From: Sulfurimonadaceae bacterium
Lineage (GTDB): Bacteria; Campylobacterota; Campylobacteria; Campylobacterales; Sulfurimonadaceae
Assembly: GCA_016744905.1 (NCBI GenBank)
Contig: JADGDM010000011.1
Location: forward strand, 1-52,065
Direction: 5' to 3'
Length of the DNA: 52,065 bases
Position 1 is the first letter of the stretch, and each line of letters starts with the position of its first letter. Both the position numbers and the translations under genes were made by a program. Positions 1-52,065 of the stretch are shown in pieces. The notes beneath the pieces are model-generated. The model ran no database searches and had not been told where the DNA came from. It saw nothing but the letters and a program-made list of their open reading frames with translations.

Positions 1-2
1 AT

Positions 3-1214
3 ATTAGCTTAATATATGATTTTATAAATAATATTGAAAATATAAAAGATGGACTTGAACCTTTTCCTATAAGTTTGAGAGGGATTAGTTGGATTAAGTT
101 TCTAAGTGCTTATGGGATAAAAGATAAAAAAATAGATAATAGTTTATATGCTCAGTATTATATTTTGATGGATAATTTAGAATATCATTTACTTGGAAAT
201 CATCTACTTGAAAATGGATTTTCTTTGCTTGTTGGAGCTTATTATTTTCAAGATGAGAAGTTGTATGAAAAAGCTGTGCAGATTTTAAATGTAGAATTAA
301 ACGAGCAGGTTTTAGATGATGGTGGGCATTTTGAACTTAGTCCTATGTATCATCAGATAATGCTTTATAGAGTTCTTGATTGTATTAATTTAGTTCATCA
401 TAATAGTTGGAAAAGTCAAGAACGACTAGAGTTTTTGACTAATAAAGCTGAGTTGATGTTGGGTTGGCTTGAGAATATGACATTTAGAAATGGAGATATC
501 CCTCTTTTTAATGATAGTGCTCATTGTATTGCTCCTATTTCTAAAGATCTTTTTGAATACGCTGCTGATTTGAAATTGAATATTCATAATTCAAAATTAA
601 CTCAAAGTGGTTATAGAAAGATGGATAAAGATAGATATGAATGTATCCTAGATGTTGGACAAATTGGAGCAGATTATATTCCGGGGCATGCTCATAGTGA
701 TACTTTTAATTTTGAACTATACATAGACAAAATGCCTTTCATAATAGATAGTGGACTGTCAACTTATGAAACAAATGAGCGAAGAACTCTTGAACGCTCA
801 ACATCATCACACAATACCGTGGAAGTGAATGCAACCAATCAAAGTGAAGTTTGGGGTGCTTTCAGAGTGGCTAATCGTGCTTATGTTATAGACGTAGTCG
901 AAGATATCGACCAGATAAAAGCTACTCATGATGGGTATAAAAATAAATTTGGAATACTTCATACCAGAGAGTGGATTTTTAAAGAAGATAAAATAATTAT
1001 ACTAGATAGTTTAAATAAAGAGTGCGAAGCAGTGGCAAGACTACATTTTCATCCAAATGTGACAGAAGAAGAGATAAGAGAAAGAATAATAATTCGAAAT
1101 TCAAAATTCAAAATTCAAAATTATCAATATGCTCCTGAATTTAACAAACTTCAAAAAGCTTTAGTTGTAGAAATACTGTTTAAAAAAGATTTAATAATAG
1201 AGATGAAAATATGA
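3..1214 (+). CDS. Heparinase II/III-like (alginate lyase family) protein, 5' partial
   Basis: This looks like a polysaccharide lyase-type protein of the kind often found inside polysaccharide assembly loci. The frame is open from base 3 to the stop at 1212-1214, so the true start lies before the window; the first start-type codon inside is a TTG at 75, but upstream residues (EPFPISLRGISWIKF around it) already read like the family's N-terminal segment. The helical toroid part includes GGHFELSPMYHQIML. The C-terminal beta-sandwich part begins near GHAHSDTFNFEL (about residue 204 counted from the TTG), where family members carry catalytic histidines, followed by DSGLSTYETNERR and SSHNTVEV. A heptamer tandem repeat lies in the 3' part (1093-1124). 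The stop overlaps the next gene's ATG, so the two are co-transcribed. The substrate cannot be read from sequence; a role in trimming or remodelling the polymer is inference. Confidence 0.8.
   Translation: MSLIYDFINNIENIKDGLEPFPISLRGISWIKFLSAYGIKDKKIDNSLYAQYYILMDNLEYHLLGNHLLENGFSLLVGAYYFQDEKLYEKAVQILNVELNEQVLDDGGHFELSPMYHQIMLYRVLDCINLVHHNSWKSQERLEFLTNKAELMLGWLENMTFRNGDIPLFNDSAHCIAPISKDLFEYAADLKLNIHNSKLTQSGYRKMDKDRYECILDVGQIGADYIPGHAHSDTFNFELYIDKMPFIIDSGLSTYETNERRTLERSTSSHNTVEVNATNQSEVWGAFRVANRAYVIDVVEDIDQIKATHDGYKNKFGILHTREWIFKEDKIIILDSLNKECEAVARLHFHPNVTEEEIRERIIIRNSKFKIQNYQYAPEFNKLQKALVVEILFKKDLIIEMKI
1093..1124 (+). repeat. Heptanucleotide tandem repeat in the heparinase-like gene
   Basis: Three perfect head-to-tail copies of AATTCAA (1100-1106, 1107-1113, 1114-1120) are preceded by one variant copy (AATTCGA, 1093-1099) and followed by a partial AATT. 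The array is inside the coding frame. Because seven is not a multiple of three, gain or loss of one unit would shift the frame and cut off the C-terminal part of the protein. Confidence 0.85.
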
Positions 1215-2425
1215 AGATACTATTTATAACAGATAACTTTCCACCAGAAGTTAATGCTCCAGCGACTAGAACTTATGAGCATGTAAAAGAGTGGATGAAA
1301 GATAAAGATGTGGAAGTAACAATAGTAACATGTGCACCAAATTTTCCTCATGGTAAAGTTTATGATGGCTATAAAAATAGATTTTACCAAAAAGAAAATT
1401 TAGATGGCATAGAAGTGATAAGAGTCTGGAGTTACATCACTTCAAATAGTGGCTTTTTAAAAAGAGTGCTTGATTATGTTAGTTTTGGAGTTATGGCATT
1501 TTTTGTGGGGCTTTTTAAAAAGCATGATATTGTCATAGCAACATCTCCACAGTTTTTTACAACTTGGGCAGCATGGGGAATTAGCAAAATAAAAAGAAAA
1601 CCTTGGATATTTGAGTTAAGAGATTTATGGCCTGAATCCATCAAAACTGTTGGTGCTATGAAACAGGGTAAGGCTATAGAGTTTTTAGAGAAGATTGAGA
1701 TAGGGCTTTATAAAAGTAGTGATAAGGTTATAGCCGTAACAGACGCTTTTAAAATAAACTTGATAAATCGTGGGATAGATAAAGAGAAAATAGAAGTAGT
1801 AACCAATGGTTCAAATATGGAACTTTTTTATCCAATAGTTAAAGATGAAGAACTACTCAATGAATTAAACCTGAAAGATAAGTTTATCGTGGGTTACATC
1901 GGTACTCATGGAATGGCACATAGTTTAGACTTTATAGTTCGCTCTATAGGGAAAATAGAAGATAAAAGTATTCACTTTCTATTTATAGGTGATGGAGCTA
2001 TGAAAAAAACTATAGTTGAGATAGCGAGTAGTTTGAAGCTTGAGAATATTACATTTTTAAATCCTGTAAAAAAGGATGACGTACCAAAGTATTTGTCCAT
2101 TTGTGATGTCTCACTTGCACCACTGAAAAAAGAAGACAACTTTAAAACTGTAATACCCTCAAAAATATTTGAAGCATCTGCCATGCAAAAACCAACACTT
2201 TTAGGTGTAGAAGGTCAAGCTCAGGAGATAATAAAAAAATATGATGCAGGAATCTGTTTTGAACCAGAAAATGAGAAAGATTTCTTAGAGAAGTTAAATT
2301 TACTAAAAGATGAGAGTATGTATGAGAATTGTCAATTGGGATGTGAAGTTTTGGCTAAAGAGTATGATAGAAAAGTATTGGCAAGTAAAATGTTGAATAT
2401 AATTAAAACAGTAGGGGAAAAGTAG
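1211..2425 (+). CDS. GT4-family glycosyltransferase, WbuB-like
   Basis: A 404-aa GT-B fold glycosyltransferase, likely adding a sugar to an undecaprenyl-linked repeat unit on the cytoplasmic side. The N-terminal nucleotide-like fold starts MKILFITDNFPPEVNAPATR, and the segment PWIFELRDLWPESI is typical of the WbuB (L-FucNAc transferase) branch. The C-terminal donor-binding half has FIVGYIGTHGMAHSLD and the late acidic region APLKKEDNFKTVIPSKIFEASA, where the family has its E-x7-E-like motif region. The ATG sits in an ATGA overlap with the upstream stop. The gene is followed without a gap by wecB, so it is one operon. The exact donor sugar is not determinable; proximity to wecB/wecC makes a 2-acetamido sugar plausible, but that is inference. 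Confidence 0.85.
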   Translation: MKILFITDNFPPEVNAPATRTYEHVKEWMKDKDVEVTIVTCAPNFPHGKVYDGYKNRFYQKENLDGIEVIRVWSYITSNSGFLKRVLDYVSFGVMAFFVGLFKKHDIVIATSPQFFTTWAAWGISKIKRKPWIFELRDLWPESIKTVGAMKQGKAIEFLEKIEIGLYKSSDKVIAVTDAFKINLINRGIDKEKIEVVTNGSNMELFYPIVKDEELLNELNLKDKFIVGYIGTHGMAHSLDFIVRSIGKIEDKSIHFLFIGDGAMKKTIVEIASSLKLENITFLNPVKKDDVPKYLSICDVSLAPLKKEDNFKTVIPSKIFEASAMQKPTLLGVEGQAQEIIKKYDAGICFEPENEKDFLEKLNLLKDESMYENCQLGCEVLAKEYDRKVLASKMLNIIKTVGEK

Positions 2426-3559
2426 ATGAAAAAAGTATTATTAGTATTTGGAACACGACCAGAAGCTATAAAAATGGCACCGCTTGTTAAAGCGTTTGAA
2501 CAAGAAAATGGGATAGAATCAAAAGTATGTGTTACGGCGCAACACAGAGAGATGCTTGACCAAGTTCTAGATATGTTTGAAATAGTTCCCGATTATGATT
2601 TAAATCTTATGAAACCTGGGCAAGATTTATATGACATTACTTCAAATGTACTTTTAGGTATGAAAGATGTGCTTATTGATTTTCAACCTGACATTGTTTT
2701 GGTCCATGGCGACACGACAACGACAAGCGCAACTTCACTCGCAGCATTTTATCAGAAGATAAAAGTTGGTCATGTTGAAGCAGGGCTTAGAACTGGAGAT
2801 ATGTATAGTCCATGGCCAGAAGAAGCGAACAGACAAATCACTGGAGTACTTGGAAGCTATCACTTTGCCCCTACAACAACTTCTAGAGATAATTTGCTAA
2901 GAGAAAATAAAAATGAAGCAGATATATTAGTAACGGGAAATACTGTAATAGATGCTCTGTTTTTAGCACTTGATAAAATAGAGAATAATGTTGAATTAAA
3001 AAATACAATCATAAAGTCTATAAATACTCAGTATAAAATAGATGATACTAAAAAACTGATTTTAGTAACTGGACATAGAAGAGAAAATTTTGGACAAGGA
3101 TTTATAAATATTTGTGAGGCTTTAAAAACTCTTGCAATTAACAATCCTGATATAGATATAGTTTATCCAGTACATTTAAACCCAAATGTTCAAAAACCCG
3201 TAAAAGAGCTATTGTCTGATGTGTCAAATGTACATCTTATAGAGCCACTCCAATATGAAACTTTTCTTTATCTCATGAGTAAGTCTTACTTCATCATCAC
3301 AGATAGCGGTGGAGTGCAAGAAGAAGCACCAAGTTTAGGTAAGCCTGTACTTGTGATGAGAGATACTACAGAGAGACCTGAAGCATTAGATGCTGGAACA
3401 GTGAAGCTTGTAGGCACGAATAGCGAGATGATCATACAAGAAGCTCAAAAGCTGTTGGATGACAAGTTGGATTATGAAAAAATGAGTAAGGCACATAACC
3501 CTTATGGAGATGGTAAGGCTTGTGAAAAAATAGTTGAATTTATAAAAGGAATCAAATAA
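2426..3559 (+). CDS. wecB: UDP-N-acetylglucosamine 2-epimerase (non-hydrolysing)
   Basis: Converts UDP-GlcNAc to UDP-ManNAc in the cytoplasm; with the next gene it would provide UDP-ManNAcA. The 377-aa length is normal for the family. Visible signatures are [13 protein letters not shown] at the N-terminus, [21 protein letters not shown] in the middle, the TGHRRENFG segment, and [20 protein letters not shown] near the C-terminus. The ATG follows the upstream TAG directly, with a GGGGAAAA ribosome site inside the upstream gene. The stop overlaps the wecC ATG (TAATG). Arginine is written mostly as AGA, as in its three neighbours and unlike the genes after 5008. Confidence 0.95.
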
Positions 3560-4755
3560 TGTTAAATAAAAAAATATGTGTAATAGGCTTAGGATATATA
3601 GGTTTACCAACAGCAGCACTTCTCGCAAATCGTGGTTATGATGTTCATGGAGTGGACGTAGTTCAAAGTACGGTAGATATCATCAATCGTGGTGAGATAC
3701 ATATAGTAGAACCAGAACTTGACACTTTTGTAAAAGCAGCTGTAAACAGTGGAAAACTCAAAGCAGATTTAAAACCATGTGAAGCTGCTGTTTTTATCAT
3801 CGCTGTACCGACTCCTTTTCATGAGGGTTTTGTACCAAATATAGACTATGTAGTAAGTGCTACAAAAGCGATAGCACCTTTTGTCAAAGAGAACGACGTT
3901 GTTATACTTGAATCAACTTCTCCGGTGGGAACTACGGATAAGGTAGAAGAAGTTTTAGTTAATGAGGGTATAGACACTTCAAAACTTTTTATAGCTCACT
4001 GTCCTGAAAGAGTTTTACCTGGTCATATAATGAGAGAACTTGTTGAGAATGACAGAATAGTAGGTGGAACGACTCCTGAAGCTACAGTACAAGCAGTAGA
4101 ATTTTACAAGACATTTGTTTCTGGTGAAGTTTTAAGTACAGATGCAAGAACCGCAGAGATGGCAAAACTTACTGAAAATAGTTTTAGAGATACGAACATA
4201 GCATTTGCAAATGAACTCAGCATACTTTGTGATAAGTTTGACATAGATGTATGGGAACTTATATCTTTAACAAACAGACATCCAAGAGTAAACGTGCTTC
4301 AACCTGGAGCTGGTGTTGGTGGTCACTGTATAGCAGTTGATCCATGGTTTATAGTTCATGCTGGTGGTGCTGATGCTAAGATCATAAGAACTGCAAGAGA
4401 AGTTAATACTTATAAAACTGAATGGTCTATAGAGAAAATAAAAAATGCAGCATTAAAGTTTGAATCTGAAAATGGAAGAAAAGCGATAGTAGCATGTATG
4501 GGCCTTGCTTTTAAACCTGATATAGATGACTTGAGAGAATCTCCGGCATTGTTTATAACTAAGAGATTAATATCTGATGGTTTAGATATTCTTGCTGTTG
4601 AACCGAATATAGAGAGATATAAAGATATTGAGATAGTTGATTATAAAACAGCTATAGAAAATGCAGATATAGTTACTTTTTTAGTTGCTCATAAAGAGTT
4701 TAAAGAGTTAGATATAAAAACTGGTTTAGACTTTTGTGGGGTTTTGAGAAAATAA
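3559..4755 (+). CDS. wecC: UDP-N-acetyl-D-mannosamine dehydrogenase
   Basis: Oxidises UDP-ManNAc to UDP-ManNAcA with NAD+. The 398-aa protein shows the Rossmann start GLGYIGLPTAALLANRGYDV, the PTPFHEG loop, the ESTSPVGTT segment, and GVGGHCIAVDPWFIV, which carries the catalytic cysteine of the UDP-glucose/GDP-mannose dehydrogenase family. The C-terminal domain with AFKPDIDDLRESPA is present, so the enzyme looks complete. Translationally coupled to wecB by TAATG. It is the last gene of the first, AGA-rich module; the following 250 bases hold only a gene remnant and a promoter. Confidence 0.95.
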   Translation: MLNKKICVIGLGYIGLPTAALLANRGYDVHGVDVVQSTVDIINRGEIHIVEPELDTFVKAAVNSGKLKADLKPCEAAVFIIAVPTPFHEGFVPNIDYVVSATKAIAPFVKENDVVILESTSPVGTTDKVEEVLVNEGIDTSKLFIAHCPERVLPGHIMRELVENDRIVGGTTPEATVQAVEFYKTFVSGEVLSTDARTAEMAKLTENSFRDTNIAFANELSILCDKFDIDVWELISLTNRHPRVNVLQPGAGVGGHCIAVDPWFIVHAGGADAKIIRTAREVNTYKTEWSIEKIKNAALKFESENGRKAIVACMGLAFKPDIDDLRESPALFITKRLISDGLDILAVEPNIERYKDIEIVDYKTAIENADIVTFLVAHKEFKELDIKTGLDFCGVLRK

Positions 4756-4770
4756 GATTGAGTAGCTAAT

Positions 4771-4938
4771 TTGAATAATAAACTAATTTATCACTATACA
4801 GATATAAGTGCTCTAAAAAGCATCCTAACTAATAAAAAACTTTGGATGACTTCACATGAGTATTTGAATTATGGTAGTCGGATCAGTGATTTAAAATATT
4901 GCATCTATAACAAGAGCTTAAACGCAGAACAAAGGTGA
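4771..4938 (+). pseudogene. Remnant of a DUF2971-like gene
   Basis: A 55-codon frame beginning TTG at 4771 and ending TGA at 4936-4938 reads LIYHYTDISALKSILTNKKL then WMTSHEYLN. That is the pattern at the N-terminus of DUF2971 proteins (HYT-x-ALKSIL-x-LW-S-x-LND). Family members are usually 200 aa or more, and the match here fades after the LN position and stops at the TGA; I see no continuation in other frames before 5008. The simplest reading is the surviving 5' end of a gene lost when two polysaccharide modules were joined. It could instead be a short expressed peptide, but it has no good ribosome site. Confidence 0.55.
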
Positions 4939-4970
4939 GGCTAAAGATAGTCAATTGAAGTTCAATAAAG

Positions 4971-4976
4971 TATAAT
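4971..4976 (+). promoter_or_regulatory. Probable -10 box (TATAAT) for the 5008 gene
   Basis: A perfect TATAAT lies 31 bases before the TTG start of the fusion gene, with an AGAGG ribosome site (4997-5001) seven bases before that TTG. There is no clear -35 box, which is common for epsilonproteobacterial sigma-70 promoters. It would restart transcription after the gene remnant. Confidence 0.5.
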
Positions 4977-5007
4977 ACGAAATAATTTAAATGCCTAGAG
5001 GTTTTAT

Positions 5008-7743
5008 TTGTACTATAAATTTTTATTTAGCATGATCTTTTTTATTCAGATTCACCTATTAATTAGTGTTAGCTTTACGATATCTTTATTTTTTATTGGA
5101 CTAAGCATAGTTTTCGGTTTACTTAGTTTTTTAAAACCAATTCAAAGTTTATATCTATTGCTTCTTTTAATGGTTGTATTTGGTTCTCGTCCTTCAATGG
5201 AACAGACGCATTATCTAATCCTTGGAACTGGATTCTGGATACTAAGTGTTTATGCACAACTTATACTAAAATCAGATTTTGAATATAAGCTTTTTTTAGT
5301 AAAACTTCGTTCTTCAAACCTTGTATCATTCTTTTCTCTCTTTTTTATCCTTACTTCTTTTCTAAGCTTGATAGGACTTCCTATTATTGGTGCACTCAAA
5401 CATACTATTCAAGAAGATGTTTTGTATATTTTTAAAGAATTACTTACTGTGGGAGAGACAACTCTTTACTCTTCTGTGCAATCTGTTTTCTTTTTACTGC
5501 AAGGTTATCTTATCGGTCTCTATATCTATGCTACCACACGAACATTCAATCAGTTCAAAATTTTTAAAAATGCTCTATTCTCACTTTTTATAGGGTGGTT
5601 ACTTTTTATTATAGTGGGCTATATAGATTTTTTTGGATTCATTGACTTAACTCAATACTACTTTTGGGATGAAACCCCTCACCGATTTACTTCATTTTTT
5701 CCAAACTCATCATGGAGTTCACAGTATCTCGCCGTTACACTACCACTGCTTCCTATTGTCCTTCTTTGGCGTAAGATAAATCGTTCCATGTTAATACTTA
5801 TGGTTTTTCTCATAGTGCTTGGTGAAGTTGCCCTTTTGCTTTCTATGCAGCGCGGTGCCTGGTTAACTTATCCACCGACACTTTTGATGATCTGGATTAC
5901 TATCTACTACGTTTTTGCACGTAGTCATGATAACACGATCTCTCTCAAATCATTTTTAAAAACTTCATGGCTAAAAATTTTCATCACTATCCCTCTCACT
6001 GTCATCATCTCAGCGACTGTAGTCTATGAGATAAAAGACTATCGTCAAACACACTCCATAAAAAGTGCTACCAATACCTTTGATGATGTTTATTCTCGCA
6101 TGGGTAAAGTATCAGATACTGGAAATCGCAAAGTTCACTGGCCACCGGCCATCAAACTTTTTCTGGAAAATCCTATCTTCGGAGGAGGCGGTGATAGTTT
6201 TGGTTGGCAATACAAAGAGTACTTTTACAAGCCAAATGCTAAATGGCACGATGATGAAGCCAATACCTTAAAAATAGGACAATTTGGAACAGCACACAAC
6301 CTTTACCTTCAAACCTTAGTAGGAAAAGGCATCTTTGGTCTAATATTTTTACTGGCTTTTTTAATCATTCTCATCTACAAACTCATTCAAAAAGAGTTTC
6401 TCTCTGCCAAACAGCGCTCACTTGAAGAGTCCATCTTAACACTCATCGTTTTAGGTTCACTCACCGCCACACTTATCTACGCCAATGTTCAAGAGATATT
6501 TTACACCCAACCTGTGGCCATCATCTTTTGGGTGGTTGTCTTCATCGGTGCAGGCTTGACACATGACTATGCTGCTTCACGTCAAAAACGTGAGGAGTTA
6601 TGGAATGCTGGTAAGTATCTTTTTTACTTTCTACTGCTCCTTTTACCTTTTCATGTACTCAACATCTCATATATTCGTGAGTTTATTGCGCAAAAGATGA
6701 GTAATTTTATACCCGCTCTTGATGTGGATGCGTCTACGCTATTAGTAGGAAGTTCACTATGGCTAGGAGTCTTTGCAATCATCCTCTCTTTTTGGATGCA
6801 CAGAAAAGTTATCATACATACTCATCAAGGTGGTTTTTTCATCGATGATCATGAGGGAGATGACAAGTCTCACGGCATACACACCCAAGCCACGCCTCGC
6901 GCTGGAGGCATCGGTATCTTTGCCGCAAATCTCTTCTTGGTTTTCAATCCTCTAGGATGGAAATTCATCTTGGCCGCCCTTCCCGCTTTCATCGTGGGGC
7001 TTTTTGATGATTTCAAACCACTTCAGCCCCGCACGCGTCTATTTTTACAAGCTCTCTCTGGATTACTCTCTGTGCTGCTTTTAGATGCCCTTGTCTATTC
7101 CTTAGGATTTGATATATCACTTCCTTATCTAGCAGGCTTATTCATCACCATCATCGCCATCACAGGAGCCATCAACGCCATCAATATGATAGATGGCTTT
7201 AACGGTCTCTCAACAGGAACCGTGCTCATGATGCTTCTCTCCATGAGTTACGTCAGCATTCAAGTAGGAGATATGAATATCTTAGAGATTTTAGCCATCA
7301 ATGCTGCGGCAGTCATCGGATTTATGTTCATCAACTTTCCACGTGGTCACATCTTTTTAGGTGATGGGGGTGCTTACTTTTTAGGATTTTTAGTCTCTGC
7401 GGTCTCTTTGATGTTGGCTTTTCATCACAAAGAGGTCTCACAACTCTATCCATTAGCACTACTCATATACCCTGTTTTTGAAGTACTTTTTAGCATCTAC
7501 CGCCGTAAGATATTTAAAAATATTAGCATGACTCAACCCGATAAGATTCATCTTCATCAACTCATATTTAGACGTATCACAAAGAACAATCCTCGAACCA
7601 GTGTTTACCTTTGGAAAAGGCTCCTTCCCTTTATGATCATTTCTACCTACTTTTATGATAATGATTTAGCATTATCCATCATCGTATTAATGTTTATGAT
7701 CTCTTATGTTAAGCTCTATCGTAAAATAGTTAGATTTAGATGA
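5008..7743 (+). CDS. Fusion: O-antigen polymerase/ligase domain + WecA/MraY-type phosphoglycosyltransferase
   Basis: One uninterrupted 911-aa frame joins two membrane enzymes that are normally separate. Residues ~1-520 form many hydrophobic helices with Wzy_C/WaaL marks: SMQRGAWLTYP near residue 280 and the large periplasmic loop with LENPIFGGGGDSFG and GTAHNLYLQTLVGKG near residue 430. Residues ~570-911 carry the full WecA/MraY set: HTQATPRAGGIG (~residue 625), FDDFKPL (Asp667-668), NMIDGFNGLS (Asp729), FLGDGGAYFLGF (Asp786) and DKIHLHQLIFRR (~848). The first half would polymerise or ligate glycan in the periplasm; the second would load a sugar-1-phosphate on undecaprenyl phosphate. The TTG start is chosen for its AGAGG ribosome site; ATG 5032 is the alternative. 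Arginine codons are CGT/CGC-rich, unlike the genes before 4755. Each domain assignment is strong; function as a single polypeptide is inference. Confidence 0.85.
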   Translation: MYYKFLFSMIFFIQIHLLISVSFTISLFFIGLSIVFGLLSFLKPIQSLYLLLLLMVVFGSRPSMEQTHYLILGTGFWILSVYAQLILKSDFEYKLFLVKLRSSNLVSFFSLFFILTSFLSLIGLPIIGALKHTIQEDVLYIFKELLTVGETTLYSSVQSVFFLLQGYLIGLYIYATTRTFNQFKIFKNALFSLFIGWLLFIIVGYIDFFGFIDLTQYYFWDETPHRFTSFFPNSSWSSQYLAVTLPLLPIVLLWRKINRSMLILMVFLIVLGEVALLLSMQRGAWLTYPPTLLMIWITIYYVFARSHDNTISLKSFLKTSWLKIFITIPLTVIISATVVYEIKDYRQTHSIKSATNTFDDVYSRMGKVSDTGNRKVHWPPAIKLFLENPIFGGGGDSFGWQYKEYFYKPNAKWHDDEANTLKIGQFGTAHNLYLQTLVGKGIFGLIFLLAFLIILIYKLIQKEFLSAKQRSLEESILTLIVLGSLTATLIYANVQEIFYTQPVAIIFWVVVFIGAGLTHDYAASRQKREELWNAGKYLFYFLLLLLPFHVLNISYIREFIAQKMSNFIPALDVDASTLLVGSSLWLGVFAIILSFWMHRKVIIHTHQGGFFIDDHEGDDKSHGIHTQATPRAGGIGIFAANLFLVFNPLGWKFILAALPAFIVGLFDDFKPLQPRTRLFLQALSGLLSVLLLDALVYSLGFDISLPYLAGLFITIIAITGAINAINMIDGFNGLSTGTVLMMLLSMSYVSIQVGDMNILEILAINAAAVIGFMFINFPRGHIFLGDGGAYFLGFLVSAVSLMLAFHHKEVSQLYPLALLIYPVFEVLFSIYRRKIFKNISMTQPDKIHLHQLIFRRITKNNPRTSVYLWKRLLPFMIISTYFYDNDLALSIIVLMFMISYVKLYRKIVRFR

Positions 7744-7753
7744 TTCTAAATTA

Positions 7754-7762
7754 TGCTACAAT
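7754..7762 (+). promoter_or_regulatory. Probable extended -10 (TGCTACAAT)
   Basis: TGCTACAAT in the 43-base gap after the fusion gene matches an extended -10 of the TGnTATAAT type, with start of transcription expected near 7769. It would drive the glycosyltransferase at 7787 and the genes after it. Confidence 0.4.
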
Positions 7763-7786
7763 TCCCCGAAAGAGATCACCCTTAAG

Positions 7787-8947
7787 TTGAAAAAAACTAA
7801 AAAACTAAAAATTATGATCGATACTATTCCTCTATTGAAGAACCTGACCGGGATAGGCTTTGTGACTTATATCTACGCTAAAGAGCTGCGTAAATCTTCA
7901 CATGAGTTTATCTACTACTATGCTTGGTTTAGCTCTTCAGAGCTTAAGGAGCGACCTTTGGCGGCTTATGACAAAGCTGTTACTTGGGTCAAGAGATTTA
8001 TCCCCAGACCTTACTTCATTACCCACGCAATTAAAACTGTTATCTTTAACATCATCTTACTTTTAAAAAAGCCTGATGTCTTTTTTCAACCCAACTACAT
8101 CTCTTTTAGAATGCTCACAAGTACCCCTGTTGTGACTATGGTTCATGACCTCTCTCACATCCACTTTTCGCAGTTTCATCCTAAAGACAGAGTGGAACAC
8201 TTTACATCTGAACTGGTGCGAAGTTTGAAAAATTCTGCCAAAGTCATCGCCATCTCTGAGTACACCAAACAAGATCTCATCAAACTAGAACTTGCCAAAG
8301 AAGAAGATATCGAAGTCATCCACAATGGCGTCAGTAAAAACTTCAAACCTCTGTGCGAGCATCTGCATGCTTCAACTGTTTTAGAAGAATTAAAACTCTC
8401 AGAAAAAGGCTATTTTCTTTTTGTCGGAACCATGGAACCACGTAAAAACTTAGATCTTCTACTTAAGGCATATCTAAAATATGTTCAAACAACATCCTCT
8501 CCAACTCCTCTGGTGTTAGCCGGTGGAGTAGGATGGCGAAGTGAATTCTTTGATGCACTTTTACAAGAAGCCCTTAAACTACCAAGTGTGAGAAAACTGG
8601 GCTATGTTTCAAACGAGACACTTCCCATTTTGTTCGCGGCTGCAAAGGTTTTTATCTTTCCTTCACACTATGAGGGTTTTGGTTTGCCCCCTTTAGAAGC
8701 CATGGCTTCAGGAACCGCTGTCATCGCTTCAAATAGTTCTTCTATCCCTGAAGTCATAGAAGATGCTGGAATATTAATCAATCCAATAAATCAACAAGAG
8801 CTACTCGATGCCATGATCTTACTTGATGACAATAAAGACAGACGTCAATCATTTGAAAAACTTGGAATACTACAAGCAAGAAAATTCTCTTGGGAAATCG
8901 CAGCAAAACGTTTAGAGCAAGTTTTTATTGATGTCACCACTACTTAA
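7787..8947 (+). CDS. GT4-family glycosyltransferase
   Basis: A 386-aa GT-B glycosyltransferase. The donor-binding half is typical: YFLFVGTMEPRKNLDLLLKA, then FIFPSHYEGFGLPPLEAMAS with the E-x7-E arrangement, followed by GTAVIASNSSSIPEVIEDAG. The N-terminal half (TIPLLKNLTGIGFVTYIYAKEL) is the acceptor-side domain. The frame begins at TTG 7787; ATG at 7814 is the other candidate, and neither has a strong ribosome site. The last 17 bases overlap the flippase start. In the operon it would add one sugar of the repeat unit; donor and linkage are unknown, though the sequence style is like mannosyl/rhamnosyl transferases of the WbaZ/RfaB type. Confidence 0.85.
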   Translation: MKKTKKLKIMIDTIPLLKNLTGIGFVTYIYAKELRKSSHEFIYYYAWFSSSELKERPLAAYDKAVTWVKRFIPRPYFITHAIKTVIFNIILLLKKPDVFFQPNYISFRMLTSTPVVTMVHDLSHIHFSQFHPKDRVEHFTSELVRSLKNSAKVIAISEYTKQDLIKLELAKEEDIEVIHNGVSKNFKPLCEHLHASTVLEELKLSEKGYFLFVGTMEPRKNLDLLLKAYLKYVQTTSSPTPLVLAGGVGWRSEFFDALLQEALKLPSVRKLGYVSNETLPILFAAAKVFIFPSHYEGFGLPPLEAMASGTAVIASNSSSIPEVIEDAGILINPINQQELLDAMILLDDNKDRRQSFEKLGILQARKFSWEIAAKRLEQVFIDVTTT

Positions 8948-10094
8948 AACATTTTTATCACTCTCCAGCGCTGAAATGGCGCTACGCGCTGGTCGTTTTC
9001 TTTTTTTTCTCCTCTTAGCAAATACTTTAGAGAGTAAAGTTTTTGGAGAATACATCTATCTCATCTCACTATTTACCCTTATCTTTGTCATAAGTGACTT
9101 TGGTTTTTCAAAACTCATCACCAAAGAGCTCTCGAAGCGGAGTCATTATGATGTCTACTCACCTCTCATATTTCGTCTTATTTTTTTCATTACACTCACA
9201 CTAATCACCTTTATATTTTTACATCAAAGCACTCTACTTATCTTGGTACTTGGCTTCATGTTTTTTTTAGACGCCATAGCAGAGATGCTCTATTCCATCT
9301 ACCGCGCACAGGGGAAGTTTCATTATGAAGCCGCCATAAAGCGTCTGCTCTCTCTATCTTACCTGCTCGTAACGCTTATGCTCTACCTAAAGATTGAAAT
9401 TTCTTTAGCTGTAACGCTCTTTATCATCATCTTTTTTTATCTACTCATCTTAGTGCCACACCATAAAAATATACCTACAAGCAAGATCTCATTTAAGTTT
9501 TTAAAACATGTCCATAAAGAATCTTTTATTCTTTTAAGTGCCGCTATCCTCACTATCGCCTATCTTCGTATAGATATTTTTATGATTGAGTACTTTTTAG
9601 ACCTCACACAACTCTCGACATACGCCATAGCATCCAAAATCATAGAACTATCCATGATACTTCCGATGGTCATATCTTCTATCTTACTCCCACAGATGGT
9701 TAAGTCCAAAAAGATAAAAAAAACGCATATACTCCAGCACTTTACTATAGGTATAATCGTTGCGTCTATTTTTTATCTTGTCGCACCCTATCTTACAGAG
9801 CTACTTTTTCCAACATACCATCAATCTACTGAACTCATTAAAATTCTTGCGATTGGCCTTCCATTTTTAATGATAAACAACTATATTTTCACCGCATTTA
9901 TCGCCCATGATCTCTCCAAATTTTTTCTCTTTACAACCGCTTTCATGCTCCTGTCAAACGGGTTTTTAAATTATCTTTATATTCCCACATTTGGTCTTCA
10001 AGCTGCAGCTTACAGCACACTTTTTACCGAGTTTGTCGGCGCACTTATCGCCCTAGCTTTGCTTCCTAAGTTACATACAGCCAGAAAAGGGTAA
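8931..10094 (+). CDS. Oligosaccharide flippase (Wzx-type)
   Basis: A roughly 388-aa polytopic membrane protein with about 12 predicted helices, of the polysaccharide biosynthesis/MOP exporter family. It would flip undecaprenyl-linked repeat units across the inner membrane. The opening SLSSAEMALRAGRFLFFLLL and the segment VFGEYIYLISLFTLIFVISDFGF are typical of Wzx (the FG-Y-x-x-DFG pattern). ATG 8931 is preferred to the TTG immediately before it. The start lies inside the 3' end of the glycosyltransferase, so translation is coupled. Its position between glycosyltransferases and near the Wzy-type domain supports the role. Confidence 0.85.
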   Translation: MSPLLKTFLSLSSAEMALRAGRFLFFLLLANTLESKVFGEYIYLISLFTLIFVISDFGFSKLITKELSKRSHYDVYSPLIFRLIFFITLTLITFIFLHQSTLLILVLGFMFFLDAIAEMLYSIYRAQGKFHYEAAIKRLLSLSYLLVTLMLYLKIEISLAVTLFIIIFFYLLILVPHHKNIPTSKISFKFLKHVHKESFILLSAAILTIAYLRIDIFMIEYFLDLTQLSTYAIASKIIELSMILPMVISSILLPQMVKSKKIKKTHILQHFTIGIIVASIFYLVAPYLTELLFPTYHQSTELIKILAIGLPFLMINNYIFTAFIAHDLSKFFLFTTAFMLLSNGFLNYLYIPTFGLQAAAYSTLFTEFVGALIALALLPKLHTARKG

Positions 10095-10118
10095 AATATC
10101 ATAAATATAAGGGGTAAG

Positions 10119-11225
10119 ATGAAAGTTGCTATCGTTCACGACTGGTTCAAGATAGAAGGTGGAGCAGAAAATGTTGTCACCTCTTTACTAAACATCTATC
10201 CTGAAGCCGAGATTTTTGCACTAGTGGATTTTTTCACACCGGCGCAACGTCAAAAAATCCTCCAAGGCAAGTCAGTAAAAACAACCTTTATCCAGAAACT
10301 TCCTTTTGCAAAAAAATCTTTTCAAAACTATCTCACACTTTTCCCTTTTGCCATAGAACGTCTTGATTTAAGAGGATATGATCTCATCATATCCTCGTCT
10401 CACGCCGTGGCCAAAGGTGTTTTAGTAGGTCCAGAACAACTTCATATCTGTTACTCTCATACCCCGATGCGTTACGCTTGGGATATGTTCTTTGACTACA
10501 AAGAGGCGCATAACATCACAGGCATCAAAGAAAAAATACTTTCTTATACCCTACACCGAATTCGTCTTTGGGATGTTATCTCCTCAAATAGAGTTGACCA
10601 CTTTATCGCCAACTCAAACTTTGTTAAAAAACGTATCGCTAAATACTATAGACGAGAAGCAGAGACCATCTTTCCTCCAGTAGATATAGCGCGCTATCAA
10701 CTTATATGTACAAAAGAAGATTATTACTTTACTGCTTCTCGGTTGGTACCTTATAAAAAAATCAAGATGATTGTAGAAGCCTTTGTTAAAAACGGTAAAC
10801 AACTCATCGTCGCAGGAGACGGACCTGAATTCAAAAAGATACAAGAGATAGCCACACCCAACATCACTCTTCTAGGCTATGTTGAAGATCAGAAAATGCT
10901 CTCATTAATGCAAAAAGCAAAAGCCTTTATATTTGCTGCCTATGAAGATTTTGGTATCATGCCTGTTGAAGCCATGTCTTGTGGAACTCCCGTCATCGCT
11001 TACGCCAAAGGCGGTATCAATGACAGTGTCATAGATGAGAAGACAGGACTCTTTTTTCAAGAACAAAATCCTGAAAGTTTAAATCAAGCCATCGATAAGT
11101 TTTCCAGTATTAGCTTTGATCCAGAAGAAATCTCAAAACATGCATCAAAATTTTCAGTAACACGCTTTGAGAAAGAAATCAAAAACTTTATTGACCAAAA
11201 ATATCAAGATTTTGACAACACATGA
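10119..11225 (+). CDS. GT4-family glycosyltransferase, WbaZ/mannosyltransferase-like
   Basis: A 368-aa GT-B transferase beginning MKVAIVHDWFKIEGGAENVV, with SHTPMRYAWDMFFDY, the start typical of WbaZ/MtfC-like mannosyltransferases. The donor half has YYFTASRLVPYKKIKMIVEA, LIVAGDGPEFKKI and FIFAAYEDFGIMPVEAMSCG followed by TPVIAYAKGG. The ATG at 10119 has an AAGGGG ribosome site about four bases upstream. Its stop overlaps the next ATG (ATGA). This gene contains the first GCGCGC of the window (10689), while nothing upstream has one. The sugar specificity is a guess from resemblance. Confidence 0.85.
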   Translation: MKVAIVHDWFKIEGGAENVVTSLLNIYPEAEIFALVDFFTPAQRQKILQGKSVKTTFIQKLPFAKKSFQNYLTLFPFAIERLDLRGYDLIISSSHAVAKGVLVGPEQLHICYSHTPMRYAWDMFFDYKEAHNITGIKEKILSYTLHRIRLWDVISSNRVDHFIANSNFVKKRIAKYYRREAETIFPPVDIARYQLICTKEDYYFTASRLVPYKKIKMIVEAFVKNGKQLIVAGDGPEFKKIQEIATPNITLLGYVEDQKMLSLMQKAKAFIFAAYEDFGIMPVEAMSCGTPVIAYAKGGINDSVIDEKTGLFFQEQNPESLNQAIDKFSSISFDPEEISKHASKFSVTRFEKEIKNFIDQKYQDFDNT

Positions 11226-12541
11226 AAAACAACTTCTCCCTGCTCATACTACTGCTTTTAGATCTATTAGCCATCATCATAGCTGTTTCACTTGCCTTCA
11301 CACTACGTCTCACCTTTGATGCGCAATTTGATACATCTTTCAGCCATAATCTCTCTGAATATCTAACACATCCAATCTTCTACCTTATTATATTTCTTAC
11401 ACTCTTTTATGAAGAAATTTATACCAAACGTTATGATTTTTGGCATGAGAGTCGCCAGATTATTAAAGCATTACTTCTCTCATTTTTATTGGTTATGAGT
11501 TATCTCGCACTCTCAAAAGAGGTAGATCACTTCTCACGCGCTATTCTCCTACTCTCTTTTATTTTTATGACCTTCTTACTTCCTCTGTTTAAAAATATTA
11601 CTAAAAAACAACTCTTTAAACTAGGACTTTGGCAACGTCAAGCAAAAATCTATGGAGATGATGACTTTATCAGTCGTGAAATATTTTCAAATCCATATCT
11701 TGGTTACATTCACTCTAGTCAAAAGAGTGCGCAGACAGTTTTTATAAATTCGAAAGATCTTGAACCCACAAAACTACGTCAGGTTATCGATACAGAGATC
11801 CATCTTCATCATGAGCTGATATTTATACCGCTCATCAATGACTACAATATGACCGAATCTCACATCTATGAACTTTCCAATACTCGTACCAATTTAGTTG
11901 TCTTTAAAAACCGACTTAAAAGTAAATATCGCATACTTTTACAGCAGGGCTTTAACTATTTTTTAGCACTATGTCTGCTTCCTGTTTTACTTCCTATCAT
12001 CGCTATCCTATCCATCTTGATTAAACGTGAATCACCAGGTCCTATCTTTTTTTCTCACAACCGTATCGGTCAAAATGGAAAAAATGTACCCACTTTAAAA
12101 TTTAGAAGTATGTACAGTGATGCGCAAGAGCGATTGAAAAAACTCTTAGAAAGTGATGATACTATCAAAAAAGAGTGGGAAAGCAATTTTAAACTAAAAG
12201 ATGATCCACGCGTCACTAAACTTGGAGCCTTTATGAGAAAAACATCCTTAGATGAGCTACCTCAAATATTTAACGTGCTAAAAGGCGAGATGAATTTTGT
12301 CGGCCCGCGTCCTGTGATTCAAAAAGAGATCGATCAGTACTACAAGGCTGATGCTGAGTACTACCTTATGGTTAAACCAGGAATTACGGGTCTCTGGCAA
12401 GTTAGTGGACGCAGTGACACTGACTATCACTTTAGAGTTAAAACGGATAAGTGGTATGTTTCAAACTGGTCACTTTGGCTCGACATTGTGATACTTTTCA
12501 AAACAATTAAAGTTGTCCTTTTTAAAGAGGGTGCTTACTAA
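11222..12541 (+). CDS. Undecaprenyl-phosphate sugar phosphotransferase (WbaP-type)
   Basis: A 439-aa polyprenol phosphate hexose-1-phosphate transferase that starts repeat-unit synthesis on undecaprenyl phosphate. Layout: about four N-terminal membrane helices (1-125), a soluble middle, a further hydrophobic segment near 245-270, then the bacterial sugar transferase domain with KRESPGPIFFSHNRIGQNG, LKFRSMYSD, the catalytic Asp-Glu pair in SLDELPQIFNVLKGEM, VGPRPV and PGITGLWQVSGRSD. The protein ends a few residues after the transferase domain, as in WbaP/RfbP. It is coupled to the upstream gene by ATGA. The locus therefore has two initiating activities, this one and the WecA-type domain of the fusion protein. 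The sugar (Gal, Glc or other) is not decidable here. Confidence 0.9.
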   Translation: MKNNFSLLILLLLDLLAIIIAVSLAFTLRLTFDAQFDTSFSHNLSEYLTHPIFYLIIFLTLFYEEIYTKRYDFWHESRQIIKALLLSFLLVMSYLALSKEVDHFSRAILLLSFIFMTFLLPLFKNITKKQLFKLGLWQRQAKIYGDDDFISREIFSNPYLGYIHSSQKSAQTVFINSKDLEPTKLRQVIDTEIHLHHELIFIPLINDYNMTESHIYELSNTRTNLVVFKNRLKSKYRILLQQGFNYFLALCLLPVLLPIIAILSILIKRESPGPIFFSHNRIGQNGKNVPTLKFRSMYSDAQERLKKLLESDDTIKKEWESNFKLKDDPRVTKLGAFMRKTSLDELPQIFNVLKGEMNFVGPRPVIQKEIDQYYKADAEYYLMVKPGITGLWQVSGRSDTDYHFRVKTDKWYVSNWSLWLDIVILFKTIKVVLFKEGAY

Positions 12542-12571
12542 CACTATGATAAAAATTAAAGAGAGAAATAT

Positions 12572-13705
12572 ATGAATAATAATCAAAATAATACATACCA
12601 TACAGAAGAAGATGAAATTGATCTACGTGAACTGTTTTTAGTACTAAAAAAGAGAAAAATCACTATCTTCCTAGTGACCACGCTTATTACTACATTGGCC
12701 ATAGTTTACGCATTGCTTAAAACACCTACCTATGAAGTCAAATCAAACGTTCAACTCGGGTTCATCGGAAAAAACTTAATAGACAACAGTGAAACCATAA
12801 AAAAAGTACTCAATGTTGTTTTTAATGTAGAGGATCAAGTAGAATCGCCAGATGCGTTTGTCTCAAAAGTCCAAAGTATTAATACCAATAAAATACTTCC
12901 CAATTTTTTAACAATAACAACAGAAGCAATTTCAAACAAAGAAGCACTAAAAAAGAATAAAGAGGTTATCACTTTTTTACAAGAGATGTATATTAATAGA
13001 ATCACTCAACAAAAGCATCTTATTGAAAAGAATATTGAAAATGATAAGAGAAGCTTGGTAAAAATTGATACTTTTGAAAAGAAAAATATAGAAGAGCAGA
13101 TCAAACAGTTGCGTACTCAAGATGTTGCAAAAATAGAAGAAAAAATCAACTACCTCAAAAACTTCAAACTCAAGAGTATTCAAACAAAAACCAACCTTCA
13201 CAAAAAGAAGCTACTGGAGTATACTGAATCAGTCAACGCCCTTTATAAAAAGAATCAAAGCAAAACAGACAGTGCAACACTTACCATCGCTTCAATTCAA
13301 ATGCTAAACTATCAAAATCTTATCCTCAATGTACAAACAAAAATAGAAGATCTTAAAACAGAACGTAAACTTGTTGTGACAGAAAGTATCCCTGATCTAC
13401 AACGTGAAAAAGACAACATATTAAACAATACCATCCGCAAACTAGAAAACACTCTCAACGTAGAACTCGCTACAAAAAAGATAGAGCTCAATAATAATAT
13501 TGATACTTTAAAATATAAGTTAACCCCTGCTTTTGTCCAAAATTCTAGAGTCATAGGCCAGTTTGTTATTCATGACTATCCAACAAAGCCAAAGAAAAAA
13601 CTTGTCATCGTAGTGGGATTTATTACAAGCTTGATCATATCAATATTTTTAGTTTTCTTTTTAGAGTTTATTCAAGGTGTGAAAAAAGAAGAGCAATCAA
13701 AGTGA
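12572..13705 (+). CDS. Wzz-type chain-length regulator (first copy)
   Basis: A 377-aa polysaccharide co-polymerase. It has a short cytoplasmic N-terminus with HTEEDEIDLRELFLVLKKRK, a first membrane helix (ITIFLVTTLITTLAIVYALL), a long lysine- and glutamate-rich coiled-coil periplasmic part, a YPTKPKKKL proline motif, and a second helix ending the protein. There is no cytoplasmic tyrosine-kinase domain. The N-terminal peptide is nearly the same as in the other Wzz at 16264-17205, so the two are paralogues or share a partner. It would set the polymer length made by the Wzy-type domain upstream. It is the last gene of this polysaccharide run. Confidence 0.85.
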   Translation: MNNNQNNTYHTEEDEIDLRELFLVLKKRKITIFLVTTLITTLAIVYALLKTPTYEVKSNVQLGFIGKNLIDNSETIKKVLNVVFNVEDQVESPDAFVSKVQSINTNKILPNFLTITTEAISNKEALKKNKEVITFLQEMYINRITQQKHLIEKNIENDKRSLVKIDTFEKKNIEEQIKQLRTQDVAKIEEKINYLKNFKLKSIQTKTNLHKKKLLEYTESVNALYKKNQSKTDSATLTIASIQMLNYQNLILNVQTKIEDLKTERKLVVTESIPDLQREKDNILNNTIRKLENTLNVELATKKIELNNNIDTLKYKLTPAFVQNSRVIGQFVIHDYPTKPKKKLVIVVGFITSLIISIFLVFFLEFIQGVKKEEQSK

Positions 13706-13724
13706 AGTTAAGCTTTACGGCTTG

Positions 13725-13733
13725 TGCTATAAT
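13725..13733 (+). promoter_or_regulatory. Extended -10 promoter (TGCTATAAT) of the Uma2 gene
   Basis: TGCTATAAT is a full extended -10 box 18 bases before the ATG at 13751, with an AAAAGG ribosome site at 13739-13744 between them. This gives the accessory gene its own promoter. Confidence 0.6.
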
Positions 13734-13750
13734 TGACTAAAAGGAATATT

Positions 13751-14296
13751 ATGGGAGCGTTGGAGTATTTAAAACATTATACATATGAAGACTATAAACT
13801 TTGGGAAGGTAAGTGGGAACTTTATGAAGGATATCCAGTTGCAATGAGTCCTTCACCTATGATCTCTCATCAGGCATTAGCAGCAGAGATACTATTTGAA
13901 ATAAAAAGATCTATTGGAGAATGTGAAAGATGTTTAGTGTTAGCAGAAGAAGATTATAAACTCTCTGATGACACAGTACTTCGACCTGATGTTGTTTTGA
14001 TCTGTGATGAGCCAAATGATGCTTACATCACAAAAGCACCTGAAATCATCATTGAAGTCCTTTCAAAATCAACGGCTAAAAATGATGAGGGTTATAAGTT
14101 TCAAAAGTATGAAGCTGAAAAAGTGAACTACTACATCATTATCTATCCTGATGAACTTTACGCAAAAGTATATAAGTTAAAAGAGGGAAAGTATGATAAA
14201 CAAGGGGATTTTTCTTCACAAAATTATGACTTTGAAGAGACACTTTGTAAAGCCAGTGTAAACTTCGACAAAGTTTTTAAAAGATTTAGAAAATAA
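13751..14296 (+). CDS. Uma2-family (DUF820) putative restriction endonuclease-like protein
   Basis: A ~181-aa protein of the Uma2/DUF820 family, which has a PD-(D/E)XK nuclease-like fold. The N-terminal YTYEDYKLWEGKWELYEGYP and the core LRPDVVLICDEP followed by APEIIIEVLSKSTAKND match the family, with the Asp of RPDVV and the Glu of IIIEVLS as the likely metal ligands. ATG 13751 is chosen over a TTG at 13733 because of the AAAAGG ribosome site and because the TTG lies within the promoter. It is convergent with the HEPN/MNT pair, only two bases from the MNT stop. The biological role of Uma2 proteins is poorly known; they are common as accessory, often multi-copy genes. Confidence 0.85.
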   Translation: MGALEYLKHYTYEDYKLWEGKWELYEGYPVAMSPSPMISHQALAAEILFEIKRSIGECERCLVLAEEDYKLSDDTVLRPDVVLICDEPNDAYITKAPEIIIEVLSKSTAKNDEGYKFQKYEAEKVNYYIIIYPDELYAKVYKLKEGKYDKQGDFSSQNYDFEETLCKASVNFDKVFKRFRK

Positions 14297-14298
14297 GT

Positions 14299-14589
14299 TT
14301 AAAGTAGTACTTTGCTCTTTTCTAGCTCATCATGTAAAAGTGAATCTGTAGTACTCAACTGAACAAGATCAATTTTCAAATCTAACCCTAGCTGTAGCAT
14401 GTTCCGTATAAATTGAATTTTATTACTTCTAAACTCATCTTTACTCAGCTCTACATCAACAGCAAGATCAATGTCACCACCTCGTTTACTGTCATCCGTT
14501 CTACTCCCAAACAGGTAAACGGCGACATCCCCAAAACTTAATCGAATACTACTCTTTATCTTTTTTTGTAATCGCAAAGAGAGCCTCAT
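14299..14589 (-). CDS. MNT-type nucleotidyltransferase (antitoxin of a HEPN/MNT pair)
   Basis: A 96-aa minimal nucleotidyltransferase. It shows YLFGSRTDDSKRGGDIDLAV, the GS-x9-DxD catalytic motif, and a third acidic residue in LKIDLVQLS. In described HepT/MntA (type VII) systems the MNT partner adds AMP to a tyrosine of the HEPN ribonuclease and so silences it. The start overlaps the stop of the HEPN gene by four bases, the usual arrangement. The pair sits at the end of the pgi operon. An AMPylating antitoxin role is inferred from the family and pairing. Confidence 0.85.
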   Translation of the reverse strand: MRLSLRLQKKIKSSIRLSFGDVAVYLFGSRTDDSKRGGDIDLAVDVELSKDEFRSNKIQFIRNMLQLGLDLKIDLVQLSTTDSLLHDELEKSKVLL

Positions 14590-15062
14590 GAAAGATACTT
14601 TGTAGCAAACTTTACAGAGTTTAGGTAATAACCTTCAATTCTCTCAAAACTATCTATACAAAATTTTAGATCGTGAAGCGCTTCTTCTAACTCATCTGGA
14701 TAATCATGTTCTAAATCATTGCGAACCTCTCTAAGCTCTATCCAACTATCCAAACTATCAATAATCTGTTCTTTTTCAATATTGAACAGAACCTCACTCA
14801 TTTTTAAACTGCCAATTCCAGAAACTTCCAAAAGAAGTGGAAATATTTTAGCTCCAAGAAAATCTTGAAGAGAACTAAAGCGTTTCAAATAAGCATCCAA
14901 AATCGCCTTGTACTCAATTTTTAATGTATTAAAAGTAAATTGATCATATATATTGTGTTCCAATAGTAATAAATTAATTAATTTTTTATACTCTTTTAGT
15001 GCAATATAATGCTTATCTATTTTTCCAAGGCGCTTTTTTAATATCTCTTTTTTATTAATCAT
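14586..15062 (-). CDS. HEPN-domain toxin, HepT-like
   Basis: A 158-aa mainly helical protein with RNDLEHDYPDE near residue 115. This contains the HEPN R-x4-H ribonuclease motif followed by the HxY tyrosine (H-D-Y) that is AMPylated in HepT. The length is slightly greater than the usual ~135-145 aa HepT, with a longer N-terminal helical part. The ATG at 15062 follows an AGAGAG ribosome site and lies nine bases after the pgi stop, so transcription from the polysaccharide-export/pgi operon can read into it. The next gene overlaps its stop. Together they form a HEPN/MNT toxin-antitoxin module. Confidence 0.8.
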   Translation of the reverse strand: MINKKEILKKRLGKIDKHYIALKEYKKLINLLLLEHNIYDQFTFNTLKIEYKAILDAYLKRFSSLQDFLGAKIFPLLLEVSGIGSLKMSEVLFNIEKEQIIDSLDSWIELREVRNDLEHDYPDELEEALHDLKFCIDSFERIEGYYLNSVKFATKYLS

Positions 15063-15071
15063 ACTAACTCT

Positions 15072-16271
15072 CTAATCTAAGTTTTTCAACTTCTCTTTTA
15101 AGATAATTTTTCCCATCTCAACACCTGGTTGATCATAAGCGTTGATGTCTAACATCTTTGCTACCAAGGCCGTCAACAGTTCAAAATACATAATCAACTC
15201 ACCCATAGCGCGCTCGTCTACCTGTTCTATCTCTATGATGTCTAAGGGGTTGTTTTCTAGTGACTCGATGATAGAATCGGCTTGCATATTGATAAGTTTT
15301 GAAAACTTTAATCCATTAATATTGTCTAACTCTTCTAAAGCTTCCATCGTGACATCTGGAACTTTGAGTTCATTATCAAAGTTTTTAATTTTTATAAAAG
15401 TGACTGATTTGTCAAACTTGCCTTCCATGATAAGTTGTAAAAAAGAGTGTTGATCGGTTGGTCCAATCAATCCAATCGGCGTTAAACCCACATGCAGTTC
15501 ACTATGTAACTGTTTTTTTCCTAAAGACTCACCCCATAGCTGCACATACCAGGCATTAAACTCTCTAAATGCCTCCGAGTATGAGAAAAGACAGTTGATG
15601 TTGTAAGTGTTGGCGTAGGTTGCGTAGAAGGTTGCTTTTTTAAGTAGTGTGCTGCAATACTCATCATGTTCAAAAAATGAGTTACGAATAGTTTGTGCAC
15701 CCTCAAGTAGGACTTTGATATCCACACCCAACATTGCCAACGGTAATAGTCCAACTGCAGAGAGAACAGAAAAACGTCCACCTACATTGCCTGGGATAAA
15801 AAATGAACGGATACCATTGGTTTTAGAGTACTGCTCCAGATTTGAGCCCTCATCTGTAATCGTGACACAGTTATCTCCACTCATTTCTACTAACGAAGCA
15901 ATATATTTGTAAACAGCGATGGTCTCTACTGTTCCCCCTGATTTAGAGATCAAACAGAAAAATGCATCATCAAGATTAATATTTGAAAGTTTTCTTTTTA
16001 ATAAAAGGGGATCCGTTGTATCAAAGATATGTAGTTTTTTATCAAACTCACGTCCATAATTTAAAAACTCATAAATAGCAGAACTCCCCAGCGCACTACC
16101 ACCGATACCAATAATCACAATATCTTTTTGCCTAACGTTTGCAGCAAAGTCTAGATAAGGCTGAACATCAACATCACACAGATCATAAAAACCTATACTT
16201 TTACGTTCCTCATCAAGCATGTCACTGATATTTTCATTTACTTTTTGATCAAAAAATAGTTCATTATGCAC
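15072..16271 (-). CDS. pgi: Glucose-6-phosphate isomerase (short form)
   Basis: Interconverts glucose-6-phosphate and fructose-6-phosphate. The 399-aa length fits the short Pgi type of Campylobacterota rather than the ~550-aa enterobacterial one. Visible marks are VIIGIGGSALGSSAIYEFL, LISKSGGTVETIAVYKY, GGRFSVLSAVGLLPLAMLG and the segment with HSELHVGLTPIG then TDQHSFLQL. The start is a GTG at 16269-16271 that overlaps the wzz stop by eight bases, so it is coupled to the polysaccharide genes, which suggests a role in supplying hexose phosphates for sugar nucleotides. The HEPN/MNT pair follows it directly. Confidence 0.93.
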   Translation of the reverse strand: MHNELFFDQKVNENISDMLDEERKSIGFYDLCDVDVQPYLDFAANVRQKDIVIIGIGGSALGSSAIYEFLNYGREFDKKLHIFDTTDPLLLKRKLSNINLDDAFFCLISKSGGTVETIAVYKYIASLVEMSGDNCVTITDEGSNLEQYSKTNGIRSFFIPGNVGGRFSVLSAVGLLPLAMLGVDIKVLLEGAQTIRNSFFEHDEYCSTLLKKATFYATYANTYNINCLFSYSEAFREFNAWYVQLWGESLGKKQLHSELHVGLTPIGLIGPTDQHSFLQLIMEGKFDKSVTFIKIKNFDNELKVPDVTMEALEELDNINGLKFSKLINMQADSIIESLENNPLDIIEIEQVDERAMGELIMYFELLTALVAKMLDINAYDQPGVEMGKIILKEKLKNLD

Positions 16272-17205
16272 TAGTACTTTCCTCTTCTTTTTTACTGATA
16301 AATTCTAAAAAGAACACTATAAATATCGAGAGCATGATAGAAGTGATCAACGCCACCACAACAATCAACCCACGTTTAGGTTTACTTTTATCTTTATAAT
16401 ATGGCAATACCGGCTCTGTAATTTTCTTCACCTTATAATAAGGGCTAGAGTGCAACATGATTTTTGAATGAATCAAACCTGATACTTGAAGTGAGAGTTG
16501 CTCTTTAATCTGCACATCACGTATCTCTTTTAAAGTCTCTTCATAATACGCCAACTGTGTATTAATCTCTTTCTCTTTGATATCGATAAGATAGTGACTG
16601 GCTTTACTTAGAAATTGATCCAACATGTTTAAAGCCAGTTGCATATCAGGGTCACTCACACTTAAGGTCATAACCCCTGTTTTTTTATCTTGAGAAATAG
16701 AGATCATCTGCGTTAACATTTTATACGTATTGTATATATCTTGTTCTTTATTTAGCTTTTCTATATTCTCTTTAGGTGAATTAAATAAATCATACACGCC
16801 TCGATATCCCAAGGCAAAATAGTAGTTTGAAGTATCTCTATTTAGTAAAGTCTCATCCAGTTTATTATTTTCCACAAACTGTTTAATCAAACCATAATCA
16901 TTTAACACCATCTCAAATGATTCAGAAGGACTGATCTCTCCTCCACCACCGATATCAACGCCCGCAAGTGAGGCCAGTCCACCCAGACCTCCAAGAGACA
17001 TACCTCCTGAGACTTCCACAGGAAGGAGCGTCGTTTTTACCGTATAAATATTGGGTTTAGAGAGTACATAAAGAACAGCCAATAACGTTACTATAATCGT
17101 AAAAACTGCTATAAATAACTTACGTTTTAAAATAACTCCAAAAATCTCTCTTAAATCGATCTCATCCTCTTCGATATGCATACTATTTTGATTTTCATTC
17201 ATCAC
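16264..17205 (-). CDS. Wzz-type chain-length regulator (second copy)
   Basis: A 313-aa polysaccharide co-polymerase with a cytoplasmic N-terminus HIEEDEIDLREIFGVILKRK, a first membrane helix, a glycine-rich stretch (GGMSLGGLGGLASLAGVDIG) in the place typical of Wzz proteins paired with outer-membrane exporters, a coiled-coil part, the PYYKDKSKPKRGL motif and a second helix. No kinase domain. The frame starts ATG at 17205 with a second ATG straight after. It lies just after the SLBB export gene and overlaps pgi. It shares the N-terminal peptide of the Wzz at 12572 but has a different periplasmic part, so the two may serve different polymers or lengths. Confidence 0.88.
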   Translation of the reverse strand: MMNENQNSMHIEEDEIDLREIFGVILKRKLFIAVFTIIVTLLAVLYVLSKPNIYTVKTTLLPVEVSGGMSLGGLGGLASLAGVDIGGGGEISPSESFEMVLNDYGLIKQFVENNKLDETLLNRDTSNYYFALGYRGVYDLFNSPKENIEKLNKEQDIYNTYKMLTQMISISQDKKTGVMTLSVSDPDMQLALNMLDQFLSKASHYLIDIKEKEINTQLAYYEETLKEIRDVQIKEQLSLQVSGLIHSKIMLHSSPYYKVKKITEPVLPYYKDKSKPKRGLIVVVALITSIMLSIFIVFFLEFISKKEEESTSA

Positions 17206-17212
17206 TGTAACC

Positions 17213-19933
17213 TTATCTCGAAAGCGCTAAGATAGCTGCTACACCCAAACTCATCTGATAAAAGATAGTCGAACTCTCTTTAACCATCTGCCAACCAGAC
17301 ACATAATCAAGCTTCATCGGTACGATGATAGTATCACCCGCTTGCACCGTAATACGAGAACTAAACCACCCTGCTTCATATCTGACGGCCAAGCCATTAG
17401 CGCGCACAACATACACTGCTTCCTCATCAGCAATATCATCAAAACCACCTGCTGCTTGAATGTATTCATCCACACTCAAACCTTTTTTAAAGATGAACGT
17501 GTTTTGATTAAGCACTTCTCCAAAAACAAAAATCGTATCATTATGTGTTGGCACATGTAAAACATCACCATCTTCTAAAACAATATCACTGTCTTCACTG
17601 GTGTAGGTTTTCTCATCTAGCTGAATGGTAATACGTCCAATAGGTGCATATTTTTCAGCCTCTTTAGCCATCTCTTCTGTAAACAGTACCAAACTCTGCT
17701 TTTGTCCAGGAATCTCTCCAAATTTCTCAGAGGAGTTAGAGAAGTAAAGTGCTTTTTGCTTCATCTTTGAAACACTTTGACGCATCTGATCTTTCTGACG
17801 CACTGCCAAACTCAAACGTGTAAAAACAGCCCCTTTAATAAAGGCCACATCAGTATAACCCCCAGCGCGCTCAATTACATGTGATAGCTTTTCACCACTT
17901 TCAATAGAGTATCTTCCTGGGAATTTAACTTGACCACTAAGTCTAACAAATTTCGACTCATGCCAGTTTGGAATGGCAAACAGTTTTACCTCATCATAGG
18001 GTTGAAGTTTAAAGTTATCTTTCATAGCAGTAACCAACGAGAGATTTTCAACACTTTTAATCCGTTCACCCTCAACAATATTAAAGTGGCTTACTTCAAA
18101 TGTTTTAAGATACGCCTTTGTTGTAGTTCCCCCTGCGATCCCAATCAGATCATTAATCCCCATACCTTTTTGGTAAACATAGTTTTTAGGAATAATCACT
18201 TCCCCACTAATGGCCACAGTCTCTAAGGCATGTGTGGTATAAAAATCTAAAATACTCACTTCATCATAAGGTTTAAGTGTAAAATCACTATCTTTTTCAA
18301 GATCTAATATAAACGACGCTTTCCCCTCTTCACTCTCGCGATCAACTTTAATCTGTTTTGTATCTGCAAAAACGCGATAACGCACACCCTCTTCGATAGA
18401 CTCACTTTTAAAATCTACGCTGTTATAAACATCTCTAAGTTTTAACCCTGTGTAATACTGTAACTTAATAGGTTTATCAAGCGCATCACCTTTAACATAT
18501 ACATAAGGATTCTCTTTTACACTCATATTGTTAAAAATGTAAATCTCATCACTATTTTGAAGTTGAACATCACTCTTTTTACTAAGCACATCACCTAAAT
18601 TAAAAGAGATCACTTCATGATTTAAACGACTCAGACGTTTAACCAAGCCATAAATCATATTCGTATCATCTAAAAATAGTCCCTCATAGGAATTTTCTTT
18701 TATCTCTCTCTCAAACAGTGCGCTGAGTGACTTACTCTTTTTAATACTTCGCTCTCCTGGAAAAACAACATTTCCAAACAGACTGACAGATTTGATCTCT
18801 CTATCACTAATAGGTCGAACATAAACGATATCACCTTTTTTCAGTCTGTATTTTTTTGCATCACTTAAGGCCACAGATTCGATACTAATATGTGAATTTT
18901 CATCAAAACGCTTAACTTTAATTCCAAACTTTTTAGCCGTAGCACTTAAGTTACTTGCGTAGTTTAAAAGATCTGCTAGGGTCTCATTTTTCTTTAACTC
19001 AAAAATTCCCGGTGTGCGTACTGCACCTAAAAGAGAGACATCATTTTGAATACTTGGCACAACAATCACATCTCCAAAACGAAGAAATTTATTATTTTTA
19101 CTCACCCCATAACGGATCAAAGCATACAAGTCAAAATGCGCAATTGTTTTTCCATTACGTTTCAGTAAAACATTACGCATACTTCCCTCAGGCAAAACAC
19201 CTTGGGCTGTTTTCAAGGCATCCAAAACAGTTGAAAATGATTGAACATTATAGATTCCAGGTGCATACACCTGACCCGTGATAGTGACTTGAATACTTGA
19301 AAACGTTGAAAGATCTACATACGCTGTTGAACTTGAGTAAGCAGACTCTAAAGAAGCAATCAACTTTGCTTTTGCTTTATTAAATGGCATTCCCGCAACA
19401 TGCACTGCTCCGAGTTCAGAAATTAAGATATCGCCATTATGATTAACAGTGACTTGCTTATTTTTATTTGACTTTCCATAAAGAGAGAGATCAAAAATAT
19501 CACCCACATTAATAATATAATCATCAGGAACTGGAAGAGAAGCGGGATTAACTTCATTATTGTTTTTTAAAAATTGTGCGCCATAACGTTTTAACTTTTC
19601 TGTAGAGATACGAACTTGATGTTCTAATATTTTTTCTAAACGTTTGTCACTGGTTTTATAAAAAAGTGGTGTTGCAGAGGTGTAATCAATTTTTTTTGTG
19701 TCTACAGATACTTTTTTTGTCACACTATTTTCTTTAGCAACTATTTCGTTATTAATTTTTTGCACTTCCTGTTTTGCAACGACTTGCTCACCAGCATTAC
19801 CCTTTAGTTTACTTAATAAAGAAGGGTCACTCATCACTTGCTGTGCTAAAGCTGGGTTTTGAGCAATAAGCTCTTCTGGTGAAAGTGCGAAAAGAGAGAA
19901 AGTAAGACTCAAAAGTAAAAATAGTTTATTCAA
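17213..19933 (-). CDS. Polysaccharide export protein with SLBB repeats (Wza-like OPX)
   Basis: A 906-aa outer-membrane polysaccharide export protein. A signal peptide (MNKLFLLLSLTFSLFALS) is followed by a coiled/charged spacer, the Poly_export domain (about residues 130-225, DDYIINVGDIFDLSLYGKSN) and then multiple SLBB repeats with the recurring pattern seen in VTITGQVYAPGIYNV, SLLGAVRTPGIFEL, SLFGNVVFPGERSIK, AISGEVIIPKNYVYQ and RLSGQVKFPGRYSIES. It is much longer than E. coli Wza (379 aa); the extra SLBB repeats suggest a long periplasmic channel. A C-terminal hydrophobic stretch ends the protein. No lipobox cysteine is seen after the signal peptide. It starts the minus-strand operon with wzz and pgi, about 170 bases from the divergent rho gene. 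Confidence 0.88.
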   Translation of the reverse strand: MNKLFLLLSLTFSLFALSPEELIAQNPALAQQVMSDPSLLSKLKGNAGEQVVAKQEVQKINNEIVAKENSVTKKVSVDTKKIDYTSATPLFYKTSDKRLEKILEHQVRISTEKLKRYGAQFLKNNNEVNPASLPVPDDYIINVGDIFDLSLYGKSNKNKQVTVNHNGDILISELGAVHVAGMPFNKAKAKLIASLESAYSSSTAYVDLSTFSSIQVTITGQVYAPGIYNVQSFSTVLDALKTAQGVLPEGSMRNVLLKRNGKTIAHFDLYALIRYGVSKNNKFLRFGDVIVVPSIQNDVSLLGAVRTPGIFELKKNETLADLLNYASNLSATAKKFGIKVKRFDENSHISIESVALSDAKKYRLKKGDIVYVRPISDREIKSVSLFGNVVFPGERSIKKSKSLSALFEREIKENSYEGLFLDDTNMIYGLVKRLSRLNHEVISFNLGDVLSKKSDVQLQNSDEIYIFNNMSVKENPYVYVKGDALDKPIKLQYYTGLKLRDVYNSVDFKSESIEEGVRYRVFADTKQIKVDRESEEGKASFILDLEKDSDFTLKPYDEVSILDFYTTHALETVAISGEVIIPKNYVYQKGMGINDLIGIAGGTTTKAYLKTFEVSHFNIVEGERIKSVENLSLVTAMKDNFKLQPYDEVKLFAIPNWHESKFVRLSGQVKFPGRYSIESGEKLSHVIERAGGYTDVAFIKGAVFTRLSLAVRQKDQMRQSVSKMKQKALYFSNSSEKFGEIPGQKQSLVLFTEEMAKEAEKYAPIGRITIQLDEKTYTSEDSDIVLEDGDVLHVPTHNDTIFVFGEVLNQNTFIFKKGLSVDEYIQAAGGFDDIADEEAVYVVRANGLAVRYEAGWFSSRITVQAGDTIIVPMKLDYVSGWQMVKESSTIFYQMSLGVAAILALSR

Positions 19934-19968
19934 AATAGTTATCCTATGATTTAATGTACATAACTGTG

Positions 19969-19974
19969 ATTATA
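19969..19974 (-). promoter_or_regulatory. Probable -10 box (TATAAT) for the SLBB export operon
   Basis: TATAAT on the minus strand 36 bases upstream of the export gene's ATG, with an AGGA ribosome site nearer the start. It sits back to back with the rho promoter. Confidence 0.5.
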
Positions 19975-19994
19975 TTCAATTTTCGCTTATTTTC

Positions 19995-20023
19995 TTGACA
20001 CTTGTCTCTTTAAAGAGTAAAAT
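19995..20023 (+). promoter_or_regulatory. Sigma-70 promoter of rho (TTGACA-N17-TAAAAT)
   Basis: A perfect -35 hexamer TTGACA (19995-20000) and a TAAAAT -10 box (20018-20023) at 17-base spacing, leaving an untranslated leader of about 70 bases before the rho ATG. A leader of this size would leave room for Rho autoregulation, but I see no specific element. Confidence 0.7.
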
Positions 20024-20102
20024 TACAACATTATTACAAAAGACCTCTCCCAAATTCGATAACTCTTTCGAACAAATCCCAAAAAACTAAGGCTCCGCAT
20101 TT

Positions 20103-21464
20103 ATGAGTGAAAATTCACACCCTCAGAAAAACCCAAACAGTTCAGCTAACAATAAACCAAGAAATAACAAACCAAAAAGTAACTCAAGAACCCATGTTCC
20201 AGTTAAGGGTCATACCGTTGATGATTTACGTTCAAAGGCACTTGAAGAGTTAATCGAAATCGCAACAAAACTTGAAGTAGAGCACCCAAATGAGTTAAAA
20301 CGTCAAGACCTTATCTTTGAGATTTTAAAATCTCAAGTTGAGCAAGGTGGATTTATCCTTTTCACGGGTATCCTTGAAGTCATGAGTGATGGTTATGGAT
20401 TTTTACGTTCACAAGATACGCAATTTTCTGACTCTCAACATGATGCCTATGTTTCAAGCACACAAATCAAGCGTTTTGCACTACGTAATGGTGATGTGGT
20501 AACCGGTCAAGTACGCCCTCCAAAAGATCAAGAACGTTACTACGCACTACTTAAGATAGAAGCGATTAACTACATGCCACCTGAAGAGAGTAAAAAACGT
20601 CCTCTTTTTGAAAATCTTACCCCACTTTACGCACTTGAACAACTTCAACTGGAGTATGACAAAAATAAACTCGCTGGGCGTATGATGGACCTTTTCTGTC
20701 CCGTTGGTAAGGGTCAACGTGGTCTGATCGTTGCGCCACCGCGTTCTGGTAAGACTGAGCTTCTAAAAGATATCGCTCACGGTATCAGTCGCAATAATCC
20801 AGATGCTGAATTGATGGTTTTACTTGTTGATGAACGACCTGAAGAGGTAACAGACATGGAGCGTTCAGTTCAAGGTGAAGTATACAGTTCAACCTTTGAT
20901 ATGCCTGCTAAAAACCATGTGAAAGTAGCCGAAATGGTGATCGAACGCGCAAAACGTAAGGTGGAGCTTGGTAAAGATGTTATCATCTTACTTGACTCAA
21001 TTACCCGTCTTGCTCGTGCTTACAATACTGTAACGCCTTCAAGCGGTAAGGTTCTCTCTGGTGGTGTTGATGCCAACGCACTACATAAACCAAAACGTTT
21101 TTTTGGAGCGGCGCGTAACCTTGAAGATGGTGGATCTTTAACCATTATCGCTACCGCTCTGGTTGAAACTGGTTCACGTATGGACGAGGTTATCTTTGAA
21201 GAATTTAAAGGTACGGGTAACTCCGAAGTTGTGCTTAGTCGCGCAATTGCTGAACGACGAATATTTCCTGCTATCGACATCTTAAAATCAGGAACACGTA
21301 AAGAAGAGCTTTTGATTGGTGAGTCTATTTTACAAAAAGTATTTGTTTTACGCTCAATGTTACACAAACAAGATAATGAGATAGAAGCCCTTAAATTTCT
21401 CTACAACACCATGAAAAAATCAGATACCAATGCTGAATTTCTTGAGAGTATGAATAACGGATAA
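20103..21464 (+). CDS. rho: Transcription termination factor Rho
   Basis: A 453-aa hexameric RNA-dependent ATPase that ends transcription. After an Asn/Lys/Ser-rich basic N-terminal tail (about residues 1-35) come the Rho_N helix ([18 protein letters not shown]), the cold-shock-like RNA-binding domain ([19 protein letters not shown]) and the ATPase with Walker [10 protein letters not shown] near residue 213, [13 protein letters not shown] and [17 protein letters not shown]. The Q/R-loop region ([20 protein letters not shown]) is intact. ATG at 20103 has TAAGG some nine bases before it. The gene is closely followed by murI, three bases after its stop. Confidence 0.97.
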
Positions 21465-21467
21465 GAG

Positions 21468-22211
21468 ATGAAAGTAGGTGTTTTTGATAGTGGAATTGGT
21501 GGTCTTAGTGTTGTCAAATCTTTACTAGAGCACCAACTTTTTGAAGAGATCATCTACTATGGAGACACTGCCCGTGTCCCGTATGGAGTCAAAGATAAAA
21601 ACACTATCCTACGTTACTCTCTCGACGCCCTAGAATTTTTCAAAAACTTTGATATTGATCTACTTATCGTTGCGTGCAATACCGTCAGTGCTTACGCGCT
21701 AGAAGAGATGCGCGAGGCTGCCCCTTTTGAAGTTGTTGGTGTCGTTGAAGCTGGCGCGCTGGCGTGTAAAAATGCGATGAATAATACGCAATCAAATATC
21801 TTAATACTCGGCACCAAGGCAACGGTAAACTCTAAGGCTTACGAAAACCTACTCTCAAGTTATGCCTACGAAAATGTCAGCGCGCTGGCGACCTCTCTTT
21901 TTGTTCCCATCGTAGAAGAAGAACTTTATGAGAGTGAAGTTTTACAAAGCACGATGAGACACTATTTTAAAGATATTCAAACACCAGATGCCATCATCTT
22001 AGGCTGTACCCATTTTCCCCTTATCTCGGCTCAAATCTCAGCGTATTTTGATGATAAAAGTAAACTGATTCACTCAGGTGAAGCCATCGTCGAGTACCTC
22101 GAATCTAAAATAAAATTTGCAAAAAAGTTCCCAGAGCCTAAACTGAAATTTTTCGCTTCAGAAAATCCAGATGCACTGAAAGCCGTGGCAAAAAAATGGT
22201 TAAATTTATAG
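21468..22211 (+). CDS. murI: Glutamate racemase
   Basis: Makes D-glutamate for peptidoglycan. The 247-aa enzyme shows GVFDSGIGGLSVVKSL at the N-terminus, YYGDTARVPYGVKD, the first catalytic cysteine in LIVACNTVSAYAL and the second in AIILGCTHFPLI. ATG follows rho by three bases with GATAAGAG as a weak ribosome site. The dnaX gene starts 21 bases later, so rho-murI-dnaX appear to be one transcription unit. Two GCGCGC palindromes lie in this gene (21754 and 21880). Confidence 0.95.
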   Translation: MKVGVFDSGIGGLSVVKSLLEHQLFEEIIYYGDTARVPYGVKDKNTILRYSLDALEFFKNFDIDLLIVACNTVSAYALEEMREAAPFEVVGVVEAGALACKNAMNNTQSNILILGTKATVNSKAYENLLSSYAYENVSALATSLFVPIVEEELYESEVLQSTMRHYFKDIQTPDAIILGCTHFPLISAQISAYFDDKSKLIHSGEAIVEYLESKIKFAKKFPEPKLKFFASENPDALKAVAKKWLNL

Positions 22212-22232
22212 TAGATTAGATAAAATCAACCT

Positions 22233-24017
22233 ATGAAAGCACAATCAGAAGTCTTAGCACGAAAATACCGTCCCAATAGTTTTAATGAAGTCATCGGTCA
22301 AGAGAGCATCTCTCAAACACTGGCCCTCTCACTTGACAGTAACCGTATCGCACATGCCTACCTTTTTTCAGGTCTTCGTGGTTCAGGTAAAACCTCAACG
22401 GCGCGTATCTTTGCCAAGGCACTGGTCTGTGATAATGGTCCAAGTTCTACACCTTGTGGCACTTGTAACTCTTGTGAAATGGCCAATGCGGGTCGTCATA
22501 TGGACATCATTGAGATGGACGCTGCATCGAGTCGTAAGATAGATGATATTCGTGATCTGATTGAACATACCAAATATAAACCATCAAGTGCGCGCTATAA
22601 AGTTTTTATCATTGATGAAGTACACATGCTCACCAAAGAGGCGTTTAATGCTCTGCTTAAAACACTTGAAGAGCCACCAGAGTACATCAAGTTTATCTTA
22701 GCCACCACGGATCCTCTTAAACTACCTGCGACCATATTAAGTCGTACTCAACACTTCCGATTTAAACGTATATCTCAACAAAACATCGTAAATCATCTTA
22801 TTCATATTTTAAATCTTGAAGGAGTTGAATTTCAACATGAAGCCATAGAAATTCTAGCGCGCTCGGGTTCGGGAAGTCTTCGTGACACCCTAACGCTACT
22901 TGATCAAGCTATCATCTACTCTAAAAATTTTGTGGATGTTAAAACAGTGACAGATATGTTGGGTCTCGTTGATCCTGAGTTTATCAACGCTATTTTTAGA
23001 TCTGTGTTTGCCAAAGACAGCGCACAGATCATTGAACATGTAAAGTCATTAGAAGATTATGAACCTGTGATGATTGTTGATGAGTTGATTGCTTATCTAA
23101 AAGAGAAGCTTTATAGTCAAGACCCTCATTTTTCGACTCTAGTTTTAGAACGCTTTTTTAGAATTCTCAGCGAAGCCAAATCACTTTTTTCCATCAATGC
23201 TGATGGAGGATTTGTACTTAGTCTTATCTTTTTTAAGATGGTCGAAGCCTTACGAATTAAAGAAGTTGACCTTCTTATTGAAGAGTTTGAATCACAAATG
23301 CAACGTCCTAAAAGTGTAAGTTTAGAGACAACAACTGCTGAAAAACCGACCCCTACACCAGTAGCAGAGTTAAATATTCCTAGTGAAATTATAGAAGATG
23401 TTGCACCACCAAGTATGGAAAAAAATGAAAGTATTGAACTGACCTTAGAAGTACCTATTCAAGCCCCTAAAATTGAAACACCACAGGCTGAAGAAGAGCA
23501 TGAACCAAGCGTTGAAGAGATGATGTTTAATGAGCTTGTTGAAAGTATCTATGATAGAAGTGACAAGCTAGGTGAGTGTTTTAAATCACAAATCCGTTTT
23601 ATCTCTTATGAAAACGAAACTTTGACCTGGGAGAGTTGTGCAAACGAAGAGTGTAAGGCACAACTGCGTCACACTTATGGGGTTATCAAACAGTTTGTTA
23701 AAGAGATATTTGGTTTTGAGACCAAGATCAAGCATCTTCCTTGTTCAAAACCTATCGAAGAGACACCTAGTGAGCCTGAACCTCAGATAGAAGCGACACA
23801 AGCACCACAGAGTATGCCTTATGGGGATCAAACAGCATCAACCACGGCAGACATGGAGATGGGTGAGGCAGGGGGCAGTGCTTCTTGTGTGACAGGTTGT
23901 TCAGATGAAAATCCAAAAAAAGATTATGATGGGGGAAGTATCTTAGAAGAGCCACTTATTAAAAAAGCTACTGAACTCTTTGAAGCAACAAAAATCACGG
24001 TGCAGTCTAAAATTTAA
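22233..24017 (+). CDS. dnaX: DNA polymerase III subunit gamma/tau
   Basis: Clamp-loader ATPase of the replication machinery, 594 aa. Visible: VLARKYRPNSFNEVIGQESI, Walker A GLRGSGKTSTARIFAKAL (about residues 47-64), the zinc cysteines in CDNGPSSTPCGTCNSCEMA, the Walker B DEVHMLTKEAFNALLKTLEE and the SRT sensor-1 motif in TILSRTQHFRFKRI. Residues past ~365 are a low-complexity Pro/Glu/Thr-rich linker and a C-terminal tau-like domain. The gene ends in a four-base overlap with the convergent ymdB-like gene. Confidence 0.95.
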   Translation: MKAQSEVLARKYRPNSFNEVIGQESISQTLALSLDSNRIAHAYLFSGLRGSGKTSTARIFAKALVCDNGPSSTPCGTCNSCEMANAGRHMDIIEMDAASSRKIDDIRDLIEHTKYKPSSARYKVFIIDEVHMLTKEAFNALLKTLEEPPEYIKFILATTDPLKLPATILSRTQHFRFKRISQQNIVNHLIHILNLEGVEFQHEAIEILARSGSGSLRDTLTLLDQAIIYSKNFVDVKTVTDMLGLVDPEFINAIFRSVFAKDSAQIIEHVKSLEDYEPVMIVDELIAYLKEKLYSQDPHFSTLVLERFFRILSEAKSLFSINADGGFVLSLIFFKMVEALRIKEVDLLIEEFESQMQRPKSVSLETTTAEKPTPTPVAELNIPSEIIEDVAPPSMEKNESIELTLEVPIQAPKIETPQAEEEHEPSVEEMMFNELVESIYDRSDKLGECFKSQIRFISYENETLTWESCANEECKAQLRHTYGVIKQFVKEIFGFETKIKHLPCSKPIEETPSEPEPQIEATQAPQSMPYGDQTASTTADMEMGEAGGSASCVTGCSDENPKKDYDGGSILEEPLIKKATELFEATKITVQSKI

Positions 24018-24820
24018 TCGATCCACGCCTGAGTAATCAATTCACGTCCATCATCAAAGCGCTTAATCTTTAGTGCATTAATACATTTACCCTCATCAAG
24101 CTCAAAAACCACCATCTGTAAAATCTTTTTACATGTTTTTGGCACATCAAAATGTCCTCCGATAGACGTTAAAAACTTTTGAACCGGTACTTTAGCATCC
24201 ATTCCGATAACATTGTCTCTACATCCAGTCAGTCCAATATCAGTCAAATAAAGTGTATCTTTGTATATTTGTAAATCATCCGTGCTCACATGCGTATGTG
24301 TTCCTACAATGCCACTCACTCTGTCTTTTAACATAAAAAGCAAGGCACGTTTTTCACTCGTTGCTTCAGCGTGCATATCAATAAAAATATTTTTGATACC
24401 CTGCTCTTCCAGCGCGCTGACCTCAGCTTCTATCTTTGTGAAAGGATTGTCAACTAGAGGCATAGTGTAATGACCCATCAAGTTAATAACCGCTAATTTA
24501 ACGCCATTGATTTCATAAACCTTAGAACCTGTTCCCGGTGCGCTGTCTGGATAGTTCAAAGGACGAATCAACTCAAACTTATCAAAAAGATGCAATATCT
24601 CTTTTTTATCCCAAGAGTGATTTCCACCCGTCATAACATCTACCCCTGCGTTAAACAGTTCAGTTGCATTTTTTGCTGTCAATCCAAATCCATGAGAAGC
24701 ATTTTCATAATTGGCAATGACAAAATCTATTTTATACTCTTCTTTGTAGTGCGCTAAATGCTCTTTAACCATTACCCTACCTGGTCTGCCTACAATATCA
24801 CCAATAAATGCTATTTTCAT
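24014..24820 (-). CDS. YmdB-family metallophosphoesterase (TIGR00282)
   Basis: A 268-aa calcineurin-like phosphoesterase of the YmdB type, which hydrolyses 2',3'-cyclic nucleotides in characterised members and affects RNA turnover and biofilm behaviour in Bacillus. Metal-ligand motifs are in order: FIGDIVGRPGR, ANYENASHGFG, TGGNHSWDKKEIL, FIDMHAEATSEK and VGTHTHVSTDD. Length is normal and the protein looks complete. Convergent with dnaX and divergent from ppnP. The physiological role in this organism is not shown by the sequence. Confidence 0.92.
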   Translation of the reverse strand: MKIAFIGDIVGRPGRVMVKEHLAHYKEEYKIDFVIANYENASHGFGLTAKNATELFNAGVDVMTGGNHSWDKKEILHLFDKFELIRPLNYPDSAPGTGSKVYEINGVKLAVINLMGHYTMPLVDNPFTKIEAEVSALEEQGIKNIFIDMHAEATSEKRALLFMLKDRVSGIVGTHTHVSTDDLQIYKDTLYLTDIGLTGCRDNVIGMDAKVPVQKFLTSIGGHFDVPKTCKKILQMVVFELDEGKCINALKIKRFDDGRELITQAWID

Positions 24821-24839
24821 CTAAAATCTCTTATATTTT

Positions 24840-24867
24840 TTGACATTTTAACTAAAACCTCTATAAT
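24840..24867 (+). promoter_or_regulatory. Sigma-70 promoter of ppnP (TTGACA-N16-TATAAT)
   Basis: TTGACA at 24840-24845 and TATAAT at 24862-24867 with 16 bases between. An AAAGGA ribosome site at 24881-24886 and the ATG at 24894 follow. Confidence 0.7.
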
Positions 24868-24893
24868 ACACACAATAAAAAAAGGATTAGATT

Positions 24894-25205
24894 ATGGAAT
24901 TTAAAAACGTAACAGCAACACAAGCAGCAAATATCTATTATGATGGAAAAGTAACTTCACGTACACTTACTTTTGAAGATGGTTCAATCAAATCTCTTGG
25001 TATCATGATGCCAGGCGAATATACTTTTAATACAGCAGATGCAGAGATCATGGAGATGCTAAGTGGTGACCTTGAAATCCGCCTACCAGGTGAAGAAAAC
25101 TTCAAAACATTAAATACACCAGAAAGTTTTAATGTCCCAGCAAACTCATCATTTGATATTAAAATCAAGAGTGTAACTGACTACTGTTGTTCTTACATTA
25201 AATAA
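24894..25205 (+). CDS. ppnP: Pyrimidine/purine nucleoside phosphorylase
   Basis: A 103-aa single-cupin protein of the PpnP (YaiE, formerly DUF1255) family, which phosphorolyses several ribonucleosides. The whole length matches: a start of FKNVTATQAANIYYDGKVTS, then SLGIMMPGEYTFNTADAEIM, and the C-terminal VPANSSFDIKIKSVTDYCCS. It has its own good promoter and ribosome site. A 7-base inverted repeat lies after its stop (25221-25246), in the leader of the next gene. Confidence 0.92.
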   Translation: MEFKNVTATQAANIYYDGKVTSRTLTFEDGSIKSLGIMMPGEYTFNTADAEIMEMLSGDLEIRLPGEENFKTLNTPESFNVPANSSFDIKIKSVTDYCCSYIK

Positions 25206-25220
25206 ATTAATATATTTTTT

Positions 25221-25246
25221 GGTATTATATTTAGTTATTTAATACC
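25221..25246 (+). promoter_or_regulatory. Inverted repeat overlapping a -10 box before the hybrid kinase
   Basis: GGTATTA (25221-25227) and TAATACC (25240-25246) form a perfect 7-bp inverted repeat with a 12-base spacer. A likely -10 (TATTAT, 25223-25228) preceded by a T-run lies inside the left arm, and the GAGG ribosome site follows the right arm directly. It could be an operator or a leader hairpin that also slows read-through from ppnP; the sequence does not decide. Confidence 0.45.
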
Positions 25247-25258
25247 GAGGAAATATCT

Positions 25259-27571
25259 ATGTTCAAATCTCTATATATACTTTTAATACTCTTTGTATCA
25301 TTAGAATCTAAAGAGATTGATCTGAGACAAAACTATCCCAGTATTGGAACCTATCTCTCATCTTATAAAGATGTAAATGCCACAAAAACATTTAAAGAGA
25401 TTCGTACACTTTCTCAAGAGAACTTTAAACCCCTCAAAAGTGATCTAGATGCGCAACTCTTCACCTCAGCTGCATACTGGTACACCTTTACTACTAAAAA
25501 TACTGATCATCATAAAAAAGTTTTTTCTTTTGGCGCAGCGTGGTTAGATAAAATAGATATTTACATCATAGAAGAGAGCTTAGTAACGCACTATAAAGGT
25601 GGAGACTTACAAGATTTTAACACCCGTTCTTATCAAGATCCAAAGATAAATTTTAGCCATATATTTAAAAATAATAGGGCTGAAGTTTATATTCGTGTTG
25701 AGACACGTGATCCTTACCTTGTTGATATCTCTCTTGGTGATGAAATACATTTTTTAAATACCAGCAAAGATTTTGCCATAGAGATGACCTTTATTTTTTC
25801 AGTTATTCTTGCCATGCTTTTTTATAATTTTTTCATCTTTTTAAGTTCTAGAGATTCTACTTATTTACACTACGTAATCTATCTCACTGGTTTTCTACTG
25901 ATGCTCTCATCGTATAATGGTCTACTGTTTCAATGGTTTCTAAAAGACTATCCTATATTGAATAATTACAGTGTTGTCTTCTTTATGAATATCTATATCA
26001 TCACAGGTATTATTTTTGCCAATACTTTTCTACAGACTAAAATATATCATCCCAGCATCTATAAATTTTCTAAATTTGCCATCTTTTTTTTCTTGCTTAT
26101 TGCTGTATTGGCAGAACTTCTAGGTGGGTACCGCTTTAGTATGCCTATTAGCATCATTAATGCTGCTCTATTTAGTATCTATGCCCTTAGTATCAGTTTT
26201 ATCGCTTGGCGCACTGATAATCATTGGGCACGATTTTTTCTTTTAGGATCTGTCTCAGGATTTATAGGAACCATGATTACCGCAGGAACGGCAATATCGA
26301 TTATTCCTTATTATCACCTTACATTTAAGGCCATTGATTATGGTGTTTTACTCGATGCGCTTTTACTCTCTTTTGCCCTTGCCGAAAAATTAAAAATTTC
26401 TCAAAATCAAAAGTTATTTGTTGAATCCAAAGCCAAAGAGTATGCCCAAGCAGCGCAGAAACAAAAAGATGATTTTTTATCTAATATGTCTCATGAACTA
26501 CGCACCCCACTCAATGCAATACTGGGTTTTATAGAGATACTTCAAAAACGTATAAAAGAGCCTACGTCCTTAGAGTATATCGATACTATCTTTTACAGTA
26601 CCAAAACACTTATTAATATCATTAATGATGTTTTAGACTTCTCTAAATTACAAAAAAATGAGTTGGTATTAGAGAAGAAAAACTTTGATCCAAAAAATGA
26701 ATTTGTTCAAACCGCAGCACTTTTTAAACGGCGCGCTGAAGACGAAGGTATCTTTTACACCACGATGATAGATGACTATCTACCAGCTCAACTGATAGGA
26801 GATGTCACACGCATTAATCAAGTGCTTTATAACCTTCTCACCAACGCCTTTAAATTCACCACACTCAATCCTCATGTAGAGTTAAAAATTCATTATTCTA
26901 ATGGCTTTCTAACTATCTCTGTTTTAGACAATGGTCTTGGTATGACAGCAGAAAATCAAGAAAAGATATTTAATGCATTTGAACAAGCAGACATTTCTAC
27001 TACCAAAAAATATGCGGGAACAGGCCTGGGATTGGCGATATGTAATAAATTGATTTTACTGATGGATGCAAAACTGACACTTAGCAGTAAAGTCAATGAG
27101 GGGAGTATATTTACCCTTCGAATTCCTCTTCTAGAGCCGGCGCCAGAAAAAGAGCCTGAAATAAAAGAAGAGACTGAAGAAGAGCTTCAATTTAAGGCCA
27201 AAATACTTGTTGTCGAGGACAATAAAACCAACCAATTTTTAATTCAAGTCCTCCTTGAAGAGTATGGCATCGATTTTGATATTGCTAATGATGGATTAGA
27301 AGCATTAAGCTGGTTTAAACAAGAGAAGTATGATCTTATTTTGATGGATGAAAATATGCCAAATATGAACGGACTGCTTGCCTTTGAAAATATCCAAATG
27401 ATTGAAAGTGAGAAAAACTTAATTCCAACACCAGTTGTTGCACTCACCGCCAATGTCTCTGAAAGTGATAAAGATAAGTTTCTCAGTGCTGGCATGAATG
27501 ATTTTTTAGCCAAACCCTTGGACTATAAAGAGTTGGAGCGTGTCCTCTTACGTTTTTGTCAGCAGATTTAA
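25259..27571 (+). CDS. 7TMR-DISM hybrid sensor histidine kinase
   Basis: A 770-aa membrane-bound hybrid kinase. Order: short signal segment (1-17), periplasmic 7TMR-DISM extracellular domain (about 20-150, with FSFGAAWLDKIDIYIIEE), seven membrane helices (about 170-390), HisKA with phospho-acceptor His412 in NMSHELRTPLNAI, HATPase with DNGLGMT and GTGLGLAICNKL, a Glu-rich linker, and a C-terminal receiver with the acidic pair in LVVEDN and acceptor Asp697 in LILMDENMPNMNG. There is no HPt domain and no response regulator next to it, so its phosphorelay partner must lie elsewhere. Such extracellular domains are thought to sense carbohydrates or other small ligands. The end overlaps the convergent TonB-dependent receptor gene by four bases. 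Confidence 0.93.
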   Translation: MFKSLYILLILFVSLESKEIDLRQNYPSIGTYLSSYKDVNATKTFKEIRTLSQENFKPLKSDLDAQLFTSAAYWYTFTTKNTDHHKKVFSFGAAWLDKIDIYIIEESLVTHYKGGDLQDFNTRSYQDPKINFSHIFKNNRAEVYIRVETRDPYLVDISLGDEIHFLNTSKDFAIEMTFIFSVILAMLFYNFFIFLSSRDSTYLHYVIYLTGFLLMLSSYNGLLFQWFLKDYPILNNYSVVFFMNIYIITGIIFANTFLQTKIYHPSIYKFSKFAIFFFLLIAVLAELLGGYRFSMPISIINAALFSIYALSISFIAWRTDNHWARFFLLGSVSGFIGTMITAGTAISIIPYYHLTFKAIDYGVLLDALLLSFALAEKLKISQNQKLFVESKAKEYAQAAQKQKDDFLSNMSHELRTPLNAILGFIEILQKRIKEPTSLEYIDTIFYSTKTLINIINDVLDFSKLQKNELVLEKKNFDPKNEFVQTAALFKRRAEDEGIFYTTMIDDYLPAQLIGDVTRINQVLYNLLTNAFKFTTLNPHVELKIHYSNGFLTISVLDNGLGMTAENQEKIFNAFEQADISTTKKYAGTGLGLAICNKLILLMDAKLTLSSKVNEGSIFTLRIPLLEPAPEKEPEIKEETEEELQFKAKILVVEDNKTNQFLIQVLLEEYGIDFDIANDGLEALSWFKQEKYDLILMDENMPNMNGLLAFENIQMIESEKNLIPTPVVALTANVSESDKDKFLSAGMNDFLAKPLDYKELERVLLRFCQQI

Positions 27572-29622
27572 AAGCGGTATGTCACATCAAACCAAGGAAG
27601 TAGTGGTAGACTTTTAGAAGTTCCACTTACTTCATAATTGTCATCATAATCGATACCTGTAATATTCTCGTGATTTGTTAAATTTTGAATCTCAAATGAC
27701 CACTCCAACTCTTGGGAAGAAGCAAATTTTATCTGCTGTGCAATTTTTACATTAAGTGAAAAATAATCTGGCAAGCGCGCCGCATAGCTCTCACCATAAA
27801 TTGGACGGACTCTTGGTGCTGTTGGGTCACTGTTGTCGATATACGTTCCTTCAACCTTAGTGTACGGTGCGCCAGAGTGGTAATGTACCCGTGTCGAAAA
27901 TGCCCAGTTATCCCAAAACTTCATTCCGGCAATAACTTGCGCAGTATGTGGTACTTCAGCATAAAAAGTTTGTAATGTCTCATCTTGTTGACTCAACTGA
28001 CGATTGGCTTTCAGATACGTATACGCCCCATAAAGGTAATACTGATCCAGACGCATCTTTATATTCATATCTATACCATATGCATACCCTTTACCACCAT
28101 TGGCATACGTTGTCACATTGTCATCAATAAGCAGATCAAAATAGTCTTTGTAATAAGGATCTATTCCTATGGTTGTATTTTCAAAATAGCTATTCCCATA
28201 ATGAAGAACTAGGTGTGTAGCGCGCTCATATCCTGCTTCTGTATTACCTAGTTCTTCGGTAGTCTTTGTCCCATCTGGAACCTGAGAATAGATACCCGTT
28301 GAGAGAGAAAGTTCATTAACTTCATCAATACGATACAGGGCTGAAAAACGTGGATCGACGTAGCCACCAAAGTCTTGATAGTTAGAATATGCCAATCGAC
28401 CACCATAACGCAATAATAAATTTTCACTAACTTCATAAATATCTTCTAAAAATAAAGTTGCGGCATTGACTCTAATAGTTCTATCAATACGCACAGGTGT
28501 CGCAGAAGTCAAATCATTATCAGGATTATCACGCGATGGTGGACCTGGTGCATAGATATCTAAGGGTGTATAAAAGTGCTGATATTCCAGACCTCCTACA
28601 ATTTTATGATTATCTATGGTGTAACTACTTTGATGGAAAAGACCTGTCTCATCACTATCTTGATCAACAAAATATCCCTCATTAAAAAGATTTAGACGTA
28701 CCTGAGTATGTAAGTTATATACAACCGTATTACTTTCATAATCACCATAATACCCTTGATGACGTGCCCCAACTGTTGTAAATGAAGTATGTGCCTTAAT
28801 TTGACCAACTGCGTCAGGATCTTTAACCTCATTGGCATATGAGGCAATTTCTAAAGAGTCATCTGCTGTAATAATTTCTAAAGAATATATATTGTTGGCA
28901 TTGGGTTGATAGGCACCAATAAAAGTAATATCATAGTAATTTGGAAATTCTGTATATGAGGTATTTGTATCTTCATCAAGCAGTCCCGTAGACTTCCCTA
29001 TCGCTGCCAAAGCCAAATCAAAATAACTACGACGCGCTCCTAAATAAAAACTCACTTCATCAGTAACACCAACGTTGATACCTGCAGAAGAATCAAAAAT
29101 ACCAACGTGCCCATAACCTGATATCTCATCTTTTGGATACTCTGGTGTTATATTAATAACTCCACCCATAGCGTTTCCATAGGTCGCATCAAAACCTGCA
29201 AGATACGCATCAATCTGACCCAGCGCGCCAGGTGCAATAACTGAATGTAATCCACCCATATGAAACAGATATCCAATAGGCAGATGATTGATGGTTGTTA
29301 AGGTCTCTTCTGGTTTTGAACCATAAATAAACAGCTCTCCACTTGCGTCACCTAAAGAGGTCACACCACTGAGACTCTGAATTGCCTTAATCGGGTCACC
29401 TTGAACACCGGGAATAAACATGGCCTCTTCTTTGGTCATTCTCTTTTGAGCAGGCATACTAGGCACATACTCACTGCTCTCTTCATACTCTGGCTCTTCA
29501 AATACAGACTCAAAAGCATTTTGTTCGACCTCAACACCAGCGCCTCCCTCAACTTCAAGAACACCAAGGTCTTCCGCAAAAGTAAGTGTTGTACACAATA
29601 ATAGTGAAAGTGCTAAACGCAT
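27568..29622 (-). CDS. TonB-dependent outer-membrane receptor
   Basis: A 684-aa TonB-dependent receptor. A signal peptide (MRLALSLLLCTTLTFA) is followed by DLGVLEVEGGAGVEV, a possible TonB box (LEVEG-like), a short linker, and the plug domain with FIPGVQGDPIKAIQSLSGV, LFIYGSKPEETLTTIN and GNAMGGVINITPEYP. The remaining ~480 residues are aromatic- and Tyr/Asn-rich beta-barrel strands ending LPLLPWFDVTYRF, a typical C-terminal aromatic residue for outer-membrane insertion. It is the last gene of a tonB-exbB-exbD operon, two bases after exbD, so it has a dedicated energising system. The ligand is not evident. Confidence 0.92.
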   Translation of the reverse strand: MRLALSLLLCTTLTFAEDLGVLEVEGGAGVEVEQNAFESVFEEPEYEESSEYVPSMPAQKRMTKEEAMFIPGVQGDPIKAIQSLSGVTSLGDASGELFIYGSKPEETLTTINHLPIGYLFHMGGLHSVIAPGALGQIDAYLAGFDATYGNAMGGVINITPEYPKDEISGYGHVGIFDSSAGINVGVTDEVSFYLGARRSYFDLALAAIGKSTGLLDEDTNTSYTEFPNYYDITFIGAYQPNANNIYSLEIITADDSLEIASYANEVKDPDAVGQIKAHTSFTTVGARHQGYYGDYESNTVVYNLHTQVRLNLFNEGYFVDQDSDETGLFHQSSYTIDNHKIVGGLEYQHFYTPLDIYAPGPPSRDNPDNDLTSATPVRIDRTIRVNAATLFLEDIYEVSENLLLRYGGRLAYSNYQDFGGYVDPRFSALYRIDEVNELSLSTGIYSQVPDGTKTTEELGNTEAGYERATHLVLHYGNSYFENTTIGIDPYYKDYFDLLIDDNVTTYANGGKGYAYGIDMNIKMRLDQYYLYGAYTYLKANRQLSQQDETLQTFYAEVPHTAQVIAGMKFWDNWAFSTRVHYHSGAPYTKVEGTYIDNSDPTAPRVRPIYGESYAARLPDYFSLNVKIAQQIKFASSQELEWSFEIQNLTNHENITGIDYDDNYEVSGTSKSLPLLPWFDVTYRF

Positions 29623-29624
29623 AA

Positions 29625-30038
29625 TTATTTCCTCTCTTCAGTCAGAATTGATAAATTTTTAATATTGTTGGCTTTTAATACATCTAAGACATCGACAAAA
29701 CATTGATGTTTAGAGTCCATGTCAGCAGCGACTTGAAAGATAGAGTCTTTATTGCTCGCTACCGTATCTTTGACATTAATAGACAAGGCGCGCAGACTCA
29801 TCAGACCCTTATCATAATAAAACTTGCACTCTTTATCAATACTAATAACATGCGTCAGTTTCTTTTTGTACTGCGTCTTAGTCTCATCTGCCACAGGGAT
29901 ATCGAGTTCTATGACCTTGAGTTGTAAAAAGCTTGTAGTGGTCACAAAAAATATCAACATTACCAAAAGTAGATCAATAAGATTTACCGGTGCGATATCT
30001 AAAGAGAGTTCTCTTTTTTTACGACTGCGACGCATCAC
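29625..30038 (-). CDS. exbD: ExbD/TolR-type biopolymer transport protein
   Basis: A 137-aa protein with one N-terminal membrane helix (DIAPVNLIDLLLVMLIFFVT) preceded by the basic stretch RRSRKKRE; the conserved helix aspartate used in proton-driven TonB work is the Asp of NLIDLLLVM. The periplasmic part follows. The first codon is GTG (30036-30038) directly followed by ATG (30033-30035); either may start translation. The gene begins 20 bases inside exbB, so they are translationally coupled. Works with exbB and tonB to energise the receptor that follows. Confidence 0.9.
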   Translation of the reverse strand: MMRRSRKKRELSLDIAPVNLIDLLLVMLIFFVTTTSFLQLKVIELDIPVADETKTQYKKKLTHVISIDKECKFYYDKGLMSLRALSINVKDTVASNKDSIFQVAADMDSKHQCFVDVLDVLKANNIKNLSILTEERK

Positions 30039-30603
30039 TGTCTCGTATCAACTCATAAAGTTTGGCTTCAAAAAGAGACACTATCTTGGTACTGATATGC
30101 TCAAAGCTTTTATAAAAAATCATCGCAATTACTGCCACAACTAAGCCACCCATCGTATCAATTAAAACTTCTTTGATACCACGTGCAATGATCGCTGGAT
30201 CATTTAGACCTGAATCACCCACTCCACCAAAGACATGCCAAACACCAATAAACGTACCAATGAGCCCAATCATAGGAGCAAGAACCGCTACCAATCCAAT
30301 AAAAGGAACTGAACGCATCATATACTGCTCATACATATCAAGCTTCACTCCAACATTGGCATTAAAAAGTGTTTCTGAACTTCCTTGAAAAGAGACAATG
30401 TCTTCTAAAGAACTGCGCATTACACCCTCTTTCAGTTTATCTAACTCGGAGAGATTTTTCATACTGCGTAACTCTTTAAGCCGTGTGTATGAAACATAAT
30501 ACTGATACACTTTTTCAAAAGCCATAATGATGACAATAAGCAGTGCCACGCCTAGGAGTTTAATAACCCAATCATTTTCCATCCAAAATTCAAATATGCT
30601 CAT
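30019..30603 (-). CDS. exbB: ExbB/TolQ-type proton channel protein
   Basis: A 194-aa MotA/TolQ/ExbB family protein with three membrane helices: one near the N-terminus (VIKLLGVALLIVIIMAFEKV), and two in the C-terminal half (VPFIGLVAVLAPMIGLIGTF and TMGGLVVAVIAMIFYKSFE). The segment with MIGLIGTFIGVW and GIKEVLIDTMGGLVVA is the family core. It starts 12 bases after tonB ends and overlaps exbD. Its job is to use the proton gradient to drive TonB. Confidence 0.92.
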   Translation of the reverse strand: MSIFEFWMENDWVIKLLGVALLIVIIMAFEKVYQYYVSYTRLKELRSMKNLSELDKLKEGVMRSSLEDIVSFQGSSETLFNANVGVKLDMYEQYMMRSVPFIGLVAVLAPMIGLIGTFIGVWHVFGGVGDSGLNDPAIIARGIKEVLIDTMGGLVVAVIAMIFYKSFEHISTKIVSLFEAKLYELIRDSDASQS

Positions 30604-30615
30604 TTTCTCTCTTCC

Positions 30616-31314
30616 TTATTTTAATGTGTAACTTATTGTGATACTAATTTCTAGCGGTAACTCTAACTCAGGAGGTGGTTTTTCAAAGTATTTTAACTTC
30701 TTAAACATCTTTTTTACCGCCTTATCTAAGCTTTTATATTTACTTTTTTCAACTATCATAAAATTAGATATTTTTCCCTCTGCGTCTACATCAAAGCGAA
30801 CTTTTACATCACCTTGCTGTTTAAACTTTTTCGCTTTTTTAGGATACTTTTTATGTTTGCCAATCGAGTCGTAGATAGAAGCGAAGTAAAGCTCTTTCTT
30901 TGACGCCATCACCTGCGCGCTGTTGTCTTCAAGAATCTCCTCTTCTATCACCTCTTCAACAACAGGTTCAGGAGGAACAATCTCTTTTTCTTCTTCAATA
31001 ATTTTCGGCTCTTCAATAATAGGAACCAATTTTTCCACTACTTTAGGAGGCAGAGGTTTTGGTTTAATAATTTTTTTAGGCTTTGGTTTTGGTTTTGGCT
31101 TTATTTTTTTCTTTGGTTTCGGTTTTTTCTTCACCACTTTTTTCTTTTTTTTAACTACTTTTTTTGGTGCCTTCTTTTGAACCATAGAGATATTCATACT
31201 GTTTTTTTTAGCAACATTCACCTTTTTAGATTCATGTTTATGATTTAAAAAAGGGATAAATAAAAGAAGTGAAAAAAGAACGATATAAATACCGTAGCGT
31301 GCTAATAGATTAAT
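30616..31314 (-). CDS. tonB: TonB energy transducer (probable non-canonical ATT start)
   Basis: The C-terminal ~85 residues are a TonB domain (IYDSIGKHKKYPKKAKKFKQ, VRFDVDAEGKISNFMIVEKS), preceded by a Lys/Pro-rich periplasm-spanning stretch (about 80 residues) and a Glu/Val/Pro-rich part. With the only standard in-frame start (GTG, 31221) the protein is 201 aa and has no membrane anchor. The same frame is open upstream to 31332 and encodes ARYGIYIVLFSLLLFIPFL, an obvious signal anchor, but has no ATG, GTG or TTG there. An AAAAAGGG ribosome site (31322-31329) lies seven bases before an ATT (31312-31314), which I take as the start (232 aa). The alternative is a one-base indel in the A5G3 run linking to the ATG at 31345. 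It is the first gene of the tonB-exbB-exbD-receptor operon. Confidence 0.8.
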   Translation of the reverse strand: MNLLARYGIYIVLFSLLLFIPFLNHKHESKKVNVAKKNSMNISMVQKKAPKKVVKKKKKVVKKKPKPKKKIKPKPKPKPKKIIKPKPLPPKVVEKLVPIIEEPKIIEEEKEIVPPEPVVEEVIEEEILEDNSAQVMASKKELYFASIYDSIGKHKKYPKKAKKFKQQGDVKVRFDVDAEGKISNFMIVEKSKYKSLDKAVKKMFKKLKYFEKPPPELELPLEISITISYTLK

Positions 31315-31343
31315 ATCGATACCCTTTTTGGATTATTTGTAGC

Positions 31344-31349
31344 ATTATA
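31344..31349 (-). promoter_or_regulatory. Probable -10 box (TATAAT) of the tonB operon
   Basis: TATAAT on the minus strand. Transcription would begin near 31337, leaving a leader of about 20 bases that contains the AAAAAGGG ribosome site. Since the ATG at 31345 lies within this box, that ATG would not be in the mRNA. Confidence 0.5.
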
Positions 31350-31390
31350 TATAAACTTAGACAACTTAACACTATTCTAGGTAAACAAAT

Positions 31391-34381
31391 TTACAGGATC
31401 TTAGGTTTCGCATTTCTTAGGTAATGTAATACCTCTTTAATAACGTCGTCATCATCTTTTGAACGACTTTTTATCTGCTCTTTTGAACCGTTTAAATACT
31501 CAATGGTGATCGTTTGTCCATAATTCATCAGCTTGGTGATGCCTTTTTCTAAACACAGAAGTTTCATGACCATCAGTTCAAAAAACTGTTTGGTCTCGAT
31601 GTTAAGTTCACCAAAACGCTCCCCCACTTCCTCTTCTATCTCATACACTTCTGTTGCATTATCACAATGGCTCAAACGGCGATAAATCTCTAAACGTAGT
31701 CTGTCTTCACTCACAACCTCTTCAGAAATATATGCCGAAATAGTCAACTTGATATCGACTTTGGCTTTAACATCTTCTTTCGTGTTACTTAACTCTTTAA
31801 TCGCATCTTCGAGCATACGAAGATAGAGTGAATAACCGATGTTTTTAATATGACCACTTTGTGCATCACCAACGAGATTACCTCCACCACGGATCTCTAA
31901 GTCATGATGGGCCAAGACAGACCCTGAACCTAAAAATGAGTTTGATTCCAGTGCCACAAGACGTTTTTTAGAATCATCTGTCAAGTTTTCTTTATCTTCA
32001 ACAATAAAATAAGCAAAACCCTCAGTAGAGCCACGTCCAACACGTCCACGAAGTTGATGAAGGTCTGCAATACCAAATCTGTCTGCTCCATCAATTATCA
32101 TTGTGTTAACATTGGGCATGTGGATACCTGATTCAATGATAGAGGTTGCCAACATCAAGTCATACTCACCCTCTTGAAATTTCATCAACTCTTTTTCAGT
32201 CACGGGTCCTGAAATTTTAGAGTGCAACATCAAGATACGAAGCTCAGGAAGAAGCTTTTTAATCTCTCCCTCTTTGATGGTCATCTGCGCAATAGAGTTA
32301 AAGACATAAAAAACCTGACCCCCACGACGTAGCTCACGAAGTATGACCTCTTTAATCAACTTCTCATCATAGGCCTTCACCATCGTTCTAACACCTTGAC
32401 GCTCACTTGGCGGTGTCATCAAAACAGACATGGTTTTAATAGAGCTCAGTGCTTGGTTTAAAGAACGAGGAATCGGTGTTGCGGACATGGAAAGTAGATG
32501 AACCCGCTCATGCATGGTTTTAAGTTTCTCTTTTTGCTTGACTCCAAACTTATGCTCTTCATCAATGATAACCAAACCTAGGTTTTTAAACTCCACACCA
32601 AAAAGTGCATGGGTACCAACAACAGTATCTATCTCACCAGCTTTAAGCGCTTTTAAAATGGCGGTTTTCTCTTTAGGGGTGACAAAACGGTCAATCTTAG
32701 CCACACGAATACCCGCTTCTTCAAAACGTTCGCGCAGAGATATGAAATGCTGTGAACTTAGCAGTGTCGTTGGTACAATCAGCGCACTTTGATAACCACC
32801 TTTAGCCGCAGCAAAAATTGCATTCATCGCTACCTCTGTTTTACCAAAGCCAACATCTCCACTAAGGAGCCTGTCCATGATCTTACCATTGGCAATGTTT
32901 GCAATAATCTCTGCTATCGAGGTTGTTTGATCTTCTGTATAATCAAATCCAGCTTCTGCTTGAAAAGCCTTGAGCTCTTTTTTATCCACATGAATTTGAG
33001 GGGCTTTAATAAGTGCGCGCGACGCAGCTAAATTAATAATTTCTCCAGCGATCTCAAAGAGGCGTTTTTTAACCTTATCTTTGATCTTTGCAAAACTACC
33101 TTTACCTAAACGATCCAGTGCAGGTAGACTTCCCGAAGAGATGTAACGATCAATCACTTCAAGATTTTCAACAGGTAAAAGTACCTTATCATCACCAATA
33201 TATTTAATAGTTACAAAGTCTTTAACACCCCCAAGAATTTCAGCCTGCTCAATCCCAACAAAAATACCAAGACCATAATCCTCATGAACAACATAATCGC
33301 CTTTTTTCAGATCGTCAAGAAGGATAGATGTTTTTCTACGACGACGTTTTTTCACCTCTTTATTAAGGGACATAATGATTTCAGTTTTAGAGATAACATT
33401 TAAAATAATAGGAGAAAACTTCACTTCCAGCGCGCTGGTATCAAATATATTTGACTGTTTTATCTGCGCTTCATTAGAGGCAATTAAGGTTATTTTTTTA
33501 CCTACATGCACATCAATAAGCGTTTTAGCATTGGTTAGGGCTAAGGTTTTATAGTCATCATTTTCATTAAGAATTTCGATGTCTTCAAAAACTTCTAATT
33601 CCAGCGCAGGAGAGTTAAGAGCATAAACTTCATCAATAAGCCCTTGAATGTTATGAGAGTAAAGTGCTTTTTTACCACTCACAAAATCAACACCCTGCTC
33701 GTCTAAATACCAAAATCCCAAAGAGGCAATATCTTTGACAAAAGAGTCACTGTCTGAACTTTCAATATTTGAATTCATCAACTCAAATTGCTCAGAAGTG
33801 AGTGAGAAGTACGCACTTTCTAAAACAACTTCTTCAATCTCACCCTTTTGTGAACGTTGTGTTTCACATTCAAAAACACGAATCTCCTCGATGGTATCAT
33901 CAAAAAGAGAGATACGATAAGGATTTTTTGATGAAGGGACAAAAATATCAATAATATCCCCACGAAAAGAGACTTCACCCTCTACTTGAACGATATCAAC
34001 AAAGGTGTATCCCCATTGGTGCAGTTGTTCTTTAAATTTTACAAAGTCTATGACTCCCCCAAATTCTAAGTTGGTTGTTTGAAGTAACTCTTGGCTGGGT
34101 AGATTAAAAAGTAATGTTTTTAGAGGAGAGATAATAATGGGTTTGGTTTTTGCACTATAGTAGGTTCGTAGTGCACTAAAAAGCTCAAAAAGTTCTTCTT
34201 TAAAAGGACGTAAGTCATCTAAAAGTGCAGCGCGCAGATCAGGAAAAACCAAGACCTCTTTATCAAAAAATGTACAGACATCTTTTAACTCTTGTGCTTG
34301 TCCTGCATCTTCACAGATAAGCAGTTCAAGGTCTGGTTTTTTAGTCGTTTTAAAATAAGCGTATAAATTACTTTGTGGCAT
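31391..34381 (-). CDS. mfd: Transcription-repair coupling factor
   Basis: A 996-aa DNA translocase that removes stalled RNA polymerase and recruits UvrA. Domains in order: UvrB-like N-terminal domains (about 1-310, with GGVIDFVKFKEQLHQWGYTF and VSFRGDIIDIFVPSS), the RNA-polymerase-interacting CarD-like domain (KGDYVVHEDYGLGIFVGIE), the helicase core with Walker A SGDVGFGKTEVAMNAIFAA, DEEHKFGVKQKEKLK and LSMSATPIPRSL, helicase motif VI in HQLRGRVGRGSTEGFAYF, and the C-terminal TRCF domain. It is shorter than E. coli Mfd (1148 aa) mainly in the N-terminal half, as is usual in this phylum. Last gene of the long minus-strand run; a small hairpin (TGCTA-TTT-TAGCA, 34403-34415) separates it from ccmA. 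Confidence 0.95.
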   Translation of the reverse strand: MPQSNLYAYFKTTKKPDLELLICEDAGQAQELKDVCTFFDKEVLVFPDLRAALLDDLRPFKEELFELFSALRTYYSAKTKPIIISPLKTLLFNLPSQELLQTTNLEFGGVIDFVKFKEQLHQWGYTFVDIVQVEGEVSFRGDIIDIFVPSSKNPYRISLFDDTIEEIRVFECETQRSQKGEIEEVVLESAYFSLTSEQFELMNSNIESSDSDSFVKDIASLGFWYLDEQGVDFVSGKKALYSHNIQGLIDEVYALNSPALELEVFEDIEILNENDDYKTLALTNAKTLIDVHVGKKITLIASNEAQIKQSNIFDTSALEVKFSPIILNVISKTEIIMSLNKEVKKRRRRKTSILLDDLKKGDYVVHEDYGLGIFVGIEQAEILGGVKDFVTIKYIGDDKVLLPVENLEVIDRYISSGSLPALDRLGKGSFAKIKDKVKKRLFEIAGEIINLAASRALIKAPQIHVDKKELKAFQAEAGFDYTEDQTTSIAEIIANIANGKIMDRLLSGDVGFGKTEVAMNAIFAAAKGGYQSALIVPTTLLSSQHFISLRERFEEAGIRVAKIDRFVTPKEKTAILKALKAGEIDTVVGTHALFGVEFKNLGLVIIDEEHKFGVKQKEKLKTMHERVHLLSMSATPIPRSLNQALSSIKTMSVLMTPPSERQGVRTMVKAYDEKLIKEVILRELRRGGQVFYVFNSIAQMTIKEGEIKKLLPELRILMLHSKISGPVTEKELMKFQEGEYDLMLATSIIESGIHMPNVNTMIIDGADRFGIADLHQLRGRVGRGSTEGFAYFIVEDKENLTDDSKKRLVALESNSFLGSGSVLAHHDLEIRGGGNLVGDAQSGHIKNIGYSLYLRMLEDAIKELSNTKEDVKAKVDIKLTISAYISEEVVSEDRLRLEIYRRLSHCDNATEVYEIEEEVGERFGELNIETKQFFELMVMKLLCLEKGITKLMNYGQTITIEYLNGSKEQIKSRSKDDDDVIKEVLHYLRNAKPKIL

Positions 34382-34417
34382 TAAATCTTCTCATATTTTT
34401 AATGCTATTTTAGCAAT

Positions 34418-34843
34418 TTATTCTTTCTCTTCACTTTTTATAGGCACTTTTTTACTGTTATTTAAAGCAGGAGTCTCTGAGTTATTGTGTTTCATTTTAG
34501 ATTCCCCCTCAAAAATACCATGAGATTCGATAATAAATTCTGTAGAGGTAATAGAACCCATCACTTTACCATCCGTCTTTATTTCTACTCTATTGGCTTC
34601 AACTGAACCTTCTACAGTGCCTTGAATAACAATATTATTTGTACTAACCTGACCCTTAATACTTCCATTTTTACCAACAGTTATATTATTTTTAGAGTTG
34701 ATGATTCCATCAAAATGACCGTCTACGTAGAGGTTACACTCAAGATTCATTTCACCATTGAGAGTTGCACCTTCGGTAATGATGGTAGTGTTGTCGCTCC
34801 CGGTTGTTGGTGCGCTGTTATCGCTGTGATTAAAGATAGCCAT
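34418..34843 (-). CDS. ccmA: Bactofilin (polymer-forming cytoskeletal protein), CcmA-type
   Basis: A 141-aa bactofilin that would polymerise at the inner membrane and organise peptidoglycan remodelling for cell shape. The right-handed beta-helix core runs from about residue 20 to 115 with short Val/Ile/Gly-rich turns (TIITEGATLNGEMNL, VDGHFDGIINSKNNITVG, NIVIQGTVEGSVEANRVEI) flanked by polar tails. The ATG lies 97 bases inside the 3' end of the upstream M23 peptidase gene, in another frame. That start is supported by AAAGGAG about 11 bases before it, written within the peptidase codons for FEKEKKVPW. In Helicobacter, CcmA works with Csd-type M23 peptidases in helical shape, so the pair here likely does the same. 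Confidence 0.92.
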   Translation of the reverse strand: MAIFNHSDNSAPTTGSDNTTIITEGATLNGEMNLECNLYVDGHFDGIINSKNNITVGKNGSIKGQVSTNNIVIQGTVEGSVEANRVEIKTDGKVMGSITSTEFIIESHGIFEGESKMKHNNSETPALNNSKKVPIKSEEKE

Positions 34844-35700
34844 GGGACTTTTTTCTCCTTTTCGAAAATTTGATTATAATTGGCATAGGTCCATTTGATA
34901 AACCAAAATGGATTCAGAGCGCGCTGAACAAAGCGCACCTCATAATGAAGATGTGGACCATTACTCATACCACTATTTCCTGTATAGCCAACCAGATCAC
35001 CCTTTGCAACAAAGGTACCTGATTTGATTGCAACCTTACTTAGATGGCCATAGAGTGTTTTAAAACCATAGTTATGATCTAAGATAATTAATTTACCATA
35101 GCCACTAGACTTATGAGGGCCTGCAAACTCTACAATCGCATCTGAAGGTGCATAAATAGGCGTATTCATTTTTGCTTTCATATCAGAGCCACGATGAAAT
35201 TCACGTCGATTAAGTGTTGGATGTTCTCTATATCCAAAGCGACTCGTAATCCCTTTGTACTCAATAGGTGAGCCGTTAGGAATATGTTGCATTATTAAAT
35301 TCATCTGTGCAGAAGAGAGCTTGGCGATGTCTACGCGCTGTGTTAAAGAGCTGGTTTCAGGATGTGATAAACCGATAAGTTCTTCAATGTCATTTAACTT
35401 ATCACTCACCACCAAAAGTTCATCTTTTTTATCGTCAAGATGTTGTTGTTTGTCTAAAATAGAGGCTATTAGCTCTTCGTTTTTACTATTAAGTGCATCT
35501 AAATTTGCTTCTAACTCTACTTTTTTCACAGAGATACTATCCACTTCTAGGTCTAAATAAACAATGATTCCACCACCGACGACAAAAATTCCAATAATAA
35601 AAAGAGCACTATAAAGTAGTATTTTTTTTATGACCTTATGTAAATTAAGTTGTTTCACGCCATGATCATCGTGAATGGTTATTGTAAAGTGATTATCCAT
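34747..35700 (-). CDS. M23-family peptidoglycan endopeptidase (Csd1-like)
   Basis: A 317-aa LytM/M23 zinc endopeptidase anchored by one N-terminal membrane helix (ILLYSALFIIGIFVVGGGII), followed by a coiled coil (about residues 55-120) and the peptidase domain. Zinc ligands are visible: His and Asp in EFHRGSDMKAKM and HxH in NGPHLHYEVRF. After the domain come NPFWFIKWTYANYNQIFEKE and a tail that shares DNA with ccmA. The genetic and likely functional partner is that bactofilin; the peptidase would cut cross-links to set cell curvature. It starts one base before the folC stop (shared base at 35700). A specific csd1/csd2 orthology call needs a tree. Confidence 0.9.
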   Translation of the reverse strand: MDNHFTITIHDDHGVKQLNLHKVIKKILLYSALFIIGIFVVGGGIIVYLDLEVDSISVKKVELEANLDALNSKNEELIASILDKQQHLDDKKDELLVVSDKLNDIEELIGLSHPETSSLTQRVDIAKLSSAQMNLIMQHIPNGSPIEYKGITSRFGYREHPTLNRREFHRGSDMKAKMNTPIYAPSDAIVEFAGPHKSSGYGKLIILDHNYGFKTLYGHLSKVAIKSGTFVAKGDLVGYTGNSGMSNGPHLHYEVRFVQRALNPFWFIKWTYANYNQIFEKEKKVPWLSLITAITAHQQPGATTLPSLPKVQLSMVK

Positions 35701-36896
35701 TATTTTTTGTACTGCTTTAAAAAGGCTTCGACCACACTAAATGAGCCAAAGACCAAGTACGTCTCTTCCTTATCTATTTCATTAAATATTTTATGTTTTA
35801 TCTGTAAAGAGTTCAAGGCAGATTCTATAAGATCTTGCTTCTCTATTCTATTATCGTCAACTTTCAAAATTTCTACATGTTTAATGATAGGTTTTAATGT
35901 TGCCAATATTGCTTTATATGCCTTATCTTCAAAGCTATTATAAACCAAAATGACTTTACGCCCATGAAATGAGGACAATATTGCCTCACTTGCTAAGAGA
36001 TTGTGTCCCACATCGACACATATATTTTTTTCAATCCAACTTTGACGACCAAAAAGTTTAGCCTCTTTAAAGTCGTTATAATTAATCTGAATATCTAAAA
36101 GACGAAGGGCACTACAAACTAAAGCAAGATTTTCTTCTATATATGCTGGTAACTTTTCTTCATAACAAAACTTTTCTAGTGCTAAAATATCTTCAGAACC
36201 AAGCAATGTTTCTACATCAAAAAGACGACAATTTTGTGTATCACTAATCGTATCTGCAATCTCTAAAACAATCTCATGTTTCTGTTTCCCAATCAACGCT
36301 TGTTGACGCATTGAACGTAGTTTTGTTGAAGCAATATCCTCTAGTGAACTGCCTAAAAAAGCCTCATGGTCAAAATCAATAGGCGTAAAAATAGAGAGCT
36401 CTTTTTCAAAAACATTGGTAGCATCAAATTCACCACCCAAACCAGCTTCTAAAACAACAAAGTCACATGTTTCATAAACAAACATGGCTAGAAGTGTGGT
36501 GTACTCAAAATAACTCAGTGACTCAGATGTTTCTACGCTTAAAAGGCTTTGCAGTTTTTGATGCGCTTGATTTAAAAGTGCTTCTGAACTGTCTTCACCA
36601 TCGATCCAAATACGTTCATTAAATTCTAAGATATGTGGAGAGCTATAATGCCCCACACTATAGCCAGACTTATACAAGGCCGTACTTAGATAACGCCCTG
36701 TTGTTCCCTTACCATTTGTTCCAACAACATGAATAATACGAGGAACTTTTAGATGGTCTTTAATTTCAGCGTAGGCATTAGGCATACGCTCCAAATCTAT
36801 TTTAGTATAGTAAAGTGGTTTATTTTCTAAAAAAGTATTAAGCCTGTGGTTCAACGCGATTACGTCCATTGTCTTTGGCAGCATAAAGCTGTTCAT
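35700..36896 (-). CDS. folC: Folylpolyglutamate synthase / dihydrofolate synthase
   Basis: ATP-dependent Mur-ligase-family enzyme of folate synthesis, up to 398 aa. The P-loop is in RIIHVVGTNGKGTTGRYLS, followed by SVGHYSSPHILEFNERI, then FVVLEAGLGGEFDATNVF and TPIDFDHEAFLGSSLEDIA. The 5' end overlaps the upstream GGDEF gene. The longest frame starts at ATG 36896; ATG 36869 and TTG 36854 are also possible and would give the usual short N-terminus before LNTFLENKPLYYTKIDLERMP. I see no strong ribosome site to decide. It starts downstream of, and overlapping, the diguanylate cyclase gene. Confidence 0.92.
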   Translation of the reverse strand: MNSFMLPKTMDVIALNHRLNTFLENKPLYYTKIDLERMPNAYAEIKDHLKVPRIIHVVGTNGKGTTGRYLSTALYKSGYSVGHYSSPHILEFNERIWIDGEDSSEALLNQAHQKLQSLLSVETSESLSYFEYTTLLAMFVYETCDFVVLEAGLGGEFDATNVFEKELSIFTPIDFDHEAFLGSSLEDIASTKLRSMRQQALIGKQKHEIVLEIADTISDTQNCRLFDVETLLGSEDILALEKFCYEEKLPAYIEENLALVCSALRLLDIQINYNDFKEAKLFGRQSWIEKNICVDVGHNLLASEAILSSFHGRKVILVYNSFEDKAYKAILATLKPIIKHVEILKVDDNRIEKQDLIESALNSLQIKHKIFNEIDKEETYLVFGSFSVVEAFLKQYKK

Positions 36897-38385
36897 CAGC
36901 CGAATCTAAACTCTCTTTTTGACTCGAAAACTGTTTTCTGTGAGAGACACCTCCACTGACAGTTACATCAATACGCTGCCCCTTATACATAAACTTTGTA
37001 GACTGAACACTTTTACGTACCTTTTCTGCAAATATCAATGCACCTGGAAGCTCAGAATTACTTAAAATAACCAAGAACTCTTCTCCACCAAAACGACCAA
37101 CCACATCTACATTACGGGCTTTAGATTGTAAAACCTTGGCAAAGCCAGCAAGAACAGCGTCTCCTGCATCATGACCATAGGTATCATTTACATTTTTGAA
37201 AAGATCAATATCAAACATCACTAAAGAGTAATCACGTCCATAACGTTCAAATTCACCCTCTTTTATCTTAAGATATTCATCCAAAGCACGTCGATTCGCA
37301 AGTTTTGTTAAAAAATCTTCTTTAGAAGCTTCTTTTGCTTCTTGTAGCTCTTTTTCTAAAATAGAAATACGATTGCCCATATCCTGAAGTTCTTTATTAT
37401 GCGTTTTAAGATCCACGCCTAAAGCCGCTGTTTGCTCTTCTAAATTCACTGCAATAGAGTAAAGCTTTTTATGCGCAACACTAAAATCACTCACCGCTTC
37501 AACATCAAATTTTTCTAAATCTTTTTTAATAGCTTGAATCTCTACTGTTGAAGTATCCGTGCGTTCAATTAAAGAGATAAGTTGGTGAGAGAGTTTATCT
37601 AAGACAATATCAAGAGATTGGACCATCTCTTTAACAGAGGCTTTATCTAAGGCAATACGTAAACTGATAGCCTCTTTTACCTCATAAGCCATGGACTTAG
37701 ACGTTAGAAGTTCAGGATCTTTTCTAAGTGTATCGGTCACATTAGCTATTTCATCATTGGCACTAGAAGCGATAGAAGGAACCAAAGATGCGATTAAAAG
37801 TTTAGAGGCCAATGTAAAACTCTGTTCTACTTTTGCCTCAGCAGAGAATCCACTTAAATTAATACCATTAATAGTACTTTTAAGATCTTTACTATTGACC
37901 TTAGTTACCTTAGATAATTTTTGTAAAAATGTATCATCATACGTCGTCAAAAAGTTCATCCAAAGTTGGCGATAGTTGTCTAATTTTGTCGAATCAGCCC
38001 CATTATCTAAACCATCTGCAGTTTTTGAACTGAGTTCACTTACCTCTTTATTATGTAAAACACCACTCACACTTAAAATGCGTTTAAGCAGTTGAGACTG
38101 AGATTCGATAAGTTTGGCACTGTTACTTGGGTTCATGCGATTGAGTTTAGAGACTATAAAACGTAACAACTCATCAATCGTTTTAATGCGATATTGCTTA
38201 AGTTCTTCTTGATACTTTTTATCAAGATTATTGACATGTTTATCAATTTGATTACAGTCTGCAACCAATATCCCCGCAATTTGAGCCTCTTTACAAAAAG
38301 CCTCAGCATAAAAATCAGGCGTTAAAAGTTTATTCTCTTTTTTAATACGCTCAACTGCTTTTTTAATAATTACATTAATTGTCAT
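36838..38385 (-). CDS. GGDEF diguanylate cyclase with a long helical N-terminal region
   Basis: A ~515-aa soluble protein with no membrane segments. Residues ~1-330 are helical, Lys/Glu/Ser-rich and of no family I recognise; a coiled coil (EEQTAALGVDLKTHNKELQD onward) leads into a GGDEF domain with DFLTKLANRRALDEYL, the intact active site GRFGGEEFLVIL and an I-site RNVD five residues before it, so it should make cyclic di-GMP and be product-inhibited. The start is ATG 38385, directly behind a GGAGAG ribosome site; an in-frame GTG at 38403 is less likely. It overlaps lptE by 11 bases and folC by up to 59 bases. The N-terminal region presumably senses a cytoplasmic signal. Confidence 0.9.
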   Translation of the reverse strand: MTINVIIKKAVERIKKENKLLTPDFYAEAFCKEAQIAGILVADCNQIDKHVNNLDKKYQEELKQYRIKTIDELLRFIVSKLNRMNPSNSAKLIESQSQLLKRILSVSGVLHNKEVSELSSKTADGLDNGADSTKLDNYRQLWMNFLTTYDDTFLQKLSKVTKVNSKDLKSTINGINLSGFSAEAKVEQSFTLASKLLIASLVPSIASSANDEIANVTDTLRKDPELLTSKSMAYEVKEAISLRIALDKASVKEMVQSLDIVLDKLSHQLISLIERTDTSTVEIQAIKKDLEKFDVEAVSDFSVAHKKLYSIAVNLEEQTAALGVDLKTHNKELQDMGNRISILEKELQEAKEASKEDFLTKLANRRALDEYLKIKEGEFERYGRDYSLVMFDIDLFKNVNDTYGHDAGDAVLAGFAKVLQSKARNVDVVGRFGGEEFLVILSNSELPGALIFAEKVRKSVQSTKFMYKGQRIDVTVSGGVSHRKQFSSQKESLDSADEQLYAAKDNGRNRVEPQA

Positions 38386-38905
38386 GATCTCTCCTACTTC
38401 CACTCGCAGCTACTTGCGCAACAAAACTATCAATCGCTTTTTGAGATCCAAAATTAATCGCCTCAAAACGTGACTGATCCGACACGACAGCATTTGGCTC
38501 AATGGCAAAATCATAGGTACCTTGAGCGGTAAATACTTTTGAACTCTCTTTATCTGTTTTAGTAATTTTCAATGTTATTGTAGCACGATATGAGATGACA
38601 TAACCATTACTGTCGTATTGAAGTGGAACAAAACTCATAGATGAGAATAAAATATCCAAATGTGTTGTTGAAAAACTTCGTGTGCTCAAAGAAGATTTAA
38701 AACGTTTAATAATAGCACTATCAACAGCATCTTTAATAATAACACTGTTTTCTGGGAACTTAAGATCAACAGTAACATGCGTACTAACACGCTCACCCAT
38801 TACTGACTTAGCGTAGGTAGAACTTGGACGATATCCACATGAAGAGAGCAGTAGAAAAATAGAAAAGATGCTAAAAAATAATTTTCCTTTTTTTAACATC
38901 TTCAT
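38375..38905 (-). CDS. lptE: LPS-assembly lipoprotein LptE-like
   Basis: A 176-aa lipoprotein with a classic lipobox, FLLLSSCGYRPSS, the cysteine being about residue 23. The mature part matches the LptE pattern of a GYRP start, alternating beta strands (THVTVDLKFPENSVIIKDAV, YRATITLKITKTDKESSKVF) and a short helix. LptE partners the LptD translocon in placing LPS in the outer membrane. It starts three bases after leuS ends. LptE is weakly conserved in sequence, so the name rests on lipobox, size, start motif and position next to leuS, a common arrangement. Confidence 0.75.
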   Translation of the reverse strand: MKMLKKGKLFFSIFSIFLLLSSCGYRPSSTYAKSVMGERVSTHVTVDLKFPENSVIIKDAVDSAIIKRFKSSLSTRSFSTTHLDILFSSMSFVPLQYDSNGYVISYRATITLKITKTDKESSKVFTAQGTYDFAIEPNAVVSDQSRFEAINFGSQKAIDSFVAQVAASGSRRDHDN

Positions 38906-38908
38906 CCT

Positions 38909-41362
38909 TTATCCCTTAACTACAATATTAACCAATTTTTTAGGAACCACAATCTCTTTAACTATCTCTTTACCCTCTAACCATTTTTCTAAGGCGACCT
39001 TAGCTAATGCTAAAATTTCCTCTTTTGAAGCACTAGGACTCACTTCAATTTCTGCACGGTTTTTACCATTAATGGCCACACCCAACATCATCGAATCAAC
39101 CACAAATACTTCATCAAGAACTTTTTGCTCACCTAAGTTGGCGCGTCCAAAGAGTGTATCAGAGAGTTCCCAACAGATGTGCGGAACAATTGGTTCTAAA
39201 ATAGAGAGGATAATCCAATATCCTTCTGTCCACACATCTGAATTTTTCTGTTCATGTAGTGCGTTCATAGCTTCCATCACACCTGCAATAAGCGTGTTAA
39301 ATGTAAACTTATTGGTATAAACATCTTCTGCGCGCTGAAGTGCTTCATATACTTTTTTACGCGCAAACTTCTCTTCTTTACTCAGCGCGCTGTGATCAAT
39401 ACGAGGAATATTTTCACATTTTACTGCATTGCTTGAGCGCTCACTTAAACGTTTTAAAAACTTATGAGATCCCTCAACAGCAGAATCATTCCACTCTAAT
39501 TCTTGTGTTGGAGGGGCTGCAAATAAAATAAACAAGCGCGCTGTATCTGCGCCATATTTTTCAATCAATGCATCAGGATCAACCGTGTTGCCTTTTGACT
39601 TACTCATCTTAGAGCCATCTTTAAGCACCATTCCTTGTGTTAAGAGATGTCCAAAAGGCTCATCATGTTTGATGTAGCCTAAGTCACGAAATACCTTGGT
39701 GAAAAAACGTGCATAAAGTAGATGTAAAATAGCGTGTTCAATCCCACCTACATAATGATCCACATTCATCCAGTAATCTAACTCTTTAACATCAAAAGCC
39801 TTATCTTCTTGAATCGCTTTTGAAGCCGTATAACGTAAAAAGTACCATGAAGATTCAACAAAGGTATCCATTGTATCGGTTTCGCGTTCCGCATCTTTTC
39901 CACATTTTGGACACGCACATGTTTTCCAAGTGGGGTGGTTATAAAGAGGACTTCCCTCACCTGTAAACTCAACATCTTCAGGCAGTATAATAGGTAGATT
40001 TTGTTTCTCTTCCATCACAATTCCACAATCCTCACAGTGAATAAATGGAATCGGCGCACCCCAGTAACGTTGACGAGAAATTCCCCAATCTTTTAACTTG
40101 AAATTGATGACTTTTTTACCAATTTTCTCTTGCTCAAAGTGATAGATAATCGCTGGTTGTGCTTTTGTAGATTTCTGCCCATCAAACTGTCCAGAGTTAA
40201 ATAAAACGCCTGCATCTGTAAAAGCTTTTTCGCTTACATCAACATCTGCGTCTTTTGGTTTGATCACAGCGTTTACTTCTAAATCATACATCTTTGCAAA
40301 ATCATAATCTCTATCATCATGTGCAGGAACCGCCATAACCGCACCAGAACCATAATCCATCAAGACAAAATTTGCTACCCATACCGGCACTGATTTACCT
40401 GTTAATGGATGAAGTACGTTAATATTTAGCGCAACCCCTGATTTCTCTTTTTGTCGATCAATTGAGCTGGCATTTTTCATTTTTTTGATTGCCAGCGCGC
40501 TAGACTCATCTAAAAGATTGTTATCTAACATATACGTCACGATATCATGCTCAGGAGCCAATGCCGTATAACTCACACCATAAATAGTATCAGGGCGGGT
40601 AGTAAAGACATCAAATTTCTCAAAAGAGTTATTTAATTTTGCCTTAGAATCTTCATCAAAATGAAGATCAAATTCTAAGCCACTTGATTTGCCAATCCAG
40701 TTCTCTTGCATCGTCAAAACTTGTGAAGGCCAACCCTCTTTTAGTTTGTCCAAATCTTGCAGTAACTCGTCTGCGTAATCAGAGATCTTCAAGTAGTACT
40801 GATTCATCTCTTTTTTAACAACCTCAGTGTCACATCTCCAACAACAGCCATCCACTACTTGTTCGTTGGCTAAAACAGTTTGATCATGAGGACACCAGTT
40901 TAGAGAGGCTTTTTTTCTATATAAAAGACCCTTCTCATACATATCAATAATAAAGCCCTGTTCAAACTTGGTGTAAAGTTCATCACTGGTTGCAAACTCA
41001 CGCTCTTTAGAAAAAGACAGACCTAATGAAGCCAATTCTGAACGCATATAGTCGATATTTTCGTAGGTCCATTTTTTAGGATGTGCTCCATTTTTAATCG
41101 CTGCATTTTCCGCTGGCATTCCAAAACTGTCCCAACCGATTGGGTGTAAAACATTTTTACCCATCTGGCGGTGATAGCGTGCAAAGGCATCACCAATACT
41201 GTAATTACGGACGTGACCCATATGCAAACGTCCGCTTGGGAATGGAAACATACTTAAAATATATTTTTTATCTTTACTATAATCTTCATGTGGTTCAAAA
41301 CTTCTATTTGCTTCCCAAAAACCTTGCCACTTCTTCTCTATCTCACTTGGGTTATACGTCAT
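38909..41362 (-). CDS. leuS: Leucyl-tRNA synthetase
   Basis: An 817-aa class I aminoacyl-tRNA synthetase. The HIGH-type motif appears in [20 protein letters not shown], the editing (CP1) domain includes [19 protein letters not shown] and [14 protein letters not shown], and the KMSKS motif is in [18 protein letters not shown]. Zinc-type cysteine pairs occur at [15 protein letters not shown] and ACPKCG. The anticodon-binding domain completes the C-terminus. All parts are intact. Followed three bases later by lptE. Three full AGCGCGCT octamers lie in this gene. Confidence 0.97.
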
Positions 41363-41409
41363 TCATAATTCCTAAAATAATTTTTTAGAAAACTTCCTCA
41401 GAAATCTAC

Positions 41410-41436
41410 TAAAAAATCACTCAGCGCTCTAGCGCT
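41410..41436 (-). terminator. Probable intrinsic terminator after the DUF6394 gene
   Basis: On the minus strand AGCGC-TAGA-GCGCT forms a 5-bp G/C stem with a four-base loop, followed after a few bases by a run of six T. It lies just after the stop of the small membrane protein gene and before leuS, so it would separate the secDF group from the leuS group. Confidence 0.55.
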
Positions 41437-41448
41437 AAGAATGAATCG

Positions 41449-41787
41449 TTAATACTCTTCGTGACTTTTAAGACTCTCAATGAAAACCAATCCCATTGAA
41501 AATAGGTTTGCAATCAATGCACCAATAGCCAATGCTACAGCCCATGACTCATTTCCAGCCAACTCAAAGTAGATAAAAGCAGGAATAAGGTGCAGATCTG
41601 CTACCAATGAACTTGCCAAAAGTTCCGCTGCTAAAAGGTTTCTAACTCCAATTTTTAAAATTGTTGAAATTAAATTTAAACTTGCAGCAACAAAAAGTGC
41701 CACTGACGTATGCTCATATAAAAAGCCTGCTGTTGATGTCAAACTCATTAGTGAGAAAAATATATATACTACCTTACCCCAATCCAT
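41449..41787 (-). CDS. Small membrane protein, DUF6394-like
   Basis: A 112-aa protein with about four hydrophobic segments: KVVYIFFSLMSLTSTAGFLY, VALFVAASLNLISTIL, ADLHLIPAFIYFEL and WAVALAIGALIANLFSMGLV. I take it as the DUF6394-type protein often seen in Sulfurimonas-like genomes, from memory of its opening MDWGKVVY and the NLLAAELLASSLVADLHL stretch. No function is known. It lies downstream of secF on the same strand with a terminator behind it. Confidence 0.6.
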   Translation of the reverse strand: MDWGKVVYIFFSLMSLTSTAGFLYEHTSVALFVAASLNLISTILKIGVRNLLAAELLASSLVADLHLIPAFIYFELAGNESWAVALAIGALIANLFSMGLVFIESLKSHEEY

Positions 41788-41834
41788 ACCTACTCCTTAA
41801 AATTCATCTGTTTTTTTATGGTTTCAAGGAACGA

Positions 41835-42806
41835 TTAAATCGTTCCTTGCTCGAACTGTGAACGCATTTTCTCTTTTTCTACTTCGCGCTTTGACTTTTC
41901 AGCCAACTTTAGACGGAAGTTTTTGATGTTAAATCCAAGTCCTAAAAGGATAGGAGAAGCAACAAAAATAGAGGAGTACGTTCCGACAACCACACCAACA
42001 AGTAGTGTAAATGCAAATGAGTGAATAATCTCTCCACCAAAAGCAAACAGTGTCAATACAACAAAGAAAGTAGTTAGTGAGGTCAGTGTTGTACGTGAAA
42101 GTGTACGCGTAACTGACTCATTGATAACCTCTCTAAGTTCTGTACTTTTAGATGTTGTAATTCCCTCTCTAATTCTATCAAAAACGATAATTGTATCATT
42201 CAGCGAATATCCAAGAATTGTCAGCAATGCTGCTAAAACATCAAGATTTACATCAATCTGGAAAAGTGCCAGCGCGCCAAGTGCAATAGAAATATCATGA
42301 ATCAAAGCGACAATTGACGAGAGTGCAAATCTCCACTCAAATCTAAATGCTACGTACATCAAAATACCTAATGTTGCCAGCAACATAGACATGATACCTT
42401 TCTCACGTAACTCAGACCCGACTTTTGGCCCCACAATGTCCACACGACGAATCTCAAAATCACCTGTACCGGCCAACTCTTTACGTGCCAAATCACCCAC
42501 ATCAACTGCCATCGAATCAGATGATGTTTTAAGACGAATAATAACTTCCTCAGGTGAACCAAATTCAGTAATACTAGAGCCTTCAAAAACAGCATTTGCT
42601 TTGAGCTTTGCGCGCATTTCATCAATAGGTGCGGCCTCTTTGTACTGAACCTGAACAATAGTTCCACCAGCAAAGTCGACACCATAGTTTAGCCCATTAA
42701 AAGCAAGAAGCGCGTACGATGAAAGTACCACAAAGATAGATAAAAACATAGCCATCTTTGACTTGCCCATGAAATTAAATGTTCTTGTATATCTAAAAAA
42801 TTCCAT
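41835..42806 (-). CDS. secF: Protein translocase subunit SecF
   Basis: A 323-aa RND-like subunit that, with SecD, uses the proton gradient to pull exported proteins through SecYEG. The first helix is followed by the SecF signature NGLNYGVDFAGGTIVQVQY; the membrane part has ALAALFQID/VNLDVLAALLTILGYSLND and TIIVFDRIREGI, then SVTRTLSRTTLTSLTTFFVV. Six helices can be traced. It begins on the last base of the secD stop. The C-terminal tail is short and charged. Confidence 0.96.
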   Translation of the reverse strand: MEFFRYTRTFNFMGKSKMAMFLSIFVVLSSYALLAFNGLNYGVDFAGGTIVQVQYKEAAPIDEMRAKLKANAVFEGSSITEFGSPEEVIIRLKTSSDSMAVDVGDLARKELAGTGDFEIRRVDIVGPKVGSELREKGIMSMLLATLGILMYVAFRFEWRFALSSIVALIHDISIALGALALFQIDVNLDVLAALLTILGYSLNDTIIVFDRIREGITTSKSTELREVINESVTRTLSRTTLTSLTTFFVVLTLFAFGGEIIHSFAFTLLVGVVVGTYSSIFVASPILLGLGFNIKNFRLKLAEKSKREVEKEKMRSQFEQGTI

Positions 42807-44383
42807 TATTTAGTTCCCTCTACGCCAAACCATTTTTTAACGTTTTGACCTTTTTTGATACGGCCCTCTAACATTTCATAAACACCATGTGTTCCCAGAA
42901 TTGCTGTGAGCATAGACGCCAAAATACCGATACTTATCGTAATCGCAAAACCTTTAATCGCACCTGTTCCATAAGCATACAGAACCACGGCTGCGATCAG
43001 TGTTGTGATGTTTGCATCAAGAATAGCGCGCATCGCATTTGAGTAACCCTCTTCAATCGCTTTGTGAATCGAACTGCCTGAGTAGATCAACTCTCTAATA
43101 CGCTCAGAGATAATGACATTGGCATCAACAGCCATACCAACGGTTAAGACGATACCTGCCATACCTGGAAGTGTTAAGGTTGCGCCAAATAGTGACATTA
43201 CCGCTAAGATAATAAACAGATTGGCGATCAGTGCAACATTGGCAATAATTCCAGCGCGCTTGTAATAGATAACCATAAAGATAATAACTAAAACAAAACC
43301 ACCTATTAAAGCAATCAGACTTGCTTTAATCGAATCTGCACCCAAACTTGGACCAACACTACGTTTTTCCATTAAGTAGATCGGTGCAAGAAGCGCACCT
43401 GAACGCAAGGCGATGGCTAAGTCATTTGCCCCTTGTGGTGTGTAGTTTCCAGAAATCTGACCACTACCTCCCCCAATACGTTCATTAATAACCGGCGCAG
43501 AGTAAACCTTACCATCTAAAACAATGGCCAAATGGTTCCCTACATTCGCCGCAGTAAAGTCACCAAATATTTGGGCACCCTCAGCGTTTAATGTAAAGTT
43601 AATCACTGGCTTATTATTTTGATCAAATGCCACACCGGCATCTGTCAACATCGAACCATCAAGAATAGGAATCTCTTTGATAAGATGTTTTACTCCCGGT
43701 TGCTCCGCGTCTTCTAAGATGATGTCGCCAAATTTAGCTGCGTCACGTTCATCCATGTTATACACACGCATTTTACGGTCTTCATCAATAGCCATCAACT
43801 CAAGCTTAGCCGCACGTGAGATAAGATCTCTAGCGCGCTGCTCCTCTTCTTGATTTTTGATACCAGGAAGTTCGACCAAGATTTTTTCTTCACCTTGGCG
43901 CGCTACGGTTGGCTCTGCTAATCCAAACTGATCCAGACGGTTACGAATGGTTTCAATTGCTTGATCAATCGCCTGCTTTTTAGTTTTAACAACCTCTTCA
44001 GGAGTAAAACTCACGGCATAATCTAATCCACTATGCGTGATAACAATACCTTCTATCTCAGAAAGTAAGGTATCAATAGCACTTGCATCATCTTCATCAA
44101 GTAGAGCAAAATTCAGAGCTTCATCACCAAAAGTGATTGAATCAAGTAAGATGTCTTCACGCTCACTAAAATGTTTTACACTTGAAGTGATAGACTTGAT
44201 ACGAGACTTAACTGCCTCTTCAGTACGTACACCAAGAAGCATATGCAAACCACCTTGAAGATCAAGTCCCAAGGTAATTTTAGCCCCTTTTTCACTCTGT
44301 GTTAAAGAAGGAAATGAAAAAGCAAGTCCAAAAATAATTGCCGCAGCAAATACGACTATTCGAAAATTAAGCTTCATCCTCAT
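42806..44383 (-). CDS. secD: Protein translocase subunit SecD
   Basis: The larger partner of SecF, about 525 aa. The signature [14 protein letters not shown] follows the first helix; the periplasmic P1 region includes the Asn/Gln-rich [20 protein letters not shown], and the membrane part has [21 protein letters not shown] and [20 protein letters not shown] start it at ATG 44383 ([10 protein letters not shown]) or 44377; the longer frame to 44401 would add an unlikely tail inside yajC. It overlaps the yajC stop by 11 to 17 bases. Confidence 0.95.
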
Positions 44384-44633
44384 ACTTTCGAGCAATAGCA
44401 TCTTTGGTCATTTTAATCACAGTCTCTTTGTTTAAAAGAACACTAAAATGATCCTCTTCAACTTTTTTGATCTCAACAATAAGACCACCATTTGTTACAA
44501 CCTTAGCCCCTTTTTCAAGTGCCTCAAGCATCTCTTTGTGCTTTTTTTGTTGTGTTTGTTGTGGACGGATGATAACGAAGTACATAATACCAATCAGAAA
44601 GATAAACGGTAAAAGTTGTGAAATGATTTCCAT
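44367..44633 (-). CDS. yajC: Preprotein translocase subunit YajC
   Basis: An 88-aa single-span membrane protein of the SecDF-YajC complex. The helix [20 protein letters not shown] is followed by the usual [20 protein letters not shown] and [18 protein letters not shown]. The ATG at 44633 has an AAGGGA ribosome site about eight bases upstream and a -10 box further up. First gene of the yajC-secD-secF operon. Confidence 0.95.
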
Positions 44634-44666
44634 GTGTGTGGATCCCTTATATAGTAAATTGCCGTG

Positions 44667-44672
44667 ATTATA
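44667..44672 (-). promoter_or_regulatory. Probable -10 box (TATAAT) of the yajC-secDF operon
   Basis: TATAAT on the minus strand, about 33 bases upstream of the yajC ATG and followed by the AAGGGA ribosome site. No convincing -35 box. Confidence 0.5.
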
Positions 44673-44715
44673 CAGAAATTATGCTTGGAATCGGAAAATA
44701 TCAGGAAAAATGGAA

Positions 44716-45159
44716 TTAGTGATCGTGTAGTATCATTTGTGATTTATCTAAAATCATACTGTCCATATCATGTGTGATGGCGTACTCTAAGATGTCAAAA
44801 AGTGAGTTAAGCATACTGACTTTATTGTCATAGTCATGTGAACTGGTTACCACCACAAAAAGTTTTTTATTAAAATAGTTTGTCTCAAACTGTGTCTGTA
44901 TATTTGACGTTGCCTTGATCGCATCTTCTGTGTCTGAGCCATCGAGCACGACACAACAGAGGTGCTCTTCTAAAATAATAAATTCATCAGTTTGTCTCTT
45001 AAAACTATCAAATCCACGCAGATCTATTCCATCACTAGAGAGACCAATAGCCAGTGAAAAATTAAAGTTGTAACGTTCATGTCTATAATTATAATCTTCA
45101 AGACGTTTCATAATAGCCGTACAATAGACTTTACGATTATCTCTAATTAAATGGATCAT
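44716..45159 (-). CDS. Uncharacterised protein, possibly a degenerate GGDEF domain
   Basis: A 147-aa soluble protein without a signal peptide or membrane segment. I do not recognise it with certainty. The run from DEFIILEEHLCCVVLDGSDT through AIKATSNIQTQFET, KKLFVVVTSS and LNSLFDILEYAITHDMDSMI follows the order of secondary structure and hydrophobic spacing of the second half of a GGDEF domain (strand, helix, strand, helix with the ADxALYxAK-like helix), but the GG(D/E)EF loop and other catalytic residues are missing. If right, it is a catalytically dead relative. It stands alone between yajC and the divergent lnt gene. Confidence 0.5.
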   Translation of the reverse strand: MIHLIRDNRKVYCTAIMKRLEDYNYRHERYNFNFSLAIGLSSDGIDLRGFDSFKRQTDEFIILEEHLCCVVLDGSDTEDAIKATSNIQTQFETNYFNKKLFVVVTSSHDYDNKVSMLNSLFDILEYAITHDMDSMILDKSQMILHDH

Positions 45160-45272
45160 ATCACAACCTTGATAGTTATTATTTTTTAAAATATTAGCGT
45201 AATCTTTTGATATCTTTCTTGTTGTTGCTTATGATTTAAGATTTTAACGAGAGTAGAGATATACTGCTGCTC

Positions 45273-46511
45273 ATGAAATACTTACGCATTTTCTTTAAAA
45301 AAGAGCAGTTTATTGAACACTTTATTCATGCACTCATCATCACTTTTAGCTTCAGTGCTTTTATCTATTTTGAGAAATTTGGACTATCGTCTCCTTTTAT
45401 AAACACTTTTCTTGCCCTTGGCGCACTGTATGGTTTTTTAAGTTTTCCACCTCGCTCCATTTTGATGGCCGGTTACCTCATCGGATTGGTTTGGTTTTAC
45501 TGGATTGCGTACAGTTTTGAATATTATAATGTTCCATGGATGATTCCCATCATCACCCTTTTCTTCGCTTTTTTATATATGCTCTACTTTGGAATGATGG
45601 CACTGAGCAACAATCCTCTTCGGCGCGCTGGGATACTCTTTTTATTAAGTTTTGTTGAGCCTTTTGACTGGAACTGGATGATGCCTGAACTCATTTTTGT
45701 AAACTCTTATTTTGGTGTTGAAAAATGGCAGTTTGGACTTATTTTACTTTCACTTGGCTTACTGCTATTTTTCAAAGACAGACCTAAACGTTATCTTCTA
45801 CTCCTATTGCTCACCCCCGCACTCAGCTTTACAAAAGCAGATTACAAAATTCCAGATATTAAAATCAAACTGGTTGAAACACAACTTGAACAGCACTATA
45901 AATGGCAACATAAAAATCAAGGCGCCATTATTCAAGAAAATATCAACCATATTCACAGTGCCATTAACGAAGGTTATGAGATGGTGGTACTTCCTGAGTC
46001 CGCTTTTCCTATGCATCTAAACTATCATAGTGTACTCATTAAACATCTTCAAAAGCTCTCAAAACAGATCACTATCTACACTGGTGCGCTCTACACTGAG
46101 CAAGAGCAACATTTTAATGTTTCTTATATCTTTCAAGACGGAAAGTACACCATCGCTAAAAAGACTATTCTTGTCCCCTTTGGTGAGTATATTCCTCTTC
46201 CAAAATTTATGCAGGGCATTATCAATGAGATATTTTTTGATGGAATTTCAGACTTTAAAACAGCAGATGAAGCAACCGATTTTGAAGTTAAAGGGATAAA
46301 ATTTCGCTCTGCAATCTGTTATGAGGCGACGTGTCATGAGATGTATAAAGGCAGACCTGAATACATGATAGTCATTAGTAACAATGGTTGGTTTTTACCC
46401 TCAGTAGAACCTGTTATTCAACGGCTAATTATGAAACTTTATGCTACTCGTTATGGTACCGTTATTTTTCACGCAGCCAACAGAGAAGGAACAGGAATCG
46501 TTACCCCCTAA
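45273..46511 (+). CDS. lnt: Apolipoprotein N-acyltransferase
   Basis: Adds the third acyl chain to lipoproteins at the periplasmic face of the inner membrane. 412 aa, shorter than E. coli Lnt (512 aa) as expected for this phylum. N-terminal membrane helices (about 15-185) precede a nitrilase-like domain with the catalytic triad: Glu in MVVLPESAFPMH, Lys in YTIAKKTILVPFGEYIP and Cys in RSAICYEATCHEM. The protein ends soon after NREGTGIVTP. The stop overlaps the end of the convergent histidine kinase gene by 11 bases. Confidence 0.92.
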   Translation: MKYLRIFFKKEQFIEHFIHALIITFSFSAFIYFEKFGLSSPFINTFLALGALYGFLSFPPRSILMAGYLIGLVWFYWIAYSFEYYNVPWMIPIITLFFAFLYMLYFGMMALSNNPLRRAGILFLLSFVEPFDWNWMMPELIFVNSYFGVEKWQFGLILLSLGLLLFFKDRPKRYLLLLLLTPALSFTKADYKIPDIKIKLVETQLEQHYKWQHKNQGAIIQENINHIHSAINEGYEMVVLPESAFPMHLNYHSVLIKHLQKLSKQITIYTGALYTEQEQHFNVSYIFQDGKYTIAKKTILVPFGEYIPLPKFMQGIINEIFFDGISDFKTADEATDFEVKGIKFRSAICYEATCHEMYKGRPEYMIVISNNGWFLPSVEPVIQRLIMKLYATRYGTVIFHAANREGTGIVTP

Positions 46512-48558
46512 TCTCTATTTTAAAACAAGCACCAGCTTTGGTGTTGGTGACAACAATCGAACCCTTATGATGTTCTTCAACAATAACCTTCGACATATAA
46601 AGTCCCAGACCCGTACCATTTTTTTCATCTTTAGTAGAAAAATAGGGATCAAATATCTTCTCAACAACACCTTGTGCTATACCTCCACCATTGTCTTCTA
46701 TTTTTAATATCACACTTGTATCTGTATCTAAACTTGTTAACTTCAACTTTGGACTTTCTATATTTTCTTGATTAAAATGATCCACTGCATTTTTTAAGAT
46801 ATTGAGCATCACTTGCATCATCTCGGAGTCATACATTGGAATTATTTTTTTAGAGTCTAGTAAAAGTTCAATTTCTACATGTGCCTTATCAAAACTATTT
46901 TTCATCAACATTAGTGCCTTCTCAAGAGGTTGTGTTAAAGCCACTTTTATAGACTGTTTGTCAGGTCTATAAAAATTTCTAAAATCATCAATAGTCTGGG
47001 TTAAACTCTGAACATAGGTCTCAATATTATTCAACTCATTATCAAAATGTGTCATACAGGCTTCATTATTTTTATTCTCTTCAAGATTAAAATCATTAAG
47101 TACAATACTCATTTTCATATTGATTGAGGCAGTCGCTATGGCAGACAGAGGTTGTCTCCACTGATGGGCTATCATAGAGATCATCTCACCCATCTGTGCG
47201 AGTCGTGACTGAGCAAAAAGTTGTTTCTCTTTTTGTCTATTTTTCTCGATTTCTTGTTCCACGCGAATTTCAAGATCACTATTGATTTTTAGAATTTCAT
47301 CTTCAAGCTCTTTTTTTCTTGTGATGTCACGCAGAGCAAGGTGTAGTATATCCTCATGATTCACATCAATCTTAGTTAAAACCGACTCAACCCAAAACTG
47401 ATCACCATCAGCATCTTGATGTAACCACTCAAACTTATAAGAACCTCTCTTCATGGCCAAGTGTACCAGACGAATAGACTCTTTCCAAGACTCTTTTCCA
47501 TTGGGTTGATAACGTGGACTATGGCTTTTAATATGGGCAGTAAGATACGTCTCTTTGGTAGAGAATTTAAACATTTTTAAAATCGACTCATTACAGTCGA
47601 TAAATTTTCCCTCTTTCATTAAAACAACCCCATCTGTTGTTTTGTCGTAAAGATTTTGAAAACTTACTTTTTTTGCTTCTATTTCTAGTTTGAGTCGGTG
47701 TTCACGCATTAAAAAGAAGAGGACTAAGCCTAGTAATGCCGTAAAAAAACCCAATAGCTCCCAAAGAAATTTATACTCGACTTTTTGCTCAACCTTTGTA
47801 GATATCCACTTATTTAATATCTCTCTCTTTTTACTCATCGGAATTTCTAAGATAACCTCATCTAAAATACCTTGTAAAATTCTATCATCATTAACGACCC
47901 CTATAGAAATCTTAAAATCTTCAAAAGTGTTAATGATTTTTACTGTAGTAGAAAAGCCATTTTGAATGTGAAAAGCACTATTGGACGTCATTCCTAGATA
48001 GGCAAAGGCCTCTTTATTTTCTACCATTTCCAAAGCACTACGCGTAGTATCAACTTCTATTAACTTGATACCTTTATGCTTCTTTTTAATAAAGTCAATA
48101 AAACCTTTTTGTCCTTTGAGAACCACAAACTCTTCATCTAAAAATAACTCTAACCCAGAAATAAAGCTTTGATCCATTCTTGTACTTAAAGCCAATCTCT
48201 CTTGGATATAAGGGATAGATGCACGGTAAGGGATAGTCTTACTTATGTACTGCGATATAAGTGGACGAACGTCACAACGTTTTTGTAATAAAAATTCTAA
48301 CAACTCTTTTCTATCTTTGGCCTCTATAATCTCTAACTTCATATCTAAAGAGTCTGTAATAATCTTCATAAAATCAGCACTGATACCAATAAAGTTCACC
48401 CCTTTCACATCTTCATATGGCAACCAATTTTTCTTGACACACACTGAGAGTGTTTTTTTATTTTCCAGATATTTACGTTCAACTTCTGTATGTGCGAAAA
48501 GGCTTGAAAAGAGTATTAAAAATAAAAATAATTTTATCATTGGTGATTTTGTATTCAT
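46501..48558 (-). CDS. Sensor histidine kinase with periplasmic SBP-like domain and PAS domain
   Basis: A ~685-aa membrane kinase. Order: signal segment (IKLFLFLILFSSLFAHTE), a periplasmic solute-binding-protein (SBP_bac_3) domain of ~220 residues starting LSVCVKKNWLPYEDV, one membrane helix (LLGFFTALLGLVLFFLM), a PAS domain (NLYDKTTDGVVLMKEGKFID), a coiled coil, the dimerisation helix with the acceptor His in MISMIAHQWRQPLSAI, and HATPase with NILKNAVDHF, IEDNGGGI and GTGLGLYMSKVIVEEH. The cognate regulator is not adjacent. ATG 48558 is taken as start; ATG 48540 is possible. A -10 box sits only seven bases upstream of the first. The SBP domain suggests sensing of an amino acid or similar small ligand. 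Confidence 0.9.
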   Translation of the reverse strand: MNTKSPMIKLFLFLILFSSLFAHTEVERKYLENKKTLSVCVKKNWLPYEDVKGVNFIGISADFMKIITDSLDMKLEIIEAKDRKELLEFLLQKRCDVRPLISQYISKTIPYRASIPYIQERLALSTRMDQSFISGLELFLDEEFVVLKGQKGFIDFIKKKHKGIKLIEVDTTRSALEMVENKEAFAYLGMTSNSAFHIQNGFSTTVKIINTFEDFKISIGVVNDDRILQGILDEVILEIPMSKKREILNKWISTKVEQKVEYKFLWELLGFFTALLGLVLFFLMREHRLKLEIEAKKVSFQNLYDKTTDGVVLMKEGKFIDCNESILKMFKFSTKETYLTAHIKSHSPRYQPNGKESWKESIRLVHLAMKRGSYKFEWLHQDADGDQFWVESVLTKIDVNHEDILHLALRDITRKKELEDEILKINSDLEIRVEQEIEKNRQKEKQLFAQSRLAQMGEMISMIAHQWRQPLSAIATASINMKMSIVLNDFNLEENKNNEACMTHFDNELNNIETYVQSLTQTIDDFRNFYRPDKQSIKVALTQPLEKALMLMKNSFDKAHVEIELLLDSKKIIPMYDSEMMQVMLNILKNAVDHFNQENIESPKLKLTSLDTDTSVILKIEDNGGGIAQGVVEKIFDPYFSTKDEKNGTGLGLYMSKVIVEEHHKGSIVVTNTKAGACFKIEIRG

Positions 48559-48564
48559 ACTCAG

Positions 48565-48570
48565 ATTATA
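48565..48570 (-). promoter_or_regulatory. Probable -10 box (TATAAT) before the SBP-PAS kinase
   Basis: TATAAT on the minus strand ends seven bases before ATG 48558, so transcription would start at or next to that A. Either the mRNA is nearly leaderless or translation starts at ATG 48540 inside. Confidence 0.4.
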
Positions 48571-48640
48571 ACCCAACTTTATTCAAACTTAAAATATTTA
48601 AGTCTTAATTTATTCTTTTATAGTGGTAGTTTTATTTTGA

Positions 48641-48646
48641 TATAGT
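48641..48646 (+). promoter_or_regulatory. Probable -10 box (TATAGT) of tpx
   Basis: TATAGT preceded by a T-rich stretch ending TTTTGA, the usual look of an epsilonproteobacterial sigma-70 promoter. An AAAGG ribosome site follows at 48664-48668 before the ATG at 48674. Confidence 0.45.
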
Positions 48647-48673
48647 ACGTCAAATTTTAAATAAAGGCTTCAA

Positions 48674-49231
48674 ATGAAATTCGGATCAATTCTATTAGCA
48701 AGTGTATTGTCACTGGGTATTGCGTACGCCAGTACAGATGAAACAGTCACGCTTAAAGGTGCTAAAGTTACCCTCAGTGGCAATAAAATCAGTGTAGGTG
48801 ATAAAGCCCCTATTGTTACTTTAATCAGTAGTGATTTAAAAGAAATTCAAGTAGGTGGTAAGACCAAAAACACTCAGGTTCTTATCGTCGTTCCCAGTAT
48901 TGACACACCGGTATGTGACCTTGAAGCGCGCACATTTAACGAAAAAGCGACCTCATTTGAAAATGTAGATATAACGGTTATCTCTATGGACTTGCCATTT
49001 GCTGGTAAACGTTACTGTGCGGCACACGGAATTGACAATATTATCGTTGCCAGTGATTTTCAAGATAAGGCATTTGGAAAAGCGTATGGGACACTCATTG
49101 GCTCAAGCATTCTAAAGGGTATCGAAGCGCGCACAATATTTATTATTAAAAATGGTAAGGTTACCTATAAACAACTGGTTCCAGAAATCTCAAAAGATCC
49201 AGACTACGAAGCAATTTTAAAAGCTATCTAA
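48674..49231 (+). CDS. tpx: Thiol peroxidase with signal peptide (periplasmic Tpx)
   Basis: A 185-aa atypical 2-Cys peroxiredoxin that reduces peroxides. The peroxidatic cysteine is in SIDTPVCDLEARTFNE and the resolving cysteine in PFAGKRYCAAHGI. The N-terminus MKFGSILLASVLSLGIAYAS is a good Sec signal peptide ending at an AYA-S cleavage site, about 20 residues before the normal Tpx start (VTLKGAKVTLSG), so this copy should act in the periplasm. It has its own promoter and is followed by a stem-loop terminator. The reducing partner in the periplasm is unknown. Confidence 0.92.
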   Translation: MKFGSILLASVLSLGIAYASTDETVTLKGAKVTLSGNKISVGDKAPIVTLISSDLKEIQVGGKTKNTQVLIVVPSIDTPVCDLEARTFNEKATSFENVDITVISMDLPFAGKRYCAAHGIDNIIVASDFQDKAFGKAYGTLIGSSILKGIEARTIFIIKNGKVTYKQLVPEISKDPDYEAILKAI

Positions 49232-49240
49232 TCCCCTTAA

Positions 49241-49270
49241 GGCAAAAGCATTCTCTCTTTTGCCCTCTTC
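49241..49270 (+). terminator. Stem-loop terminator after tpx
   Basis: GGCAAAAG (49241-49248) and CTTTTGCC (49257-49264) form a perfect 8-bp stem with an eight-base loop, followed by a pyrimidine-rich CTCTTC tail. The tail is not a pure T-run, so it may be of moderate strength. Confidence 0.65.
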
Positions 49271-49352
49271 TTATACCAAAGTAAAACACTCATCAATAAA
49301 GACTTTTAACCTAATACTCACTATTATGTTCTTAATTAAAAAGGATAACCCT

Positions 49353-50276
49353 ATGAATATAGCCAATAATATCACCGATTTAATCGGTAATACGCCTCTT
49401 GTTAAGTTAAATACACCCTCTACTTTATCAGGGGCAACCATTATCGGAAAATGTGAATTTATGAATCCTACCAGTTCAGTCAAGGATAGAATTGGTTTCA
49501 ATATGATTGATTCAGCAATGAAATCTGGAGATATTAAAGAGGGCACCACCATTATCGAACCAACAAGTGGAAATACGGGTATTGCACTTGCTTCAATATG
49601 TGCTTCACTCAAACTCAAACTTATTTTAACCATGCCTGAATCAATGAGTATGGAACGTCGAAATCTCCTTAAGGCACTCGGTGCTGAATTGGTACTCACA
49701 CCTGCTGCTTCAGGAATGAAAGGGGCGATAGATAAAGCTGCTGAACTAAACTCTGAAATTGCTAACTCAATCGTCTTACAACAGTTTGAAAATCCAGCCA
49801 ATCCAGCTATCCATAAAATCACAACTGCAGTAGAGATACTACGTGATACAGATAAAAAATTGGATATTTTTGTTGCCGCTATTGGAACAGGTGGAACCAT
49901 TACGGGAACAGGAAGCGTACTTAAAGAGCAGATCCCAGATCTTCAAATCTACGCAGTAGAGCCAGAAGCATCTGCTATCCTTTCGGGCAATAAACCGGGA
50001 CCACATAAAATTCAAGGCATTGGGGCAGGATTTGTACCAGGGATTTTAGATACTGAGATTTATGGAGAAGTTATTCAAGTCAGTAATGAAGATGCTATGG
50101 ATACCGCTAAGATGTTGGCGCGCGAAGAGGGTCTTCTCGTGGGCATATCAGCAGGTGCCAATGTTTACGCTGCCATGCAAATTGCCCAGCGCGCTGAGAA
50201 TCAAGGTAAAACTATTGTCACAATCCTTTGTGACACCGGTGAGCGTTATCTCAGTACCGCACTTTTTAGCGAATAG
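49353..50276 (+). CDS. cysK: Cysteine synthase A (O-acetylserine sulfhydrylase)
   Basis: PLP enzyme making cysteine from O-acetylserine and sulfide, 307 aa from ATG 49353. The start is supported by an AAAAAGGA ribosome site (49338-49345) and matches the usual N-terminus NITDLIGNTPLVKL; the longer frame to 49260 would add an unlikely 31-residue tail. The PLP lysine is Lys44 in PTSSVKDRIGFNMI, followed by EPTSGNTGIALASIC and the phosphate-binding FVAAIGTGGTITGTGS. The C-terminal ISAGANVYAAMQIAQRA and VTILCDTGERYLST complete the enzyme. Its stop directly abuts the next gene's ATG. Confidence 0.96.
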   Translation: MNIANNITDLIGNTPLVKLNTPSTLSGATIIGKCEFMNPTSSVKDRIGFNMIDSAMKSGDIKEGTTIIEPTSGNTGIALASICASLKLKLILTMPESMSMERRNLLKALGAELVLTPAASGMKGAIDKAAELNSEIANSIVLQQFENPANPAIHKITTAVEILRDTDKKLDIFVAAIGTGGTITGTGSVLKEQIPDLQIYAVEPEASAILSGNKPGPHKIQGIGAGFVPGILDTEIYGEVIQVSNEDAMDTAKMLAREEGLLVGISAGANVYAAMQIAQRAENQGKTIVTILCDTGERYLSTALFSE

Positions 50277-50852
50277 ATGCCAAAACTAGTAGAGACCATC
50301 AAAGTTGATGATGAGCAAGCCTATTTTTTAAAGTTTCATCAAGCCAGATTAGAGCGCAGTTGTAGCGCGCTGGACTGGAACTGTAAATATGACCTTTTTA
50401 AACTGATCAGCCCTCCTGATAAATCTCTTTATCGATGTCGATTTGTTTATGATGAAAAAGGTTTTGAAATTGAGTACATTCCTTACAAAATGAAAAAGAT
50501 CCAAACATTACAAAGTATCGAAGTAGATGACTTAGATTATGCGCTCAAATATGCTGATCGTAGCGCACTAGAGGAGCTGAGTTTAGAGAAAAAAGATGCT
50601 GATGATGTCTTGATAATAAAAGATGGTTTTGTCACTGATACTTCCATCGCCAATATCGCTTTTTTTGATGGTGAAAATTGGCTCACCCCTCGTCATCCTC
50701 TTTTAGAAGGAACCTCCCGTGCGCGCTATTTAAGTAAACACAAACTAAAGTTGGCAGATATTTCCCTTCAAAACGCCAAAAAGTATGAAAAATTTGCCTT
50801 GATGAATGCGATGATTGGATTTGTTGAGATACAAGATGGTATTATTTTATGA
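50277..50852 (+). CDS. Class IV aminotransferase family protein (PabC-like)
   Basis: A 191-aa protein of the PLP-dependent fold-type IV group (branched-chain aminotransferase / 4-amino-4-deoxychorismate lyase). Visible are HQARLERS at the N-terminus, the putative PLP lysine in DYALKYADRSALEEL, DDVLIIKDGFVTDTSIANIA (typical of the family) and WLTPRHPLLEGTSRARYL. It is shorter than PabC of E. coli (269 aa), mainly at the N-terminus. A lyase role in p-aminobenzoate synthesis is the likeliest choice in a folC-bearing genome but is inference. It starts right after cysK's stop. Confidence 0.8.
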   Translation: MPKLVETIKVDDEQAYFLKFHQARLERSCSALDWNCKYDLFKLISPPDKSLYRCRFVYDEKGFEIEYIPYKMKKIQTLQSIEVDDLDYALKYADRSALEELSLEKKDADDVLIIKDGFVTDTSIANIAFFDGENWLTPRHPLLEGTSRARYLSKHKLKLADISLQNAKKYEKFALMNAMIGFVEIQDGIIL

Positions 50853-50877
50853 ATAAATCACCCAAGGGACGTAAACA

Positions 50878-51336
50878 ATGCTATACGACATTATAAAAAA
50901 TCAAGAATTTGGACAGCTAATGCAAATGCACATTCAAGGTCTCTTAATCCACCTTTTTGATGCCAACCAAAATTTTGGAGTACTGTGTAAAATTGATCAA
51001 CTATCATTTGACCCAGAACTTCCAGAAGAGATCAGCAGAGAATTTAGAGCCATGACGCTTTTCTTTTTAGCTGGTTATACTTTTGAGACAGCGCGCTTAG
51101 AAGGTGAATATCTATTTTTTGAAGCGGGATTTGGTGCTGATAATTACGGAAGTATGGTGAGTGTCCCTTTGTTGAGTATTATGCAAGTCATCATTGATGA
51201 AACACCTGTTTTTGTTAATTTAGCTGAGCCAAGTAGTATGGTTTTAGAAAAAGATGTAGAAGAAAAAGAGAGTGGTGTGAAAAATTCTATGGCTTCTTTT
51301 CTAAGTAATCCAGAAAACTCTAAATTTAAAAAGTAA
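50878..51336 (+). CDS. Uncharacterised protein, possibly SspB-like
   Basis: A 152-aa acidic soluble protein with no signal peptide. I do not recognise it securely. The part EGEYLFFEAGFGADNYGSMV then SVPLLSIMQVIIDETPVFVN resembles the order of the SspB core (F-x-A-R-F-G-G...V-x-V-P-x-x-A-I-x-x-I), and the short, polar, charged tail ending SNPENSKFKK resembles the ClpX-binding tail region in general style only. SspB delivers ssrA-tagged proteins to ClpXP. The ATG at 50878 has an AAGGGA ribosome site ten bases upstream. It follows the class IV aminotransferase by 25 bases and may be in the same transcript. Confidence 0.4.
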   Translation: MLYDIIKNQEFGQLMQMHIQGLLIHLFDANQNFGVLCKIDQLSFDPELPEEISREFRAMTLFFLAGYTFETARLEGEYLFFEAGFGADNYGSMVSVPLLSIMQVIIDETPVFVNLAEPSSMVLEKDVEEKESGVKNSMASFLSNPENSKFKK

Positions 51337-51363
51337 GCAAAGAAGAATAGAGGAAGAGAATTC

Positions 51364-52065
51364 CTATATTCCTTTAATGTTTAAAAGATAGTGCACTACG
51401 TTGTCGATAAATGCATCATGTTTACGGTCTTTTGAGTAAGCGATATAAAACTTACGACGAATTTTGTAGTTTTTCAAACGTGCTTCAAATAGTGTACCAT
51501 TTTCCAACTCATCTTCAACAACATGACGAGAGATAACAGAAACAACGGGTCGCTCATTTTTTGCTGAACGCATGATGGTCTCTTTAATCGCTGTTGGACT
51601 CGCCACTACACCGATTACATTAAAACTTGAACACTCAACGCCCATCTCTTCAAATACTTCAGAAGTTAAACGACGTGTATGTGAGTTTTCATCTCTACAG
51701 ATCCAGTCATATTTATATAGGTCTTCTTTTTTAAGATTTTTAGGCAATTGTTGATTTGAGAAAACCACCAACTCATCTTCAATCCACTCTCTGTAAATAA
51801 TGGCGTCTTGAAAAATTGGAGATTCAATCAGTGCGATATCGATTTTTTTATCTAAAAGTTGATCAATAATTGTTTCAGAAACATCGATATTAATATACAC
51901 CTCATTATCAATCTTCTCTTTAATTTCACCCAAAAAACGTGGTAATACATAGTTACCAATCGCATTAGATGCACCCATAACAAAGGTGAAATCTTTATCA
52001 ATAATTTTAAGTAGATCTTTTTCACTACTTGAAATTGCTTTTTCTAATTTCACTGCTATTCTAAA
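51364..52065 (-). CDS. LysR-family transcriptional regulator, 5' partial
   Basis: The C-terminal effector-binding domain of a LysR-type regulator. The frame is open to the window edge (52065), reading FRIAVKLEKAISSSEKDLL, where the linker helix of LysR proteins normally sits, so the DNA-binding domain lies beyond the window. The effector domain includes FTFVMGASNAIGNYVLPRFL, IDIALIESPIFQD and WICRDENSHTRRL, close in style to CysB/CysR-like and other SBP-fold LysR proteins. A GTG at 52051-52053 is only the first in-window start-type codon. It is convergent with the cysK-associated genes. The target genes are unknown. Confidence 0.85.
   Translation of the reverse strand, partial: FRIAVKLEKAISSSEKDLLKIIDKDFTFVMGASNAIGNYVLPRFLGEIKEKIDNEVYINIDVSETIIDQLLDKKIDIALIESPIFQDAIIYREWIEDELVVFSNQQLPKNLKKEDLYKYDWICRDENSHTRRLTSEVFEEMGVECSSFNVIGVVASPTAIKETIMRSAKNERPVVSVISRHVVEDELENGTLFEARLKNYKIRRKFYIAYSKDRKHDAFIDNVVHYLLNIKGI

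Follow-up and report, generated by a model that had tools for sequence, protein, structure and literature searches.

A natural fusion of a Wzy_C half, probably of O-antigen ligase type, and a WecA-type phosphoglycosyltransferase half in a Sulfurimonadaceae bacterium

The locus and its fusion gene

The DNA analysed here, referred to as the window, is a 52,065-nucleotide stretch of a Sulfurimonadaceae genome. Its polysaccharide gene cluster contains a gene that joins a Wzy_C half to a WecA-type half (Table 1). About 250 gene-free bases (window 4756-5007) precede this gene, and one frame within them, for which no Pfam match was found, resembles the start of a degraded gene. A Uma2-family putative endonuclease (window 13733-14296) lies at the end of the cluster. 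Two initiators from different families are encoded in this one cluster, the WecA fusion and a WbaP-type protein (11222-12541), and a second Bac_transf gene is found elsewhere in the genome.

Table 1. Features of the fusion gene and its neighbourhood (positions in the window)
Feature	Position	Strand	Basis
WecB-like UDP-GlcNAc 2-epimerase	2426..3559	+	Resemblance to the gene adjoining the fusion in G072
WecC-like UDP-sugar dehydrogenase	3559..4755	+	Assigned from sequence
AGAGG, Shine-Dalgarno-like, 6 nt upstream of the TTG start	4997..5001	+	Sequence
Fusion gene, 911 aa, Wzy_C half + WecA-type phosphoglycosyltransferase half	5008..7743	+	Four full-length homologues
N-terminal half, residues 1-517, GT-C(B) fold	5008..6558	+	Pfam; AF2 model pTM 0.85
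R282, first of the conserved Arg pair, corresponding to O-Lig Arg191	5851..5853	+	Almost all stand-alone Wzy_C proteins have Arg here
R374, second of the conserved Arg pair, corresponding to O-Lig Arg265	6127..6129	+	Invariant in alignment A6
H430, acceptor-activating His, counterpart of O-Lig His313	6295..6297	+	At least 90% conserved in A6; PMC10920833
Linker transmembrane helix, residues 525-551	6580..6660	+	AF2 secondary structure; hydropathy peak 538-556
C-terminal half, residues 575-911, WecA/MraY-type polytopic phosphoglycosyltransferase	6730..7740	+	Pfam; AF2 mostly pLDDT over 90
TPRAGG, residues 629-634	6892..6909	+	R631, G633, G634 invariant in 28 sequences
D667-D668	7006..7011	+	D668 invariant; consensus of the stand-alone relatives has Glu for D667
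NMIDGFNGL, residues 726-734	7183..7209	+	N726, I728, D729, G730, N732, G733, L734 invariant
GDGG, residues 785-788	7360..7371	+	G785, D786, G788 invariant
HLH, residues 848-850, sugar-recognition loop	7549..7557	+	H848, H850 invariant
GT4 glycosyltransferase, conserved partner	7787..8947	+	68% to L025, 54-55% to G053/G084
Wzx-type flippase, conserved partner position	8928..10094	+	PF01943; 46% to L025
Second GT4 glycosyltransferase	10119..11225	+	Pfam
WbaP-type Bac_transf phosphoglycosyltransferase, second initiator in the cluster	11222..12541	+	
Wzz chain-length determinant	12572..13705	+	PF02706

The fusion gene is a single 911-codon frame with zero internal stops that opens with a TTG codon, which is also the start, at the aligned residue, in a Sulfurimonas MAG (L025). 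Pfam recognised PF04932 (Wzy_C/O-antigen ligase) at residues 268-449 (63 bits vs a cut-off of 31.7, E 3.5e-17) and PF00953 (Glycos_transf_4, WecA/MraY family) at residues 653-803 (108 bits vs 27, E 5.4e-31), and found no third domain in the 911-aa protein, the WadA-type GT25 being absent. All motifs quoted in the initial annotation were recovered, in the N-terminal half SMQRGAWL (279-286) and GTAHNLYLQ (427-435) and in the WecA half TPRAGG (629-634), FDDF (666-669), NMIDGF (726-731), GDGG (785-788) and HLH (848-850).

Is this really one protein? Searches among relatives and across the order returned full-length, stop-free homologues in three genomes from two other families (G053 and G084, both 51% identical; G072, 52%), and a scan of species genomes added the homologue of L025 (70%). 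Both Pfam domains score above cut-off in all five fusions, and because the join is kept in at least five related genomes, comparison of the sequences confirms it as a genuine fusion. As far as sequence can tell, no stop or frameshift was missed at residues 510-570, since the four homologues, from independent genomes, are stop-free there. Although the window is one contig of a 122-contig draft genome, an assembly or frameshift artefact has a vanishingly small probability and was rejected: the architecture is repeated, intact, in four other genomes, two of these assembled into two contigs each. It is very improbable that the frame yields two proteins, whether through proteolytic cleavage between the halves or from an internal start. 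No conserved internal start heads the WecA half (the Met of SFWMHRKV is Ile in L025) and purifying selection acts on the linker, even though most pairs are least alike there (35-60% identity). In alignment columns 480-600, which surround the linker, the codons of G053 and G084 differ by 29 synonymous vs 6 non-synonymous changes, and therefore the linker appears to be translated and under selection.

The two halves and their placement in the membrane

The AF2 model of the N-terminal half was built with stand-alone Wzy_C proteins in the alignment. Its sole significant match in the PDB was the ligase WaaL (7TPG; E 1.7e-6, probability 1.00), with TM-scores of only 0.42-0.54; FtsW and RodA came next, below significance, and a PDB sequence search with this half gave no match. 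Like WaaL (PF04932, CAZy GT121), the N-terminal half has the fold, an Arg-Arg-His set and, close to where the bundle ends, a long periplasmic loop, predicted here at about residues 350-431; unlike WaaL, it is ~520 instead of ~400 aa long and is joined to WecA. When it was aligned with about 30 stand-alone Wzy_C proteins, R282, R374 and H430 proved to be intact, which is the Arg-Arg-His set of O-antigen ligases (PF04932, GT121). Polymerases of the GT-C1 clan mostly carry Asp or Glu where ligases have this His, and many Wzy proteins have been left unclassified (PMC10920833). The fusion shares with Wzy_C-type Wzy polymerases the Pfam domain and the pathway neighbours Wzx, Wzz and GT, but it differs from them in its acceptor-activating residue, which is His and not Asp/Glu (H430, kept in all five fusions), and in carrying a second function in the chain.

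The C-terminal half matches MraY/DPAGT1 in fold (E 5e-8 to 3e-5, probability 1.00, TMt mostly 0.6-0.77), and its profile also matches them by sequence. Save for D667, the catalytic set (DD, NxxDGxNGL, GDGG, HxH) is invariant in 28 fused and stand-alone sequences. Fold and motif set are thus those of the WecA/PF00953 transferases (stand-alone Campylobacterales proteins, MraY, DPAGT1). The closest stand-alone Campylobacterales homologues are 43-48% identical and ~335 aa long; unlike the fusion, stand-alone WecA relatives (~330-350 aa) have a polymerase/ligase neither attached nor encoded directly upstream. With TIGR02380 (wecA) the C-terminal half scores 74 vs a cut-off of 326, and therefore it is a member of the PF00953 family and not an equivalog of the E. 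coli-type WecA. With TIGR00445, the MraY equivalog, it scores 19 bits vs 192. The genuine MraY, at 393 bits with the latter profile, is encoded elsewhere in the genome; this second PF00953 gene was considered as a spare WecA and rejected on its equivalog score. Because the only other PF00953 gene is MraY, the genome has no WecA-type enzyme besides the fused half. We infer that it would act as a WecA-like UDP-HexNAc : Und-P HexNAc-1-phosphate transferase. Frame, homologues and conserved residues together support the view of the initial annotation that one polypeptide bears two complete catalytic halves.

How could both halves be inserted correctly? The K/R-rich segment SRQKREE lies immediately N-terminal of the linker helix. 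With the loop at 350-431 in the periplasm, the K/R-rich loops after helix 432-465 and before helix 525-551 fall in the cytoplasm. The linker helix is thus predicted to cross outward and helix 575-600, the first of the WecA half, to cross back, so that TPRAGG and the remaining WecA motifs would face the cytoplasm. In the WecA/MraY family, these motifs are expected on the cytoplasmic side. Because of the extra helix and this topology, the two active sites would lie on opposite membrane faces, in agreement with the earlier proposal that the halves act on opposite faces and at opposite ends of the pathway.

Distribution, history and neighbours of the fusion

A domain-architecture check in a 200-genome sample of the order showed that, among the matches listed, only the fusions exceeded 900 aa, every non-fusion Wzy_C frame listed being ~250-500 aa long. 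Similarly, the PF00953 matches longer than 900 aa among those listed in the phylum sample were the fusions. The genome-collection scan reached close relatives only, and the searches cover Campylobacterota, the phylum for which the rarity of the architecture holds. Full-length matches to the fusion were not found in the plasmid and viral collections. In a tree of 28 sequences, the fused WecA halves, from several families, form one clade (support 100/100), and because of this a single fusion event followed by loss or transfer would be the simplest history. A close stand-alone relative of the N-terminal half was not found in about 400 genomes of the order. An origin from unfused neighbours was rejected, as no homologue of the N-terminal half adjoins the closest stand-alone WecA genes. 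In-frame "read-through" matches in genus g5 (L022) were also discarded as an unfused intermediate: their upstream gene is, by eye, oligosaccharyltransferase-like and not Wzy_C.

The neighbours of the fusion are conserved in part. In L025 the fusion, the GT4 gene and the Wzx gene form a three-gene cassette. In G053 and G084 a variable O-antigen cluster stands between the fusion and the GT4 and Wzx genes, and Wzz is found beyond the fusion in the other direction. Of the four genomes (window, L025, G053, G084), three have Wzz near the fusion. The flippase of the window is about 24-25% identical to those of G053 and G084. The GT4-Wzx pair is also present in other g35 genomes where the N-terminal half went undetected. 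Encoded with Wzx and Wzz, the fusion has neighbours that a Wzy polymerase would also have. The O-antigen cluster of G053 is flanked by repeated small-gene pairs that look by eye like HEPN/MNT nucleotidyltransferases (L054:12004-14660, L111:1622-2222). In the O-antigen cluster of G084, a 442-aa membrane-like protein with no Pfam match (L055:4599-5927), encoded beside the flippase, is a candidate Wzy of an undescribed family.

Ligation or polymerisation, and a possible coupling of chain start to release

The N-terminal half had been labelled polymerase/ligase in the initial annotation. We lean to the second part of that label because of the His triad and the missing stand-alone gene, and we give slightly better than an even chance to a bifunctional inner-membrane enzyme with a ligase-type N-terminal half, somewhat favoured over a polymerase. 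The fusion is the only Wzy_C match in the genomes of G053, G084 and L025. In two complete genomes of the same genus as G053 and G084 (G070, G096), a stand-alone Wzy_C gene adjoins a core heptosyltransferase-like gene. The latter is present at 69-70% in G053 and G084, likewise complete genomes, where a ligase-like Wzy_C match was not found and the next gene is unrelated; the comparison is of two genomes vs two within one genus. Also, an EpsG-type polymerase candidate lies within the O-antigen cluster of G053. The N-terminal half is 97% identical between G053 and G084 despite their differing O-antigen clusters, which is, to judge by the sequences, ligase-like behaviour. The acceptor would most probably be lipid A-core. 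Against a ligase, a second Wzy_C protein of the window genome (L058:9290-10588, 432 aa) is encoded in a heptosyltransferase/MsbA cluster and has the look of the true ligase. Moreover, G072 carries four Wzy_C proteins, and the partners GT4, Wzx and Wzz suit a polymerase equally well.

These last observations lead to the main alternative, namely that the N-terminal half of the same fusion is a Wzy polymerase in a compact conserved pathway resembling that of the enterobacterial common antigen. We consider this possible, with a likelihood well short of even. WecA would start the unit, GT4 would extend it, Wzx would flip it and the fused Wzy would join the units under Wzz. The fusion, GT4 and Wzx adjoin one another in the window and L025, G053 and G084 have them within a single region, Wzz is nearby as described above, and neither the window cluster nor the cassette of L025 shows another polymerase. 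The separate ligase candidate of the window genome fits as well. It is difficult to reconcile a polymerase, however, with a triad of His type, with the EpsG candidate that G053 already has, with the absence of the stand-alone ligase-like gene from G053 and G084, and with the low identity of the flippases. It is improbable that one half only is active, the other being a scaffold or losing its function. Five homologues keep all the tested catalytic residues of the two halves unchanged, purifying selection acts on both halves, and the window genome is without another WecA-type enzyme; nevertheless, the WbaP-type initiator could replace the WecA half, and Glu in most stand-alone relatives at the position of D667 indicates that this site tolerates change.

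If the N-terminal half is of ligase type, as we favour, the C-terminal half would transfer HexNAc-1-phosphate to Und-P at the cytoplasmic face, as WecA does. The neighbouring GT4 enzymes would lengthen the Und-PP-sugar, the Wzx flippase would turn the product over, and Wzz, with a polymerase where present, would set the chain. At the periplasmic face, the N-terminal half would move the glycan from Und-PP to the acceptor via the ligase-type Arg-Arg-His site. Helix 525-551 would carry the chain to the periplasmic side, and the WecA half would then enter the membrane in normal orientation. Since the WbaP-type initiator is also present, the WecA half may not start the glycan of the cluster.

Why should the first and the releasing step be joined? 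A pathway block after commitment traps Und-P, a carrier that pathways share, which is harmful and is relieved by mutations that prevent initiation (PMC12826051). With the releasing half placed first in the chain, any nonsense or frameshift mutation that hits it would take the initiator away as well, and therefore many Und-P-trapping mutations may be made harmless. Such joint loss would stop the cell from committing Und-P to a pathway that cannot be finished. All-or-none coupling of carrier-lipid commitment and release, through equal dosage and joint loss, would be the likeliest benefit. A further reading, less likely than not, is that the single chain across the membrane keeps initiation capacity from ever exceeding release capacity, a built-in guard against sequestering Und-P in which the two active sites may communicate. 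Local recycling of Und-P, also suggested, is not supported: Wzy_C frees Und-PP on the outer leaflet and WecA uses Und-P of the inner leaflet. Between release and reuse come Und-PP phosphatases (BacA/PAP2) and Und-P translocases (DedA/DUF368) (PMC12826051), so that direct recycling is not possible.

As anticipated in the initial annotation, the papers searched yielded neither a characterised protein of this architecture nor a description of WecA fused to a ligase or a polymerase. The fusion is a new domain architecture built from known enzymes. In WadA of Brucella, Mesorhizobium and others, a GT25 glycosyltransferase is appended to an O-antigen ligase domain of GT121 (PMC10920833), and ligase domains therefore do fuse to other glycan enzymes. 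Both proteins are natural fusions of an O-antigen-ligase-type domain to a second glycan enzyme. WadA's second module, however, is a globular GT25 acting late, when the last core sugar is added, whereas here the partner is a polytopic phosphoglycosyltransferase that would start the chain on Und-P. A natural fusion of this kind suggests that evolution has coupled the first and the release steps of an Und-P-linked glycan pathway. With it the coupling could be tested in a single protein, by severing or extending the linker; structural studies of ligase-type enzymes would gain a covalently tethered pair, and polymerase and ligase function could readily be tested against each other.

The fusions of G053 (L006:1489-4203) and G084 (L027:1489-4200) are alike in ~96-97% of residues up to ~795, and their last 115 residues diverge abruptly (~40% of nucleotides), beside the differing O-antigen clusters. 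The exchanged end includes the HxH sugar-recognition loop, and it is possible that the initiating sugar was changed along with the cluster.
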